This document shows, piece after piece, positions 1 to 64,000 of a stretch of 64,000 nucleotides of DNA. Both the position numbers and the translations under genes were made by a program. The stretch lies in NCBI RefSeq assembly GCF_001050375.1, contig NZ_KQ130485.1:186001-250000 (forward strand). Direction: 5' to 3'. The notes below the pieces were generated by a model, which was given only the letters and a program-made list of their open reading frames with translations, searched no databases and was not told the origin of the DNA. Position 1 is the first letter of the stretch; each line of letters begins with the position of its first letter. Source of the stretch: Catenovulum maritimum. GTDB lineage: Bacteria > Pseudomonadota > Gammaproteobacteria > Enterobacterales > Alteromonadaceae.

Positions 1-1160
1 AAGGTGCGCCATTGTAACGAGCCCATAGTGACTGTTTTTACATTATCTTCATCCTGATACATAAACCAGTTACAGCTGCCTTGAAGCTGTGCTGCCCTAA
101 TCGCCATATCAGCTTCAAGCAATATTTGAGTCAGGTTGTCGCCTGATTTGAAGGTCGCCACACCTATATGGTAGAAGCTATCTTTATCAACTTCTTTGGG
201 GAGCCGAACATGCTCAAGTGCTCTAAGTAAATGATTACAGAGTTGCTCTATTTCTCGGATGGCAATATTAGGCAAAATAATGGCTAAATCTTGTGAGCTA
301 TAGCGAGCAAAGATAGCTTGTGGATGTCTTCTTAGGCTTTGATTAATAATATTTGAGTATTGGTTTAACACTTCTATTGCTAAGTCTTCACCAAACTTCT
401 CTTGCAGTTCATCGTAATGATTAAAACGAATGCCGATAACCGCGCCTTGCTCAATTTGTTCTTCAATATTGAGTAATGCTTCTAGCCTATTTTCAAAAAA
501 AACTCGATTTCCAATCCCTGTTTCTGGATCTAAGAAGGTTTGAACCCGAATAAACTTGTCGACTTTGTTTTGTTCTTGTCTGGACCAAGAAAGTTCATCT
601 AGCAGTTGGTTTATAACAGTGAATAAATCTTCGTGTTGGCTCTTATTTCTCGCTCTAGCCGACAGGTTTAACCGTCGCGCTTTTCTTTCTAAACTAAATA
701 GCTGTTTTTCTGTGGTTCTGCTGAGTGACCAAAAAACTGAAAGGACAATTAGCCAAAAGCAAAAAAGGCTAACGGTAATAAAAATAATATGAGCCCCATC
801 GACAACTATGTATCTTAAGTAAAAGCTTTTATTGCCCTCAATAGTGAAATTTTCGCTTTGTTGTGACCAATCTAACCAAGACTCTGGATTTAGTGGGATT
901 CGCTTTTGTGTATCTAATTCGACAAACCAAGTCAATGTTGGATTGGACACTAGCGCTTGCTCTAATTCTTCTAGGCTAATCTCAGGTTTTAACTTAATTT
1001 GGTTAATAATATATTGATTGATTTGCTGCTCGGTAAGGTGGGAAATAGTTAAACACCAGACACTCACGCACGAAAGCATTAAAAAGCCTATGGCGATAGT
1101 GAATCTTCTTTGCCAAGCAAAGAGTGTTCTAGCTGATGTTTTTAGCGGAAGCGAGGCCAT
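1..1160 (-). CDS. csrD: CsrD/MshH-type degenerate GGDEF regulator, 3' end outside the window
   Basis: The visible 386 codons give a short cytoplasmic start, a membrane helix near residues 20-40, a periplasmic stretch, a second helix near 122-143, a linker and a GGDEF-family domain. The domain starts with a TGIGNR motif. The GGDEF signature itself is replaced by ARYSSQD near residue 287, as E. coli CsrD has ARYHRSD. The final SLQWRT matches the GNVRWRT junction of CsrD before its EAL domain, which lies beyond base 1. In E. coli CsrD promotes RNase E decay of the CsrB/C RNAs without being a cyclase or phosphodiesterase. I infer the same kind of role here. The start is ATG at 1158-1160, read in the frame of the domain. 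An upstream ATG in another frame stops after 14 codons. Confidence 0.8.
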   Translation of the reverse strand, partial: MASLPLKTSARTLFAWQRRFTIAIGFLMLSCVSVWCLTISHLTEQQINQYIINQIKLKPEISLEELEQALVSNPTLTWFVELDTQKRIPLNPESWLDWSQQSENFTIEGNKSFYLRYIVVDGAHIIFITVSLFCFWLIVLSVFWSLSRTTEKQLFSLERKARRLNLSARARNKSQHEDLFTVINQLLDELSWSRQEQNKVDKFIRVQTFLDPETGIGNRVFFENRLEALLNIEEQIEQGAVIGIRFNHYDELQEKFGEDLAIEVLNQYSNIINQSLRRHPQAIFARYSSQDLAIILPNIAIREIEQLCNHLLRALEHVRLPKEVDKDSFYHIGVATFKSGDNLTQILLEADMAIRAAQLQGSCNWFMYQDEDNVKTVTMGSLQWRT

Positions 1161-1340
1161 CCATTACCTGCATTACATTATAATTATTATTAAATAACTC
1201 TAACCTAAAATCCTATATTCGCAACTATTGGATGAAATTTATACAAAATAATGTTTATTAAGGAGCAAGAGGATAGCACTCAAATGCTGACAGGGTTATC
1301 TGTTATTAATCTATTGGCGTGGATACTTGGCAGTCGTTAT

Positions 1341-1372
1341 AAAGCCTAACATTAGGTTTAATCTTAGGCTTT
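1341..1372 (-). terminator. weak inverted repeat downstream of the 1382-1786 gene
   Basis: AAAGCCTAA at 1341-1349 and TTAGGCTTT at 1364-1372 form a 9-bp perfect stem with a 14-base loop, just after the stop of the minus-strand gene. There is no long T tract, so this is at best a weak terminator. Confidence 0.35.
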
Positions 1373-1381
1373 ATGAGGTGG

Positions 1382-1786
1382 TTATTTCATGAATGAAAAT
1401 AATTTAGAAAATAATCCAGCTTTTTCCGGTTTAATTTCTTGTGGTACAAAAATTCTCAAAGAGGCTGGTGCGCCTGGACCCCATGGCCACCAAGCAGCCA
1501 TAACTTCTGGAGATTCTTCTTCACCAAAAAGAAGTTGATCCCTTTCCATATCGGCAAAAATACCTGCACCTTGTTTTACTTCTTTTGGTGCTTTTTTGAT
1601 ATTTTTATTATTCCATTTTTGAGAAAAATGTTCCTTTAATGTTTGACTAACTTCAGGCATTAAAGGTTTAGGAATTTCGGCAATTAAAGCATCAAATCTT
1701 TGATCTGGTTGCCATTCAATTCCCTTCGGTAATTTAGCTAATAAACTATCACCGTGTTGTTTAATCATTTCTTGATTAACACTCAT
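1382..1786 (-). CDS. hypothetical protein, 134 aa
   Basis: I do not recognise this protein. It has no signal peptide or clear membrane helix. It is predicted soluble, rich in Lys, Glu and Pro, with a tryptophan-rich patch (AAWWPWGPG) near residue 97 and a Lys/Phe-rich end (KLFSFMK). It is transcribed away from the neighbouring secreted protein gene at 1928, with about 140 bases between the two starts. The reading frame has codon use like its neighbours and a plausible ATG start, so I regard it as a real gene of unknown function. Confidence 0.65.
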   Translation of the reverse strand: MSVNQEMIKQHGDSLLAKLPKGIEWQPDQRFDALIAEIPKPLMPEVSQTLKEHFSQKWNNKNIKKAPKEVKQGAGIFADMERDQLLFGEEESPEVMAAWWPWGPGAPASLRIFVPQEIKPEKAGLFSKLFSFMK

Positions 1787-1927
1787 TTTTCTAATTCCCG
1801 TTACAAACCAATCCCATAATTTTAGCAGAGTAAGGGGAATATAAGTATTAAATAATTTATGATTTAGTTCTCATTTTAGCTAAAAGCGCTTAATCTATTG
1901 ATTAGGATAAGTATGTGGGATTTAGGC

Positions 1928-3017
<1,090 letters not shown>

Positions 3018-3085
3018 CAATGTATTTTTAATACTTCACTTTAATCTGTTTTTGCTGATTAGATCTTCTGCCGTGTTTTTCAGAC

Positions 3086-4190
3086 AAAAAAAGCCCATAT
3101 TCATAAATGAAGATGGGCGATAGGGTAATACGAGATACAAGAGGAACACATTTAAATACAACATAAGAATAGACGCTGCTTTTTTGTATTAGTTCATTTA
3201 TTGTTGGTTTTTTCTTTGATTATTTTTTTGCTTGTTTCCTTGGATGTTTAACAAATCGTTTCATTGTTGTTTTTCGGGTAAAAAAAAGCCCATGTTCATA
3301 AATGAAGATGGGCTAAAGTGAGACATGAGATACTACAGGAACACATTTAAATACAACGTAGGAATAGACGCTGCTTTTTAGCATTAGTTCATTTTTTGTT
3401 GGTTTTTTCTCTGATTATCTTTTTGCTTGTTTCCTAGATGCTTAACAAATCGTTTCATTGTTGTTTTTCGGGCAAAAAAAAGCCCATGTTCATAAATGAA
3501 GATGGGCTAAAGTGAGACATGAGATACTACAGGAACACATTTAAATACAACGTAGGAATAGACGCTGCTTTTTAGCATTAGTTCATTTTTTGTTGGTTTT
3601 TTCTTTGATTATCTTTTTGCTTGTTTCCTAGATGCTTAACAAATCGTTTCATTGTTGTTTTTCGGGCAAAAAAAAGCCCATATTCATAAATGAAGATGGG
3701 CTAAAGTGAGACATGAGATACTACAGGAACACATTTAAATACAACGTAGGAATAGACGCTGCTTTTTAGCATTAGTTCATTTATTGTTGGTTTTTTCTCT
3801 GATTATCTTTTTGCTTGTTTCCTAGATGCTTAACAAATCGTTTCATTGTTGTTTTTCGGGCAAAAAAAAGCCCATGTTCATAAATGAAGATGGGCTAAAG
3901 TGAGACACGAGATACAAGAGGAACACATTTAAGTACAACATAGGAATAGACGCTGTTTTTTAGCATGAGTTCATTTTTTGTTGGTTTTTTCTTTGATTAT
4001 TTTTTTGCTTGTTTCCTAGGATGCTTAACAAATCGTTTCATTGTTGTTTTTCGGGCAAAAAAAAGCCCATGTTCATAAATGAAGATGGGCGACAGGGAGA
4101 TACTACAGGAACACATTTAAGTACTACATAAAGATAGACGATATATTTTTAGAATAGTTCAAACTTATTTAATTCTTTTGTGTTTTATTC
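3086..4190. repeat. tandem array of five ~194-bp repeats plus one partial copy
   Basis: The same unit recurs head to tail. The GCCC that opens its hairpin starts at 3093, 3288, 3482, 3676, 3870 and 4065, giving periods of 195, 194, 194, 194 and 195. Each unit holds a hairpin (GCCCAT...ATGGGC), a conserved block around GAACACATTTAA, a T-rich block and GTTTTTCGGGC just before the next hairpin. Read on the minus strand, each hairpin is followed by seven or more T residues, like an intrinsic terminator. On the plus strand it is followed by TAAAGTGAG, with no T tract. Units 2-4 are nearly identical. Units 1, 5 and 6 diverge. The array fills almost the whole 1.3-kb gap between coaD and the receiver gene. 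No convincing reading frame is kept across copies. Confidence 0.9.
3482..3675 (-). ncRNA. representative unit of a possible tandem small-RNA family
   Basis: This is one full repeat unit, given as the model of the array. On the minus strand an RNA starting in the following unit would end at the GCCCAT...ATGGGC hairpin plus T tract, at about 3475-3507. The stem pairs GCCCAT with ATGGGC and continues as TTCAT/ATGAA after one mismatch. I found no strong promoter in the unit, so transcription is inferred from the repeated terminator and from conservation, not shown. Alternatively the array could be a DNA-level repeat such as a protein-binding site. Confidence 0.3.
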
Positions 4191-4321
4191 GAATCTTTAG
4201 CTGAATGTGTTTAACCGAAATGAGTAAATTATTGAATTATCGAGTGTTGTAAATTTTTTCAGGCTAAACTTTAATTAAATATTAGCAATTAATGCTAACA
4301 GCCCTGCATCAGAGGAAAGCT

Positions 4322-4894
4322 ATGTTTTCGACTAAAGAGATCAAATTCTTACAGACTGAATTGAGCAAGTTTGTCAGTCGTACTCAACAAAGATTAGATG
4401 CACCAGAAGTTGAAGGGGATAAACGCGTTGCGATTGAATCAAGATTAATTACTGTTGTCTCCATTTTAAACAAAATAGAGCACCTTGATAATAAATCTGA
4501 AGAAAAACCTAAAGTGCGCAAGCTGCTACTCGTTGATGATGTTGAATCAATGCGCAAAGTCAATCGTCACTTTTTTATGAATATTGGTTTCAAGCAAGTC
4601 GACTTAGCAGAAAATGGTTTACGAGCATTTCAATTATTGAAACAAGCGTATGAAGATCAAGAGCCTTATCAACTCATTGTTTCTGATTGGGAGATGCCAA
4701 AAATTTCAGGTTTAGAATTATTGAAGATGGTTAGAATGGATAAAGATTTATGGAAAACGCCATTTTACTTAATTTCTTCGATATCAGAGAAACGACATAT
4801 CTTAAATGCAATTAATACTGGCGCAAATGGTTACATGGTGAAGCCAGTTAACCAACAGATGATTACCGAAAAATTCAAATCTTTTTTAGAATAA
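4322..4894 (+). CDS. CheY-like receiver protein with N-terminal extension
   Basis: A 190-residue protein consists of about 65 residues of helical N-terminal sequence followed by a complete receiver domain. The acidic pair is at D72/D73, the phospho-acceptor aspartate at D122 (VSDWEMP) and the conserved lysine at K174 (VKP). All key residues are intact, so it should be phosphorylated by a histidine kinase, none of which is encoded nearby. There is no DNA-binding output domain. The start at 4322 is preferred over an in-frame ATG at 4292 because GAGGAAAG lies just upstream of it. The N-terminal part is unrecognised and may bind a partner. Confidence 0.85.
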   Translation: MFSTKEIKFLQTELSKFVSRTQQRLDAPEVEGDKRVAIESRLITVVSILNKIEHLDNKSEEKPKVRKLLLVDDVESMRKVNRHFFMNIGFKQVDLAENGLRAFQLLKQAYEDQEPYQLIVSDWEMPKISGLELLKMVRMDKDLWKTPFYLISSISEKRHILNAINTGANGYMVKPVNQQMITEKFKSFLE

Positions 4895-4962
4895 GCATAA
4901 TATATTTGCATTTACGGCTTTTTAATATTATTTTGAACGTTGTTTTATTTGTTGAGGTTATC

Positions 4963-5559
4963 ATGGCGCGAAGAAGTGATCATACTAGAGAAGAATTAAA
5001 GCAGCTTATTTTAGACAGGGCTTTAGAGCATCTGCAAACTGAGCCGATACAAGGACTAAGTTTGCGTCAATTAGCTAAAAAAGTCGGGTATGTACCTAGC
5101 TCATTACTGAATGTATTTGGTAGCTATAATTATTGCCTGCTTGCTGTAAGCGGCATTGGGTTAGATCGCTTAACAAACTATTGCCAAAGAGCGATTGAGT
5201 CTAGCACTCAAGCAGAGACTAAAATTGCAGCTATGGCGCTAGCTTATTATCAATTCGCAACTGAACAAACCAATTTATGGCGGTTAATGCTAGAGCTTAA
5301 ATTAGCTGAAGATGAAGAAATCCCAGCAAATCATTTAAATAAAATTACCCATTTGTTTGGTTTACTCGAAGTGAGTTTAAAACAGTTAAAGCCAGGTTTA
5401 GATGAAACTGAATACACAGATGCAAGTCGAACACTTTGGGCCTCTGTTCAAGGGATTACACAAATGTCACTCGATGATAAATTATTTAGTCAGCCGCTAC
5501 TGGGAGAGAAACTGATTACGGATTTAGTGCGTCATTATTTAACTAGTTGGCAAAAATAA
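4963..5559 (+). CDS. TetR-family transcriptional regulator
   Basis: This 198-residue protein starts MARRSDHTREELK, with a typical TetR N-terminal helix-turn-helix (LSLRQLAKKVGYVPSSLLNVFGS) near residues 32-54. The C-terminal ligand domain resembles the WHG-type TetR C-domain. The start at 4963 is preferred because the upstream extension (MHLRLFNIILNVV) is not typical of the family. The gene ends 9 bases before the LplT/PlsC fusion gene, so it probably controls that operon in response to a lipid or lipid-like ligand. The ligand is inference from context. Confidence 0.85.
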   Translation: MARRSDHTREELKQLILDRALEHLQTEPIQGLSLRQLAKKVGYVPSSLLNVFGSYNYCLLAVSGIGLDRLTNYCQRAIESSTQAETKIAAMALAYYQFATEQTNLWRLMLELKLAEDEEIPANHLNKITHLFGLLEVSLKQLKPGLDETEYTDASRTLWASVQGITQMSLDDKLFSQPLLGEKLITDLVRHYLTSWQK

Positions 5560-5568
5560 GGAAATACC

Positions 5569-7473
5569 ATGTCACAATCTATTTTTAGCTTATTAAAAGA
5601 AAAACGATTTTTACCTTACTTCTGCACCCAAGCTTGTGGCGCAATGAATGATAATGTGTACAAAAATACTCTGCTATTGATTGTGGCTTTCCTGCTCCCT
5701 CAAACCTCTAATTCAAGCTTAAGCTCTGATGTTATTATCAATTTGGCCGCAGCTTTATTCATTTTACCTTTTTTCTTATTCTCGGCGCATGCGGGATTAA
5801 TTGCCGATAAAGTTGAAAAATCCAATTTGATTAAAAGATTAAAATTATTTGAACTCGGAATTATGTGCTGTGCGGCGTTAGCCATTTGGTTTCAGCAGGT
5901 TGAGGTGATGTTATTACTATTATTTTTAATGGGTACTCAATCTGCTTATTTTGGACCAGTTAAGTACGCTCTGTTACCTCAGCACTTGTCAAAGGAGCAA
6001 CTGGTTCAAGGCAACGCTTTGGTTGAGTTAGGTACTTTTGTAGCGATTTTATTCGGTACTTTAATCGCAGGTGTTTTAATCGGCTTAGACAATGGCACTT
6101 TATTTGCCGCTTGCTTAGTTGTTAGCTTAGCTTGTTTAGGGCTTTTTTCTGCCCAATTTATTCCTCACGCCAGCGCAGCTAATCCTAATTTAAAAGTTAA
6201 GTTTCAGCCGTTTCGACAATCTGTCTCTGTGGTTAAAATCGCCAAACAAAATAAAGCCGTTTTTTTATCCATTTTAGGGATTAGCTGGTTTTGGTTTTTA
6301 GGCGCAACCTATTTAACTCAATTTCCTAATTTTGCAAAAGTGTATTTAGCCGCAGAACCTGAAGTCGTTTCTATTTTGCTCGCTATCTTTTCGTTAGGTA
6401 TAGGCTTAGGCTCTTTACTTTGTAGCAAGTTATCTGGTTCTGATATTGAGTTAGGATTGGTTCCGATTGGCTCGATTGGCTTAACTGTGTTTGGTTTAAA
6501 TTTGTTAATTTCAACGCCAGAGCATGCCTATTTAACAACTCAATCTGCGTTTGATTTTATCCAAAATCCGGATAACTGGAGTGTCATGGTTAACCTCGGG
6601 TTAATCGGTATTTCAGGTGGGCTTTATATAGTGCCTCTTTATGCCATGGTTCAAAGTAGAAGTGACTCAAAACAGTTAGCTCAAGTGATAGCAGCAAATA
6701 ATATTTTAAATGCCTTGTTTATGGTGATGAGTGCATTATTCGCCATAGTTTGTCTTGCTGTGATTGAATTAAGTATTCCACAGCTGTTTGCGGTGATGGC
6801 GGTATTGAATGCCTTAGTTGCCTTATATATTTATCAGCAAGTCCCAGAGTTTACACTCAGATTTATGATTTGGTTGCTGTCTCATACTATGTACCGAGTG
6901 AAAACGTCTGGCTTGAATCACATCCCAAAATCTGGCGCTGTGGTTTTAGCGGCTAATCATGTTAGTTATGTCGATGCGTTAATTTTAGCCGGAGCCTGTA
7001 AAAGGCCGGTTAGATTTGTTATGGATAAAAGTATTAGTCAGATGCCAGGGCTTAAATACTTTTTCAAGCACGCAAAAGTTATCCCGATTTGTAGCCCTAA
7101 GCAAGATATAGCGACTTATAATTCGGCATTTGAGCAAATCCACCAAGCACTTAATAATGACGAAGTCGTGTGTATTTTTCCAGAAGGTAGGCTGACCGAA
7201 GACGGCGAACTGAATGAGTTTAGACGAGGGATTGAACTCATTATTCAACGCGATCCTGTGCCTGTTGTTCCTATTGGATTAATTGGTTTGTGGGGATCTT
7301 TTTTTAGTCATAAAGACGGTCATGCTTTAACCACTAAACCCAAACGATTTTGGTCAAAAATATCCGTTAACATAGCGCAACCAATTCCTGCAACGCAGCT
7401 TAATGCGGCTGACTTACAAGTTAAAATTCAGTCTATCTTAGACGCTAAAGAACAGGTGGTTTCCTATGCTTAG
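5569..7473 (+). CDS. MFS transporter fused to a PlsC-type acyltransferase (LplT-Aas-like)
   Basis: The N-terminal ~420 residues form a major-facilitator membrane domain of the LplT type (lysophospholipid flippase), beginning FLPYFCTQACGAMNDN. The C-terminal ~200 residues are a glycerolipid acyltransferase. The HX4D catalytic motif is NHVSYVD (H464, D469) and the second block is FPEGRLTEDGELNEFRRG from about residue 537. In the common three-part fusion an AMP-forming acyl-ACP/acyl-CoA ligase follows. Here the protein stops after the acyltransferase, at 634 residues. The likely role is uptake and re-acylation of lysophospholipids in the inner membrane, using acyl donors made elsewhere. It overlaps the next gene by 8 bases. 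Confidence 0.85.
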   Translation: MSQSIFSLLKEKRFLPYFCTQACGAMNDNVYKNTLLLIVAFLLPQTSNSSLSSDVIINLAAALFILPFFLFSAHAGLIADKVEKSNLIKRLKLFELGIMCCAALAIWFQQVEVMLLLLFLMGTQSAYFGPVKYALLPQHLSKEQLVQGNALVELGTFVAILFGTLIAGVLIGLDNGTLFAACLVVSLACLGLFSAQFIPHASAANPNLKVKFQPFRQSVSVVKIAKQNKAVFLSILGISWFWFLGATYLTQFPNFAKVYLAAEPEVVSILLAIFSLGIGLGSLLCSKLSGSDIELGLVPIGSIGLTVFGLNLLISTPEHAYLTTQSAFDFIQNPDNWSVMVNLGLIGISGGLYIVPLYAMVQSRSDSKQLAQVIAANNILNALFMVMSALFAIVCLAVIELSIPQLFAVMAVLNALVALYIYQQVPEFTLRFMIWLLSHTMYRVKTSGLNHIPKSGAVVLAANHVSYVDALILAGACKRPVRFVMDKSISQMPGLKYFFKHAKVIPICSPKQDIATYNSAFEQIHQALNNDEVVCIFPEGRLTEDGELNEFRRGIELIIQRDPVPVVPIGLIGLWGSFFSHKDGHALTTKPKRFWSKISVNIAQPIPATQLNAADLQVKIQSILDAKEQVVSYA

Positions 7474-7984
7474 AAATTACTTACGCTTAATTATATTTTC
7501 TTGCTGTCTGTTATCGGCAATCCAAATACCTGGGTTTATTCAACAATATTCACTTATTTCGAAAGCTAGGCTGGCCGAAGCGCAATTGAACTTGGCAGGT
7601 TTTCAACAAACCGCAGATAAATTTTTTGGCGGCAGCTTAGAAAAATTAATTGTCTATTACCAGCAAAGCGACGATCAAGTGATGCAAGCCGATGGCGTCA
7701 ATATAGATAGTATTTATCAAAGGGTTGAGTTACTAAAAGCTGAAACTGAAATATTAACTCAAGCCGAATATCAAATTGCGTGGCATTTATTGCAAAACCC
7801 TAATCCAGAGGTCATGCAGCAAGCTAAGCAAGAATATACTTATATAGTTCCACTCAATACCAATGCGATAGTATGGGGCGCTTTAGTGGCAACTATGGGA
7901 TGCTTATTGTTCGACCTAGTATTAAGTTTTGCTTTGTTAATGTTAGCTAAACTCTTTTCTGCTGCTGGGGTAAAGCAAAATTAA
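7466..7984 (+). CDS. DUF2937 family membrane protein
   Basis: This 172-residue protein has an N-terminal membrane anchor (residues 6-22), an extracytoplasmic helical region (LAEAQLNLAGFQQTADKFFGG and following) and a second long hydrophobic segment near residues 130-165. This layout and the FFGGSLEKLIVYYQQSDD block match DUF2937, a family of unknown function. It starts 8 bases inside the acyltransferase gene, so the two are translationally coupled and may act together in the envelope. A strong bidirectional hairpin follows at 8001-8036. Confidence 0.75.
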   Translation: MLRNYLRLIIFSCCLLSAIQIPGFIQQYSLISKARLAEAQLNLAGFQQTADKFFGGSLEKLIVYYQQSDDQVMQADGVNIDSIYQRVELLKAETEILTQAEYQIAWHLLQNPNPEVMQQAKQEYTYIVPLNTNAIVWGALVATMGCLLFDLVLSFALLMLAKLFSAAGVKQN

Positions 7985-8000
7985 AAAGAGCAGGTTAAAT

Positions 8001-8036
8001 AGAGTAAAACCGACGAATATTCGCCGATTTTACTCT
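8001..8036. terminator. bidirectional terminator between convergent genes
   Basis: AGAGTAAAA at 8001-8009 pairs with TTTTACTCT at 8028-8036, and the stem continues inward through CG-rich bases. A-rich and T-rich flanks serve both strands. It lies between the convergent genes ending at 7984 and 8061. Confidence 0.75.
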
Positions 8037-8060
8037 GACAGCTTGATATTGAGTAATTAG

Positions 8061-9986
8061 CTAATTAAATTGTCCAATACGCTGCATTTCATTTATCCCA
8101 ACATCTTCCATGGTTTGAGTGCTACCGTCACGCCATACAACGGTAATTTTTTCAACCTGATTTGCTTTGGCTAAACCAAAGTGGCATATATTCATAACAC
8201 TTTGCGAATGCGATGCACTGTGCGAACCAATTAATTGAAACTGTTGGCTGTCAGCCGTTGTGACAGTGACTTTTGCGCCTAAAGGATCAATACCAGTGGC
8301 AGAGTAACCAACTCGCAATAATAAAGAATTCATACCTGTCAGGTCTGTTTGATTTTGGTATAAATGCCAACGACCATTGTCGTCATCGCCACTTAATAAA
8401 TCTAGCTTGCCATCAAAGTCGTAGTCAAAAGCTGCGCCCATATCACCGTGCGAATCCATGCCTAATTCAGTCGCAGCGCCATGCTGCATTTGTGCTTTAA
8501 ATTGGTTGTTGCCTTGATTGATAAATAATGCATCTGTGACGCGCTCTTTTAATTCACCAAAACGATAAACAAAAAAATCAGCTAAGCTGTCGTTATTAAA
8601 GTCACCTGTTACTACTCCCCAGTTATTGTCTTGCGAGACACTAGGTAAATTTTCAGATATATCTACAAATTTGCCGTTATCGTTTCGTAATAACACGTCT
8701 GATAAACCTAAGCTTTGTGGAATCCAATCAGCTTTATAATCTTCAACACCTGAGAATGATGCACGTATATCCCATGCAAGATTATCTGTTAATTTCCATT
8801 CTACACGCCACTCACCGTTACCAAGATAACCTATATACCAGCCAGTTTCGGTAATTTCAGTTGGAAAACCTTGTGCTTGCTGTTGGCTAATACTCACGGC
8901 TTGTGCTGGTGTGGTTATTTGAGATTTACTTTCACCTAAATAAACCGGCATAAACTCCATTCGCTTAGCGCGTGGAAAATGGGAGAAATCGGTTAAGGTT
9001 AAGTCACCGTTGGCATGTAAAGTTAAGCCATCTTGGCTTTTATTGCCTTCGTCGCGTAGATCTAATCGTCTTTTTTGTTTATTAAAGGAGATCGCATTAT
9101 TGGCAATAGTGTAGTACAACTTGCCACGGGCAAAGTAGTAATCTAAATCGCCGTCGTTATCTATATCTGCTTGTGCTGCGGTTAATACGCCATGGTAACC
9201 ATCAGGCGCTTGAGGGAATACTTCAGCAGTAACGTCTTTAAAATTAAAGTCTCCGTTACCTTGCCATATAGATGTGGCGTGGTAGGCATTAAAGGCAATT
9301 AAATCAAATTTACCGTCATTGTTAAAATCGGTAATTAACACTCTTTCAGCGTCGATATCTTCAAAACCAGAACTCGCTCGGTAAACAAACTTACCGTTTC
9401 CTAGGTTTTCAAACAGTATGTTGCGCGGCACATCTTCACTGATCATTTTTTCGGCATTCACTTGCATAAAGTCTAAGTCGCCGTCGTTGTCTATATCAAC
9501 CCAGCGCACTGCACGACCACGCGCGCCCATTTCCGATAAACCAGCTTCAACTGTGACATCGGTAAATTCACCATTATCGTTGCGCAATAATCTTTGTGGT
9601 TGTGGTGTTGTGCCGTTACCTCCTCCTAACGAAATCAATACATCCTGATCTCCATCTAGGTCATAATCACCAGCTGCGATTCCGTGCAAATCTACTATTG
9701 GGTAAATATCCTTATTTTTACGATAAGTGCCATCACCATTAGCCATAAATAATTCAATTGGCGTCGTATTATGATTGGTTAATAACAAATCGTAGTGACC
9801 GTCATTATTGATATCAGCAATAGTGGGGCCACCATACTTCCAATTTGCTTCAGTTATCAATCCAACTTGTTGAGATACGTCATTAAAAACAATCTTGCTT
9901 TTGGTCATGTTAGTTGTCATGTCTGTAGTGCTGCAGCCTGTTACTCCAAGTGCAATCACAAGCATAATCTTATTCTTTAAAGCCAT
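8061..9986 (-). CDS. FG-GAP/VCBS repeat lipoprotein with UnbV/ASPIC C-terminal domain
   Basis: The 641-residue protein starts with a lipoprotein signal peptide whose lipobox is VTGC (Cys18). It carries many FG-GAP/VCBS-type calcium-binding repeats, with DINNDGHYDLLL and DYDLDGDQDVL type motifs near residues 58-70 and 105-118. More copies occur near 165-180, 215-230, 270-285, 465-480 and 520-535. Repeats of this kind fold as a beta-propeller. The end (LLRVGYSATGIDPLGAKV to the C-terminus) matches the ASPIC/UnbV domain seen in CRTAC1-like proteins. Residues ~290-440 are an unrecognised insert between propeller blades. It is probably a surface or periplasmic lipoprotein. The ligand is unknown. 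Confidence 0.85.
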   Translation of the reverse strand: MALKNKIMLVIALGVTGCSTTDMTTNMTKSKIVFNDVSQQVGLITEANWKYGGPTIADINNDGHYDLLLTNHNTTPIELFMANGDGTYRKNKDIYPIVDLHGIAAGDYDLDGDQDVLISLGGGNGTTPQPQRLLRNDNGEFTDVTVEAGLSEMGARGRAVRWVDIDNDGDLDFMQVNAEKMISEDVPRNILFENLGNGKFVYRASSGFEDIDAERVLITDFNNDGKFDLIAFNAYHATSIWQGNGDFNFKDVTAEVFPQAPDGYHGVLTAAQADIDNDGDLDYYFARGKLYYTIANNAISFNKQKRRLDLRDEGNKSQDGLTLHANGDLTLTDFSHFPRAKRMEFMPVYLGESKSQITTPAQAVSISQQQAQGFPTEITETGWYIGYLGNGEWRVEWKLTDNLAWDIRASFSGVEDYKADWIPQSLGLSDVLLRNDNGKFVDISENLPSVSQDNNWGVVTGDFNNDSLADFFVYRFGELKERVTDALFINQGNNQFKAQMQHGAATELGMDSHGDMGAAFDYDFDGKLDLLSGDDDNGRWHLYQNQTDLTGMNSLLLRVGYSATGIDPLGAKVTVTTADSQQFQLIGSHSASHSQSVMNICHFGLAKANQVEKITVVWRDGSTQTMEDVGINEMQRIGQFN

Positions 9987-10221
9987 TACTTATTCTTCCC
10001 TTATTTAAAATTGTTAACATTATACACTTCATGGTAACAAAATAATTAAGGCTAAATAATTAAGGTGAAATAAATGTGTGGCTTTACCACGTCAACATTC
10101 TCTCCACTATTTAAAGGAGCGGGTTAGAAGATGAAGAGTCATCAGTCGTTTGATTTTAATTTTTGGTTTAAGACGGTTGGGATATACAGATGGAATATTA
10201 TTTAGGAAGCTTATTAAGTTA

Positions 10222-10944
10222 TTAAAGAGAAGCTAAGTATTCAGCTTCGAGTATCTTTTTTAGTTGCTCTAACTCACCAGACTGCTGCATTTCAATTAAA
10301 ACTTCATTTAGTAAACCGACTAACTTTTCATGCTTTTTATGTAAAAAATGATAAACATAACGTTTTTCAAGTATTGGGCCGACTGCTTCTACATCATTAA
10401 TTTTAAGTGTTTTTAATGCGACAAGTGCTGTGAATCTATCAACAATCGCTATATCCGCTCTGCGCAAGTGAATAAATTGCATCAAGCTCTTAATTGAGGT
10501 TAATGCATGGTCTTGTTTAGCAATGTTTTTAAATGGGTCTGCATACTTTCGCCCTCGGGTATAAGCCAAAGTGTAATTTGATAAGCTATTGATATTTTCT
10601 ATTAAAACTTTAGAGTCTCGGTGACTAAAGGCTTGAATATCAATTGAAGAAACAGGTGTGGGTACTCTCAAAAGCAAGGGTTTATGTTTAGCAAAATCTT
10701 TTACCCGCAACAATTCACCATCTAAATTTCCCTGACGACTTTCTCGCTCAGCTCTTTTAGCTGGCATACGTACTATATCGATTTTATAATCAATTTTTGC
10801 GTAAATATAAGTTAACATGCGTTCAGCGACTGAGACACCTTTAGCTTCATCAATTGCTATCATACGCACTTGTTTTGGCTGAGATTTTTCAGCGGTAACT
10901 GAAAAGGGCGCAGCGAAAAACAATATAACGAATAAAAATTTAAT
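10222..10944 (-). CDS. periplasmic solute-binding-like protein (SBP type 3 fold), non-ATG start
   Basis: The protein resembles the bacterial extracellular solute-binding proteins of family 3 used as stand-alone sensors or binders. Features are an early VRMIAID strand, RMPAKRAERESRQGNLDGEL near residue 60, a mid-protein LAYTRGRKY strand and a LLNEVLIEMQQSGELEQL helix at the end, typical of the family. No ATG, GTG or CTG start exists before the mature part. A TTG lies at 10921-10923. Extending upstream gives a full signal peptide (KFLFVILFFAAPFSVTA) that begins at an ATT codon (10942-10944), four bases after GGGAGGG. I therefore place the start there, with reservation. No transporter genes adjoin it. 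Confidence 0.6.
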   Translation of the reverse strand: MKFLFVILFFAAPFSVTAEKSQPKQVRMIAIDEAKGVSVAERMLTYIYAKIDYKIDIVRMPAKRAERESRQGNLDGELLRVKDFAKHKPLLLRVPTPVSSIDIQAFSHRDSKVLIENINSLSNYTLAYTRGRKYADPFKNIAKQDHALTSIKSLMQFIHLRRADIAIVDRFTALVALKTLKINDVEAVGPILEKRYVYHFLHKKHEKLVGLLNEVLIEMQQSGELEQLKKILEAEYLASL

Positions 10945-11228
10945 AAGGCCCTCCCATAAAACACTTAACTAAAAAGTTATACTTACATATTTAAACTTGG
11001 ACGAAAAGTAAACGATAGTGATTGTTACACGAATCCTAGGATGGGATCTGTTTATAAGCAATAAAATGCCTCAAAAAGAACAGTTATCTGAACTTAACAC
11101 AATTGTTGTAGTAGGCTTTGATTGGGTTTAGCTATCGATCAAAAATGAATAAGCTAACAGTGTGAATAGGAGGTGGACAGGCTTTAACCTATTGATTTAA
11201 TGTTTTCTTAAGGATCCTGTTTTGTTGG

Positions 11229-11603
11229 TTAATTTTTTACCCAACGTCCAAACCTAGCTATTTGTTGTGGCGCATATTCAAGTATCCAACTCCGATTTGA
11301 TGATATAGCCAAAACTTGTTGATCACGGAAATACACAGGCAGCTCAGGTAAAAACTCTGACCAATTTAAATAATGTAAGTTTGACCAAGATAAATCGGTG
11401 ATAATTAATTCAGTTGTTGAAGAGATTTTTTTATTCTCTAACCAAGATACTAGGTTTTCTTCATGTTTCGGCTCTTCAAATGACGCTACTACCCACTCAC
11501 TGGTTTCATCAACACCATTTTCCCAATTTACTTCAAATAAATGAGGCTCAACAAGCTTTCTCAAATCTCGAGCTCTTAAATTTGGGTTTAGTAAGTCAAC
11601 CAT
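11229..11603 (-). CDS. hypothetical protein, 124 aa
   Basis: This is a soluble, acidic and tryptophan-rich protein that I do not recognise. It has no signal peptide or membrane helix. The N-terminal half has charged sequence (RARDLRKLVEPHLFEVNWENG) and the middle is DLSWSNLHYLNWSEFLPELP. The length and composition would fit a small effector or immunity-like protein, but nothing around it supports that. It has a short hairpin (GCTCC/GGAGC, 11619-11633) in its upstream region. It stands alone between the binding-protein gene and the PPK2 gene, both on the same strand. Confidence 0.6.
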   Translation of the reverse strand: MVDLLNPNLRARDLRKLVEPHLFEVNWENGVDETSEWVVASFEEPKHEENLVSWLENKKISSTTELIITDLSWSNLHYLNWSEFLPELPVYFRDQQVLAISSNRSWILEYAPQQIARFGRWVKN

Positions 11604-11727
11604 GAGATATTACCTAACGCTCCACGAAGGAGCTATTACTAGTTGGCTAAAATGTGAAGCGAAACGAAACCGAGCCGCTTTTACCTTCTGGAATTTCTGT
11701 AAAATATCACCCATGCCCAGCTAGCTA

Positions 11728-12498
11728 CTATTTATACTGTTTGGCTATGTATTTTGAACTGGCGGGTTTACTATCGGCATAACCCGTTTTTTCTACTTTG
11801 GGTAATTGTATTTGTTCGAAACTGGTTTCTTGGTAGTCGAATTGGCTCAGTAAGTGAGATATACAGTTTAGTCTAGCAAGTTTTTTATTGTCTGCTTCTA
11901 CCATATGCCAAGGACTTGCCTGAGTATCTGTCGCGGCTAACATGGCTAGTTTTGCTTGGCTGTAATCTGCCCATTTTTCTCTCGCTTTTAAGTCCATTTG
12001 GCTGAATTTCCATCGTTTTATGGGATCGTTTAAGCGAGATTTAAATCGCTTTTCTTGCTCGTCGGCTGAAACAGATAACCAGTACTTAATTAAAATAATG
12101 CCAGAATCTATCAGCATTTTTTCAAAATGGGCGCAATTAGTTAAAAAATATGAATATTCCTCATCGGAGCAAAAGCCCATTACTTTTTCAACCCCAGCTC
12201 GGTTATACCAACTGCGATCAAATAAACATATTTCTCCTGCGGCGGGCAAGTGTTGAACATAGCGTTGAAAGTACCACTGAGTTTTTTCTCTCTCAGTTGG
12301 GGCTGGCAGGGCGATTGTTTTTACTTGTCGTGGATTGAGCTTTTCGCTAATCGTTTTTATCATCCCGCCTTTACCTGAAGCATCTCTTCCTTCAAATATC
12401 ACAACGACTTTTAAGTTTTTTAACTTAACCCAGTGCTGAAGTTTGACTAATTCTATTTGCAGGTTTGTAAGATGCTTTTGGTAATCGCTTTTATTCAT
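11728..12498 (-). CDS. ppk2: polyphosphate kinase 2 family protein (PPK2)
   Basis: PPK2 enzymes move phosphate between polyphosphate and nucleoside mono- or diphosphates, typically regenerating ATP or GTP in the cytoplasm. The 256-residue single-domain length fits class I. Walker A is FEGRDASGKGG (residues 35-45) and the Walker B/lid region is LFDRSWYNRAGVE (92-104). These are the signature blocks of the family. The IKYWLSVSADEQEKRF region near residue 140 is also typical. The preferred nucleotide cannot be told by eye. The gene follows the DUF1415 gene with a gap of 9 bases and is probably cotranscribed with it. Confidence 0.92.
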   Translation of the reverse strand: MNKSDYQKHLTNLQIELVKLQHWVKLKNLKVVVIFEGRDASGKGGMIKTISEKLNPRQVKTIALPAPTEREKTQWYFQRYVQHLPAAGEICLFDRSWYNRAGVEKVMGFCSDEEYSYFLTNCAHFEKMLIDSGIILIKYWLSVSADEQEKRFKSRLNDPIKRWKFSQMDLKAREKWADYSQAKLAMLAATDTQASPWHMVEADNKKLARLNCISHLLSQFDYQETSFEQIQLPKVEKTGYADSKPASSKYIAKQYK

Positions 12499-12507
12499 AA
12501 TTTCGTT

Positions 12508-13041
12508 TTACTCTGGTAAGTAACTAAATAGCTTTTGCTTATCTTCAACCGAGAGTGTCCGCATTTTTTGTATATTGTCTTCTGGAATTTGGTCGACATC
12601 TGGGTGGGTTTCTACCGCTATATCTAAACTGGATTCACGCAGTATATGTAGCAAAGGGAAAGGCGAACGATTGGTTAAGTTTTCGGCGTCGTCTTTATCT
12701 GTTCCTGCAAATTGGTAGTCAGGGTGAAAACTCGCTACCTGAAATTCGCCACGCCAATTGTTGTCATCTATTAGTTGGTCGGCGGTATCTAAAAAATCAT
12801 TGTAATCGTAAAAATCTTCAAGCTGTTGAGTAATAACCAGTATGCTGGTTTCTATCTTAGTATCTTTTTCTAACAGCTCTATTTCTGCAGCTAAATCCAT
12901 TAATAGATCTTGCTGCTTGAGTGCGTGAGTTTCTTGTATTCGGATTTGCTTTTTCATGTGTGGCTTTTTAGCAAATGGGCATAAGTTTAGGCCTATCACT
13001 ACTTTTTCGAGCCATTGTTTGGTTTGTTCTGTTGGGGTCAT
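12508..13041 (-). CDS. DUF1415 family protein
   Basis: This 177-residue protein contains VVIGLNLCPFAKKP (residues 14-27) and the block FHPDYQFAGTDKDDAENLTNRSPFP (about 105-129), split here only by description. Both are characteristic of DUF1415, a widespread proteobacterial family of unknown function. The conserved Cys in NLCPFA and the RSPFP/HILRE segment suggest an enzyme or binding site, but no activity is established to my knowledge. It lies directly upstream of the PPK2 gene on the same strand. Confidence 0.8.
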   Translation of the reverse strand: MTPTEQTKQWLEKVVIGLNLCPFAKKPHMKKQIRIQETHALKQQDLLMDLAAEIELLEKDTKIETSILVITQQLEDFYDYNDFLDTADQLIDDNNWRGEFQVASFHPDYQFAGTDKDDAENLTNRSPFPLLHILRESSLDIAVETHPDVDQIPEDNIQKMRTLSVEDKQKLFSYLPE

Positions 13042-13154
13042 AAATACTTTTGTTGAGTGAATAGATAAGTTTAAACTTAATACTACAGATGTTTTCCTTT
13101 TTTGGCATAAAAAACGTTAGAATTAGCCATCAAAATTTTTATAGGATTTATCGC

Positions 13155-13751
13155 ATGGTTATGACAGCTTCCAACATGATGGATTTAGGTTCATCTGCTC
13201 CAGAGTTTGAATTAAAAAACACAGAAGGTTCTTTTACTAAGCTTACTGAAGTTAAAGGCGATAAAGCGACGGTTGTGATGTTTATCTGTAACCATTGCCC
13301 ATACGTGATACATATTGCTCCTCAGATCGCTAAAATGGCTAAAGCGTATGCGAGCCAAGGTGTTCAGTTTATTGCAATTAATAGCAACGACACCGAAACT
13401 TATCCAGCAGATAGCTTTGAAAATATGATCAAGGAAAAAGCAGCGCGCGGTTATAATTTTCCTTATTTGATTGACGCAGACCAAAGTGTTGCCAAGGCTT
13501 ATGATGCAGCCTGTACACCAGATATTTATGCATTTGATGCTAATTTAAAGCTAGTTTATCGTGGCCAGTTTGACGCTTCTCGCCCACATAGAATTTCATC
13601 TGGCAATTATGATTCAAGCGTTAATCCGTCAACAGGTAAAGATTTAAGCCAAGCCTTAGATGCAATTGTTGCAGGCAAGCCAGTGCCAACGGAGCAACTT
13701 GCTTCAATTGGTTGTAATATTAAGTGGAAGGTTGGTAACGAGCCAAGCTAA
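13155..13751 (+). CDS. thioredoxin-fold protein, AhpC/TSA (redoxin) family
   Basis: The start at 13155 (MVMTASNMMDLG) is preferred because it follows an AGGA at a normal distance. The upstream in-frame extension (MFSFFGIKNVR) looks non-coding. The 198-residue protein has the thioredoxin fold with an active-site-like CNHCPYV motif near residue 47, then IAINSNDTETYPAD and a later cysteine (DAACTPDIYAF). The family is widespread as thioredoxin-family proteins with an APEFEL start. It has no signal peptide, so it should be cytoplasmic. It is probably a peroxiredoxin-like or disulfide-handling enzyme. The true substrate is unknown. Confidence 0.8.
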   Translation: MVMTASNMMDLGSSAPEFELKNTEGSFTKLTEVKGDKATVVMFICNHCPYVIHIAPQIAKMAKAYASQGVQFIAINSNDTETYPADSFENMIKEKAARGYNFPYLIDADQSVAKAYDAACTPDIYAFDANLKLVYRGQFDASRPHRISSGNYDSSVNPSTGKDLSQALDAIVAGKPVPTEQLASIGCNIKWKVGNEPS

Positions 13752-13788
13752 GCTAAGCTAAGCTTAAGCTCGTGACATGTTAGACAAT

Positions 13789-13811
13789 AAAATAAAGGTC
13801 TACTTTATTTT
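13789..13811 (-). terminator. AT-rich inverted repeat at the end of the ilv operon
   Basis: AAAATAAAG at 13789-13797 and CTTTATTTT at 13803-13811 form a 9-bp perfect stem with a 5-base loop, overlapping the last codons of ilvA. It lies between convergent genes. The stem is weak because it is almost all A-T. Confidence 0.35.
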
Positions 13812-15352
13812 AAAAAGAACTGATAGGCAGGGTTTTCGCTTTCATCCCTAAATTGATAACCTATCTTAGTGATATGGCTAGTAAACTCAGCCATGTCACT
13901 GTCTTTAACATCAAATCCGGTTAATACCATACCACTGGCTGCACTGTGGTTGCGGTAATGGAATAAAGTGATATTCCAACGCTCTCCAAGTGTTTGTAAA
14001 AAGCTTAATAATGCCCCTGGGTACTCAGGGAAATCGAAGCTAAATAAACGCTCGTTAGTTAGTTCTGGCGCTCTGCCGCCAACCATATAGCGCACATGTT
14101 GTTTAGCGACTTCATTATCAGATAAATCAAACCAGTCAATGTTGTTTTGTTTTAGCTCGGCTAATACTTCTTGTAATTCATCTTCGCCACGACGGAGTTT
14201 TAAACCGACGTAAATATGTGCTGAACTACTTGGTGCGTATCTGTAATTGAATTCTGTAATGGCTCGTCCACCTAAGATCTCACAGAATTTTCTAAATGCG
14301 CCTTTTTCTTCAGGAATGGTTGCCGCTATGATAGCTTCTTTTTTCTCACCTAACTCTGCGCGCTCTGATACATATCTAAGCGTGTGAAAATTGATATTAG
14401 CGCCACATAAAATACCTGCAATTTGCAGTTTGTTTTGGCTGGCTTCAGGGTTATTGGCTAGCCACTTTTTGATACCGGCAACCGATAAGGCACCAGCAGG
14501 TTCGGCAATAGCTCTGGTATCATCAAAAATATCTTTAGTAGCTGCGCAAAGCTCATCACTAGTTACTGTGATAACTTCGTCAACATACTGTTGGCATAAA
14601 CGGAAAGGTTCTTTGCCGATAATCTTTACTGCAACACCATCTGCGAATATACCGACTTTGTCGAGCGGCGTTGGTTCGCCATGCGTTAGTGCTTTTTGTA
14701 AGCAAGCCGATTCATCTGATTCAACTGCGACAATTTTTATATTTGGCTTAAGTTGTTTTAGATATACCGCAATACCAGCAGCTAAACCACCACCGCCAAC
14801 TGCAATAAAGACAATATCTAAATCACGTTTTTCATCGAATAATTCTTTCGCTATTGTTCCTTGCCCTGCAATCACATCTGGATCATCAAATGGTGGAACA
14901 TAAGTATAACCTTGCTCTTGCGCCAGTTGCTGTGCATGTTGGCTAGCAACGTCAAAGCTTTTACCGATTAGGACAATATCTACCCAATCACCACCAAAGC
15001 TGCGTACTGCATCCACTTTGATATCTGGTGTGGTTTCAGGCATACAAATCGTCGCTTTTACTTGCATACGGTTTGCAGATAACGCCACGCCTTGAGCATG
15101 GTTTCCAGCTGATGCTGTAATTACACCTCGGTTTTTAGCTTGTTCAGACAAGTTAGCTATTTTGTTGTATGCGCCACGTAATTTAAATGATTTAACCGGT
15201 TGCTGATCTTCCCGTTTTAGCCAAATGTCGTGACCAATTCGTTCTGACAAACTCGGCATAAAGTTTAAATCTGTGTTGCGTGCAACATCATAAACTGGCG
15301 CGAGCAAAATTTTACGTAGATACTCTGGTGCGCTTGTGGTGTCTGAGCTCAT
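13805..15352 (-). CDS. ilvA: threonine ammonia-lyase (threonine deaminase), biosynthetic
   Basis: It converts threonine to 2-oxobutanoate, the first committed step of isoleucine synthesis, with PLP. The 515-residue length matches the biosynthetic enzyme. The PLP lysine is K57 in SFKLRGA, and the phosphate-binding GGGGLAAG loop lies near residue 187. The C-terminal third holds two ACT-like regulatory domains (starting around IPEEKGAFRKF and FSFDFPEYPGAL), so feedback by isoleucine is expected. It is the last gene of the ilv operon. A perfect 13-bp hairpin lies between it and ilvD. Confidence 0.97.
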   Translation of the reverse strand: MSSDTTSAPEYLRKILLAPVYDVARNTDLNFMPSLSERIGHDIWLKREDQQPVKSFKLRGAYNKIANLSEQAKNRGVITASAGNHAQGVALSANRMQVKATICMPETTPDIKVDAVRSFGGDWVDIVLIGKSFDVASQHAQQLAQEQGYTYVPPFDDPDVIAGQGTIAKELFDEKRDLDIVFIAVGGGGLAAGIAVYLKQLKPNIKIVAVESDESACLQKALTHGEPTPLDKVGIFADGVAVKIIGKEPFRLCQQYVDEVITVTSDELCAATKDIFDDTRAIAEPAGALSVAGIKKWLANNPEASQNKLQIAGILCGANINFHTLRYVSERAELGEKKEAIIAATIPEEKGAFRKFCEILGGRAITEFNYRYAPSSSAHIYVGLKLRRGEDELQEVLAELKQNNIDWFDLSDNEVAKQHVRYMVGGRAPELTNERLFSFDFPEYPGALLSFLQTLGERWNITLFHYRNHSAASGMVLTGFDVKDSDMAEFTSHITKIGYQFRDESENPAYQFFLK

Positions 15353-15395
15353 GCTATTTCCGTTAGGTTAGTAATGATTTTCTAGCTGAATTGAA

Positions 15396-15425
15396 GCCCT
15401 AAATTGAACTGATTCAATTTAGGGC
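15396..15425 (-). promoter_or_regulatory. perfect intercistronic hairpin between ilvD and ilvA
   Basis: GCCCTAAATTGAA at 15396-15408 pairs without mismatch with TTCAATTTAGGGC at 15413-15425, leaving a 4-base loop. It sits in the 90-base gap between ilvD and ilvA. No T tract follows directly, so it may set mRNA stability or partial termination rather than end the operon. Confidence 0.6.
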
Positions 15426-15442
15426 GATAGGTTTGGAGTTGT

Positions 15443-17284
15443 TTATTTTTCTAAAATGCTGCGATCGCGAACGGCGCCTTTATCAGCACTTGTTGCAAAG
15501 AAGCCGAAAGTTTTTAACGCGAACGATACTTCACGTTCACGATTTTCTGGCTGCCAGCCTTTTGCATCTTGTGCTGCACGTCGAGTCGCTAACTCTTCTT
15601 CGCTTACTTCTAGCTCAATCGAACGGTTAGGGATATCTATCGCTATGATGTCGCCATCTTTAACTAAACCAATTGTACCGCCGCTTGCTGCTTCTGGTGA
15701 AACATGGCCGATAGATAAACCTGAAGTACCACCTGAGAAGCGACCATCTGTTATCAATGCACAAGCTTTACCTAGGCCTTTAGATTTTAAGAAAGTAGTA
15801 GGGTAAAGCATTTCTTGCATACCTGGACCACCTTTAGGACCTTCGTAACGAATTACAACTACGTCACCGGCTTTTACTTTGTCGCCTAAAATGCCTTCAA
15901 CTGCGTCATCTTGGCTTTCAAATACAACAGCTGGACCTTTGAATGTTAAACAAGATTCGTCAACACCAGCTGTTTTAACGATACAAGTATCAACGGCAAT
16001 GTTACCTGTTAAAACGGCTAAACCACCATCTTTACTGTATGCGTGTTCGATACTGCGGATACATCCATTTTCACGATCGTCATCTAGGGTTGGCCAGCGA
16101 CAGCTTTGTGAGAAAGCTTGAGTGGTACGAATACCTGCAGGGCCAGCTCGGTAGAATTCTTTAACTGACTCATCAGTTGTGGTCATGATATCCCATTTAG
16201 CAAACACGTCTTCAATTGTGCCACCTAAAACATGGCGAGCGTCTTTGTTTAATAATCCACCACGGTTTAATTCGGCTAATAAACCTATTACGCCACCAGC
16301 ACGGTGAACATCTTCCATGTGATATTTTTGCGTTGCAGGTGCAACTTTACTTAAATTTGGAATGCGACGAGACATAGCGTCAATTGCGGCTAAGTCAAAA
16401 TCAATACCGCCTTCTTGCGCAGCTGCAATTAAATGTAAAACCGTATTGGTTGAGCCACCCATTGCAATATCAAGTGCCATTGCATTTTCAAACGCACCAC
16501 GATTGGCGATATTACGCGGTAATACTGAGTCGTCATCGTTGAAGTAATATTGCTCACATAATTCAACAATGCGAGTACCTGCTTGTTTGAATAAGTTTTC
16601 ACGGTCAGCATGTGTCGCCAGCATTGAACCGTTACCCGGTAAAGATAAACCTAATGCTTCAGTTAAACAGTTCATTGAGTTTGCCGTGAACATACCTGAA
16701 CAAGAGCCACAAGTTGGACAAGCTGAACGTTCTACTTCGTTGCTTTGTTCGTCAGAAACAGTTGGATCGGCACCTTGAATCATGGCATCAACTAAATCGA
16801 GTTTGATGATTTGATCTGAAAGCTTAGTTTTACCCGCTTCCATTGGGCCACCAGATACAAAGATTACTGGAATATTTAAGCGCATTGACGCCATTAACAT
16901 CCCTGGGGTGATTTTGTCACAGTTTGAGATACAAACAATCGCATCAGCACAGTGTGCATTAACCATGTATTCAACTGAATCAGCAATTAAATCACGTGAT
17001 GGTAAGCTGTAAAGCATACCGCCGTGGCCCATTGCGATACCATCGTCAACTGCGATAGTGTTAAATTCTTTTGCAACGCCGCCTGCTGCTTCAATGCTAC
17101 GAGCAACTAATTGGCCCATATCTTTTAAGTGTACATGGCCTGGTACAAACTGAGTGAAAGAGTTCGAAACCGCGATAATTGGCTTTTTAAAATCTTCGTC
17201 TTTCATACCTGTTGCACGCCATAATGCGCGTGCACCTGCCATATTTCGGCCTTGAGTCGTCGTTGCGGATCTTAATTTTGGCAT
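15443..17284 (-). CDS. ilvD: dihydroxy-acid dehydratase
   Basis: It dehydrates 2,3-dihydroxy acids to the 2-oxo acid precursors of valine, leucine and isoleucine, using an iron-sulfur cluster in the cytoplasm. The 613-residue length is typical. Cluster-binding segments are visible: [15 protein letters not shown] near residue 120 and [16 protein letters not shown] near residue 195. The C-terminal [20 protein letters not shown] block is intact. It lies between ilvE (180-base gap with a hairpin) and ilvA (90-base gap with a hairpin), in the order of the E. coli ilvGMEDA operon. Confidence 0.98.
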
Positions 17285-17374
17285 TATCTTCTCCAGTTTA
17301 TATCTGTGTATTTCGCCGGTTTGCTGCTAGTAATGGCGTTGATACGTTAGATTGTAATTTGTGCTTATCTGCAA

Positions 17375-17398
17375 TAAAGCAGGCGAAAGCCTGCTTTA
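17375..17398 (-). promoter_or_regulatory. perfect intercistronic hairpin between ilvE and ilvD
   Basis: TAAAGCAGGC at 17375-17384 pairs perfectly with GCCTGCTTTA at 17389-17398 around a 4-base loop, in the 180-base gap between ilvE and ilvD. On the transcribed strand the stem is followed by only a short T-rich stretch, so it could be a weak terminator or an RNA-stability element that tunes ilvDA against ilvGME. Confidence 0.55.
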
Positions 17399-17464
17399 TA
17401 ATAATTTGTCTCTAGTTAAGTGTTAATTAACCAGTTGCTGAACTGAGTTGTTAGGCTAAATGAT

Positions 17465-18394
17465 TTATTCATTTATATAACTTAACCAGCCCCATTTGTC
17501 TTCTGTTTTGCCGTTAAACAAGCCGAAGTAATCCGCTTGCAATAATTCAGTGATTGGACCACGCTTGCCATTGCCAACTTGAATTTGGTCAACGCTGCGA
17601 ACTGGAACTACTTCTGCGGCTGTACCACACATGAATACTTCATCTGCAAGATATAAGGCTTCACGCGGAATCGCTTGTTCTTGAACTTTATAGCCGCGTT
17701 CAGCAGCTAATGTCATCAATGTACTGCGAGTGATACCAGGTAAAATACCACTTGTGGTTGGTGGTGTACTTATAACGCCGTCACGGACAACGAAAATGTT
17801 TTCACCAGCACCTTCAGAGATGCAGCCGTTTTGATCTAAGCCAATACCTTCTACGTAACCGTGGCGTTTAGCTTCTGTGGTAATTAAAATCGAAGATAAG
17901 TAATTACCACCAGCTTTGGCACCTGTTGGCATAGTGTTAGGGGCTAATCTATTCCAAGAGGTAATCGCGGCATCGACACCTTGTTCAAGTGATTCTTCGC
18001 CTAAATAAGAACCCCAGTTTAACGCTATAATAGAGGTTTCTAATGGCACTTTAGGTGGATTTAAACCTAAGCCATGTGCGCCCATAAAAGCGAAAGGTCT
18101 TAAATAAGCTGATTTTAAGCCGTTATCACGAACTATGTCTTTACAGCCTTGGTTTATTTCTTCATGCGTGAAAGGAATTTCAAAGCGATAAATTTTTGCT
18201 GAATCAAATAAGCGACGAGTATGTTCATCTAAACGAAAAATGGCAGGCCCTTTGGGCGTGTCATAACAACGTACACCTTCAAATACAGATGAACCGTAAT
18301 GAATCGCATGACAGACAATGTGAACTGTCGCTTCTTGCCATGGAATTATCTTACCGTTGAACCAAATTAATTCAGGAAAATTAGGTGCACTCAT
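17465..18394 (-). CDS. ilvE: branched-chain amino acid aminotransferase
   Basis: It performs the last step of valine, leucine and isoleucine synthesis, exchanging the amino group with glutamate/2-oxoglutarate with PLP as cofactor. The 309-residue length is normal for the fold-type IV family. The PLP lysine is K160 in MPTGAKAGGNY, and the early HYGSSVFEGVRCY block (residues 32-44) and GEGAGENIFVV-type segment (here SEGAGENIFVV) are conserved. It follows ilvM by 18 bases in the operon. Confidence 0.97.
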   Translation of the reverse strand: MSAPNFPELIWFNGKIIPWQEATVHIVCHAIHYGSSVFEGVRCYDTPKGPAIFRLDEHTRRLFDSAKIYRFEIPFTHEEINQGCKDIVRDNGLKSAYLRPFAFMGAHGLGLNPPKVPLETSIIALNWGSYLGEESLEQGVDAAITSWNRLAPNTMPTGAKAGGNYLSSILITTEAKRHGYVEGIGLDQNGCISEGAGENIFVVRDGVISTPPTTSGILPGITRSTLMTLAAERGYKVQEQAIPREALYLADEVFMCGTAAEVVPVRSVDQIQVGNGKRGPITELLQADYFGLFNGKTEDKWGWLSYINE

Positions 18395-18412
18395 ATACTC
18401 GTCTCTTTTTAA

Positions 18413-18679
18413 TTAAGCATTCATAGCAACCGCAGATTTGATCGCAGTCGCAGCTTCTAGTTCGATATGTGAAACGTCGTACAACTTGCTCAATTGTAAC
18501 TCTAGGTTGTTTATACAACGTTCGCCTGTTACGTTTAGTGTGATATTAACTTCTTGATTTATATCGCATTGCTGCATTGACATTTGTTGTAGCGCAAAAC
18601 CACGGTGGCGGACAACACGTAAAACTCTTTCCATAACTTCTGGTCGGTTGTGTGCTTTTAAATTAATTGTGTGTGTCAT
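18413..18679 (-). CDS. ilvM: acetolactate synthase II small subunit
   Basis: This is the regulatory subunit of the acetohydroxyacid synthase that pairs with IlvG. The 88-residue length and single ACT-like domain ([22 protein letters not shown]) match IlvM rather than the larger IlvN/IlvH. Its start overlaps the ilvG stop in a TAATG arrangement, so the two subunits are translationally coupled. It is placed exactly as in the E. coli ilvGMEDA operon. Confidence 0.93.
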   Translation of the reverse strand: MTHTINLKAHNRPEVMERVLRVVRHRGFALQQMSMQQCDINQEVNITLNVTGERCINNLELQLSKLYDVSHIELEAATAIKSAVAMNA

Positions 18680-20322
18680 TATGCGCCCTCTATCATGTCG
18701 TGGTTAGCTTTGCCTGGCGGAACTAATGGCCAAACATTGGCTTTGTCATCAATTTGAACATGTAGTAAAAATGCACCTTCGCTGTTTACTAGTTGTTCAA
18801 TTGCAGCATCTACTTCATCTGCTTTACTTATACTTACCGAAGGAATATCAAATGCCTTAGCTAAGGTTAAAAAGTCTGGGTTATCGCTTAAGTTTGTCTC
18901 TGAGTATCTTTCTTCAAAGAATAACTCTTGCCATTGCTTAACCATGCCTAATCTTTGGTTGTCTAGTAGCACGATTTTAACTGGTAAATTAAATCGTTTT
19001 ATTGTGCCAAGCTCTTGAACATTCATCATGAATGAACCGTCGCCAGATACGACAACAGAGGTAGTATCTGGACGAGCAACTTGAACGCCAATTGCTGCAG
19101 GTAAACCAAATCCCATAGTACCCGCGCCACCACTTGATAAGTGATTACGTGGTGAGGTGAACTGCATGTGTTGTGCAACCCACATTTGGTGTTGGCCAAC
19201 ATCACAGCTGACTACGTGATCATATGGTAAAGCTTTACTTAATTTATTCAGTAATGCAGGCGCATAAATATCTTCATTTGGATAATCATAGCGCCATGCA
19301 TATTTAGCGATTGATTCAATCGCATCTTGTTGCCAAGCTGAAATTTCTGGCGTTGCTTTTAACGCAGGTAATATTTGTTTGAAATCACCTAAAATAGAAA
19401 TGTCAGCTTTGCGTAGTTTGTCTATCTCAGCAGGATCAATATCAAGGTGAATAACTTTAGCATGTGGTGCGAAAGTATCCAGTTTACCTGTTACACGATC
19501 ATCAAATCGAGCGCCGGTACAAATTAATAAATCACATTCTTGTACAGCATGGTTTGCAGCTTGGTTACCATGCATACCAACAAAACCTAAGTTGTATGGG
19601 TAATCGCTTGGTACCGTACCTAATGCTTTTAAGGTTGAGATAGCTGGGATTTGAGTTGCATCTAACAAATCTTGTAATTCGTCAATAGCATCTGCTAAAC
19701 CCACACCACCGCCAACATAAAACAAAGGTTTTTTTGCTGCGCCGATTAAATCTCGTGCTTTAGCGATATCGCAATCTGCGACAGGCTCAAATGTTTTTTC
19801 TGGTAGCGCATAAGGTTCAAAATCAACAGCACCAATTTGGATATCTTTTGGTATGTCTACTAATACAGGACCAGGACGACCAGACTGAGCCACTTCAAAT
19901 GCTTGATGCAAGATGTCTGCAAGTTCATCTAATGATTGAACTAAAAAGCTTTGTTTAGTGATTGATAACGACATACCTAATACGTCCATTTCTTGGAACG
20001 CATCAGTACCGATTAGGCTGCTAAAAACCTGACCTGTAATAGCAACGACTGGAACTGAATCCATCATAGCATCGGCTAAACCTGTTACTAGGTTAGTCGC
20101 ACCCGGGCCAGATGTTGCCATGCAGACGCCAACTTTACCGGTGGTTCGCGCATAGCCAACAGCTGCAAATGCAGCGCCTTGCTCGTGTCTAGATAAAAAA
20201 TGCTTAACGTCTGAATCGTACAAAGCATCGTAAATTGGCATGATAGCACCACCTGGATAACCAAATATGTGCTGTACACCGTGCTGTTGTAAAACTTTTA
20301 AAACCAGTTGTGCGCCGGTCAT
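18679..20322 (-). CDS. ilvG: acetolactate synthase II large subunit
   Basis: It is the TPP-dependent catalytic subunit that condenses pyruvate with pyruvate or 2-oxobutanoate, the first common step of the branched-chain pathway. The catalytic glutamate is E47 in [10 protein letters not shown] after [14 protein letters not shown]. The TPP/Mg motif is [12 protein letters not shown] near residue 435. The ATG at 20322 is preferred over an in-frame TTG at 20328 because AAGGG lies six bases upstream of it. Unlike the K-12 allele, ilvG here is an intact reading frame. The attenuator lies between it and the leader peptide. Confidence 0.96.
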
Positions 20323-20381
20323 TATCAACCCTTTTCTTTGCTGACAGCCAAATACCTAATCAAAATAATTTGCAATAGATA

Positions 20382-20413
20382 ATAAAAAACCCCCGAATCT
20401 TTCGATGCGGGGG
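20382..20413 (-). terminator. ilv attenuator terminator
   Basis: On the transcribed (minus) strand a 10-base arm CCCCCGCATC pairs with GATTCGGGGG, with one mismatch and a 4-base loop (20390-20413), followed by TTTTTTATT. It lies 60 bases upstream of ilvG and 26 bases after the leader stop. This is the classical attenuator position. Confidence 0.92.
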
Positions 20414-20438
20414 TTTGATTTGGCCGTTTACACTCTGC

Positions 20439-20513
20439 TTAAATCGTACAAATCCCCCGCGATGGTAACACCACCACGATGACGACTAATTTAATCAGAA
20501 TGCGAATATTCAT
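20439..20513 (-). CDS. ilvL: ilv operon leader peptide
   Basis: A 24-residue leader peptide begins MNIRILIKLVVIVVVLPSRG. Fourteen of 24 residues are Ile, Leu or Val, including the run LVVIVVVL at residues 9-16. It ends just before the attenuator. Shortage of charged branched-chain tRNAs should stall ribosomes in this run. The codons for residues 18-21 contain GCGGGGG, which can pair with CCCCCGC of the terminator 5' arm. A stalled ribosome would leave that segment free and prevent termination. A ribosome that reaches the stop would cover it and allow termination. Confidence 0.92.
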   Translation of the reverse strand: MNIRILIKLVVIVVVLPSRGICTI

Positions 20514-20559
20514 ACCAAAATAAAACCTGTAAAGCTCTATATGCTCATTTAGGGGCATA

Positions 20560-20588
20560 TAAATACCATAACAATTGAATAAAAACAA
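20560..20588 (-). promoter_or_regulatory. putative sigma-70 promoter of the ilv operon
   Basis: On the minus strand TTGTTT (20583-20588) and TATTTA (20560-20565) are separated by 17 bases, about 47 bases upstream of the ilvL start. The -35 matches consensus at four of six positions. This is a pattern match only. Confidence 0.4.
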
Positions 20589-20794
20589 GCCAACTGGCTA
20601 AAAATAAGGCTTTTAGACCCTTTCTAACATTGCTGTGAAAGAAAAATGGTCAATAGCCAGTCTCATTTTATAAGCTAATTTTTAAATGCTTTGTTTTGTT
20701 TTACTCAAAAACGGGCTAACTTAAACACTAGCTGATACAAAATATTTGAAATACCTATATTTTCTCACTCACAAACAACACACGAGGGTGCACT

Positions 20795-21523
20795 ATGTTT
20801 CAATCAAGCCAAAGTCGTAGAGAGTTTTTGCTAAAGACTTTAATTGCGGGGGGGTATGGTTTTACCGCCGGTTCTGCACTATTAGCGCCTTTGGTTCATG
20901 CTTTGGGTAAAGTTCCAAGGCAGTTAACGAGTGATGAATCTATATTTAAACTCAGCGGTAAAGTTAAGGTCAATGGCCAGTACGCATCAGAAAAAACCAT
21001 AGTCACAGCGAACTCGACGATAGAGACAGATTCAAATAGCCAATTAATTTTTGTTGTGGGTAAAGATGCGCATATCGTCAGAGAAAATAGCAAGGTTATT
21101 TTGTCTGGTAGCAGCGATAAGGTTGAAACTGGATTACAGCTAACTAAAGGCAAAATTTTATCTGTATTTGGCGAAAGGCAAGGTACGGAAAAGCACCAAA
21201 TTAAAACAACAACTGCAACTATAGGTATTAGAGGCACAGGGGTTTATGCTGAATCTGAAGACGATCATAGTTATGTTTGTACTTGTTACGGTCAAACTAA
21301 AATTGCATCGGCTAGTCATCCTGCCACGAGTGAAGTGATAACAAGTAAGCATCATGATGCGGCAAGATATATTTTTGCTGATAGTCAGGGTGGTCAAATC
21401 ATTACTGAAGCGCCGATGAAAAATCACGAAGATGAAGAGTTGATGTTAATAGAAGCGCTTGTCGGGAGAACAACACCATTCTCTTCTTTGATGGGTTATA
21501 GTGATCTTAGAAAAAAATATTAA
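20795..21523 (+). CDS. FecR-domain protein with Tat-type signal
   Basis: The 242-residue protein starts with a twin-arginine signal (SRREFLLK at residues 7-14, then a hydrophobic stretch to about residue 36). The exported part is a FecR-type domain (FKLSGKVKVNGQYASEKT, then TATIGIRGTGVYAE). In other bacteria small FecR-domain proteins with this TxGVRGT-like motif often sit next to CHASE2-containing cyclases or kinases, as here. I infer that it is an exported partner or ligand sensor for the downstream cyclase. The next start lies about 60 bases downstream. Confidence 0.82.
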   Translation: MFQSSQSRREFLLKTLIAGGYGFTAGSALLAPLVHALGKVPRQLTSDESIFKLSGKVKVNGQYASEKTIVTANSTIETDSNSQLIFVVGKDAHIVRENSKVILSGSSDKVETGLQLTKGKILSVFGERQGTEKHQIKTTTATIGIRGTGVYAESEDDHSYVCTCYGQTKIASASHPATSEVITSKHHDAARYIFADSQGGQIITEAPMKNHEDEELMLIEALVGRTTPFSSLMGYSDLRKKY

Positions 21524-21585
21524 CGAATCTCAACTCTGGATAAGACATTAACTAATTTTAGCAAGTTGAAAATAAGGCGAGTTCA

Positions 21586-23838
21586 TTGTTCTCTTCCTTC
21601 AAAAAACGAATTTTATTATTCCCAGTCGTTTTATGTGGCTTAATTTTATTGCATGCTTTGAGTGTCACTCGAATCCAATGGATAGATAAACTCGAAGCTT
21701 TTATATATGATCAACGGCTTAATTTTCATCTAGTCGAAGACGCAAAATCTGAGCATCTTGTTATCGTCAATATAGATGAAAAAAGCCTAGCTGAATTAGG
21801 GCAATGGCCTTGGCGAAGAGATGTGATTGCCCAGCTAACTAATTCATTATTTGAGCATTATCAAATTAAAGTTTTAGGTTTTGATATGGTTTTTTCTGAA
21901 CCATCGGATACAACAGCCACAGAAGTTTTAGACCTGCTAGCGGGTACTGAAATTGCCGAAAGTGAACTTTTTCAACAAGCTTATCAAAGCTTAAAACCTC
22001 AACTAGATTTTGATACTCAGTTAGCCGAATCTTTCACAGACAGAAATGTTGTGCTTGGGATAGTTTTTGAGCAAGCGAAAAACCAAGATGTCAGCAATAA
22101 AAACCAACTCCCTTTGCCGCCGATCACGCTTGAACCAGAGTACCTTAAACAAAGCCAGTTAGTTTCGGCACAATCTTATATTGCCAACCTGCCCGTTTTT
22201 CATCAGCAGGCCAAAAGCAGTGGCTTTTTTCAAAACTCATTACTAGACAGTGATGGGGTCTTTCGTCGAGTTCCGCTTGTTGAGCGTTTTCGGCAGTATG
22301 TTTATCCCTCTTTGGCGTTGGAAGTTGCGCGATTAAAACTAGATATTGAGGGCTTAACCTTGTCTTTTCATCAACAAGGCAGAGGTAACATGGTGCTAAA
22401 TTCAGTTAATTTAGGTGATAAAACGATTGATGTCGGCTCGAGAGCAGAGGTGTTCGTACCCTATTTAGGTTATCAATATAGTTTTCAATATTTTTCGGCA
22501 TTGGACATTCTAACGCAGAAAATTCCAGCTGGTTTATTACAAGGGAAAGCGGTATTAGTCGGCACAGATGCAGCAGGTTTACTTGATTTAAGAACAACTC
22601 CATTTGCTAAAGCATTTCCGGGAGTTGAGGTGCACGCCAATATAGTCGAAGGCATTATTCAAGGCACTATTCGCTCTCAACCAAATGCGATTTTAAAGTT
22701 TGAAGTGGGCGCAATTTTATTTGCTACCTTGGTGGTGTTATTGATTTCCTTGTGCTCTGATTCACGTAAGCAATTATTTGGTTTAGTTTCTGTTATCGGC
22801 GCTATTATTGCGGCAAGCCAATATTTTTGGTTGCAAGGTATTGTGGTGCCGACAGCTTCAACACTCGTATTAACTATCTTGCTTTTCATTAGCTTAACTG
22901 CGTTTAATTTATTGATGGAATTACGCCAAAAACAATCTATTGTGAAGCAGTTTGGTTTATATGTCCCACCTGATTTAGTTTCAGATATGGCTAAATCTCC
23001 AGAGCATTATCAACTAGAGAGTCAAAGTAAAACCTTGACGGTTTTGTTTTCTGATATACGCAATTTTACGCAAATATCTGAGGGCTTAAGCCCGCAAGCC
23101 TTGTCTGAAATGATGAATCTGTATTTAACTGAGATGACCGAAATTATTCACAGCAATAAAGGTACGATTGATAAGTATATAGGTGATGCCATTATGGCGT
23201 TTTGGGGCGCGCCGGTTGCCGATACAGAGCATGTTAGACATGCGGTCATAACTGCGATGCAAATGCAGGCTAAGTTAGCTGTAATAAATAAAAAGTTTCA
23301 AGCAAACGGTTGGCCGAGCATTCAAATTGGCATTGGTGTTAATACAGGACAAATGAATGTAGGTAATATGGGATCTGAATTTAGAATGGCTTACACTGTG
23401 ATGGGCGATTCGGTTAATCTAGCTGCTCGGCTGGAAGGGTTAACCAAAGTTTATGGTTGTTATTGTTTACTGGGACAAGAGACCGGCGAAAGTTTATTAA
23501 GTAGCGAGATGCTAGTTCGTGAATTAGATAAAGTAAAAGTGAAAGGAAAAAGCGAAGCCAGCCGTATTTACGAGTTATGTCCACCGCAATATCAAACATC
23601 AAATCTAAATAATGAACATCAAGTTTTACCCAAAGCTTATTTATCTGATTTTCAGTCGTTTTTAAATTTATATCGACAGTGCCAATGGCAAGCAGCGTTA
23701 GATAAGTTAGACAGTTTGCGACAGAAAAAAGTGGTAACGGAGTCTTTATACTCGCTCTACCAAGCTAGAATTAAACACTTTAAAACCAGCCCGCCAGAGG
23801 CAGGCTGGGATGGTAGCTTTACTTACCAGCGTAAGTAG
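21586..23838 (+). CDS. CHASE2 domain adenylate/guanylate cyclase
   Basis: This 750-residue membrane protein has an N-terminal helix, an extracytoplasmic CHASE2 sensor domain (about 30-345), three closely spaced membrane helices (about 365-445) and a class III nucleotide cyclase domain (about 465-645). Metal-binding aspartates are D490 (FSDIRNFTQIS) and D534 (IGDAIMAFWGAP). The MAYTVMGDSVNLAARLEG block is intact, so it should be active, most likely as an adenylate cyclase. The start is TTG at 21586 with AAGG eight bases before it. No ATG suits the signal-anchor. It pairs with the FecR protein upstream. Confidence 0.9.
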   Translation: MFSSFKKRILLFPVVLCGLILLHALSVTRIQWIDKLEAFIYDQRLNFHLVEDAKSEHLVIVNIDEKSLAELGQWPWRRDVIAQLTNSLFEHYQIKVLGFDMVFSEPSDTTATEVLDLLAGTEIAESELFQQAYQSLKPQLDFDTQLAESFTDRNVVLGIVFEQAKNQDVSNKNQLPLPPITLEPEYLKQSQLVSAQSYIANLPVFHQQAKSSGFFQNSLLDSDGVFRRVPLVERFRQYVYPSLALEVARLKLDIEGLTLSFHQQGRGNMVLNSVNLGDKTIDVGSRAEVFVPYLGYQYSFQYFSALDILTQKIPAGLLQGKAVLVGTDAAGLLDLRTTPFAKAFPGVEVHANIVEGIIQGTIRSQPNAILKFEVGAILFATLVVLLISLCSDSRKQLFGLVSVIGAIIAASQYFWLQGIVVPTASTLVLTILLFISLTAFNLLMELRQKQSIVKQFGLYVPPDLVSDMAKSPEHYQLESQSKTLTVLFSDIRNFTQISEGLSPQALSEMMNLYLTEMTEIIHSNKGTIDKYIGDAIMAFWGAPVADTEHVRHAVITAMQMQAKLAVINKKFQANGWPSIQIGIGVNTGQMNVGNMGSEFRMAYTVMGDSVNLAARLEGLTKVYGCYCLLGQETGESLLSSEMLVRELDKVKVKGKSEASRIYELCPPQYQTSNLNNEHQVLPKAYLSDFQSFLNLYRQCQWQAALDKLDSLRQKKVVTESLYSLYQARIKHFKTSPPEAGWDGSFTYQRK
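23781..23808 (-). terminator. terminator for the DUF805 gene lying inside the cyclase coding end
   Basis: CCAGCCCGCC (23786-23795) and GGCAGGCTGG (23799-23808) form a GC-rich 10-bp stem with one mismatch and a 3-base loop. On the minus strand it is followed by TTTTA. It lies 49 bases past the stop of the minus-strand DUF805 gene but inside the last codons of the plus-strand cyclase gene. Confidence 0.7.
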
Positions 23839-23856
23839 CCGTTTATGATTATTAAT

Positions 23857-24381
23857 TTAAGAAGCCGCCGCGTTTTGCGCTGCTTGTAGGTAGTCATTAT
23901 ATGCGGGTACAGCAATCGCAGCTAATATACCGATTATAAATATTAATGGCATTACTAAACCTAGTATCCAAGTTTTTGCTGTATTCGGATGTGCAGGTAA
24001 TCCGTATTCGTTTTCACCTATGTCTCCAGATTTAAACAGCAGTATTAAGACTAAAATCAAATTAATGAGTGGCACGAACAACAAGAGTAAATACCAACCT
24101 TTTCGATTAATGTCATGAAGCCGCTTGATACCCGCGACTATGGTTATGTAAAACATGAATGCATAACCTACCGCAATTCCAATCGCGCCAAGTGTTTCGC
24201 TGATCGCGAATAAACCCGCCGCAGGGAGTAAGACTAAATACGAAATAGACGCGTGCGCTAAATATCTTACTCTGCCGAGTCTGCCGGATGCTTGAAAAAT
24301 TTTAGGGGTTGAATAACCTTGATTTTCAGTGACGAGTTCAGCTTCTGGTGCGGTAAATAAATTTTCTGTGTTTTCCATCAT
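23857..24381 (-). CDS. DUF805 family membrane protein with pilin-like C-terminal helix
   Basis: The 174-residue protein has a cytoplasmic N-terminus, the DUF805 core (GRLGRVRYLAHASISYLVLL, then AGIKRLHDINRKGWYLLLLF) with three or four membrane helices, and the NEYGLPAHPN segment typical of the family. After this comes an extra helix, LIFIIGILAAIAVPAYNDYL, which closely resembles the conserved N-terminal helix of type IV pilins but is at the C-terminus. Function is unknown. Two adjacent ATG codons (24381 and 24378) could serve as start, with AAGGAA just upstream. Confidence 0.85.
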   Translation of the reverse strand: MMENTENLFTAPEAELVTENQGYSTPKIFQASGRLGRVRYLAHASISYLVLLPAAGLFAISETLGAIGIAVGYAFMFYITIVAGIKRLHDINRKGWYLLLLFVPLINLILVLILLFKSGDIGENEYGLPAHPNTAKTWILGLVMPLIFIIGILAAIAVPAYNDYLQAAQNAAAS

Positions 24382-24422
24382 TAATTCCTTTTTGTCGAGA
24401 TTTTTTGTTTCAGTTATTTCTG

Positions 24423-25313
24423 TTAAAAATTGATGCTCAGTTTAGAAGATAAAATTGTGCTGCTGTAACTAAGCGAGCCTTTTGCGTTGCTTTTGGCATA
24501 GCTAGCTGAAATATCTAGGTTAATTTTATCCGTAATTTTAGTCAGTAAACCTAAGTTAAAAACAGCTGTTGTTGCCGATAATTTATATTGATACCAAGCA
24601 TTACCTGACATTTCACTAAGTTCATGAGCGTGCCACTTATTTTGAGCATATTGTGCCGCTTGACTTAAGTAAAGGCTATTTTGCTCGGCAGAGTCGTGAT
24701 TGATTGCACTGACTATTTTGCCTTTTTTAAACTCTAGGCCAGCATAAGCTAATGTGTTGATCGAAAAATTGTAATCAGCATTTAAAAATAAGTTAATTTC
24801 TGAATTGTTAAACCAAGTTTTGTTGGCGCTCCTATCTAAATAACCAAAACCTAACTGAGTATGTATTTCATCGGTAAATCTTTTATTCATGACCCAGGTT
24901 ATCGTCTGAGTGTTGCCGGACATGGCATCTATTCTATGGTTATTGATTTGATAGCTAGCTTTGATGAAGTAATAAGGCGCTAGATAACCAAAGCTGTTTT
25001 GCCAACCATAAACTAAATAGAGGTTTGAGCTGGTTTGGTCATACATGTCCAAACTTTGATAATTTATGTTCTCTAGACTAAGCCCTCCGCCAAACATTTG
25101 GCCTAGTTTGAACTCTCTTCTGTAATCAAAACTGAATGCTAATGTATTGGCACTATCAGCTAATTTATCAGATTGAGCTATTGAATTTGTTAGGTTGTCA
25201 TTTTTTAATTCACTAATAGAAAAATGACTGGTGAACTGCGAACTAGCATTGGCTGCAAATAAAATGGTGCTAGGTAGAGTAAGCAAACTAAATAGTAAGC
25301 AGAGTCTAAACAT
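24423..25313 (-). CDS. predicted outer-membrane beta-barrel protein, 296 aa
   Basis: A Sec signal peptide (MFRLCLLFSLLTLPSTILFA, cleavage after FAANA or nearby) is followed by a chain of alternating polar/hydrophobic strands of 8-12 residues. The protein ends with a terminal phenylalanine (SKLSINF), the pattern of the outer-membrane assembly signal. I recognise no specific family. It lies between the DUF805 gene and polB on the same strand, with gaps of 41 and 87 bases, but no functional link is evident. Confidence 0.65.
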   Translation of the reverse strand: MFRLCLLFSLLTLPSTILFAANASSQFTSHFSISELKNDNLTNSIAQSDKLADSANTLAFSFDYRREFKLGQMFGGGLSLENINYQSLDMYDQTSSNLYLVYGWQNSFGYLAPYYFIKASYQINNHRIDAMSGNTQTITWVMNKRFTDEIHTQLGFGYLDRSANKTWFNNSEINLFLNADYNFSINTLAYAGLEFKKGKIVSAINHDSAEQNSLYLSQAAQYAQNKWHAHELSEMSGNAWYQYKLSATTAVFNLGLLTKITDKINLDISASYAKSNAKGSLSYSSTILSSKLSINF

Positions 25314-25400
25314 TTTTGTGTCCTGTATTTATTTCCGTTTCATCTTAATTGAGTTAGCTAATTTCTAATCCCGAGTTAAGGTTATATAGCGCTTTTCTTA

Positions 25401-27776
25401 CTAGAATAATCTTAGTTGCCGAGATTCTATTTGGCTAAAGTTTAACCCAATAAATGGCAAAATACTCTCTGCGACCGGTTTGATTTGTTTATCTATGTAG
25501 TGCTGATAATCAATTTTAGCAGTCAAATACTCGCTTGGTTGCGGCCCTTGTAATGTAATAAAGTATTTTATCCAGCCTTTATTTTGGTACTGCATAGGCA
25601 AGCCCAATTGCTGATTTTGTTGATCGGCTAATCTAGCCGCTTTCACTTGAGGCGGGATGTTTTTTACATAAGCTGATAGTTTTTGCCTTAGCCGTTTACG
25701 ATAGCTAAGTTGCTTATCTCGCTTGCCATCTAAGGTTTCTTGGATAACCCTTTTGATATATTCAGATGGATCTTGATCGCTAAATATCATTTTATATAGC
25801 TCAGTTTGGAACTCCCTAGCGAGTTCAGTCCAGTCACTTCTAACCGTTTCTAGGCCTTTAAAAACCAGTTGAGTTTCACCTTGGCTAACAATTTGGCCTG
25901 CGTAGCGTTTTTTACTGCCTAGTTCAGAGCCTCGGATCGTCGGCATAAAAAACTTGTGATATAGGGTTTCGAATTCAAGCTCTAAAAAGCAGTCTAATTG
26001 ATATTCTTCGGCTAGTTTTTGTTGCCACTTTTGGTTGATCAACTTAGCTAAATCTGTACCTATTTGGTTTGCCTCGTCTGTACATTCAACATTTTCTAAC
26101 CAGACAAAAGTTGAGTCTGTATCACCGTAGATTACTTTGTAGCCTTGGGATTCTATCCATAGTGCGGTTTGCTGCATGATTTGCTGGCCACGCAAGGTAA
26201 TTGAACTTGCAAGGCGTTTGTCGTAAAAGCGACAACCGCCAGAGCCAAGTACACCATAGAATGAATTCATGATAATTTTTAATGCTTGAGATCTTGCACT
26301 ATCTTTATCTCTTTTAGCTTGATCGCGTTGTAACCAAAGGTCTGAAATAATCTCAGGTAAAAAGTGTTTCTCTCGTGAAAATAAACCACCGATAAACCCT
26401 TCAATCGCGTTGTCAGGGGACTTTAACCCTTCCACTAAGCCCATGGGATCTATTTTGAAGGTTCTAATAATTGAGGGGTATAGGCTTTTAAAATCAAGGA
26501 CTAGGACATTGTTAAATAGTCCTGGGATCGATGTCATAACATAGCCACCAGGACTGGCGAGCCCTCCAGATTCCGGAAGGTTGGGCGCGACATATCCTGC
26601 TCTATGTAGTTTAGGTAGATAGAGGTTTGTAAAGGCGGCTACAGAGCCACCTATTCTATCTAGTTCCAAGCCTGTTAGTTGGCTCCTTAATTTTAAAAAG
26701 TCGAATAGCTGAGTTTTTTTAAAGATCTCACTGACAAGTTTGCAATCTTCTAAGTTATATTGGGCTAGCTTTATTTTATTGTGGCGAAAGTCATGTGTGA
26801 TATGCTCGGCTCGATTCTTAACATCTTCAATTAACTTTCCCTTGTTTAATAACTCCCTAGATACATTTTCTAAACTAAAACTTTCAAAATGATAAGTTGC
26901 TGTTTTCAACGCATCTATGCCATCAATTACGACTCGCCCTGGAATAGTGACAAAACCTTGGTTAGTGTCATTTCGGTTATCGCGCCAATAGGCTCTCGTG
27001 TTATTGCGACCAAAATTTAATGCTATTTTGTGTTTCTCAGCTCGCTTAAATAACAGTCTGAAATCAAAATTAACCACGCTCCAGCCAATGATTAAATCAG
27101 GGTCTAGTTCTTGGATTGATGATATGAGTGCTTGGATTAACGCGGATTCATTTTCTAGCCAGATTATATTAAGCGTTGAAGGCTCAGGCTTACCTATCAT
27201 TAAAACTAACTCTGTGGTGTCATTTTGTAATGCGATTGAGTAGAGTTCGCCTTGCATTGAGCATTCAATATCTAGCGATAAATAGGATAAACAAACTTCA
27301 GTTGGTGCAGCTGTTATTTTTGTGCAAGCTAACGCTTTAAAAGTATGATTGGCATTTGCTGTTTCAGTACTTAACCCGGCAATACCTGAGGTTATATTTC
27401 TTTCAATTAATAACCTATCGTGTACTTGGATGTCAGCTTCGTAGGTTTCTATGCCATTTTGGTTCAGAACTCTATTTGCAGCGCGGTGATCTTTTATTCT
27501 ATCAAAGTATAACGCTGTGACTTCTTGATGAACGAAGGTGGTTAGTTTAAGCGCTTTAGCAGAAACCTTGATTCTATGCTCAGTTAACGTGGTTATGGCT
27601 TGTGCTTGATCTTCAGTTTGAATGAAAAATAAACTTCTTTGTTGGGGCAATGTTAATAACATGGGGCCGTCAGAATTGACAACCCAATAACTGACTTCAA
27701 TTCCGTTATTAGTGTCTTTACTCTGTCGAGTCAATAAAAAACCTTTATAGACAACTTGTTGTAAAATTTCTGTCAT
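25401..27776 (-). CDS. polB: DNA polymerase II (family B)
   Basis: This is the family-B polymerase used in gammaproteobacteria for replication restart and translesion synthesis. The 791-residue length is close to E. coli PolB. The 3'-5' exonuclease motifs are DIECS near residue 170, IIGWSVVNFDFRLL near 230 and YNLEDCKLV near 340. The polymerase motifs are DFKSLYPSIIR (A, near 427), KIIMNSFYGVLGS (B, near 500) and YGDTDSTF (C, near 549). All acidic residues are present, so both activities should be intact. I saw no clear LexA-type box in the 200 bases upstream. Confidence 0.97.
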   Translation of the reverse strand: MTEILQQVVYKGFLLTRQSKDTNNGIEVSYWVVNSDGPMLLTLPQQRSLFFIQTEDQAQAITTLTEHRIKVSAKALKLTTFVHQEVTALYFDRIKDHRAANRVLNQNGIETYEADIQVHDRLLIERNITSGIAGLSTETANANHTFKALACTKITAAPTEVCLSYLSLDIECSMQGELYSIALQNDTTELVLMIGKPEPSTLNIIWLENESALIQALISSIQELDPDLIIGWSVVNFDFRLLFKRAEKHKIALNFGRNNTRAYWRDNRNDTNQGFVTIPGRVVIDGIDALKTATYHFESFSLENVSRELLNKGKLIEDVKNRAEHITHDFRHNKIKLAQYNLEDCKLVSEIFKKTQLFDFLKLRSQLTGLELDRIGGSVAAFTNLYLPKLHRAGYVAPNLPESGGLASPGGYVMTSIPGLFNNVLVLDFKSLYPSIIRTFKIDPMGLVEGLKSPDNAIEGFIGGLFSREKHFLPEIISDLWLQRDQAKRDKDSARSQALKIIMNSFYGVLGSGGCRFYDKRLASSITLRGQQIMQQTALWIESQGYKVIYGDTDSTFVWLENVECTDEANQIGTDLAKLINQKWQQKLAEEYQLDCFLELEFETLYHKFFMPTIRGSELGSKKRYAGQIVSQGETQLVFKGLETVRSDWTELAREFQTELYKMIFSDQDPSEYIKRVIQETLDGKRDKQLSYRKRLRQKLSAYVKNIPPQVKAARLADQQNQQLGLPMQYQNKGWIKYFITLQGPQPSEYLTAKIDYQHYIDKQIKPVAESILPFIGLNFSQIESRQLRLF

Positions 27777-27906
27777 AAATCAAGTTCGTTTTTTCTACAG
27801 CCCTTGTGGCACCTAGCGTCGCTTTAAAATAATAAGTCCAATTTAAGTTTCAATTTTGTTTTTATTATGTTTTTTCCTGTAAAAAGATCTTTGCATCTTG
27901 AAAACT

Positions 27907-27934
27907 TTGTACTAATCTCAAAAATGCTTATAAA
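27907..27934 (+). promoter_or_regulatory. putative promoter of the tpsA operon
   Basis: TTGTAC (27907-27912) and TATAAA (27929-27934) are spaced by 16 bases and lie about 50 bases upstream of the tpsA ATG. The -10 matches five of six consensus bases. This is a pattern match only. Confidence 0.45.
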
Positions 27935-27985
27935 ACCAACAGTAGCAAATAAAACAAATTTTGGGTTAAACCAAGGATACTAAAA

Positions 27986-30900
27986 ATGAATCGTAAAACC
28001 ACTCGTGTTAAAGCAAATACGCCATTTTCTCACCCATTAACAACCACCAAATCATCAATTGCCATTGCGATATCGACAGCTTTATTCGCATCCAATGCAT
28101 TTTCAGCAACGACAGGGTCATTAGCTGATAGTTCGGTAGATAGTAATGGCGGGGCTACAATTTCAGGTGTTGGTGATGGTTCTAAAACCGCAAGTGTCGA
28201 TACTGTAACACAAAATACAATTATCGACTGGAGTACCTTAGGTCTAGCTTCGGATGAAACGATAAACTTTAATGGTGGTGTCGTTGACTCTGTCATACTC
28301 AACCGAGTGGTTGGTAACGATGCCAGTTTAATGGATGGTGCTGTTAACTCCTCCAATGTTGAGACGCTCATTTTTGTTAACCCAAATGGTATTACTGTTG
28401 GTAGTAATTTTAACAATACTGGCGCTTTAAATAGTAATTTGATGATATCAACTAAAGATATCGCAGATTTGACTGGTTACGATTCAGATGACAGCGACGG
28501 CATAGACGAAAATTTTGGTTTAACTCTGACCGACTCGGGGAACAATGCTGATATTACTATCAATGCAATTAGAGCAACGGTTAATGATGATAAGTTATTA
28601 AATATTGTATCTGAGGGTAATGTTACTATTACCAACTCTGGTTCAGGCACGGATACTCTAGGTGCTAACTACCTGACAATAACTGCAGATGGAAATGTTG
28701 ACGGTTCAGCGGGTGCTATTGCTGCCGATGGAGAAATATCAATTAGCGCTGCAGGCCTTGATGGCACAGATGGTGATGTCGATATAGAATCGGTAAAAGC
28801 GGGTGTCATATATATAGACGCAGCTGGCGATGTGTCTGTTTCTCAATCTGAAAGCACGCTTACGATAGGCCAAATTGAAGGTGCAAATATAGATTTAACC
28901 AGTGTCCAAAGCTTGGCTGGTGGTGCGGTTATTGTTAATAACCCAATTACAGCAACGACAGGTTCCCAAAGTGGTAAGAACACTGATTTCAGCGATGCTG
29001 ATGCGCATCTAATATCCGACGGCACAATTACGATCACTGCCTCTGATTCAGCAACTAATAATTTAGAAATAGGTTCAAGTGGTAATTTAATCCAAGTTAG
29101 TTCTGCTGGCGGAACCTTGACAACTTCAGGGACTAAAGTCGGAAATTTATATTTAGAGTTAGATGGCAGTCTTAACCTAGGCGATGTCACTGCTGCTGAG
29201 AATATACAAATTACAGGTGTAAATGATTCGGATCAGATCACTCAAACTGGCACACTTACGCTTTCTAAATCAGCGGGTGGTGAAATAGAGTTAGATTTTG
29301 AAGGCGCTGATGTTACCAACCTAGACGTAACAGTAAGTAACTCAAATGATTTAAGTATTACCGCGAACGATTTAACCTCAGCAACGATAGACGATACTAA
29401 TGTCGCAGACTTAACTATTTCTGCAGATGATATAAGCGCAGCAACTATTGCAAATACCGATGATATTTCTATCACCTCCGATTCTTTAGGCCTAGCTTCT
29501 GGCATTTCTGCTACTGGTCAAACTATTACCTTAAGTGTTGATGGCGCAATTAGTGGCGCTACCGGCACAGATTTTACTGCAGATACATTAGTGATTAATG
29601 GCTCTAATAGTTCAGGCACGTTTGAAACCGATGTCAATAATTTGAATTTAACTTCAGCTGGTAGTTTAGATGTTACCAATGATGGCAATTTAGTCTTAGG
29701 TGTTGCGACCGTTAATGGTGATACCAGCATATCTGCAGCAAACGCGGGCGATGATATTACCATAGGTAATTCAATGACAATTGCTAGTGGAGCCTCATTA
29801 TCACTCGATACCAGTGGTGCAGGTGAAATTATTATCAATGGTGCTGTTTCAGGTGACTCTGCAAGTGCGGGTACTTTGAACTTAGTCGCTGATAATATGG
29901 ATATCAACTCAGCTATTGATACGGGGGTTGTCACCATAGATTCAGCAACGGCTGATGCCAACATTGATTTAGGTGGCGCAACCGGCACATTGAATTTAGA
30001 TTCAACCAGTCTCTCTAATTTAACAGCGGGTACAAATGAACAGAATGTTCAGATCTCAGATGCTGCAAATACCGGAACTGTTACTATCAGTTCAAGTATT
30101 AACAATGCAAATGTAAATCTTGATATTAATTCAAGCGCATTAAATATTGATTCAGCTGTCACAGCGAAAACACTTGATATAGATTCAACTTCAACAGTGA
30201 CCACAACAGCAACGGTTAGCGCTGATGATATTAGTGTTGTTGCCAGTGGCGATGTCACTTTATTAACTGATGTTGATACTATCGATATTGATGCGGGTAC
30301 AGGCAATATCTCAATTACAGAAACAGATGCGCTAACACTGAATGATATTACAACCACTAGTACGGCCACTAATGCGATTGTTATTAGTTCTGCTGCGTTA
30401 ACTTCTAATGCTTCAACAAGCATTGAAACTGGTGCCGGTGGTCAAATTGGATTAACCACAACAGGTGATGTTGATATCAATGTGACAGGTGGAGCAACTT
30501 TTAATGCTTTATCTGATGGCGTTGCATTAGCAATTGATGCTGGAAGTAATAGTTTAACTTTCACTGATGCGGTTGGGGATGATAATGCCGATGATACCCT
30601 GACAGTTACTAGTTTAGATATTCAATCTGCTACAGATATTAGCACAGGTGCAGATGCAATTACGGTAACCGCTGGGGACCTAGATTTATCAGCGACGGGA
30701 ACCTTAACCGTTGCAGGCGCATTAAGCGCAACAGGCGATGTTACGCTGTCTGGTAATACAGTTAGTTTAGCAGCAGTGACCTCTGATTCAGATACTAGTG
30801 GCGCTGGAGATATTACGATTGAAGCCGGTACGGGCGATTTAGCTTTATCTGGTACTTTAACAACAAATAACAATGATATTGATATTCGAGGCTTATCAGA

Positions 30901-33900
30901 TTCAGATACCTTGGGCTTAGGTTCAGGTACTGGAGATGTCAATATATCGCAAGCAGAGCTCGATTTGATTCAAGCTGGTACAGGTGTTATTACATTTGGT
31001 AAAGCAACAGGTGGTGCGGTTGATATTGATGCGGTTGACTTAGATACAACTACAACTCATTCAGGCGTTGATATTTTATCTGCTGGCGCTATTGCTATCG
31101 ATAATGCGTTAAACATTGGTGCGGGTGGTGATAACGATCTAGATCTGCAAGGTGCGAGTATTTCGAACGGCGGTAGTGCGGTTATTACTGCTAATGAGCT
31201 AGATATAGTTACAACCGGAAATGCAGTCCTGAGTGGTAGTAACGCTTTAGATGGCACGCTTACCGCAAATATTGGTGGTGACCTAACGGTTACTAATACA
31301 GCTGGCTTAGATTTAGGCGCTGTTACGACAACATCTTTTACCCTGACTACTAATGGTGCGGTTACAGATAGCGGCACAGTGATTGCCACAGGTACAACGA
31401 CCATAGATTCAATGGGCAACGACATTACGTTAGATTCAGCAGCTAATGATTTTGAAACGATTAATTTAGATGGTGCCAATGTCACAGTTGTTGATGTCGA
31501 TTCTATAGATCTTGGCACCACGGACGCGACTGGTAATTTATCTATAACAGCAGCAGGCGATGTGACTGACTCTGGCGTTATAACTGTAACAGGAACAACT
31601 AGCGTAACAAATGCTAATGCAGATGTTATTTTAGATGGCGATAGTAACAGCTTTACAGGTGCAGTTACTGTTACGGATAACTCTGGATCGGAAGGCACGG
31701 TTGATGTGACCTTAGATAATGGTTCTACAGACCTTGATCTGACGGTTAATTCTGTTGGTGATGTGACTGTTGAAAGTGCTGGCGCTTTAGGTTTAGGCGG
31801 CTTTGCAGCGGGTGATTTCACTGCCACAAGCTCAACAAGCATGAGTAACATAGCGAGCCTGAGAATTGATGGCAGAGCTGATTTAAACTCGACTGGCGAT
31901 ATAGTTCTAACAAACACAGGTAACAATTTTAATATTGTTGATGCATCTACGTCTGGCGATGTAACGCTGGTAGATGAGCGAGAGTTTATTTTAGGTGATA
32001 TTACAGCTACCAACTTAACCGCGACATCTAATGTTGACAATGTTGGTACTGGAGAAAGTTTAACTCAGGATGCAGGTACAACAATTAATGTAACTGGAAC
32101 CACAACAGTTGCTACTGGTACGAATGGTTCGAATGATGCTGAGTTAACTTTAAATGAAGCTGGTAATGATTTTGGAACTTTAATTGTTAGTCGAGGTAGC
32201 GACGTTACCATTAATGATGTAGATGATGTCGTGATCGGTGGCGTTACAGCCTCAGGTGATCTAGACATCACAGCAGGCGGTGCGGTAACTGACTCAGGCA
32301 CTATCACAGTAACAGGTGATACGAGTGTGATGGCGACAGGCTTTGACATTACGCTAGCGGATGCCTCAAGTGACTTTGGTACGATAGATTTAGATGGTAC
32401 GAATGTTTCAATTGTTGATGTAGACGATGTTGATTTAGGTGTGGTTACGGCTACAGGCACATTAGATGTGACAGCAGGTGGTGCGGTAACTGATTCAGGT
32501 ACAGTTGACGTAACAGGCGCCACGACAGTGACGGCAACCGGTTTTGATATCAGCTTAAATACAGTGGATAACAACTTTGATAGCGTGATGTTAGATGGTG
32601 CGAATATTACAGTTGTTGACGAAGATGCTTTAGATATCGGTATGACGACTGCCTCAGCACTGACGATTACAGCGAGCGGAGATGTAACAGATACGGATGT
32701 AATTACGGTATCGGGTACCACAACCATTGATACTTCGGGTGCAAATGGTGATATTGACTTAAGTACAAATACACAAGTGTTAAATACTTTAGTTGTGAAT
32801 GCAGGCACAGGTGATGTGGATGTAGATGAAACAGACGCATTAACGCTTGAGGTTACGGCAGCAGCAGACGTCACCATTGATTCAGTTGGCGCGTTAACCT
32901 TGAACGCAGGCTCAATGGATAACCTAACGGTTAGTGCTGCAGACTCAGTTGCAGATGCAGGTGCATTATTAATCGTTAATACAGCGAGTATTGATACCTC
33001 AGTTGCAGGCGGCAATATAGACTTAGCGAATACAGCGGACTCACACTTAATTACGACGTTAGTGGCGAATGCAGGCGTAGGCACTGTTGATGTCGATACC
33101 AATGCGGCATTATTCCTAGGTAATATCACAGCCTCAGCGTTAACCGCAGATGTAAATAATGGCGGCCTAACAAGTACAGGTACGTTAACGGTATCGGGCT
33201 TAACAGATATAGATACCTCACACTCAAATGGTGGCATTGCGTTAAATAACACAGCACATAGTTTATCTAGCTTACAAGTTAATGCGGGCACGGGGAACGT
33301 TGACATTAATGAAGCTGATGCACTAACTCTTGCCGTGACAGCAGCGGGTGATGTAACACTTGATTCGGTCGGTGCATTAACCTTGAACGCAGGTTCAATG
33401 GCGAATCTAACGGTAACGACATCAGCTTCGATTACGGATGCAGGTGCGTTAACGATTACAGATACAGCGAACTTAACCACCTCAAATGGCGTAGTTGATT
33501 TAGATAACAATACACACAGCTTAACCAATTTACTTGTGAATGCAGGTACAGGTGTGATTGATATTGCGGAAACGGATAACTTAAACCTAGGTACAACGAC
33601 AGGCTCTGCGCTGACAATTACAGCAGGCGGAGATGTGACAGATACGGGGGTTGTAACGGTATCAGGTACAACAAGCATTAATACCTCGGGCGCGAGTGGA
33701 GATATTGACTTAAGCAATAATGCTCAAGTATTGAATACGTTAGTTGTGAATGCGGGCACAGGTGATGTTTATGTTAATGAAACAGACGCATTAACACTTG
33801 AAGTGACCGCAGCGGGCGATGTGACAGTTGACTCGGTAGGAGCGTTAACCTTGAACGCAGGTTCAATGGCTGACTTAACGGTGACAGCTGCGAGCTCAGT

Positions 33901-36196
33901 TACAGATGCAGGCGCGTTAACGTCAACAGGTACAGTGAGCATAGATACCTCGGCTGCGAACGGCAATATTGATTTAGACAATAATGTTCATACGTTAGCG
34001 AACTTTGGAGGTAATGCAGGTACGGGTACGATTGATATCTTAGAGTTAAATGACTTAAATCTAGGTACAACGACGGCGTCGGCATTAACGATAATCTCAG
34101 CGGGCGCGATAACAGATACGGGTGTAATTACGGTATCAGGTACGACGACGTTAGATACCTCAACGGGTAATGGTAATGTTGTATTAGATGATGCAGCAAA
34201 TAGCTTTGCTGGTTCAGTTGCTGTTAATGCAGGAACGGGAGATGTTACTTTAGTTGATTCAACTGCGCTTGAATTAGGAGCGACAACGGCTAATATGTTA
34301 ACAGTAACTAGTGGTGGTGATTTAACCGACTCAGCGACCGTGACAGTCAATACGTTAGATTTTGATTCAACCGGTGGTGTTACTTTAGATGCGATTGATG
34401 TTTCAACCATAAATGATTCAGCTGCTCAAGGCTCTGTTGCTATCACAACAACAGCTAACTCTGGTGATACACTGACAGTTAATGACATCATAATTACAGA
34501 CTCAACGCCTGTTAATACGAATGAATCTGATTACTCAGTGTCAATCACAGAGACTCAAGGTAGTGCAGAAACTGGAATTACACTTGCGGGTGATATTAAA
34601 GCGACTGATGGGGCGAGTGACTTATACTTATCTAGTGTAAGTGTGAGTGCAGGTAGCTCAAATGAACGTGAGATTGATTCAGATGGTAATGCATTATTAA
34701 AAGCTAAGGCATTTACTTTCACTGCTCATGGTAACCTAGGTAGAACTAATCCTATTGATATTGACTGGAAAGACTCTACAGCTTCATCTGTAAATCGCTT
34801 AACCGTTTCACTAGGTGATCTAGATGCAGTTGATATAGATAATGATACAAATCACTCAAATAATAATAGCGATTTTGATGATGTTTCATTAAATATCAAT
34901 ATTGCAGGTTTTGATTTAGAAGACGAAGATAATTTGCAAGGTGGTAGTCGTGAAATAGCGATTAGCTTCACAACTGAAAATTCGTCAGATACCTCAGCTG
35001 GACCGGATCTAATTGATGCAACAAACGACACCTTGTCGGGTAACTTCTTAGAGTTAAATTACTTTAATCGAAATACATTTACTTCTGTGAATAACAGAAT
35101 TGATCAATTAGAAGAATTATTAGGTGAAGGATTTGATTCAGATAATGGTCAAACGGTAGCCGCTTACATTTCATACTTAGTGAATGGTGATGATGGTATA
35201 AATGGATTTGTTGATATTGATGGTGATTTAGTCACAGCAGGTATTAACGCTTCAGACTTCTTCGATGGAACTGGCGGTTCATTTACTACTATTACTAAGT
35301 TAGGTAATCAAATTGCTTCAATTGCTGATTTCTTTGATAGCGCTGATGCAACTGCGACAGCTGCGGATGGATCTGATGTTAGTTATGCAACACTTAAATC
35401 ATCTGTGAGAGCTGGCGATTTAAATAGCGACTCAACTTCAGACACATTAGCGAATGAAATTGCCGCAATTCAAACTGATATTGATAACAATGAAACAGCT
35501 TCAGATAGTGCAGATACAGCATTAGATAATAGAGTAACAGAAGTTGAAGGCACATTAACTGGTTATACTTCTGCTAGCACAGTAGCTGCCGCAGTTACAG
35601 CGAACGCAACGGCAATCAGTGACGAAACCACTCGTGCGACGGCAGCTGAATTAGCGAATGCAACGGCAATCAGTGACGAAACCACTCGTGCAACCGCTGC
35701 TGAAATGGCGAATGCAACTGCAATCAGCGATGAAACAACTCGTGCAACCACTGCAGAAACAGCTAATGCAACTAAACTAGCAGCATTAGCCGCATTCACT
35801 ATGGATACAGATGGAAACATTACATCAACTACTATCAATAATGATGTGAATGTCACAGCTGGAGGCACAGGTGCGAGCTTATCTAATGCAATTGCAGATG
35901 TGACAGCTAACGCTACTGAAATTGCGAGTGTGAAAAACACTGCTAATATTGCCAATGCTAAAGCAGATGCGATTGCAGACTTTAGAGTGGGAGAAGGTGA
36001 TACCGCTGCAACAACAGTTGAAGAAGTTAATAACAGCAATGTCGTATTGAAAGCGGTTGATGCAACAGCAGCAACAGTTGGAGATGAAACATTAGGCCAA
36101 TTAGGCAATGATGTACAAGACATTGAAGACGATAAGAATACAGGTAACGGATTCTTAGACTTCTTCAGAAAATTGTTTGGTAACTCAGAGCAATAA
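27986..36196 (+). CDS. giant two-partner-secretion exoprotein (TpsA, filamentous hemagglutinin type)
   Basis: The 2736-residue protein has an extended signal peptide (to about residue 41). A TPS secretion domain follows with the hallmark NPNGI at residues 132-136. Next is a very long Thr/Asp/Ser/Ala/Val-rich repeat region expected to form a beta-helix. Residues ~1550-2070 contain three closely related blocks of about 160 residues sharing SVGALTLNAGSM. Near residues 2538-2592 an 18-residue unit, ANATAISDETTRATAAEL, is repeated three times and predicts a coiled coil. The C-terminus ends in FRKLFGNSEQ, with no toxin domain that I recognise. It should be exported by the TpsB at 38571 and act as an adhesin or surface filament. 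AGGA precedes the start. Confidence 0.92.
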   Translation: MNRKTTRVKANTPFSHPLTTTKSSIAIAISTALFASNAFSATTGSLADSSVDSNGGATISGVGDGSKTASVDTVTQNTIIDWSTLGLASDETINFNGGVVDSVILNRVVGNDASLMDGAVNSSNVETLIFVNPNGITVGSNFNNTGALNSNLMISTKDIADLTGYDSDDSDGIDENFGLTLTDSGNNADITINAIRATVNDDKLLNIVSEGNVTITNSGSGTDTLGANYLTITADGNVDGSAGAIAADGEISISAAGLDGTDGDVDIESVKAGVIYIDAAGDVSVSQSESTLTIGQIEGANIDLTSVQSLAGGAVIVNNPITATTGSQSGKNTDFSDADAHLISDGTITITASDSATNNLEIGSSGNLIQVSSAGGTLTTSGTKVGNLYLELDGSLNLGDVTAAENIQITGVNDSDQITQTGTLTLSKSAGGEIELDFEGADVTNLDVTVSNSNDLSITANDLTSATIDDTNVADLTISADDISAATIANTDDISITSDSLGLASGISATGQTITLSVDGAISGATGTDFTADTLVINGSNSSGTFETDVNNLNLTSAGSLDVTNDGNLVLGVATVNGDTSISAANAGDDITIGNSMTIASGASLSLDTSGAGEIIINGAVSGDSASAGTLNLVADNMDINSAIDTGVVTIDSATADANIDLGGATGTLNLDSTSLSNLTAGTNEQNVQISDAANTGTVTISSSINNANVNLDINSSALNIDSAVTAKTLDIDSTSTVTTTATVSADDISVVASGDVTLLTDVDTIDIDAGTGNISITETDALTLNDITTTSTATNAIVISSAALTSNASTSIETGAGGQIGLTTTGDVDINVTGGATFNALSDGVALAIDAGSNSLTFTDAVGDDNADDTLTVTSLDIQSATDISTGADAITVTAGDLDLSATGTLTVAGALSATGDVTLSGNTVSLAAVTSDSDTSGAGDITIEAGTGDLALSGTLTTNNNDIDIRGLSDSDTLGLGSGTGDVNISQAELDLIQAGTGVITFGKATGGAVDIDAVDLDTTTTHSGVDILSAGAIAIDNALNIGAGGDNDLDLQGASISNGGSAVITANELDIVTTGNAVLSGSNALDGTLTANIGGDLTVTNTAGLDLGAVTTTSFTLTTNGAVTDSGTVIATGTTTIDSMGNDITLDSAANDFETINLDGANVTVVDVDSIDLGTTDATGNLSITAAGDVTDSGVITVTGTTSVTNANADVILDGDSNSFTGAVTVTDNSGSEGTVDVTLDNGSTDLDLTVNSVGDVTVESAGALGLGGFAAGDFTATSSTSMSNIASLRIDGRADLNSTGDIVLTNTGNNFNIVDASTSGDVTLVDEREFILGDITATNLTATSNVDNVGTGESLTQDAGTTINVTGTTTVATGTNGSNDAELTLNEAGNDFGTLIVSRGSDVTINDVDDVVIGGVTASGDLDITAGGAVTDSGTITVTGDTSVMATGFDITLADASSDFGTIDLDGTNVSIVDVDDVDLGVVTATGTLDVTAGGAVTDSGTVDVTGATTVTATGFDISLNTVDNNFDSVMLDGANITVVDEDALDIGMTTASALTITASGDVTDTDVITVSGTTTIDTSGANGDIDLSTNTQVLNTLVVNAGTGDVDVDETDALTLEVTAAADVTIDSVGALTLNAGSMDNLTVSAADSVADAGALLIVNTASIDTSVAGGNIDLANTADSHLITTLVANAGVGTVDVDTNAALFLGNITASALTADVNNGGLTSTGTLTVSGLTDIDTSHSNGGIALNNTAHSLSSLQVNAGTGNVDINEADALTLAVTAAGDVTLDSVGALTLNAGSMANLTVTTSASITDAGALTITDTANLTTSNGVVDLDNNTHSLTNLLVNAGTGVIDIAETDNLNLGTTTGSALTITAGGDVTDTGVVTVSGTTSINTSGASGDIDLSNNAQVLNTLVVNAGTGDVYVNETDALTLEVTAAGDVTVDSVGALTLNAGSMADLTVTAASSVTDAGALTSTGTVSIDTSAANGNIDLDNNVHTLANFGGNAGTGTIDILELNDLNLGTTTASALTIISAGAITDTGVITVSGTTTLDTSTGNGNVVLDDAANSFAGSVAVNAGTGDVTLVDSTALELGATTANMLTVTSGGDLTDSATVTVNTLDFDSTGGVTLDAIDVSTINDSAAQGSVAITTTANSGDTLTVNDIIITDSTPVNTNESDYSVSITETQGSAETGITLAGDIKATDGASDLYLSSVSVSAGSSNEREIDSDGNALLKAKAFTFTAHGNLGRTNPIDIDWKDSTASSVNRLTVSLGDLDAVDIDNDTNHSNNNSDFDDVSLNINIAGFDLEDEDNLQGGSREIAISFTTENSSDTSAGPDLIDATNDTLSGNFLELNYFNRNTFTSVNNRIDQLEELLGEGFDSDNGQTVAAYISYLVNGDDGINGFVDIDGDLVTAGINASDFFDGTGGSFTTITKLGNQIASIADFFDSADATATAADGSDVSYATLKSSVRAGDLNSDSTSDTLANEIAAIQTDIDNNETASDSADTALDNRVTEVEGTLTGYTSASTVAAAVTANATAISDETTRATAAELANATAISDETTRATAAEMANATAISDETTRATTAETANATKLAALAAFTMDTDGNITSTTINNDVNVTAGGTGASLSNAIADVTANATEIASVKNTANIANAKADAIADFRVGEGDTAATTVEEVNNSNVVLKAVDATAATVGDETLGQLGNDVQDIEDDKNTGNGFLDFFRKLFGNSEQ
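32880..34200 (+). repeat. long-period internal repeats of tpsA
   Basis: Three related DNA blocks begin at the GCGTTAACCTTGAACGCAGG-type segment at 32891, 33374 and 33842, spaced 483 and 468 bases (161 and 156 codons). Identity stays high at synonymous positions, which indicates recent duplication or gene conversion inside the gene. Confidence 0.8.
35600..35779 (+). repeat. 54-bp tandem repeats in tpsA (coiled-coil stalk)
   Basis: Units start at 35600, 35654 and 35708, with a partial copy from 35762. Each encodes an 18-residue ANATAISDETTRATAAE-type unit with regular hydrophobic spacing. The first two copies are almost identical in DNA. Confidence 0.88.
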
Positions 36197-36202
36197 AAAC
36201 TA

Positions 36203-36223
36203 AATGGGAGCTTAGCTCCCATT
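36203..36223 (+). promoter_or_regulatory. perfect hairpin between tpsA and the sapC-like gene
   Basis: AATGGGAGC (36203-36211) and GCTCCCATT (36215-36223) pair perfectly around a 3-base loop, seven bases after the tpsA stop. No T tract follows, so it is more likely an mRNA 3'-end stabiliser or partial terminator than a full stop. Confidence 0.6.
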
Positions 36224-36255
36224 ACTACCAAGAATAATAATTAAAGGACGCCAGT

Positions 36256-36960
36256 ATGGAATTAGGTATATATCGTAAAGTTGAAATATTAAATAAAGAT
36301 CTTCACTTTAATCATAAAGTAACACCGCTTAAAAATTATCAATTCTCTAGTTCACTACGTGAATGCGTGATAACCGCAAATGAATTTTATGAGTGCGCAA
36401 AATCACTTCCTATTTTATTTACAGAGTCTAAATCAGGCAGTTTAACGGCCATTACATTATTAGGCGTTGAACCAGAAAAAAATGTAATGCTAGATGAAAA
36501 TTTACAATGGAGAGCAGGGGAATACATTCCTGCATTTTTACGTCGATATCCATTTGTTTTCGTACAAAACGACAACAGCTTAATGCTTGCATTGGATGCC
36601 GCATCAGAGGCAGTAAATAAAGATGATGGCCAAGCGTTGTTTGAATCTAACGGTGAAGCGACATCATTTACTAAAAAAGTGATGGGTTTTATGAAAGACT
36701 TTCAGCAGTCATGTAAAAATACAGAATCAATTGTTGCTACCATAAATGAACTTGGCCTTTTAGAAGATGCCAAAGCTGAAATGGTTTCTGCAGGAAAAAA
36801 ATACTCAATTAATGGCTTTAAGCGTGTTAACGAAGAGAAACTAAAAGCTTTATCTGATGAGCAAACTCTTGAATTAGTACGCTCTGGTGTATACAACCTG
36901 ATCGTAGCGCACTTAATGAGTTTATCTAATTTTAGAAAGTTATCAGTACTAGCAAACTAA
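36256..36960 (+). CDS. SapC family protein
   Basis: The 234-residue soluble protein matches the SapC family by its EFYECAKSLPILFT segment, the SLTAITLLGVEPEKN block and WRAGEYIPAFLRRYPFVF (about residues 88-105). The family is named for a protein from the Campylobacter fetus S-layer secretion locus. Its biochemical role is not established to my knowledge. It has no signal peptide, so it is presumably cytoplasmic. It sits 59 bases after tpsA and 20 bases before the lipoprotein gene, so it is probably cotranscribed with them. I infer a role in handling or expressing the giant exoprotein. AGGA stands before the start. Confidence 0.83.
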   Translation: MELGIYRKVEILNKDLHFNHKVTPLKNYQFSSSLRECVITANEFYECAKSLPILFTESKSGSLTAITLLGVEPEKNVMLDENLQWRAGEYIPAFLRRYPFVFVQNDNSLMLALDAASEAVNKDDGQALFESNGEATSFTKKVMGFMKDFQQSCKNTESIVATINELGLLEDAKAEMVSAGKKYSINGFKRVNEEKLKALSDEQTLELVRSGVYNLIVAHLMSLSNFRKLSVLAN

Positions 36961-36980
36961 ATTAAGCTAAGGAATAAAAC

Positions 36981-38429
36981 ATGCAGCATTTACTAAAAAG
37001 AAATAGCTTGTTTTTGATTTTATTGCTGAATGGGTTATCAGCTTGTTCTGACTCTGATTCTGCAAGAAAACAAATTAATTACTCATTTGTTGCGGAAGAT
37101 GCTGCTTTAATAGGTTTAGATGTTTCTGATAATGCTGGCAATCAGGCAACAGAATCTTCTCCTGGTACATATTCATTTGATGCTGGGGTAGTACCACAGC
37201 CTCCAGTTACTTTTGTTACCAGAAATACCGACTCTGAGCCTTTTAACAGTTTTCAAGATTTGGATGCCAGTGGTGATCTTTCTGAAGCCGATATTGCTTA
37301 CAATGTTGGATTTTCACTTAAGTTTATTCCTCAAATAAACCCAGACGAAGCCGGTATTACATCTGTTTTTGCTAACCCAATAACCGCCTTGATTCCTGCA
37401 CAAGGTACCACTGGTGGTTTGGGAGGGTTAAATTTATCCGAAGTGAATAGCGCATTATCTGGCGGTGTTAAAAATGCTGATCCTGTATTGCAAACTAAAC
37501 TGCAAAAAATAGCGGCTAAGATCACAGCAGTGCAAGAGGCTATTGTCGCCTCAACAGGGCAAAAAGCTTCTAAAACTAATTTAACGAGTATTAATTTACT
37601 TGATAGATTTAACCTCAGCTCAGATACCTTGACGGATGATACTAAATTAAATCAACTTGTTGATTCCGCGTTAGATTCATCAGGGCTAAGCACGGAAAGT
37701 ATTCAAGTTGTCAAAGCAACCGCCACTCAAGTCGGAACTAACATTAATAAAGCAACTAGCCCAACCAAGGGTAATTTATTTGAGTCGGCAATTAAATTAG
37801 TTCAAACCGAAATAAAGCAAACTACGACAGTGGCTCAAGTGAGTAGTTTGATTTCTGAAACCAAGCTACTGACTGCGTTAACTCAAGTTGTATCCGGCAT
37901 AGATTTGGCTGAAACGGTCGCAAGCAGTGGCGGTAAAGAAGCGTTTGTCGCATCACTTTTGCTTGTTCCTCCTATGGATGCTAATGGCGATATCTTTCCG
38001 CAAGGTAACGACGTGATACAACGTGGCATGAGTGACTTTGCTTTAAGCTTAAATAAAACCAGCAATGTGATCACCATTGCCGATAATGGTGCTTATTTTT
38101 CTGGTGCTGGGGTTCAGCTCAGCTATTCAGATACAAGCAAAGCATATGGCGGTATTAGTGGTAACGACGCTTATGCTATCTCTTTAAACGCGATTGATTT
38201 AGTCGGTGTTGAAGGGTATTCATTATCTCAGCTAAGGCTAATATCTTTTTGTATTGACTATGATACAAGCACTCAAACATGCGGCGTAAATAACCAGGGC
38301 CAGCAAAGCTATGCTTTAGCCACTAAAGCAGAAATCTGCTCAGCTTATGATAACCAACCTCTGAATGAGAGTATTTTGCAGAGCATAAATGCGAATTACG
38401 GTGATTCTTGCTCTACGTCCAATAATTAA
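36981..38429 (+). CDS. lipoprotein with EF-hand-like loop, 482 aa
   Basis: A lipoprotein signal ends at the lipobox LSAC (Cys22). About residues 92-107 read FQDLDASGDLSEADIAY, an EF-hand/dockerin-like calcium loop. The rest is a long Thr/Ser/Gln-rich helical region (residues ~130-330) of unrecognised type, then a C-terminal beta-like part with four or more cysteines (FCIDYDTSTQTCG, EICSAYD, DSCSTSNN) that could form disulfides. It starts 20 bases after the sapC-like gene and ends before a strong terminator. It may be a surface anchor or secretion accessory for the TpsA exoprotein. That is inference from position only. Confidence 0.7.
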   Translation: MQHLLKRNSLFLILLLNGLSACSDSDSARKQINYSFVAEDAALIGLDVSDNAGNQATESSPGTYSFDAGVVPQPPVTFVTRNTDSEPFNSFQDLDASGDLSEADIAYNVGFSLKFIPQINPDEAGITSVFANPITALIPAQGTTGGLGGLNLSEVNSALSGGVKNADPVLQTKLQKIAAKITAVQEAIVASTGQKASKTNLTSINLLDRFNLSSDTLTDDTKLNQLVDSALDSSGLSTESIQVVKATATQVGTNINKATSPTKGNLFESAIKLVQTEIKQTTTVAQVSSLISETKLLTALTQVVSGIDLAETVASSGGKEAFVASLLLVPPMDANGDIFPQGNDVIQRGMSDFALSLNKTSNVITIADNGAYFSGAGVQLSYSDTSKAYGGISGNDAYAISLNAIDLVGVEGYSLSQLRLISFCIDYDTSTQTCGVNNQGQQSYALATKAEICSAYDNQPLNESILQSINANYGDSCSTSNN

Positions 38430-38457
38430 ACAAAATATCCGCATTTATTTATTAAAT

Positions 38458-38493
38458 AATCCCGTTTAAGCATTGAGTTTAAACGGGATTTTT
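38458..38493 (+). terminator. intrinsic terminator after the lipoprotein gene
   Basis: AATCCCGTTTAA at 38458-38469 pairs with TTTAAACGGGATT ending at 38490, followed by TTTTTGT. It separates the tpsA-sapC-lipoprotein unit from tpsB, so tpsB should have its own promoter or rely on read-through. Confidence 0.85.
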
Positions 38494-38570
38494 GTATACA
38501 CTCATAGTTGCTCATTTTCTAATCCTATTCAACGATAAAAATAATAAGTTGGATTTTATAAAGGCTAACT

Positions 38571-40586
38571 ATGAATCTTCGTACTCTCGCTATTGCGCTA
38601 CTTTCTACCTACTTCTCAACACAAGCCACGGCCAATACCATTCAAAAACTAGATAAAGACCAACAAGAAATCGACAAAGTGAACGCGGCTGACTTAGAGA
38701 AACCCACATCAATCGAAGCTTTAGAGATAGATCAAAACATTCAACGCCAAGCTGAAAGTAAAATGACTCAGCAAGTTAAATTTCGCTTAAATAGCATTAA
38801 CCTGCAAGGTAATGAAACGTTAGCCAAAGCAGAACTCATAGATGTGATTAAACCTTATGTGGGCAAACTGGTCACAGTGGCTGAGCTGAAAGAAATTGCG
38901 CAAAGAGTTACCTTGCTATATCACAACAAAGGTTATCAAACTTCACGTTGCATAGTTCCGGAACAACAAATTAAAAATGGCGTTGTTACGCTTAAGATGG
39001 AAGAGAACAAGTTAAACCAAATTAAAATAGTGGGTGATAATAGCTTTGAATATGAAACTAGGTTATTTCTTCGATATCTAAATGACCTGAGCGGTAAAAT
39101 AATTCATGCGCCAACATTAACTAAGCGACTCGCTAAATTAAACTTTTTACCTTCGGCTAAAATTAAGCCAAGGTTATCTAATGCGGGCTTTGGTAAAACT
39201 GACCTAATTCTAGAAATTAATGAGATTAAAGCGACTAGCGTTATCTCTTTATACAACAATGCATCAAGATTAACTGGCGATGTTAGAGCTAACTTAGGTG
39301 GAATTTTTGTAAACCCAACCGGACGTGGTGATTACCTACAATATGGTGTATCGATTGATCCGCAAGAAAATCGTAACTTCAGCTCGTTAACCGCTAAATA
39401 TGTCATGCCATACGGCATACAAGGCGGTCAGATTCAGTTTGACTACGCTTACATGAATTACCGAGTCGCTCCTGAGATATTAAACCCAGATACATTTGAA
39501 GCCAATGGTTCTGGCACTTTAATGAAGTTGCAATATTCACAACCTTGGGATTGGTTAGGAGACAACGCCAAATACGGTTACTCAGCTGAAATTAAAGAAT
39601 CGACAAACCAACAAATTCAGCATACTAATATTAACGTTAATGTGCCTATTACTAGCTTAGATGAATGTCCAACTAATCAAGTTGTCGAAAACGAAGCCAC
39701 TGGGCAAAGAATTTGTGTGTACGATCACCCGGATTTATTGGCTGGCTTTAAATGGTTAGATACTAAAGAAAAAATCTTGGCAGTGAGTGCTTTTGCCAGT
39801 AAAGACTTTAGATACAAGTTATTTGACCAACAGGCATACACCAAAACCCAGTTTAAATTAACTAAATCGTTAGAAGGCGCGCTTGGCGCTTTAACTCAGG
39901 CCGAGATTAATGACAAATTTAGAGTCAAAAATGCGCAAACCCAGCAACAAGAATTTAGAACTCTAACAGGCCCTGTTGGTAACGAAACCTTGATGCAAGC
40001 TGATTTTTGGAAAATCTACTTTGATTTGACTCATTATCAGCAATTTACGCCAAACTTAAACCTTATCGTGAATTCACATTTTGAATACACACCAGAAAAA
40101 GCACTTCCTAGCTCATATAAATACGGTGGAGCCGATTCGGGTATTTGGGGTGGTAATTTAGACTTAGCACTGCAATATAAACTAACTGACAGCTTTAATA
40201 TCCAACTAGGCTATCACTTAGAAACCGCAGTTAATTACACATCAGACAAAGACTATACAGACGCAGTACAAACAACAGTGAATGTAAAAGATGATAATGG
40301 CGACGATGTCCTAGTGCCTATTTTAGACTCACAAGGCGAGCCAACGGGTGAGTTTGAAGTCGCGACAGAAACGATAACGGTAGAAGATGGTAAAGTTCAG
40401 CACTTTAGTTGCGGCATAAAAACCGTTGATATTAATAGCTATTTTACTTGTAACGTGACTTATCCATACCTACAAGCTAATTATAAACAAGGTAACCATA
40501 GCTTTGGGGTTAACTTGAGAACAAAACCTGAGGTTTTCGAGTCTCGCAGAAGAAGCTTAACCGTTTCTTACGCATATAAGTTCTAA
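38571..40586 (+). CDS. TpsB outer-membrane transporter (FhaC/ShlB family)
   Basis: This is a 671-residue Omp85-superfamily two-partner-secretion transporter. It has a Sec signal (to about residue 21) and a charged helical linker (22-70). Two POTRA domains follow, the first starting FRLNSINLQGNETL near residue 74 and the second INQIK-like (NQIKIVGDNSFEYE) near residue 150. A 16-strand barrel follows, with the family VNPTGRGDYLQYG segment near residue 245. The terminal residues SYAYKF form an outer-membrane targeting signal. An extra cysteine-containing loop (LDECPTNQ...RICVYDHPD) near residues 363-390 is unusual. It should export the giant TpsA encoded three genes upstream. Confidence 0.93.
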   Translation: MNLRTLAIALLSTYFSTQATANTIQKLDKDQQEIDKVNAADLEKPTSIEALEIDQNIQRQAESKMTQQVKFRLNSINLQGNETLAKAELIDVIKPYVGKLVTVAELKEIAQRVTLLYHNKGYQTSRCIVPEQQIKNGVVTLKMEENKLNQIKIVGDNSFEYETRLFLRYLNDLSGKIIHAPTLTKRLAKLNFLPSAKIKPRLSNAGFGKTDLILEINEIKATSVISLYNNASRLTGDVRANLGGIFVNPTGRGDYLQYGVSIDPQENRNFSSLTAKYVMPYGIQGGQIQFDYAYMNYRVAPEILNPDTFEANGSGTLMKLQYSQPWDWLGDNAKYGYSAEIKESTNQQIQHTNINVNVPITSLDECPTNQVVENEATGQRICVYDHPDLLAGFKWLDTKEKILAVSAFASKDFRYKLFDQQAYTKTQFKLTKSLEGALGALTQAEINDKFRVKNAQTQQQEFRTLTGPVGNETLMQADFWKIYFDLTHYQQFTPNLNLIVNSHFEYTPEKALPSSYKYGGADSGIWGGNLDLALQYKLTDSFNIQLGYHLETAVNYTSDKDYTDAVQTTVNVKDDNGDDVLVPILDSQGEPTGEFEVATETITVEDGKVQHFSCGIKTVDINSYFTCNVTYPYLQANYKQGNHSFGVNLRTKPEVFESRRRSLTVSYAYKF

Positions 40587-40722
40587 AAACCTCAGACTAA
40601 TCGCGGTATCTAACGTATTTTCAGGTATCGCGGTTCAAATTACGACTTTCCCTTTCCCTGTTTTAACATGTAAAATGTTTTGTCTTGCTTTAAAAATCTT
40701 CTGAATATTAGAAAGGATGCTA

Positions 40723-42642
40723 ATGGTGAAAAACCTTACTGCCATTTTGTTGATAGTGCTTTGTACATTTACGAACTTAGCGATAAGTAAACCTCAATTT
40801 ATACCAACCAAAGCTTTTGCATCAAAGCCGGATGTCAGCAAAATTTTACTCTCGCCAGATGGCAAACACATAGCTATGCTACTTAAAGCAGAACAAGGCG
40901 ACGTAAAAGCTACCGTACTACAATCGGTAAACTTACAAAATTTTGAATCAAGCTTTCTAACCTATGCAGAAAATAAAAAATATGTCATGACAGACATAGC
41001 TTGGTTAGACAATGAAAATATTATTGTTGATGTTAAATATCCAGCCTCTCGTCGAGGTACTCCGGTAGATGAATATCGCGTCGTTAAAATTAATATTTTT
41101 GAAAAAAAGCTTAAATCGGTTATTCCAAAATCGACGTTATCTCGATTAGATTATGTGCCCAATGTGCTATCTAATGTATTAAGCATAGTGCCGGAAGATC
41201 CTAACTATATTATTATGCAAATTTCGGGTCATATGCACACAGGTGAGCCGAGTGTTGTCCAAATCCCACTGACAGACAAAGCGAGAACTCGCTTTCTTGA
41301 AAGAGCCGAAACTAACATTTTTCACTGGAAACTAGATCAGCAACGTAATGTACGGATAGGCATATACAGAGATAAAACCCATTACAAAATTTTAGAACGA
41401 AAAAATAAAGACGAAGAATTTCGTACCTTATGGAAGTTTGAAGCTTTTAGTGCCGAAACGGTTTGGCCGTTAGGTTTTGATCTCGATCCAAATATTCTTT
41501 ATGTACAAGCGCTACACAAGGGTAAAGATGCCATCTATAAAGTCGATTTGACGGACAAAGATTTAAAGCTAAATCTGGTTTATGCAAAAGAAGATTATGA
41601 TGTAAGTGGTTATCTAACCCGCTCAAATAAAACTGGCGAAGTAATAGGTGCTGGCGGTTATATATGGGATAAAGCGCGAGTTCGGTTTGAAAAAGCAATT
41701 GATAAAGCCTTACCAGATAACGACAATTACCTAGTTAGCTTTAGCCAAGATGAAAATAAATATATAACCCTATCAACCAGTGATACAGAAGCGGGTGTCT
41801 ACTTAGTTGGCGACCGCAAAGCTAAAACTATGGATATAGTTGCTTACAGATACTCAGACCTAAAACCAGAATTAATGGCAGCTAAAGAAAAAATAAGCTA
41901 CAAAGCGAGAGACGGGTTAACAATAGAAGGCTACCTAACCTTGCCGCAAGCTAGCTCAGGTAAAAACCTGCCTACCTTAATTTTCCCTCATGGTGGACCG
42001 ATTAGCTACGACAATGATGGCTTTGATTATTGGACTCAATTTTTTGCCAATAGAGGCTACGCCGTGCTGCAAATGAATTTTAGAGGCTCAGCTGGCTACG
42101 GCTTTCAGTTTATGCAACAAGGCTTAAGAGCTTGGGGCCAAGCAATGCAAGACGACGTTGAAGATGGCACCAAATGGATTATTGAACAAGGTGTTGCCAA
42201 TCCAGATAAAGTTTGTATTGTCGGTGCTAGTTACGGTGGTTACGCAGCATTAATGGGCACAGTGAAAACGCCCGACTTATATAAATGTGCTGTCAGCTTC
42301 GCTGGAGTAAGTGATATAGAAGCTTTAGTAAAAGCACACAGAAACTTTGTTAACTACGAAATAGTGAAAAAACAAATCGGCGATGACTACAGCAAACTGT
42401 GGGAACACTCACCGTTAAAACATGCTGAAAAAATCAAAGTCCCTGTACTGTTAATTCATGGCACCAAAGACAGAGTTGTGAGAGTTGACCAAAGTGAAGA
42501 TATGTTTGATGAATTGGACGATTTAGACAAAGACGTCGAATATATAGAACTTGATGGCGGTGACCATTACTTGAGTAATGCCGACCATAGATTAACGACA
42601 TTTAAAGCTATGGAAAAATTCCTAGCCAAACAACTACTATAA
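40723..42642 (+). CDS. S9 family prolyl oligopeptidase-like serine peptidase
   Basis: The 639-residue protein has a signal peptide (MVKNLTAILLIVLCTFTNLA), an N-terminal seven-bladed propeller region (to ~375) and a C-terminal alpha/beta-hydrolase peptidase domain. The catalytic triad is visible as S503 in GASYGGYAAL, D583 in HGTKDRVV and H615 in GGDHYLS. It probably cleaves oligopeptides (acylaminoacyl or dipeptidyl peptidase type) in the periplasm. I use the ATG at 40723 because GAAAGG lies at a proper distance, while the ATG at 40717 follows it directly. It is a single gene, not obviously linked to the TPS locus. Confidence 0.9.
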   Translation: MVKNLTAILLIVLCTFTNLAISKPQFIPTKAFASKPDVSKILLSPDGKHIAMLLKAEQGDVKATVLQSVNLQNFESSFLTYAENKKYVMTDIAWLDNENIIVDVKYPASRRGTPVDEYRVVKINIFEKKLKSVIPKSTLSRLDYVPNVLSNVLSIVPEDPNYIIMQISGHMHTGEPSVVQIPLTDKARTRFLERAETNIFHWKLDQQRNVRIGIYRDKTHYKILERKNKDEEFRTLWKFEAFSAETVWPLGFDLDPNILYVQALHKGKDAIYKVDLTDKDLKLNLVYAKEDYDVSGYLTRSNKTGEVIGAGGYIWDKARVRFEKAIDKALPDNDNYLVSFSQDENKYITLSTSDTEAGVYLVGDRKAKTMDIVAYRYSDLKPELMAAKEKISYKARDGLTIEGYLTLPQASSGKNLPTLIFPHGGPISYDNDGFDYWTQFFANRGYAVLQMNFRGSAGYGFQFMQQGLRAWGQAMQDDVEDGTKWIIEQGVANPDKVCIVGASYGGYAALMGTVKTPDLYKCAVSFAGVSDIEALVKAHRNFVNYEIVKKQIGDDYSKLWEHSPLKHAEKIKVPVLLIHGTKDRVVRVDQSEDMFDELDDLDKDVEYIELDGGDHYLSNADHRLTTFKAMEKFLAKQLL

Positions 42643-43120
42643 AGCCCTGCGTCAGCAAGCCTGACGCCTAGAAAAAAAACAGCATATAAACTGTATTTTT
42701 AAATAACAACCTACAAGCTGTAATTTACCACTTGATATTATTACGCGCATAAAAATGTATGAAATGATCACTTTTATGCGCATAAAAGTGTTGTTCAACT
42801 CAAAAATTATCTGCAAGAAAGTGTGGTTTAGCTACTTTTCTTGCTCAGTTAGATTGTTTTTACTCTAAGCAGTAAAATCACCTTGCGATATTATCAGCAG
42901 TTGATAAGATTTTCGGCTATGTATAAAGAGTACAGTACAGACCAAGCGCTGTTGTACGCACTCGCTGGCGCTGGCTTTATAGAGCTAGCAAACGATTTAA
43001 GTAAACTATGCATGTAAAGTAATTAAAAACGCAAAACAGTCGCGCTGCGTAATCGGGATTAAAGGGCAAACTCCCGACCCAGTTCACCCCGTCGATATCT
43101 GATTCGACTCGCTGAAATCC
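42643..43120. other. 478-bp gap at the left edge of the accessory island
   Basis: It holds a hairpin after the peptidase gene (GCGTCAG at 42649-42655, CTGACGC at 42661-42667), a perfect 22-base palindrome at 42769-42790 and a related half-site at 42745-42757. It also has a 32-codon reading frame at 42919-43017 (MYKEYSTDQALLYALAGAGF...) that may be a gene fragment, and the broken 5' part of the regulator gene from about 43025. Confidence 0.6.
42769..42790. promoter_or_regulatory. 22-bp perfect palindrome, possible operator
   Basis: CACTTTTATGC followed by GCATAAAAGTG is a perfect 22-base palindrome with no loop. A nearly identical half-site, GCGCATAAAAATG, lies at 42745-42757. The spacing of the two shared GCGCATAAAA segments is 33 bases, about three helical turns. 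A dimeric regulator could bind here. Confidence 0.45.
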
Positions 43121-43354
43121 GTGGCCAATGTGCTGTCGAAAGAAAACCAGCAGTTGTTAAAAGTGATTGCCGATCAACAGCCGCAATCTGTGACTGAGCT
43201 GGCAACACTTACAGGCCGAGCTGTCAGTAATGTGTCGAGAACACTGAAAACATTGGGCAAGTACAACTTGGTTGAAATGCAAAAATCACAAAATGGATTG
43301 GCGGTAAAACTGCGATATCAATCGATGTTGTTATTGATCCAGCCATTAGAATAA
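43031..43354 (+). pseudogene. winged-helix (HVO_A0114/MarR-like) regulator interrupted by a stop codon
   Basis: An uninterrupted frame from GTG 43121 gives 77 residues with a winged-helix core (SVTELATLTGRAVSNVSRTLKTL). The same frame continues upstream and reads IGIKGQTPDPVHPVDI, then TGA at 43100-43102, then FDSLKSVANVLSKENQQLL. Family members have a Trp or similar residue before F-x-S-L-x-S, so TGA looks like a mutated TGG. No good start codon is found at the N-terminal end. The shortened protein from GTG could still bind DNA. It directly precedes the restriction-like gene (10-base gap), so it probably once regulated it. Confidence 0.6.
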
Positions 43355-43364
43355 AAGGAATATC

Positions 43365-46300
43365 ATGCAGCAAGTTGGAATTTATGAGCAGTTAATAACA
43401 CAGCTGATTGCCAGTCGCATTGACCGAGAGCGATTCTATGTCGGCGAACGTGAGCTCAATAGCAGTGAAGCATCCGTCTGGCTATCACGTTTCTTATCAC
43501 ACATTCTTGAGTATGCGATTGAGTCTGTCCCCTCAAGAGATGATCGTCTGCAACAGCAAATTGCTTTGTCCAATCAATTGTTACTCTGGCTAAAAACACA
43601 AATTCAAGCTAACGATTTTATCGAAGACAATTTGCTTGCCAGCCAAGGTAAAATTCTGACCGCGCTCTATGAGCTCGAAAATCCTATCTCAGCTGATTTT
43701 AAAAATTATATTAACGATATTTTTCCTCTGACAGGTTTAACGCAAAGTGAGCTGTTTTGTGGTAGCAATGCTGGATTATCACTTGAATCTGAATTGAAGC
43801 GAGAGATTTTATCCGCGGATAAAATTTACTGGTTAGTATCATTTATTAAGTGGGCAGGGATACGAATTTTTCGCAAAGAGTTAGAAGAGTTTACTGCTAG
43901 CGGCCGTGAGCTAAAAATTATTACTACCTCATATATGGGGGCGACTGACGCGAAAGCGGTTGAGTATTTGGCGAGTTTACCAAATACCGAAGTGAAGTTG
44001 AGTTATAACACTGAGCGGGAACGTTTACATGCAAAGAGCTATCTATTTTTACGCAACACGGGTTATCACACTGGTTATATCGGCTCTTCCAATCTTTCCC
44101 AATCAGCGTTAACCAATGGATTAGAGTGGAATTTAAAAATTACTTCGCAAGAAATCCCTCACATTATCAATAAATCATTGAGCACCTTTGAAACCTATTG
44201 GGCTTCTAATGATTTTGAACACTTTAGTGGCGATGCAACAAGCAGTGAAAAACTCAAAAAAGCCTTGAACCAGCAGCGCGGAGATATTGAGGCCAGCCCA
44301 ACCCACTTTTTTGATATCTCGCCGTTTCCTCACCAAAGTGACATTTTGGAACAACTGGCCGTTGAGCGCAGTGTACACCAACGATTTCGCAATTTAGTCG
44401 TTGCGGCAACCGGCACCGGAAAAACCCTAATTTCAGCCTTTGATTTTGCGCGTTTTATCAAAGAAAAACCTCAAGCAAATTTCTTATTTGTTGCGCACCG
44501 AGAAGAAATTTTAAAACAAGCGAGGGCGGCATATCGTGGCGTATTGCGTAATGGTGCTTTTGGTGAACTTTGGGTTGGTGGACATACGCCGGAGTATTAT
44601 CGCCAGTTGTTTGTTTCTATCCAAACGTTGGACAATCAGTTAGATCAACTTAACCTAACCGCTGATTATTATGACTACATCGTGATTGATGAGGTGCACC
44701 ATATTAAAGCACCAAGTTATCGTGCGCTGCTTGAGTATTTCTCGCCCTCGATTTTGCTGGGGCTGACAGCAACACCAGAGCGTCATGATGGCGGTGATAT
44801 TTTAGCTGATTTTGGTGGTGTGATTGCGGCAGAAATCCGATTACCTGAAGCAATTAATCGTCGACATCTTTGTCCGTTTCAATATTTTGGTATTGATGAT
44901 GATACCGACCTACGCACCATTCCTTGGAGCCGTGGGCGCTATGGCATTGCGCAATTAACCAACCTTTATACCCATAACCAAACACGTTTTAACAAGATTT
45001 TACTGAGTATGCAGGAAATCATCACTGACCTAAGTAAAATGAAAGCATTAGCTTTTTGTGTGAGTAAAGAGCACGCCCAGTACATGACACAGCAACTCTT
45101 ATTAAAAGGCATTAAAGCGGATGTGCTAACTAGCGATAACTCTCACGAGAGGCAACAAAAGCAGCAGGCCATTCGATCTGGCAGCATTAACGTGCTTTGT
45201 GTGGTCGATATCTTTAACGAAGGTGTCGATATTCCCGAAGTCGATACTTTATTGTTTTTACGACCAACTGAGAGTTTAACCATTTTCTTGCAACAACTTG
45301 GCCGAGGGTTGCGTTTAGCTGACAGTAAAGAGTGTTGTACAGTGTTAGATTTTGTTGGTAACTCACGCCCAGAATATGATTTTGCCAATAAATTTAGAGC
45401 CTTAATCGGTAAAAGTCAGCGTGCTATAAGTGAAGAGATAAAGCAAGGGTTTCCTCATGCACCACTGGGGTGTCGCATTGAGTTGAGTAAGCGTACTCAA
45501 GAAATGGTGCTTAGCAATATTCGTCAAGCTTCATTAACGTTGAAGCGCCTAGTCGCGATGATCCGACAATATCCTCAGCATTCCACACTGCCGTTAACAC
45601 TGTCGAACTTCTTAATCCTAAATCCTCATATCAACTTGAATGAACTTTATAAGCGAGGGAGTTGGTCGCAGTTGGTTCAACAAGCCAAAGATGAAATTAA
45701 TGAAAGCATGCCTGATGAATACCTCCTTAAAATGCTTAAAAAAACCATTCATACTCGAATTTTGACCTGTGATGATCATTCGTATTTGAGTTACTTAAAA
45801 CAGCTTTGCCAAAATAACTTAGCTGTTTTAGATGCAGGACATCGTCATGCATTGATGTGTCATTACGATTTCTGGCAGAAAACGGGGGCTGAATGTGGAT
45901 TCGATTCAGTTGAACAGAGCTTAGCGAAACTAAATGCTTGCGAGTTAAAAGCAGAACTGTTGGACGTTGTTAACTGGAAACTCGCACAAACCAAGCATGA
46001 GCAACCCATAATGAAGGCTTTGCCAGAGGTTTCACTAAGGCTGCATGCACGTTATGCGCGTGAGCAAATATTGGTGGCATTTGGTGCGACCACGTTTGAG
46101 CGCCAGCCGCCAGCACGCGAAGGTGTGTTTGTGCTGAAAGATCAAAATATTGAACTGATGTTTGTCACCTTGGACAAAAATGAAAAGCAGTTTTCACCCA
46201 CTACTATGTATCACGATTACGCGATTAATGAGCATCTCTTTCACTGGCAGTCACAAAATAGCGCACGGCCAGATAAAGGCCGTGGTTTGGAGTACATCCA

Positions 46301-46505
46301 ACACCAAAAAATGGGTAAGCGTCTGTTTTTATTTGTGCGTGAGCAAAGCAAAGATGAATACGGCCGCACCATGGGTTTTGTAAATTATGGTGAAGTTGAG
46401 TATGTGTCACATACGGGGTCACAGCCGATGAGCATTACTTGGCAGTTAAAAATACCAATGCCTCACTTCATGTGGCAACAAGCGGCCAAGTTAGCTATTG
46501 GATAA
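43365..46505 (+). CDS. PLD-nuclease/SF2-helicase/DUF3427 protein, SauUSI-like restriction enzyme
   Basis: This is an intact 1046-residue three-part protein. First is a phospholipase-D-type nuclease domain with H222-x-K224 (LHAKSY) and N243 (GSSNLSQ). The middle is an SF2 helicase with Walker A AATGTGKT (K353), DEVH (442-445), GLTATPER and the motif VI region FLQQLGRGLR. The C-terminus is a DUF3427-type region. The same domain order is known from SauUSI of Staphylococcus aureus, a type IV enzyme that cuts 5-methylcytosine-modified DNA with ATP hydrolysis. I infer a role in restriction of modified foreign DNA. No methyltransferase gene is adjacent, which fits a type IV enzyme. AAGGAA precedes the ATG. 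Confidence 0.85.
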   Translation: MQQVGIYEQLITQLIASRIDRERFYVGERELNSSEASVWLSRFLSHILEYAIESVPSRDDRLQQQIALSNQLLLWLKTQIQANDFIEDNLLASQGKILTALYELENPISADFKNYINDIFPLTGLTQSELFCGSNAGLSLESELKREILSADKIYWLVSFIKWAGIRIFRKELEEFTASGRELKIITTSYMGATDAKAVEYLASLPNTEVKLSYNTERERLHAKSYLFLRNTGYHTGYIGSSNLSQSALTNGLEWNLKITSQEIPHIINKSLSTFETYWASNDFEHFSGDATSSEKLKKALNQQRGDIEASPTHFFDISPFPHQSDILEQLAVERSVHQRFRNLVVAATGTGKTLISAFDFARFIKEKPQANFLFVAHREEILKQARAAYRGVLRNGAFGELWVGGHTPEYYRQLFVSIQTLDNQLDQLNLTADYYDYIVIDEVHHIKAPSYRALLEYFSPSILLGLTATPERHDGGDILADFGGVIAAEIRLPEAINRRHLCPFQYFGIDDDTDLRTIPWSRGRYGIAQLTNLYTHNQTRFNKILLSMQEIITDLSKMKALAFCVSKEHAQYMTQQLLLKGIKADVLTSDNSHERQQKQQAIRSGSINVLCVVDIFNEGVDIPEVDTLLFLRPTESLTIFLQQLGRGLRLADSKECCTVLDFVGNSRPEYDFANKFRALIGKSQRAISEEIKQGFPHAPLGCRIELSKRTQEMVLSNIRQASLTLKRLVAMIRQYPQHSTLPLTLSNFLILNPHINLNELYKRGSWSQLVQQAKDEINESMPDEYLLKMLKKTIHTRILTCDDHSYLSYLKQLCQNNLAVLDAGHRHALMCHYDFWQKTGAECGFDSVEQSLAKLNACELKAELLDVVNWKLAQTKHEQPIMKALPEVSLRLHARYAREQILVAFGATTFERQPPAREGVFVLKDQNIELMFVTLDKNEKQFSPTTMYHDYAINEHLFHWQSQNSARPDKGRGLEYIQHQKMGKRLFLFVREQSKDEYGRTMGFVNYGEVEYVSHTGSQPMSITWQLKIPMPHFMWQQAAKLAIG

Positions 46506-46506
46506 C

Positions 46507-47014
46507 TACTATGACGAATTTAGTTTACCCGCTTTGGCTTGGCAGAAAAAACCGAGCAAGCCGCTGCAAAAATTATTAAGCCAAAGGTTTTTAAAAGAGG
46601 TTAGCGCATACACAGGGTTAAGCCGTGAGTAGCTAGAGTGCTACAGCAAAAATAGGTTATAGCGCAGTGTATCGTGTTTGCAGGATCTTAAATTTTATTT
46701 AGATGTGTTTAGTAGTCAGTCAAGCATCTCAATGAAGTCGGTGGCTGAGATTTATAAAACTTGGTGCTTTTTGTGTTTGAAACCGATTTTAGAGCTCGAA
46801 CTCGGTTTTGAATTGGTGGAAAAAAGTGCGACGAAGCTTGCTCAAAATGACTTTTTGAGTACCAACTAAAAGATGGTTTTACCGGTGCCTTTCGTTTTAA
46901 ACGCAGCGATGGTGTGACAGCTAGACTGGCACACGAGACTAAATTTACCAAAAAAGGCCAATCAATTCGATCGTATGTGGTTAACCAAGAGGGTAGGATT
47001 AAGATTCTAATAAT
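46507..47014 (+). pseudogene. remnant of a DUF2357-like nuclease gene
   Basis: Several short frames on this strand join into one decayed gene. They are YYDEFSLPALAWQKKPSKPL from 46507 up to a TAG, then LKFYLDVFSSQS and SVAEIYKTWCFLCLKPILEL (about 46684-46800), then, in another frame from about 46875, GFTGAFRFKRSDGVTARLAH. The AEIYKTWCFLCL block resembles the conserved (E)xYExWcFL segment of DUF2357/DUF524 PD-(D/E)XK proteins associated with McrBC-type restriction. Stops and at least one frame change make it non-functional. It starts two bases after the restriction enzyme gene, so it was probably part of that operon. Confidence 0.5.
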
Positions 47015-47034
47015 TATTGTCATAAGAAAACTAT

Positions 47035-47603
47035 TCACCTATCACAAACGTCTGCTTGTACGCGTTTATAAATTTCAGCGTCAGGCAAAGTTAAATCTAT
47101 GGCCTCAAAGGTAATTTCTTCACCTAAAAAATAGTGAGTGGGGCACCATTGGTCGCTTTTTCGAAATACCGCAATTTCCACATAATCTTGCTCAATAATG
47201 ACGTATTTTTTTAAGTTTGGAAGGTTAATATATTCAAGACGTTTGGTTTGTTCGTCCGTTTTGCGGGGCGGTTTTGAAATCACCTCAACAATGATAATTG
47301 GCGTATCTGTGTAATAAGGTGTGGATTCATCAAAATTGCAGTCAACCATGGCATTCGGGATAATAAAAATTATCTCGGATGCGTAGTTTCATGTCTGGGC
47401 CAAACGGCTCACAAAGATTATCATCCAAATGATTACCTAGCGCGAGTTAAGTTCAAGCAAATTCGTTCGTGGTTTACAGTAGCTTATGCCATGGCATAAG
47501 CTACACCATCGATAAATTCGTGCTTTATTTTGCTATTTAATTCAGCTGCTAAGTATTCTTCAACAGAAATTTTATTTAGTGCTTTGCTGTTGGCATAAAT
47601 CAT
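47035..47603 (-). pseudogene. Uma2 family endonuclease gene with a stop codon and two frameshifts
   Basis: The minus strand reads a full-length Uma2 protein (~189 codons) in pieces. ATG 47601-47603 opens MIYANSKALNKISVEEYLAA and HEFIDGVAYAMA, then TAA (47484-47486), then ATVNHERICLNL. After a frame change comes LGNHLDDNLCEPFGPDMKLR, up to FYYPE. After a second frame change at about 47350 comes MVDCNFDESTPYYTDT, and the frame continues to the normal C-terminus. The last piece keeps the PD-(D/E)XK-like core (PIIIVEVISKP). Uma2 proteins are putative nucleases, often in mobile or accessory regions. The final 104-codon frame is probably not a functional protein by itself. Confidence 0.75.
47479..47504. 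repeat. 26-bp perfect palindrome inside the Uma2 remnant
   Basis: GTAGCTTATGCCA is followed directly by its reverse complement TGGCATAAGCTAC. The first arm, read on the minus strand, is ordinary Uma2 coding sequence (GVAYA). The second arm contains the in-frame stop, so the palindrome may have arisen by templated copying that destroyed the gene. Confidence 0.7.
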
Positions 47604-47944
47604 CCGGCAACTCTTAAACCAAAATATGGTTATAGTTTACTCGATATTTTGAATCTGAATGTAGATTTAAATGATTAACTTATTTTAAATCAGGAGGTTG
47701 AGGCTATCGTTTTCTTTAATCTTCACTTTTAACCACTAACTTAACCACCAGGCTCTCGCGTCCTAGATACAAGCCTATTAGGCGATGAATTACCTTACCT
47801 CACCCCTTGCCTGACGCAAAGTATCAGCTTTTAGTATCTTTCTCCAGTCATGTAATGTCTACTCACATTAATATGGATATTATTGTATCCATAAAGTAGG
47901 AAATAACGCTATAATAGACACTATTGTATCCATTTAGGCTGCGT
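47604..47944. other. 341-bp gap between the Uma2 remnant and hipB
   Basis: Bases 47604-47860 contain no convincing gene. The stretch CTCACCCCTTGCCTGACGCA at 47810-47829 looks like dispersed intergenic repeat sequence, but no second copy lies in this window. The right end, from 47873, holds the hip operator and promoter described separately. Confidence 0.5.
47873..47933 (+). promoter_or_regulatory. hipBA promoter with HipB-type operator half-sites
   Basis: An inverted repeat ATGGATA (47873-47879) / TATCCAT (47886-47892) and a second copy of the right arm, TATTGTATCCAT (47922-47933), bracket a perfect TATAAT -10 element (47910-47915). The two TATCCAT arms are 41 bases apart, about four helical turns. 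TATCC/GGATA half-sites are those known for E. coli HipB. The -35 is not clear. Autorepression by HipB is inferred. Confidence 0.7.
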
Positions 47945-48235
47945 ATGAAATTTTCACTTTTAGATGATACCGATGTAAGCCAAGCTTTTGCTACTCATCT
48001 GCGGGGCTTACGCAAACAAGCGAAGCTATCGCGAGAGGCACTGGCACTGCGAAGTTGTGTACCTGCTTCGACCATAAAAAAGTTTGAACTCACCGGGCAA
48101 ATTTCATTTCGTCAGCTGCTGCTTTTGTGGCAGTCGTTGGATTCACTAGACAGGCTTTATCAACTGACACAAACCACGGCTGACCGTACCGCTTTACCGA
48201 CCAGTATAGAAGAGGTGCTTAAAGATGAGCTTTAA
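47945..48235 (+). CDS. hipB: HipB-like antitoxin, XRE-type helix-turn-helix
   Basis: The 96-residue protein starts MKFSLLDDTDVSQAF. It has an XRE-type helix-turn-helix (LRGLRKQAKLSREALALRSCVPASTIKKFE, about residues 20-49, quoted here only by its ends LRGLRKQ and IKKFE). In hip systems HipB neutralises the HipA kinase and represses the operon. The ATG at 47945 with AGG seven bases upstream is preferred over an upstream in-frame TTG that lies inside the operator repeat. It overlaps hipA by 11 bases. Confidence 0.88.
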   Translation: MKFSLLDDTDVSQAFATHLRGLRKQAKLSREALALRSCVPASTIKKFELTGQISFRQLLLLWQSLDSLDRLYQLTQTTADRTALPTSIEEVLKDEL

Positions 48236-49535
48236 ATCCATTCAAAAGTTGAATGTGGAGCGCACTCTCACAACGGGCGAAACTGTATCGGTGGGTGTAT
48301 TAGCGCAAAACCGCCAAGGTGTTTTCTTTCAGTATGATGAAAGTTATCTAAGCAGGTTTGGCAATTTATCCCCTTTTACGCTTCAAGGCGATGTGCGATT
48401 GCAGCAAGCACCGAAAGAGCCTCACCAAGGTATACACGGCGTTTTTGGAGACAGCCTTCCCGATGGTTGGGGCTTGTTGTTGCAAGATCGTGTGTTTCGC
48501 CAACAAGGTATAATACCCGCACAAGTAACAGCAATGGATAGACTGGCGTTTGTTGGCCAGCAAGGGATGGGGGCATTGTCTTTTACGCCTGTATCAGAGC
48601 TTTCATTAGATCAGCGTTCAGATGTTGATTTGGAAACACTTGGGCTTGAAGCCCAAACCTTGTTCGACCAATCCCTCTCTGACGATCTAGACGGTAGCAC
48701 TCAGCAAGTGTTAGCAACCTTGGTGGCAGTCGGCAGCTCCGGCGGTGCTCGCCCTAAAGCGCAAATTTATATGCCCTCTGGTGACGCGACGCAATGCCGC
48801 ACCTATGCACAGCCTGGCGATGAAGCATGGTTAGTTAAGTTTACTTCGAAGAACTTAGCATTGGGTCACGAAGAAGGTTTGTGTGAAGCGGTCTATTTAG
48901 AAATGGCTGAGTTGGCAAAATGTCAGCCACCGATTTGGCAGTTAATTGAAGCACCTGCGAGTAGCGGTGCTAAAGCATGGCTTGCGTTAAAGCGTTTTGA
49001 TTATTTACCCGCTCATGAGAAGGCAGGGCGCTTACATATGCATAGTGCTTGTGGCCTATTGGATGCAGATTTCCGAAGCCCAAGTTTAGATTACAGCGAT
49101 CTGATTAAGGCCAGCCGTCAACTTTGTAAATCACCTGCTGCTGGGCAACTTCAATTTCGTCGCGCAATGTTTAACTTGTTTGCAGCTAACCAAGACGATC
49201 ACAGTAAAAACTGGGGCTTTTTACAAGATGATGATGGCAGTTGGCAACTCGCCCCATTTTACGATGTAACCTTTAGCCCTCACCCTTTTAATGAACATGC
49301 CACCGCCTTTGCAGGGTATGGAAAAGCACCACCACTTAAAGTGATGCAAAAGCTAGCGGCCAGTGCAGGCTTTGCTCATTGGAAGGAAGCACAGCAATGC
49401 ATTCAAGAGGTCGTTGATGCCATTAGTCAGTTTAGGCCGCTTGCTGAGCAACTCGGGGTGAGTAAGACCACTGTGTTAGCGATAGAAAAAACACTCGCAG
49501 AACGTAAGCAAGAAAATGCGGCACTCTTGGTTTGA
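48225..49535 (+). CDS. hipA: HipA-like serine/threonine kinase toxin
   Basis: The 436-residue protein has the HipA N-terminal domain, ending near VGQQGMGALSF (residues ~110-120), and the kinase domain. The nucleotide-binding loop is SSGGARPKAQI (G173-K178). The catalytic D-x-H...N segment is NQDDHSKN (322-329, D324 the likely catalytic base) and the metal-binding aspartate is D347 in FYDVTFSP. All are intact, so it should be active. Known HipA toxins phosphorylate glutamyl-tRNA synthetase or other tRNA synthetases and induce dormancy. The target here is unknown. Base composition is visibly richer in G+C than flanking genes, which suggests transfer. It overlaps hipB by 11 bases. Confidence 0.94.
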   Translation: MSFKSIQKLNVERTLTTGETVSVGVLAQNRQGVFFQYDESYLSRFGNLSPFTLQGDVRLQQAPKEPHQGIHGVFGDSLPDGWGLLLQDRVFRQQGIIPAQVTAMDRLAFVGQQGMGALSFTPVSELSLDQRSDVDLETLGLEAQTLFDQSLSDDLDGSTQQVLATLVAVGSSGGARPKAQIYMPSGDATQCRTYAQPGDEAWLVKFTSKNLALGHEEGLCEAVYLEMAELAKCQPPIWQLIEAPASSGAKAWLALKRFDYLPAHEKAGRLHMHSACGLLDADFRSPSLDYSDLIKASRQLCKSPAAGQLQFRRAMFNLFAANQDDHSKNWGFLQDDDGSWQLAPFYDVTFSPHPFNEHATAFAGYGKAPPLKVMQKLAASAGFAHWKEAQQCIQEVVDAISQFRPLAEQLGVSKTTVLAIEKTLAERKQENAALLV

Positions 49536-49614
49536 TGGATGAATGTGAAGCAGTGAGTTTTTATAAGTATATGATTTATTTGAAAACCAAAGCTTCCTGA
49601 AACGCCCTGAAATA

Positions 49615-50487
49615 TTATTCAATATTCTGGATCTGCTCACGCATCTGTTCAATTAACACTTTAATTTCAACTGCTGCGTTGGTGACTGTAGTATTGATTG
49701 ATTTAGAGGCGAGTGTGTTGGCTTCGCGGTTAAATTCTTGCATCATAAAGTCTAAACGTCGGCCACATGCGCCGCCTTTTTTAAGCACTTTGTCGCGGGT
49801 TTCTGCTATATGGGCGTCTAGTCTGTCTAGCTCTTCAGCAACATCTATGCGTTGTGCTTGCATGATGAGTTCTTGCTCTAGTCTTGCGGGGTCTATTTGT
49901 TCTTTTAGGTCGGCTAGCTTGGTTTCTAGGCGTTCTCTTTGCCAAATCAGTACGGCGGGCATTTCGCTGCGCACAATTTCTACTTGTTCTGAGATGGTAT
50001 TTAATCTGGTTTCAATTAAGGTTTTTAGTGCTTGGCCTTCGCTGGCTCTAGCGGCTAAAAAGTCTTGGATTAGGGCATCAAATTCACTTAAGAATAAGGC
50101 TTGAATGGTATCAAGATCTTGTTCTTCTGCCTGCATCACGCCTGGCCAACGCATTATATCGACAGGGTTTATTTGTGACCCCGTTAATTTTGCTTGTATG
50201 CTTTGGGCGTGTTGGCAAAGTTGGTCAACTAGGTCTTGGTTGATACTTAGGTTGCTTGCTGATTTTTCGCTGTCTTGGATGCGTAGGTTTATTTCAAGTT
50301 TCCCGCGCTGCATGGCTTTGCGTAGCTTTTCACGTAAAACAGGCTCTAGCCCTCGGTATTGTTCTGGTAAGCGAAAGTGGTTTTCGAGAAATCTTTGGTT
50401 AACTGAGCGGATTTCCCAAGTAAATGTGCCCCATTCTGCTTTTGTTTCGCGCCTTGCGAACGCTGTCATACTATGAATTGCTGCCAT
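49615..50487 (-). CDS. yicC: YicC/YloC family endoribonuclease
   Basis: The 290-residue length and the opening MAAIHSMTAFARRETKAEWG are typical. The conserved SVNQRFLENHFRLPEQYR block (residues ~29-46) and the C-terminal GGACGRRLDFMMQEFNREANT block are both present. YicC-type proteins are implicated in RNA decay in E. coli and Bacillus. It lies downstream of ubiB on the same strand with a 93-base gap and ends 79 bases past the hipA stop in convergent orientation, marking the right edge of the accessory island. Confidence 0.93.
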   Translation of the reverse strand: MAAIHSMTAFARRETKAEWGTFTWEIRSVNQRFLENHFRLPEQYRGLEPVLREKLRKAMQRGKLEINLRIQDSEKSASNLSINQDLVDQLCQHAQSIQAKLTGSQINPVDIMRWPGVMQAEEQDLDTIQALFLSEFDALIQDFLAARASEGQALKTLIETRLNTISEQVEIVRSEMPAVLIWQRERLETKLADLKEQIDPARLEQELIMQAQRIDVAEELDRLDAHIAETRDKVLKKGGACGRRLDFMMQEFNREANTLASKSINTTVTNAAVEIKVLIEQMREQIQNIE

Positions 50488-50580
50488 TTTATTCTCTTTT
50501 TTGTTTGGTTATTCCATCTTAATTTATTCAAGATAGAACAATTATTTTATCTTGTCGCTAGCTTGGTATAACCGAGCTGA

Positions 50581-52212
50581 TTAGCTTCTATATTTGCTGA
50601 TGCTCCAGCATACAATTGCGGTTAATAGTAAACCCGAAGCGACCTTTATATCGTCTTTTAGACAGTAAACTAATACGCTCGAAATTGCGGCTATGTGACC
50701 AATTTGCGGCATAAGCTTATCGCGTTTTTGGTTGTTTTTGGCCAGTACCTGAATCAATGCTTCTTGTTGATGTTGAAGCTCTTGGTGGCTTTTTAAGGCG
50801 TCGTAAACTAAATCTGGCAGTTCGGGTAGTTTCTCACCCCAAAACGGCGCGTTTTCTTTTATTGAGCGTACCAAGGCAGGAATGCCCACTTGCTGATGTA
50901 CCCAGTTTTCTAAAAAGGGTTTAGCTGTGGTCCATAAATCGAGTTGTGGGTATAGCTGGCGGCCTAAACCTTCTATATACAGTAAGGTTTTTTGCAATAG
51001 TACGAGTTGAGGTTGTACTTCCATTTGGAATCGACGCGCGGTATTAAATAAGTTCATTAATACATGGCCAAATGAAATTTCAGCTAATGGTTTTTCAAAA
51101 ATAGGTTCGCAAACTGTGCGAATAGCAAATTCGAAATCTTCAATATTGGTGTCACGAGGCACCCAACCCGAGTCAACGTGAAGCTCGGCAACTTTGCGGT
51201 AATCGCGGTTAAAAAAGGCAATAAAGTTATCGGCTAGGTAGCGTTTGTCATCTTTATTGAGTGTGCCAACTATGCCGCAATCTATGCCTATGTACATAGG
51301 GTCGTTGGGGTTTTCGTGCGAAACAAAGATATTACCTGGGTGCATGTCGGCATGAAAAAAGCTATCACGGAAAACTTGGGTGAAGAATATTTCAACGCCG
51401 CGTTCAGCTAATATTTTCATATTAGTGCCTTGTGCAACTAGGGCATCAATATCGCCAACTGGAATACCGTAAATTCGCTCCATTACCATAATGTTGTTAC
51501 GGCACAGGTCAGAAAAAACAGTTGGTACATATAAGCTTTTTGAATCGGTGAAATTACGTTTTAGCTGTATGGTATTGGCCGCTTCGCGCATTAAATCAAG
51601 TTCGTCAAACAGCGTTTTTTCGTACTCTTTTACGACTTCAATCGGTCTTAAGCGTTTACCATCTGGTAGTATTTTCTCTAGCACCATAGCCATAGATTTC
51701 ATTAAATCTACATCGGCGCGCATGGTATCTGCAATGCCAGGGCGAATAACTTTGATTACGATTTCTTTATGTGGGAAAGGGCTGTCTTCGTACAGTTGTG
51801 CTGAATGTACTTGGGCGATAGATGCCGAGGCAAGGGGCTCAACGTCAAACGATTCTAAGTATGTGTCTAAGCTATGTATCTTCCATGCTTTTTCTATAAT
51901 TTGCTTAGCTTGTTCGCCGCTAAAAGCCTCTACTTTGTCTTGTAATATAGTGAGTTCGTTGGCAAATTCGGTTGGTAGCAGATCGCGACGGGTAGATAGC
52001 ATTTGACCAAATTTTATAAATACAGGCCCGAGTGATTGCAAGGCTAATCTGAGTCTGACTTCTACTGGTTTGTCTGGATGTTTGTTGCGTAGCCAAAATG
52101 CGCAGCCGCGGAATAACTTAAAATACCATGTTTGAAAACGTGCTGGAATTAAGTCGTCTAGGCCAAAAGTTAGTAATGTTCTTACTATGATATAAAAACG
52201 CCAAATGCTCAC
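50581..52212 (-). CDS. ubiB: ubiquinone biosynthesis atypical kinase/ATPase UbiB
   Basis: UbiB is a membrane-associated protein-kinase-like ATPase needed for ubiquinone synthesis. The 543-residue length is normal. Family features are seen: the KxGQ motif in [16 protein letters not shown] (residues ~68-83), an ADMHPGNIF catalytic-loop segment (near 287) and GIDCGIVG as the DFG-like region (near 307). Two hydrophobic helices close the C-terminus. It overlaps ubiJ by 4 bases, as part of ubiE-ubiJ-ubiB. Confidence 0.97.
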
Positions 52213-52832
52213 GATTTAGATTCTACTTGTGATGTTAGTTGATTGATTCTAGCTGCAAGTCTATCTACGTCTTGACGTAAGCTAGTGAGTTGATCGCCAA
52301 AGTCGATCACTTCTATTGGGTGTGGCGCCAGTCGTTTTTCGTCCCAAACTATGTTTGTGAATGCACGTTCGCTATTTTGTTTGGTTAACTTTGCTTTTTT
52401 TATTAGCTGGTTACTTGTTTCGCTAATTTTATGCGCTGCAATATTGCCAGTTAAACTAGCAAGTATATCCTGCCAGTAAACTAAGCTTTGCTTTAACCAG
52501 TCTGAAAATTTTTGTGCAAGTTGTACATCGCCTTCAATGTCTACTTCGCCGGATTTTATTAATGCCGTAATTTGCTCAGGTTGTTGTAGTTTTTGTAGGC
52601 CAGATAATGTTGTTTGTATTTTGCAATCAACTTCACCTTCAAGTGGTGACCATACATTCACTAAGCCAGCTTCTGTTATTTGCATTACGAGCACAAGTGA
52701 GAGGTCGGTTAGTTCGATAGCAACCACTTTACCGACTAAGTTAGCAGGTACACTTAAGTTATGGCCACTGGTTTTAAGCCAGTAATTTACACTGTGTTCT
52801 ATTAATCCACTGATGACACTTGCTGCTGGCAT
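52209..52832 (-). CDS. ubiJ: ubiquinone biosynthesis accessory factor UbiJ (SCP2 domain)
   Basis: This is a 207-residue protein with an N-terminal SCP2-type lipid-binding domain (to about residue 120) and a C-terminal helical part ending in a predicted coiled coil ([20 protein letters not shown]). UbiJ binds ubiquinone intermediates in the Ubi complex. It shares 1 base with the ubiE end and 4 bases with the ubiB start, so the three genes form one translationally coupled operon, as in other gammaproteobacteria. Confidence 0.93.
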
Positions 52833-53587
52833 TAAAATTTGTACCCTTTATGTAGCGCCACTATGCCGCCAGTTAAGTTTTGATAACTCGTTTCTTCAAA
52901 ACCTGCTTCTTCCATCATACCTTTTAAGGTTTCTTGATCTGGGTGCATGCGAATTGACTCAGCTAAGTATTGGTAGCTTTCCGCGTCATTGGTGATGACT
53001 TTACCCATATTTGGTAATAAGTTGAAAGAGTACCAGTCGTAAATTTTGGTTAATGCTTCTGTAGTTGGTTTTGAAAATTCTAATACGAGTAATCGACCAC
53101 CTGGCTTTAACACGCGGTACATAGAGCGCAAAGCCGCGTCTTTGTCGGTCACATTACGTAAACCAAAGGCTATGGTAATAACATCAAAGGTATTGTCAGC
53201 AAATGGTAGTGCTTCGGCGTTAGCTTGAACACATTCAACATTGCCGACTATGCCCATGTCATGTAATTTTGCTCGACCCACTTTTAGCATAGATTCGTTA
53301 ATGTCGGCTAAAACCACTTGGCCTTCCGAACCAACAATTTTTGAAAATTTAGCGGTTAAATCGCCAGTACCACCAGCTAAATCTAGAATTTTGTTGCCGC
53401 TTCTTGCGCCAGAGCAGGCGATAGTGTGTCGCTTCCATACTCTGTGAATACCCATAGACATTAAGTCATTCATTAGATCGTATTTGGCTGCTACCGAGTG
53501 GAAAACTTCAGCCACTTTTTCGACTTTTTCTTCTTTATTTACGGTTTGGTAACCAAAGTGGGTAGTTTGATCTGAGTTATCTGTCAT
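52832..53587 (-). CDS. ubiE: ubiquinone/menaquinone C-methyltransferase
   Basis: UbiE transfers a methyl group from S-adenosylmethionine to the quinone ring precursors of ubiquinone and menaquinone. The 251-residue length fits. The SAM-binding motif I is [15 protein letters not shown] near residue 70. The [12 protein letters not shown] and [15 protein letters not shown] segments are family signatures. It is the first gene of the ubiEJB operon. Confidence 0.97.
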
Positions 53588-53768
53588 GAGTATTTCGCTT
53601 AATCTAATTGATGGCGTTAGTGTAACTGATTTTGAGTTATTTTAGAGCCGCTTAGTTAAAAAATTTTAGCCAAAATTGTCAGTACGTGATGAAGATAAAA
53701 AGGATTAGTTATCGAGGCTATAAAAAGCGCCTTAATCTGCATTTTGAGGCAAATGGTATGAATCATCT

Positions 53769-53797
53769 TTGTTATAAAAATTGTTGTTAATTGTAAT
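53769..53797 (+). promoter_or_regulatory. putative promoter of the secreted cyclophilin gene
   Basis: TTGTTA (53769-53774) and TGTAAT (53792-53797) are separated by 17 bases and lie 59 bases before the ATG. This is a pattern match only. Confidence 0.35.
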
Positions 53798-53856
53798 TTA
53801 AACTTTGGTTTTAAGTGGATTCTGTTAATCTGGCGGTAATTAATTTAGGAGTTTTT

Positions 53857-55017
53857 ATGAATAAGACAGGTCTTTTAAGTGTTGCAGCTGGTATTGCATC
53901 ACTTGTTATGAGTGCTCAAAGTTTAGCAACTACGGTTACATTGACAACCAATATGGGTGATATCGTAATTAATTTATATGATGAAACCACACCTAAAACA
54001 GTCGAAAATTTTTTATATTATGTGAATGCCGGTAAATATGATGGCTCTGTCGTACATCGTTCGGTAGACGACTTTGTTATGCAAGCTGGCTCTTATGAGT
54101 GGAGTATTCAAGGAGATCAAGAAGCAGAGCGTATTAATGCCATTGCAACTCGTCAAATTGATGAAAACGACGATGATGATACGGATGTTTTTGTCGTTGA
54201 TAATGAACCATTGTGGTCAAATGTTAAAGGCACAATCGCAATGGCTAAAACCAGTAATGAGCATAGTGCAACATCGAGTTGGTTTATTAATGTAGGGGAC
54301 GATAATACTGACAACCTTGACTTGCAATCTAGTGGTTTTACCGTCTTTGGTGAAGTGATTTCAGGTATGGATATTGTTGAAAATATTAATGCACTTACGA
54401 CCTACAATTTTGGTGGTGCTTTAACTAATATGCCACTTCGTAGTTATGATTCTAGTACTGAAATAGCGCAAGATGACTTGGTTTATATCAGCCAAGTAAC
54501 AGTAACAGATGCTAGTCCGGATACAGCTAAAGATTTAGATCCAACGCCTAATACGTTAATTTATCAGCAAAATGTCGATGCAATAAATACAGTCAAAACT
54601 AAAATTACTGAATTTGTTGATGCGGCCGAAGGGTATTTAACACGCGCAGAAACTGCTTATACTGAAGCGGTTGATATTTCTGAGGAAAAGGCTGATATTG
54701 CATCGGCTGCTGTATTGAAAATTGAACAGAGCTTGATTGAGTTAGATAATCAATTAGATCTTGCTGAACAATATGTTATTGATCGTGAAACTGCAGAAAC
54801 TAATAACGAATCTGTGCTAAAAATTATTGAGATACGTGATTCGGCATTAGATGCCTATTCTGCGGCATATGATGAATTGAATCTAGCCTATCAAGCTGTG
54901 AAATCAGCTGAGGCAGCTGCTGCAAAAGAAGGTAGCAGCGGTGGTTCTTTCTCTTGGTTATTAATGGCTGTGCTTGGTTTCACTTTTGCTCGCCGAGCTA
55001 AAAAAGCAATAGTTTAA
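53857..55017 (+). CDS. secreted cyclophilin-type peptidyl-prolyl isomerase with GlyGly-CTERM tail
   Basis: The start at 53857 (MNKTGLLSVAAG) follows TTTAGGAG, better than the in-frame ATG at 53815. The 386-residue protein has a signal peptide (cleavage near SLA), then a cyclophilin domain (TLTTNMGDIVINLYDETTPK onward, to about residue 215). The domain carries an acidic insert (DENDDDDTDVF, about 108-118). A long helical/coiled region (about 225-355) follows, and the tail GSSGGSFSWLLMAVLGFTFA plus RR is a GlyGly-CTERM signal. Such tails are cleaved by rhombosortase and the proteins leave by type II secretion. The arginine and other catalytic positions of cyclophilins look only partly conserved, so isomerase activity is uncertain. 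Confidence 0.85.
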   Translation: MNKTGLLSVAAGIASLVMSAQSLATTVTLTTNMGDIVINLYDETTPKTVENFLYYVNAGKYDGSVVHRSVDDFVMQAGSYEWSIQGDQEAERINAIATRQIDENDDDDTDVFVVDNEPLWSNVKGTIAMAKTSNEHSATSSWFINVGDDNTDNLDLQSSGFTVFGEVISGMDIVENINALTTYNFGGALTNMPLRSYDSSTEIAQDDLVYISQVTVTDASPDTAKDLDPTPNTLIYQQNVDAINTVKTKITEFVDAAEGYLTRAETAYTEAVDISEEKADIASAAVLKIEQSLIELDNQLDLAEQYVIDRETAETNNESVLKIIEIRDSALDAYSAAYDELNLAYQAVKSAEAAAAKEGSSGGSFSWLLMAVLGFTFARRAKKAIV

Positions 55018-55050
55018 TAATTCATAATTACTCTTTATATTCACTACGTT

Positions 55051-55090
55051 AGATAGCTGGTTATTATTAACCGGCTATCTATTTTATTTA
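55051..55090 (+). terminator. intrinsic terminator after the secreted cyclophilin gene
   Basis: AGATAGCTGGTTA (55051-55063) and TAACCGGCTATCT (55068-55080) pair over 13 positions with one G-T pair, followed by ATTTTATTT. Confidence 0.85.
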
Positions 55091-55266
55091 CTTTGATGTA
55101 TCGGACACTAAGTTAATCTTAACTACCTTGTATTGTCCACAAGGTTAAATCTACCTAAACCCATTCAATTTTATTCCCGTCAATAGCATGGATTTGCTAT
55201 CATATTTGAATACGTTTTAACGCTAATTAATACGAATATCATTCCCCATTTTTTTAGGAACTTTTA

Positions 55267-55755
55267 ATGCAAATTACCAAAGACTCAGTTGTACAATTTC
55301 ACTACACATTAACAGACACAGACGGCAAGCAATTAGAATCTAATATGCAAGCTGATCCTATCGCTTATTTACATGGCCATAACGGCATGATGAAAGGTAT
55401 CGAAAACGCATTGGAAGGCAAAACCGCGGGTGAAACTTTTACAGTCACTTTACCAGCAGAAGAAACCTATGGTGAAAGAAACGAATCGGAAGAAGCGATT
55501 CAACGTGTGCCAGCAAAACATTTACAAGGTGCTAAAGTATGGAAACCAGGTATGGTTGCAGTTGTGAATACTGAAAAAGGTCAGCGCCAAGTAACAGTCG
55601 TTAAAGCAGGTCGCTTTATGGTGACTGTTGATACTAACCATCCACTAGCGGGCAAAACCTTAACCTTTGAGTTAAAAATAGCAGACGTAAGAGAAGCTAC
55701 AGCTGAAGAAATATCTCACGGTCACGCGCATGGCGTTGGTGGTCACCACCACTAA
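55267..55755 (+). CDS. slyD: FKBP-type peptidyl-prolyl isomerase SlyD
   Basis: This 162-residue protein starts MQITKDSVVQFHYTLTD, the SlyD start, with an FKBP domain interrupted by the IF (insert-in-flap) chaperone domain (ESEEAIQRVPAKHL to LKIADV region). It has a short histidine-rich tail (HGHAHGVGGHHH). SlyD speeds prolyl isomerisation, acts as a chaperone and binds nickel through the His tail, supporting hydrogenase and other metal enzymes. The tail is shorter than in E. coli and lacks cysteines. Confidence 0.93.
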   Translation: MQITKDSVVQFHYTLTDTDGKQLESNMQADPIAYLHGHNGMMKGIENALEGKTAGETFTVTLPAEETYGERNESEEAIQRVPAKHLQGAKVWKPGMVAVVNTEKGQRQVTVVKAGRFMVTVDTNHPLAGKTLTFELKIADVREATAEEISHGHAHGVGGHHH

Positions 55756-55843
55756 AATGCTCGCTATCATTCACTGATTTTAGATTTAATAGGGCGTTTA
55801 TGCTTCCTATTTTATTTGTTAATTAAAAAGTAAGTGCTTACAT

Positions 55844-56350
55844 ATGCAATTGCAAAAAATAGACAAAGCTCGTTATCGCAAGCACCTAAATATAGTTATA
55901 GTGACGTCAATTTTGACACTCGCCATATCTAGCTTAGCGATTGCTCAGGGGTTAATACATTTGTATCCGGATGAATCAGGAAGTCACTTTCATTGGAATT
56001 TACTCGGTGTTGTGGCGGGTTGCTTAATCGTTGGTTTAACTTTAAGTCGAGTTAAACTACATGACTTTATGCGAGAGGTTTATTACGTTTGGCAGCTTAA
56101 GCAAGTGCTTAATCAAATTCAGCGTAAACTCGCTAAAGTAAAAAAAGCGGTTGAGCAAGACGATGTTAATGCCATGATAGTATTAAATTATTATTACCAA
56201 GCTTGTCGTCACTTATGGCAATTAGATGATAATACAATCACTCTTGATGATTTAGGTGTGTGGCAAACTACGCTAGATAGTAAAGCTGAAGCGTTAAACT
56301 TAAATTTAAAAATGGAAGATTTTGATTTAGCTTTGTTACAGCAATACTAA
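55844..56350 (+). CDS. DUF3087 family membrane protein
   Basis: The 168-residue protein has two membrane helices close to the N-terminus (about 18-38 and 52-68), followed by a long helical cytoplasmic part (LKQVLNQIQRKLAKVKKAV). The KIDKARYRKHLN start and the LNYYYQACRHLWQLDDNTIT block match DUF3087, whose role is unknown. It converges on the RluA-family gene and overlaps its end by 4 bases. Confidence 0.78.
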   Translation: MQLQKIDKARYRKHLNIVIVTSILTLAISSLAIAQGLIHLYPDESGSHFHWNLLGVVAGCLIVGLTLSRVKLHDFMREVYYVWQLKQVLNQIQRKLAKVKKAVEQDDVNAMIVLNYYYQACRHLWQLDDNTITLDDLGVWQTTLDSKAEALNLNLKMEDFDLALLQQY

Positions 56351-57051
56351 TAAGTTAAATCTAACGACTCAAACGGTGAAGGACTGGTAAATGTCATTTC
56401 TTCACCGCTTACCGGATGTTTAAATGTCAGGCTGTATGCATGTAGCAACATGCGCTTAGCCGCTTCTTTAGTCTCTTGAGTACCATATAAATCACAACCT
56501 AAAATCGCATGTCCTATTGCTTGGCTATGTATTCTTAGCTGATGTGTTCTACCTGTTTGTGGTGTGTATAAAACCAAAGTCCGCTTAGGATCTGTTAGGC
56601 GGTTTAAGACTTTAAAATGAGTTTGCGCTGATTTTCCGGTTTGGTGGCAAATTTTCAGTCTAGGAAACAAACTCGCATCTTTAGCGATTGGCAAGTCTAT
56701 CATCCCTTCATCTTGCTCGACCCAAGCATTCAAGATACTTAGATAGGTTTTGTTAATGCTTTTTTGTTGGAATTGCTGAGTAATATTGGCATTAGCCGTT
56801 TTGTTTAAAGCAAGCAGCATGACGCCAGAGGTGCCAAAGTCGAGCCTATGAGTTAACAAAGCGGTTGGGAAATCTTGTACGATTCTATAGTGAACCGAAT
56901 CTTGATTGAGTGGGTTTTTACCCGATAAGCTCAGCAAACCACTTGGTTTGCTGATGACTAATATCTCGCTATCTTGATACAAAATCTCTATTTCTTCATC
57001 GCATTTAGGTGCGATGAAGGTATCTTGGATAGCTGGGTTTAATTGGCTCAT
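56347..57051 (-). CDS. rluA: RluA-family pseudouridine synthase
   Basis: It isomerises uridine to pseudouridine in structured RNA. The catalytic aspartate is D71 in HRLDFGTSG, and the GRTHQLRIH motif near residue 165 is intact. The 234-residue length without an S4 domain fits the RluA group, which modifies 23S rRNA U746 and tRNA U32 in E. coli. The exact target is inferred from size and motif only. It overlaps the end of dsbD by 4 bases and should be cotranscribed with it. Confidence 0.85.
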   Translation of the reverse strand: MSQLNPAIQDTFIAPKCDEEIEILYQDSEILVISKPSGLLSLSGKNPLNQDSVHYRIVQDFPTALLTHRLDFGTSGVMLLALNKTANANITQQFQQKSINKTYLSILNAWVEQDEGMIDLPIAKDASLFPRLKICHQTGKSAQTHFKVLNRLTDPKRTLVLYTPQTGRTHQLRIHSQAIGHAILGCDLYGTQETKEAAKRMLLHAYSLTFKHPVSGEEMTFTSPSPFESLDLTY

Positions 57052-58778
57052 TTTAGCCAGCTAGTAAATTGCTCTAAATTAAATTCGGCTTGAAACACAA
57101 AATCAGCTTGGGCATGGCTTTTTTCTGTGTCGAAAATTAATAAAGCAGGTGGGCCAAACAATTTATGTTGAGTTAAAAAATCTTGTTGGGCTGTTGTCAT
57201 ATCGGTTAAATCTAGTTGTAAAAAAATATGGTTTGGATAGTCAGCTTGATTAACTTTTGCAAACACTTCATGCTCTATCACTTGGCAACTGGCACACCAA
57301 TCAGCATATAAATCAACGACCACCTTCTTCTTGTTCTCGGCCTTAATGGCTTGCTCTAACGTCGCCACTGTATCTAAACGTTTGACTAGAGATTGCTGCG
57401 TGTTAGTAATACCGGCTTGTTGAAAACCATTGAGTTGCAAATATTGGTGGCCTAACCAAGCAAGAGCCGAAACTAAAATAACTAAAGCGACAGCCTGCTT
57501 GTTTTTGCCCGCTGAGGTTTGCTGAGGATTTAGTAAATCTAATTGCACAGCTAGCCAGATAGCCAGAGCAGCCCACATCATAGCTTCGATTAATGGTGTA
57601 AACAGGCGACCTAGCATCCAAATCGCCATGCCTAGCATAATCACGCCAAACAATTGTTTAATGCGTATCATCCAAGCACCTGTTTGCGGTAAATATCCAG
57701 CAAATCCAGCACCGACTAAAATTAATGGCAGTCCCATACCTATACTTAATGTAAATAAAGCAGCGCCTCCGAGCAGCGCATCGCCTGTCGTCGAAATATA
57801 AACTAAAGCACTCGCTAAAGGCGCAGAAACGCATGGCGACAGAGCAAGCGCTGAAATTCCGCCGGCTAAATAAGTAGAAATTAGCCCATTTTTACCGTTT
57901 CCTGATTGTTGTAATTTATCTTGCACGCTCGCAGGTAACGCGAGTTCGTAAAAGCCGAACATGGCAAATGCTAAGGCAACAAAAATGGCTGAAAATACCA
58001 CAACGACAACTGGGTTTTGCAAGTGAAGCTGTAAGTTAAAACTCGCACCAAAATAGCCGACTAGTATGCCACTTAAAGTATAAAAACTGGCCATGCCCAG
58101 AACATATGCAACCGAAAGTAATAATCCTTTTTTAACGCTGGTTTCTTTTTGGCCTGTAATTATGGTTGATAAAATAGGCACCATAGGCAGTACGCAAGGC
58201 GTAAGAGATAAACCAATTCCTAACAGTAAAAAGCTACCTAAAGTTAGCCAAAAGCTTTGTTGATCAAAATAACCGGAAGACAAGTCGGATTGGTTTGCTT
58301 GAGATGCAAGTTCAGAAGTTGTCTCTGCTGTAGCTGCCGTTGAAACTTGAGTTAAAGGGACATCAATTAGTTTAGGCGGATAACATAAGCCAGCGTCAGC
58401 GCAGCCTTGGTAAGTAACTAGTATTTTATCAGCAGTGATAGATGCAATTGAAATGCTAGCATCAAGTTTGTGTGTGTATACTTTAACTAAACCAAAGTAC
58501 TCATCTTGTTTATCTTTACCTGGTAAAGCAAAGTTTATGCTGAGCTTTTCTGTATCAGTTTTTGCTTTGGTTTTATCTTTATATAAATAGTAGCCGTCAG
58601 CTATATCCCAAGTTAAATTGAGTTGATCGCCAACTTGCTCAAAATTGAATTGAAATGCTTGGTCTACATGCAAAAATTCGGGTTCATCATCTAATTGAGA
58701 TAAATCGAAAGCCAACGAATTCAGTGAAACCAAACACAATAACAAAGTACAAAATTTAAAATATAAACGATTCAACAT
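57048..58778 (-). CDS. dsbD: thiol:disulfide interchange protein DsbD
   Basis: DsbD carries electrons from cytoplasmic thioredoxin across the inner membrane to periplasmic reductases such as DsbC. The 576-residue protein has a signal peptide, an N-terminal periplasmic domain with the cysteine pair in CADAGLCYPP, and eight membrane helices with cysteines in SLTPCVLPMVP and SPCVSAPL. The C-terminal thioredoxin-like domain has the active site ADWCASCQ. All three redox cysteine pairs are present, so it should be complete. Confidence 0.96.
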   Translation of the reverse strand: MLNRLYFKFCTLLLCLVSLNSLAFDLSQLDDEPEFLHVDQAFQFNFEQVGDQLNLTWDIADGYYLYKDKTKAKTDTEKLSINFALPGKDKQDEYFGLVKVYTHKLDASISIASITADKILVTYQGCADAGLCYPPKLIDVPLTQVSTAATAETTSELASQANQSDLSSGYFDQQSFWLTLGSFLLLGIGLSLTPCVLPMVPILSTIITGQKETSVKKGLLLSVAYVLGMASFYTLSGILVGYFGASFNLQLHLQNPVVVVVFSAIFVALAFAMFGFYELALPASVQDKLQQSGNGKNGLISTYLAGGISALALSPCVSAPLASALVYISTTGDALLGGAALFTLSIGMGLPLILVGAGFAGYLPQTGAWMIRIKQLFGVIMLGMAIWMLGRLFTPLIEAMMWAALAIWLAVQLDLLNPQQTSAGKNKQAVALVILVSALAWLGHQYLQLNGFQQAGITNTQQSLVKRLDTVATLEQAIKAENKKKVVVDLYADWCASCQVIEHEVFAKVNQADYPNHIFLQLDLTDMTTAQQDFLTQHKLFGPPALLIFDTEKSHAQADFVFQAEFNLEQFTSWLK

Positions 58779-58966
58779 AAATACCTTTGAGAACGAGATT
58801 TATATGGCAGGGTAAGTGATAGCAAATACCCTATCATTATCTTGACGTCTTGCCTTACCATTAAGCAAATGCAAAATGGATAGCTAATTTAACAAGCCAA
58901 GCTTAACATAGCCTTATATTAAGGTCAGTAGACTTATCTAGACCAAAGAGATCAAGATTTTATTGC

Positions 58967-59392
58967 ATGATTGAATTAATTATTGTGTTTATTTGGGCAT
59001 TTTTAGCGGCGAGCATTTTACCTGTATCGTCCGAATTCGCTGTTTTTGCTCATTATAATCAATACCCTGAAATGCTGGTTTACTTATTCTTAGTTGCCTC
59101 AACAGGCAATGTTTTAGGCTCTGTTGTCAACTGGTGGCTGGGAAAAGAGTTTTTACGCTGGCAGCACAAAAAATGGTTCCCGTTTAAAACTAAAGACTTG
59201 GTTAAGGCTGAAGTTTGGTTTAATCAGTATGGAAAATTCAGTTTGTTGTTGGCATGGTTGCCTATCGTCGGTGATTTAATCACGTTGGGTGCGGGGATCG
59301 CTAAATGTCGCTTCGTTTGGTTTTTATTACTGGTTAGTATTAGTAAAGCAGGACGATACGCTATTTTGCTATGGGGTTTAGCTCAGGTGTAA
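58967..59392 (+). CDS. YqaA/DedA-like inner-membrane protein
   Basis: This 141-residue protein with four or so membrane helices matches the YqaA branch of the DedA/VTT family, with segments GNVLGSVVNWWLGKE (residues ~46-60), WFNQYGKFSLLLAWLPIVGD and GAGIAKC. The wider family includes polyprenyl-phosphate and phospholipid flippases. The specific role of YqaA is not established. It is a single gene divergent from dsbD. Confidence 0.82.
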   Translation: MIELIIVFIWAFLAASILPVSSEFAVFAHYNQYPEMLVYLFLVASTGNVLGSVVNWWLGKEFLRWQHKKWFPFKTKDLVKAEVWFNQYGKFSLLLAWLPIVGDLITLGAGIAKCRFVWFLLLVSISKAGRYAILLWGLAQV

Positions 59393-59470
59393 TCAAATTT
59401 CATTCAAAGCGGAAAATTCTCAAAATTTACCTACACTGTATAAATCGAAAGCGCTTTATATTGGCAGGAT

Positions 59471-60691
59471 ATGTCGGGTACTATTTTATTGATAGATGAC
59501 GATAAATTGATTCATAAAGTCGTCTCTAAATATTTAGATTCAAAATACATTCTAGAACACGCCTACTCTGGAGAGGAGGGCATTGCTTTATTTAGTACTA
59601 TTGTCCCAGATGCGATTTTACTAGATGTTGAAATGCCCGGTAAAAATGGTTATCAGGTTTGTCAGAACATTCGAGAGCTAGGTTCAGATATCCCGATTAT
59701 TTTCCTTTCTGGGAAAAGTAATGTCCGAGAAATTATGCTGGGGTATGAGCTTGGCGCGGATGATTTTATTGTTAAACCTTTTGAAGGTAACTTACTCAAC
59801 GCTAAACTCGATGTTGTACTGCGTTATGCTCAGCAAAAACAAGCGTTAGCAGAGCAAGTTAAAACCGCGGAAGATACTGCATTTAATGCTATGACAGGCA
59901 GTAGCGCCTTAGGCCAAGTGATGCACTTTGTTGAGCAAAGCTATGGTGTTGCTCAGCTCAGCACTCTAGCGGATAAATATTTAGCTTTGATCAAAAATTG
60001 GCAGCTAAAATCTGTTGTGATGTTTTATTTTGATCAAGAGTCGCACTTTTATTCGACATCCGGCGCAGTTAAGCCGCTAGAGGAAGAGTTATTAATCCAA
60101 GGTAGAAATAGTAATCGCTTTATCGATTTTGGTTGTCGGACGATTATTAATTACCCACTTGTTAGTGTATTAATTAAAAATATGCCCTTAGACGATCCAG
60201 AACAATATGGACGATTAAAAGATCTCTTTCCGCCTTTACTCGGCGCGATTGACGCTAAATTACATGCTTTAGAGGTTGAATATACGCTTGCTTTACAATC
60301 TAAAAAGTTAACTGATTCCTTCACCGATGTTAGAAAGACGCTCGTCAATTTAGCCAGCGTTTTAAACCAAAACCAATCTCAAAGCTATGAAGAATTAAAC
60401 CAATTATTTGTTAGTTTAGAAGAGCATATTCCAAGGTTAGGGTTAGAAGATGATCAAGAAAAATTCATTTTAGATAGCGTGCAAAGCACAATAGAAAAAG
60501 TTTCCGGTGAATTAACGAATACGGACCAAACAAATCGTGTGTTAGCGAAAGTACTGTTAACTATGCAGCATCTAGTAGATGAACAAAATGAGCTGGTGAA
60601 AGCGGTTCAACAAGACACGATTCGGCTACAAGGTGAATCTGTTAATAATATCCCAGATGATGGTTATGAGATGGATGTTGAATTGTTTTAG
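59471..60691 (+). CDS. response regulator with unrecognised C-terminal output region
   Basis: Residues 1-120 form a complete receiver domain with DDD at 9-11, phospho-acceptor D52 in ILLDVEMPG and the lysine in IVKPFEG near residue 104. The remaining ~280 residues are a mid domain (about 135-260, AEDTAFNAMTGSSALGQVM onward) and a long helical tail (about 270-400) suggestive of a coiled coil. I know no named output domain for it. It has GGCAGGAT before the start. No kinase is adjacent. Similar receiver proteins occur in marine gammaproteobacteria, but the function is unknown. Confidence 0.8.
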   Translation: MSGTILLIDDDKLIHKVVSKYLDSKYILEHAYSGEEGIALFSTIVPDAILLDVEMPGKNGYQVCQNIRELGSDIPIIFLSGKSNVREIMLGYELGADDFIVKPFEGNLLNAKLDVVLRYAQQKQALAEQVKTAEDTAFNAMTGSSALGQVMHFVEQSYGVAQLSTLADKYLALIKNWQLKSVVMFYFDQESHFYSTSGAVKPLEEELLIQGRNSNRFIDFGCRTIINYPLVSVLIKNMPLDDPEQYGRLKDLFPPLLGAIDAKLHALEVEYTLALQSKKLTDSFTDVRKTLVNLASVLNQNQSQSYEELNQLFVSLEEHIPRLGLEDDQEKFILDSVQSTIEKVSGELTNTDQTNRVLAKVLLTMQHLVDEQNELVKAVQQDTIRLQGESVNNIPDDGYEMDVELF

Positions 60692-60709
60692 GTGAATACG
60701 TATTTAACT

Positions 60710-61375
60710 TTACGCTTTACTTAGCAAAAACACCCAGTTTCTAAAGCCAATAATTTTATCCGACCATAAAATTTCAAACCCAGCATTATGCAGCATGGCT
60801 TTGACTAGCTCTGGTTCAAAATCAGTATCGGGTAAAAAGTTTAGATAAGCATATCCGCCAGCGCCAGTCGCTTTAAATAATAAGTCGAAATAATCGGCAT
60901 TGAAGATAGATAAGCTTGAGCGTTTAGCATAAAACAAGTCCGTGATGATTAAATCGTAAGTTTGATTATTTTGTTCTAGGTAATCGGTAGCATCTTGATG
61001 GATTAAGTTAATATCCATTTTTTGCGGGTTAAAATACTGATTAAACCATTCAATTATGATGGGACTTTTTTCAACAACAGAAATGTCACTATTCGGTAAC
61101 TGAGATTTGATATATCTAGCGTTAGTGCCTCCACCTAAACCAAACTCCAAGATGCGGGCTGTTTGATCTAACTCGGTTATTAGTCCGTTTAAGGGAAGCT
61201 GGTGCGGAAAAGTCAGGCTGCAAGGCGCTAATTTATTTAATACGGACTGAACCGTATTTTCCATAAGCAGCCAAATATATTCTTTGTTTTCCAGCACTTG
61301 CCAGCTTACATCTTGCTCGCGCTGAAAACTTAAAATTTGACCGTTTGATAAAGTGTTATTTAGTTCGACAAGCAC
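60710..61375 (-). CDS. spermidine-synthase-like SAM-dependent methyltransferase fold protein
   Basis: The 221-residue protein has a Rossmann methyltransferase fold with motif I ILEFGLGGGTNARYIKSQLP (residues ~71-90). The acidic residue of motif II is in VVEKSP, and a DLIITDLF segment follows near residue 138, similar to spermidine synthases. It lacks a clear polyamine-synthase N-terminal domain, so it may be a methyltransferase or a spermidine-synthase-like protein of unknown substrate. It is convergent with the response regulator gene with an 18-base gap. Confidence 0.7.
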   Translation of the reverse strand: MLVELNNTLSNGQILSFQREQDVSWQVLENKEYIWLLMENTVQSVLNKLAPCSLTFPHQLPLNGLITELDQTARILEFGLGGGTNARYIKSQLPNSDISVVEKSPIIIEWFNQYFNPQKMDINLIHQDATDYLEQNNQTYDLIITDLFYAKRSSLSIFNADYFDLLFKATGAGGYAYLNFLPDTDFEPELVKAMLHNAGFEILWSDKIIGFRNWVFLLSKA

Positions 61376-61435
61376 AAAATAAATCGCTAACCTCTAGTAA
61401 CTAATGCTGACGTTATAACATATTAAGTTGTGGAC

Positions 61436-62395
61436 ATGTATCAAATAATTACACCAAAAACACAAGCAGACTTCACTAAATACTATTATTTTAGATGGCA
61501 GCAGCTAAAACAAGCATCTGGTTTTGCTATGGGCTCAGAAAAAGACGAGTACGATAGCTTAGCGGAACACAGAATGATTTGTAATGATAAAGGTGAGCCT
61601 TTAGCGGTTGGCCGGATTCATTTTGTCAGTCATGACGAAGCACAAATAAGGCATATTGCCGTTGCGGATAATTGTCGAGGTAAGGGGTTAGGCTCTTTGA
61701 TCATGACGACTTTAGAAAACGCAGCTAGGCAGCAAAATATTCTTAGAATCATTACATTTTCAAAAGTAGATGCAATTAACTTTTTTGAACATTGTGGATA
61801 CAAGGCGCTCAATAATCCTATTATTGAGTTGGCCGATTCTAGTGGTATTCAGCGTAAACAAATGTGTAAAAAATTATCTGAATACGATGTGATTTTACGC
61901 CATCCTGAATTGTGCAAAGAGTTACAACAAACTTGGAATAAACAAATTCCGATTGCTCAGTTAATGGGTATTAAAATACATCAGTACACTGGAGTCGAAT
62001 TTGAAGTAAGGGCTGCGTTAAATGCCAATATCAATTTACACGGTACTATGTTTGCTGGCTCCATATACTCTATGGCGACTTTAGCTGGATGGGGTATGGT
62101 GCATTTACAGCTAAAAGAGACTAATACTTATGGCGAAATCGTATTAGCTAAAGGTGAAATTAAGTACTTTAAACCTATTACGTCTGTTCCGAGAGCGCTT
62201 GTTAGTATTAATTCTGTTGATGGTGATTTTTCTGGACTAGCAAAAGGTAAGCCTGCGAGGTTAGGCGTTAAAGTGGAGTTGTTTAGTGACACTGAATTAG
62301 TTGGTGAGTTTGAAGGTAAGTATGCCATCTTACCTATGGTTGAAAAGAGCGAAAAAAAGTTATCTGAACATGAATCAGAACCGGTCGAAGCCTAA
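61436..62395 (+). CDS. yiiD: bifunctional GNAT acetyltransferase/hotdog thioesterase-like protein (YiiD type)
   Basis: The N-terminal half is a GNAT domain with the acetyl-CoA loop NCRGKGLGSLIM (residues ~80-91). The C-terminal half is a hotdog-fold domain (HGTMFAGSIYSMATLAGWG near residue 204 to FEGKYAILPM). This domain order and the closely similar blocks match E. coli YiiD, which has been linked to malonyl-ACP decarboxylation at the start of fatty-acid synthesis (recalled from the literature). I use the ATG at 61436. A GTG two codons earlier is possible. It precedes the DUF3095 gene by 6 bases, so the two are probably cotranscribed. Confidence 0.87.
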   Translation: MYQIITPKTQADFTKYYYFRWQQLKQASGFAMGSEKDEYDSLAEHRMICNDKGEPLAVGRIHFVSHDEAQIRHIAVADNCRGKGLGSLIMTTLENAARQQNILRIITFSKVDAINFFEHCGYKALNNPIIELADSSGIQRKQMCKKLSEYDVILRHPELCKELQQTWNKQIPIAQLMGIKIHQYTGVEFEVRAALNANINLHGTMFAGSIYSMATLAGWGMVHLQLKETNTYGEIVLAKGEIKYFKPITSVPRALVSINSVDGDFSGLAKGKPARLGVKVELFSDTELVGEFEGKYAILPMVEKSEKKLSEHESEPVEA

Positions 62396-62401
62396 AATTT
62401 A

Positions 62402-63586
62402 ATGGAACGAGACGATTTATTTTACCAAGAACTAAGTGGTTTCAAACAATTTGGCATGTTTGCGCAAACTTCTTGGTACAAACCTATACCTGAAGATTGG
62501 TTTATTGTCGTCACAGATGTAATCAATTCGACTGAGGCAATAAAGAAAGGGCAATACAAGCAAGTAAACTCGATTGGCGTCGCTTCTATTGTGGCGCTAA
62601 TTAATGCGATTAAACCACTTAAAATTCCGTATGTATTTGGTGGCGATGGGGCGACAGCGTGTTTGCCTAAATCTCAATTAGACATTGCTAAACCTGCTTT
62701 AGCTGCAGCTCGATTAATGGCCCAAGAACAATTTGGTTTAAACTTAAGAATTGGTTTAGTGAGCGTTGCTGAAATTAGAGAACATGGCTTTGATGTGTTA
62801 GTGGCTAAACATCAACCTCATGAATTTTATCAGCAAGCTATGTTTGCTGGTAATGGCTTAAACTTTGCTGAAAAGTTGATTAAGGAAGATACTCCGACGA
62901 ACCCTTATATACTTGCAGACTACTTTCCGGCAAATGACGATATTTTTGATGGGTTTGAATGTCGTTGGAATGAGATCCCAAGCACTAAAGAAGAAACAAT
63001 TGCTTTACTCATTCAAGGCGTTGCTGCAGACGATCACAGCTTAAATCAAATTTATCAGCAAATTTTGGATAAGGTTTCTGAAATATATGGGACTGAATCC
63101 GAATACCATCCGCTTAAGCTTGATAATTTGTCTTTGTCTTCATCATTTAAAACCCTAAACTGCGAAGCGGGTATACGCACCGCATTTAAAGGCTTGGCGA
63201 AACGGCTTAAGTATTTGTTAAAGCTTCAAGTACTACGTTTAGTCGGTATTTGGTTAATGGCTAAGAAAATAAAAACTCAGCATACAGATTGGGGTAAGTA
63301 TAAACAGCAATTACTGGATAATACCGATTATCAAAAATTTGATGATACTTTACGTATGGTAATTGCTGGCTCTAAATCTCAACAAGTTAAATTACGTCAA
63401 GCATTGGATGTATTTCAACAGCAAGACTTAATTGCTTATGGCATACATTCATCTTCTGCTGCGCTGATTACTTGTATGGTGAAAGATTATAATACAGATC
63501 ATGTTCACTTTTTGGATGCAGCAAATGGTGGCTACGCTATGGCTGCACTTGAATTGAAAAGGCAATTGAAGAATCGAGAGAAGTAA
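62402..63586 (+). CDS. DUF3095 family protein, cyclase-like fold
   Basis: This 394-residue protein has VVTDVINSTEAIKKGQYKQV (residues ~36-55) and YVFGGDGATACLP (~80-92). These two segments recall the two metal-binding regions of class III nucleotide cyclases and match DUF3095. The second half is a helical region and a C-terminal LITCMVKDYNTDHVHFLDAANGGYAMAA block. Cyclase activity is not established for this family. Several residues used for nucleotide binding are not clearly present. It follows the YiiD-type gene closely. Confidence 0.8.
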   Translation: MERDDLFYQELSGFKQFGMFAQTSWYKPIPEDWFIVVTDVINSTEAIKKGQYKQVNSIGVASIVALINAIKPLKIPYVFGGDGATACLPKSQLDIAKPALAAARLMAQEQFGLNLRIGLVSVAEIREHGFDVLVAKHQPHEFYQQAMFAGNGLNFAEKLIKEDTPTNPYILADYFPANDDIFDGFECRWNEIPSTKEETIALLIQGVAADDHSLNQIYQQILDKVSEIYGTESEYHPLKLDNLSLSSSFKTLNCEAGIRTAFKGLAKRLKYLLKLQVLRLVGIWLMAKKIKTQHTDWGKYKQQLLDNTDYQKFDDTLRMVIAGSKSQQVKLRQALDVFQQQDLIAYGIHSSSAALITCMVKDYNTDHVHFLDAANGGYAMAALELKRQLKNREK

Positions 63587-63600
63587 TAGACGTTGCAAAC

Positions 63601-63638
63601 AAACACCGAGGTAACTAGATGCGTTACCCCGATGTTTT
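63601..63638. terminator. hairpin between convergent genes
   Basis: AAACACCGAGGTAAC (63601-63615) and GTTACCCCGATGTTT (63623-63637) pair over most positions, with two mismatches, followed by a T on the plus strand and by TTTGTTTGC on the minus strand. It serves the convergent genes ending at 63586 and 63662. Confidence 0.7.
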
Positions 63639-63661
63639 AGTGCTCGTTAAGTTAGAATATT

Positions 63662-64000
63662 TTACTTATAAATAAAGCTACCTTTAGGTAAGCTATTGCT
63701 CATAGTACGAGCTTGTGAGCGGTAGAGTACAGATTCATTACGCTCTAAATTAACCCCTTCAAAGCTAGCGTTAGAAATATTTATTCTGAAGCGACCTAAA
63801 TCTTCTTTCGCTGTGCCTTCATTTGCTAACTCATTTAAATCCGCTTGTGCACCATATAAGTTATTCGATGCGTAAGCTGAAGCCATTAGCATAGGTGCAA
63901 TTGGGTAAGACTCTTTTCTTTCTGTTGAAGGATCATCTTTTAAGTTGCCGTAATTTAATGCTAAACCGGCATCTCTTAGCTCTGTAATTTGAGACTGTGG
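63662..64000 (-). CDS. C-terminal part of an unrecognised protein, 5' end outside the window
   Basis: The last 112 residues are visible, beginning PQSQITELRDAGLALNYGNL and ending SLPKGSFIYK. They are Ser/Asn-rich and contain YPIAPMLMASAYASNNLYGA, which could be a helix. The frame is open to the window end, and the ATG inside it (63890-63892) is unlikely to be the start. I do not recognise the family, and the neighbouring context gives no hint. Confidence 0.6.
   Translation of the reverse strand, partial: PQSQITELRDAGLALNYGNLKDDPSTERKESYPIAPMLMASAYASNNLYGAQADLNELANEGTAKEDLGRFRINISNASFEGVNLERNESVLYRSQARTMSNSLPKGSFIYK

Follow-up and report, generated by a model that had tools for sequence, protein, structure and literature searches.

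In two-partner secretion (TPS), an exoprotein, TpsA, is threaded through its transporter, TpsB. Some described systems have added partners. In the Hmw1ABC system of Haemophilus, the third partner, HMW1C, is a cytoplasmic glycosyltransferase that glycosylates HMW1 (PMC5422565). In some alleles of the Burkholderia bcpAIOB genes, a gene for a predicted outer-membrane lipoprotein lies between the exoprotein and transporter genes; deletion of bcpO leads to the loss of autoaggregation while BcpA is still made, and complementation restores competition but not autoaggregation (PMC3415462). The Campylobacter S-layer export locus is sapCDEF (PMC4943207).

We analysed a stretch of 64,000 nucleotides of the Catenovulum maritimum genome (the window), in which a TPS locus appears intact and is read in the order tpsA, sapC, lipoprotein gene, tpsB; all features given below are on the + strand. 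Indeed, the sapC gene (36256..36960, 234 aa) and the lipoprotein gene (36981..38429, 482 aa) lie between tpsA (27986..36196, 2736 aa) and tpsB (38571..40586, 671 aa), so the initial annotation was right as to the position and strand of the four open reading frames. By reading the sequence, a Shine-Dalgarno-like AAGGA or AAAGG can be seen upstream of all four starts. The same annotation described classical TPS loci as holding tpsB and tpsA alone and named no known pathway of this composition; TPS sets with added partners have nevertheless been described, Hmw1ABC and bcpAIOB among them. As in hmw1ABC, a third protein, cytoplasmic there (PMC5422565) and predicted to be so here, is encoded with the TPS pair, but HMW1C is a glycosyltransferase, whereas we found no reported activity for SapC. 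As in some alleles of bcpAIOB, the exoprotein gene comes first and the transporter gene last, just after the lipoprotein gene (PMC3415462). However, the immunity protein BcpI stands where the window has SapC, the BcpO lipoproteins are 73-74 aa long against 482 aa and a calcium-loop motif here (PMC3415462), and the contact-dependent inhibition (CDI) motifs and variable C-terminus of the Burkholderia exoprotein are missing in the window TpsA. Campylobacter sapCDEF also has sapC together with surface-protein export genes (PMC4943207), but through type I secretion: in Campylobacter sp. RM16187, three type I secretion genes come after the SapC match, and the sap locus showed neither a TpsB nor a lipoprotein gene. 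The neighbours of the window sapC are the lipoprotein gene and tpsB, and not the ABC, adaptor and outer-membrane genes of the sapCDEF type.

The window TpsA is very long, acidic and devoid of cysteine. Its N-terminus matches TIGR01901, the filamentous-haemagglutinin N-terminal domain (36.2 bits, cut-off 29.1), over residues 80-141 (28223..28408), with an NPNG motif at residue 132 that is present in C. sediminis too; the Pfam TPS model PF05860 was not reported in the Pfam scan. The Pfam scan gives 15 DUF5649 stretches, 13 matches from the genome search spanning 31274..34393, and domain scans reported only TIGR01901 and DUF5649 in this protein. The C-terminal motif NGFLDFFRKLFGN (36146..36193) is near identical in the four Catenovulum TpsA C-termini, and three other DUF5649 TpsAs encoded near sapC have endings that loosely resemble it. 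TpsB carries a ShlB-type POTRA domain (38781..39005; PF08479, POTRA_2, 69.9 bits for a cut-off of 24); the barrel model PF03865 (ShlB) was not reported for it and is over the cut-off in 6 of the 8 sapC-linked TpsBs found elsewhere.

SapC matches PF07277 over its full length (profile positions 1-220 of 220, E 3.7e-64), and Pfam and further profile scans found no other domain in it. Hydropathy shows neither a signal peptide nor a membrane or hydrophobic segment, so SapC looks cytoplasmic, as had been proposed. Residues H17, E43 and N76 are invariant in all 40 aligned SapCs. The family is present in 123 of 196 related genomes and, at a strict cut-off, in 99 of 299 genomes of the phylum, and is absent from the scanned viral contigs and phage records. 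Our literature search, in the texts partly available to it, turned up no paper assigning a function to SapC.

The lipoprotein has a lipobox, LSAC (37035..37046), followed by a serine; the cysteine and this serine are invariant in 4/4 orthologues, and the serine leads us to expect sorting to the outer membrane. Two features initially noted in this protein proved to be real. The calcium-loop-like motif DLDASGDLSEAD (37257..37292) is found as a DxDxSGDLSEAD loop in the four orthologues, each with one match to the EF-loop consensus, although profile scans reported no EF-hand family model for these lipoproteins. At the cysteine-rich end (38250..38411), four cysteines (residues 424, 434, 453 and 477) are kept in 4/4. 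The window lipoprotein has no Pfam match, while two of the three other orthologues weakly match DUF4999 (best E 0.0023); a weak lipoprotein match in a further genome (G045) sits in no TPS locus. Sequence searches against solved structures gave insignificant matches for both the lipoprotein and SapC (E 0.34 and above), and predictions from four sequences gave poor models (mean pLDDT 41.6 and 47.7, respectively).

The borders of this gene pair are marked by hairpins. A pattern scan, which found 9 terminator-like sites against 3.9 in shuffled sequence, places one at the junction of the lipoprotein gene and tpsB (38458..38490). This is the terminator initially noted before tpsB; a hairpin is present at this junction in the three orthologues too, a clear T run being found in the window copy only. 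Another hairpin, absent from the initial annotation and without a T run, lies between tpsA and sapC (36203..36223); its position is common to all four orthologues, while its sequence differs. These hairpins 3' of tpsA and 5' of tpsB may yield unequal product amounts from one transcript, or may reflect a separate transcription of tpsB.

The four-gene order is found in 4 of 8 Catenovulum genomes, with identities to the window copy of 64-67% for sapC, 57% for tpsB and 45-47% for the lipoprotein; because these three are conserved among the orthologues, the gene set is not a matter of chance. The other four genomes have no TpsB, lipoprotein or TPS-type SapC, so that TPS-type SapC and TpsB co-occur. 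Outside Catenovulum, SapC was found at none of the 36 POTRA_2 places fetched from Alteromonadales, a set that excludes contig-end fragments and the weakest matches. A contig scan with two narrow N-terminal patterns, a weak guide to distant loci for which whole-genome searches performed better, matched only three other Catenovulum records. The order is kept in these four Catenovulum genomes and was found in no other genus: the exact order looks like a trait of this genus.

The association of SapC with TPS is, in contrast, no Catenovulum oddity, an idea that other bacteria overturn. A sapC gene lies at most 6 kb from a TpsB gene in 8 of 80 SapC-bearing non-Alteromonadales genomes, where about 0.5 (0.51) would be expected, with coordinates compared by eye and a size of 3.9 Mb taken for most genomes in the chance estimate. 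These 80 were taken from 90 such genomes with SapC at E 1e-30, the ten left out being among the weaker matches, although one (G701) is stronger than four that were kept; two of the eight linked genomes (G544 and G564) belong to one genus. TpsB was found in all eight linked loci once fetched, each time on the sapC strand. On plasmids of Thalassospira marina and Methylobacterium currus, the genes form tpsB-tpsA-sapC runs with gaps of 15-46 bp, and the ShlB, POTRA_2, TPS and SapC domains were confirmed in both. As in the window, the TPS pair is beside sapC on one strand, but here tpsB comes first and no lipoprotein gene is annotated between; in M. currus, an IalB gene follows, unlike in the window. 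On a SapC tree, the TPS label requires 8 changes, at least 5 of them forced by well-supported branches, which indicates repeated linkage. The tree was obtained by a rapid search and contains some long branches; its labels come from the sequence stretch available for each locus, 16 of 72 'solo' rows being labelled from under 5 kb, and the 8 changes are also obtained when two loci (L281 and L285) are moved out of the solo label. The nearest relatives of the TPS-type SapC from Catenovulum (G478 and G484) lie beside a TolC/OEP-like protein and a LEPR-XLL giant.

The other neighbourhoods of sapC are diverse. It also adjoins LEPR-XLL giant adhesins and type I secretion genes. In the LEPR-XLL loci, such as that of Pseudosulfitobacter pDSM107133_a, sapC is, as here, within a giant surface-protein export cluster, but HlyD, site-2 protease and SecA-like proteins stand where the window has TpsB, and neither these three nor a LEPR-XLL domain was found in the window TpsA and scanned neighbours. 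In four fetched loci, a SecA-like protein is encoded no more than about 4 kb from sapC (by HMM, and by Pfam in one), the Pseudosulfitobacter plasmid, where it adjoins sapC, being a fifth; in three loci of one family (L275, L295, L312), a SecA match 7 to 8 kb away may be a housekeeping gene. The export type of the SecA-like loci is other than that of the window. In 10 of 60 loci, the gene directly 5' of sapC is of parvulin type (Pfam in one). These 60 were fetched from the 80 genomes, one per genome; 43 show none of the counted export signatures, and the 17 that do give a biased rate, because the eight TPS-linked loci were picked deliberately, while further ORFs of more than 1200 codons (e.g., L280, L273, L309) were left out of the count. 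Among 18 annotated plasmid loci, 5 have no export signature; these come from 20 records viewed (two without annotation in the stretch) out of 42, the rest, Yersinia ruckeri included, being outside the count. Other sapC genes sit with those for TonB receptors and for tryptophan halogenases, or stand by themselves. SapC is not TPS-specific, since halogenase, cupin or TonB-receptor genes lie about 1.5 kb away or nearer in 36 of 63 Alteromonadales locus rows (some duplicates); the remaining rows, TPS loci among them, have no such neighbour. That SapC follows DUF5649 exoproteins was rejected as a rule: in 20 genomes over the family cut-off, coordinates place SapC beside the repeats only in G000, G513 and G540, although short contigs could hide some SapC.

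We tentatively read the locus as a TPS system with two added parts, SapC as a pre-export chaperone or pilot and a late-acting lipoprotein. TpsA would be made in the cytoplasm and, judging from its N-terminal signal region, would cross the inner membrane via Sec, before being threaded through TpsB as is usual in the TPS family. SapC, staying in the cytoplasm, would act on TpsA either ahead of Sec export or in its course; its most likely role would be that of a client-specific chaperone or pilot, keeping TpsA unfolded and passing it to SecA. This reading draws on the recurrent linkage of sapC to giant-protein export, on the lack of a hydrophobic segment in SapC and on the co-occurrence of TPS-type SapC with TpsB in Catenovulum. 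The SecA-like and parvulin-type neighbours of sapC fit such a pre-export or folding role. Type I secretion, however, does not use Sec, so the Campylobacter sapC locus indicates that a pure hand-over to SecA cannot be the whole story. At the outer membrane, the lipoprotein would meet TpsA late and help to mature or hold it, like Burkholderia BcpO, in a contact that is perhaps calcium-dependent; the bcpO deletion is a precedent for this, although complementation left autoaggregation unrestored (PMC3415462). A giant client is missing from the surroundings of many sapC genes, many TPS loci have no SapC, and DUF5649 exoproteins usually lack it, all of which speaks against a chaperone, a role for which the poor structural model offers no backing. 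The initial proposal that SapC handles the exoprotein or its expression thus fares well where SapC recurs with giant surface-protein export in other bacteria, and less well in that SapC is not confined to TPS.

SapC could instead take part in modification in the cytoplasm, either as the enzyme or as the adaptor that brings such an enzyme its substrate, altering exoprotein side chains before export in the manner of HMW1C, the cytoplasmic third partner that sets a precedent (PMC5422565). The three invariant residues would suit this, as would the halogenase and cupin genes, often with TonB receptors, near many Alteromonadales sapC genes, a 2OG-Fe(II) oxygenase gene 3' of sapC in one locus (L221) and an FkbM methyltransferase gene 3' of it in Arcobacter. 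We consider this rather unlikely, the window sapC adjoining no modifying-enzyme gene and SapC matching only its own model, with no solved relative found. A control of exoprotein expression (translation, mRNA or membrane-stress feedback) rather than of the protein would agree with the hairpins flanking the pair and with the placement of sapC 3' of the giant gene in several loci; elsewhere it is upstream of, or divergent from, that gene, and the Pfam scan found no nucleic-acid-binding domain, which makes such a control improbable.

The order of exoprotein, small protein, lipoprotein and transporter also parallels bcpAIOB (PMC3415462), as if sapC replaced the immunity gene of a Burkholderia-type CDI set. 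This is very improbable, and we reject it: its usual form is refuted by the TpsA C-terminus, conserved and not variable in 4/4, VENN and Nx(E/Q)LYN are absent from the two full-length Catenovulum TpsAs (that of DS-2 is cut by a contig end and that of YM01 holds N runs), and, among SapC, TpsB and the lipoprotein, it is SapC that shows the highest conservation, unlike immunity proteins. Finally, sapC and the lipoprotein gene might be chance passengers in the locus of a Catenovulum ancestor, as the finding of the exact order in one genus only would allow. There is little chance of this, with both genes in all four TPS-bearing Catenovulum genomes and absent from the four without TPS, and with sapC-TPS linkage present in other bacteria.

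Returning to SapC as a pre-export chaperone or pilot, it is possible, if doubtful, that the family at large is an undescribed one whose members assist, in the cytoplasm, the export of oversized surface proteins. They would be functional counterparts of SecB; TPS, LEPR-XLL/SecA-like, type I and TonB-receptor loci would have recruited them independently, and in all of these they would act in a common way on giant or bulky clients of the outer surface while these are still in the cytoplasm. With its compact, self-contained layout, the window locus lends itself to deletion of the extra genes one by one, the effect of each being measured on a single client. In unrelated bacteria, SapC is found repeatedly next to genes for giant surface-protein export; this hints at a function for an orphan family and gives a testable idea of how proteins as long as about 13000 residues may stay exportable.

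The locus consists of four ORFs on the forward strand: tpsA (27986-36196), sapC (36256-36960), the lipoprotein gene (36981-38429) and tpsB (38571-40586). In TpsA, the N-terminal domain of filamentous haemagglutinins (TIGR01901) scores 36.2 bits with the cut-off at 29.1, and there are 15 DUF5649 stretches; the protein is free of cysteine and contains 11.4% aspartate. PF07277 covers SapC over its full length (E 3.7e-64), and TpsB has a ShlB-type POTRA domain (69.9 bits), with no report from the Pfam ShlB barrel model; a Pfam family search of the lipoprotein gave no match. The initial annotation described a two-partner secretion (TPS) locus with SapC and a lipoprotein between tpsA and tpsB. This arrangement is real and conserved in four Catenovulum genomes, the same order being present in C. 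sediminis (WS1-A) and in C. agarivorans YM01 and DS-2. Upstream of tpsA is polB, identified by family search in the window and by reading in C. sediminis and YM01; the DS-2 contig starts inside tpsA, which puts the polB position outside view, and the YM01 tpsA contains runs of N. On the 3' side of tpsB, the window has an S9-family peptidase gene (40717-42642), and the other three loci have a different, sulfotransferase-like gene (by reading).

TpsB gives near full-length matches (57-59% identity) only in the three orthologues; 20 further genomes match partially and distantly. When 196 related genomes were searched at the protein level, the lipoprotein was recovered in the same four, with a weak match in one relative (G045), located in no TPS locus. 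The TPS-type SapC (>460 bits) is confined to these four of the eight genus genomes, the next best copy reaching 120 bits. Identity to the window proteins decreases from SapC (64-67%) through TpsB (57%) to the lipoprotein (45-47%). Both lipoprotein features first singled out in the window, a calcium-loop-like motif (DxDxSGDLSEAD) and a cysteine-rich end (four C-terminal cysteines), are invariant in all four orthologues. The two full-length TpsAs of the genus measure 2736 vs 3768 aa, a gap partly made up by a repeat that resembles a coiled coil and sits close to the C-terminus, where one pattern matches 2 vs 14 times; the copy number of this stretch (about 35400-36000 in the window; also locus L068) differs greatly between species. 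The last TpsA residues, NGFLDFFRKLFG, are identical in the four Catenovulum. DUF5649 exoproteins near sapC, in the window (36146-36193) and in the fetched loci L281, L285 and L183, have a short hydrophobic-basic ending (FLDFFRKLFG, LFNRLFAKLF, GFSGFVSTLIKTLNF), a candidate anchor or retained tail.

The gap from sapC to the lipoprotein gene is 14-20 bp. In each of the four loci tpsA is followed by a hairpin that lacks a T run; these hairpins have quite different sequences and energies below those of base shuffles (z -2.0 to -3.7). Another hairpin separates the lipoprotein gene from tpsB in all four, less clearly below the shuffles (z -1.1 to -2.7). Of these, only the window's hairpin has a clear T run, so the separate terminator that had been assigned to tpsB is a plausible candidate there.

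The exact four-gene order was found in the four Catenovulum genomes and in no stretch examined outside the genus. POTRA_2 is present in 40 of the 196 relatives, and none of the 36 POTRA_2 stretches fetched outside Catenovulum contained SapC. We then used a profile of the TPS-type SapC against 395 family genomes and 299 phylum genomes. Scores above 300 bits in the family set came from the four Catenovulum genomes and from G079, of another genus, alone. The short G079 contig (L183) carries the last part of a DUF5649 exoprotein gene, followed after 14 bp by sapC and then by TssA- and TssB-type genes; these type VI genes (Pfam; L183:1-3070) lie directly 3' of the tpsA-sapC pair. In two other relatives, G045 and G170 (L076, L166), ORFs that on reading resemble Hcp and VgrG come after a giant exoprotein and a TpsB-like gene.

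Across the phylum, SapC was found at E 1e-30 in 99 of 299 genomes. POTRA_2, searched in 80 of the 90 SapC genomes outside the order, was present in 62 and lay less than 6 kb from sapC in eight, belonging to seven families (G735, G716, G500, G531, G544, G564, G677 and G650), against 0.51 expected under random placement (approximate Poisson tail 7e-8). The two genes share a strand in all eight; Pfam recognized POTRA_2 in every linked TpsB and ShlB over cut-off in six, and both linked exoproteins whose start was covered have a TPS domain. On a tree of 139 SapCs, the 13 TPS-linked rows require 8 label changes, at least 5 of them forced by well-supported branches, and relabelling two further rows as TPS leaves the number at 8. 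The link of SapC with giant-protein export has thus been gained or lost several times, which would be expected for a useful partner but not for a single frozen operon. The Catenovulum SapCs fall in a seven-row group (support 99) with those of G478, G484 and G481, and in the first two of these genomes a giant with the adhesin domain LEPR-XLL lies near sapC.

SapC matches occur in 42 plasmid records; 20 of these were viewed, and 18 had annotation in the stretch. In 10 of the 18, sapC has a giant gene or genes for type I secretion in its neighbourhood. TPS genes occur in Thalassospira marina, Methylobacterium currus and Azospirillum brasilense. In T. marina, 15 bp separate the shlB-type gene from a 14-kb exoprotein gene, and sapC begins 46 bp after the latter; in M. 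currus the corresponding gaps are 18 bp before a 13.7-kb gene and 31 bp before sapC, and an IalB gene comes next. In A. brasilense the transporter and exoprotein start are annotated as short pieces, ahead of a 15.4-kb gene and sapC. LEPR-XLL is found in Pseudosulfitobacter and Rhodobacteraceae M382. Alisedimentitalea, Sphingobium, Aminobacter and Arcobacter have genes 12 to 26 kb long that lie 0.3 to 4.3 kb away from sapC, in Arcobacter together with type I genes, and Campylobacter sp. RM16187 has type I genes. The rest have a TonB receptor and halogenase (Pseudoalteromonas, 1/18), smaller VCBS or DUF4214 proteins (Gemmobacter, Sulfitobacter, 2/18) or no such neighbour (Thiodictyon, Terrarubrum, Sphingomonas, Marivivens, R. 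rubrum, 5/18). The combination of sapC, a TPS transporter and a gene of the IalB family is seen in two distant genomes (L334:2783-3355, L260:8343-8978).

The gene content, its conservation and the linkage are direct observations. SapC has no hydrophobic segment, from which we infer a cytoplasmic protein that would act on the exoprotein before export. We favour a chaperone or pilot over an enzyme because what the export-linked loci have in common is a surface client of very large size, because genes for SecA-like proteins and isomerases turn up repeatedly, and because no modifying-enzyme gene adjoins sapC in the window. An export signature (TpsB, DUF5649 exoprotein, M50/SecA set, OEP-plus-LEPR set or adjoining LEPR giant) was seen in 17 of 60 fetched loci and was not found near sapC in the other 43. 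HlyD/M50-like and SecA-like proteins stand alongside sapC in L261, L262, L266 and L219, with SecA domains verified by Pfam in L262 and on the Pseudosulfitobacter plasmid, whose SecA-like gene carries the annotation 'prepilin peptidase'. Beside sapC and a LEPR-XLL giant, the annotated 'prepilin peptidase' at L314:9764-11788 has strong SecA domain matches and is probably misannotated; the weaker SecA match 7 to 8 kb from sapC in L275, L295 and L312, of one family, may be a housekeeping gene. Close to sapC, LEPR-XLL giants were identified by NCBIfam in L219 and L190 and by motif in L263, L264, L268 and L299. In G192 (L190, L191), a LEPR-XLL ORF divergent from sapC is open across both stretches for about 12000 codons and runs off the contig end. 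A parvulin-type gene is immediately upstream of sapC in 10 of 60 loci (Pfam Rotamase in L258).

That SapC is instead a modifying enzyme, or the adaptor of one, remains a strong rival to the chaperone or pilot, given the halogenase, cupin, 2OG-oxygenase and methyltransferase genes beside other SapCs; halogenase, cupin or TonB-receptor genes lie within about 1.5 kb of sapC in 36 of 63 Alteromonadales locus rows, some of them duplicates. Two tandem sapC genes in G271 (L205:1477-3148) adjoin a halogenase-like ORF end. For the lipoprotein, the best comparison is BcpO, from the Burkholderia bcpAIOB locus: loss of bcpO is reported to abolish autoaggregation with BcpA still made, and complementation to restore competition but not aggregation (PMC3415462).

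The C. fetus SapC is presumably itself a PF07277 member. Campylobacter fetus genomics papers name sapC in passing. We found no literature joining the SapC family with an S-layer, or SapC with tryptophan halogenase and TonB-dependent receptors; among the matches listed for 'SapC' or LEPR-XLL, SapC carries other meanings and none is the bacterial family. Nor did we find any joining it with TPS: the review PMC5422565 names TPS systems with other extra partners and does not mention SapC, and with subscription papers mostly outside scope, novelty is unproven. The window locus is part of a wider SapC pattern that lay beyond the reach of the initial annotation, and its main interest is SapC, rather than the TPS locus as such.
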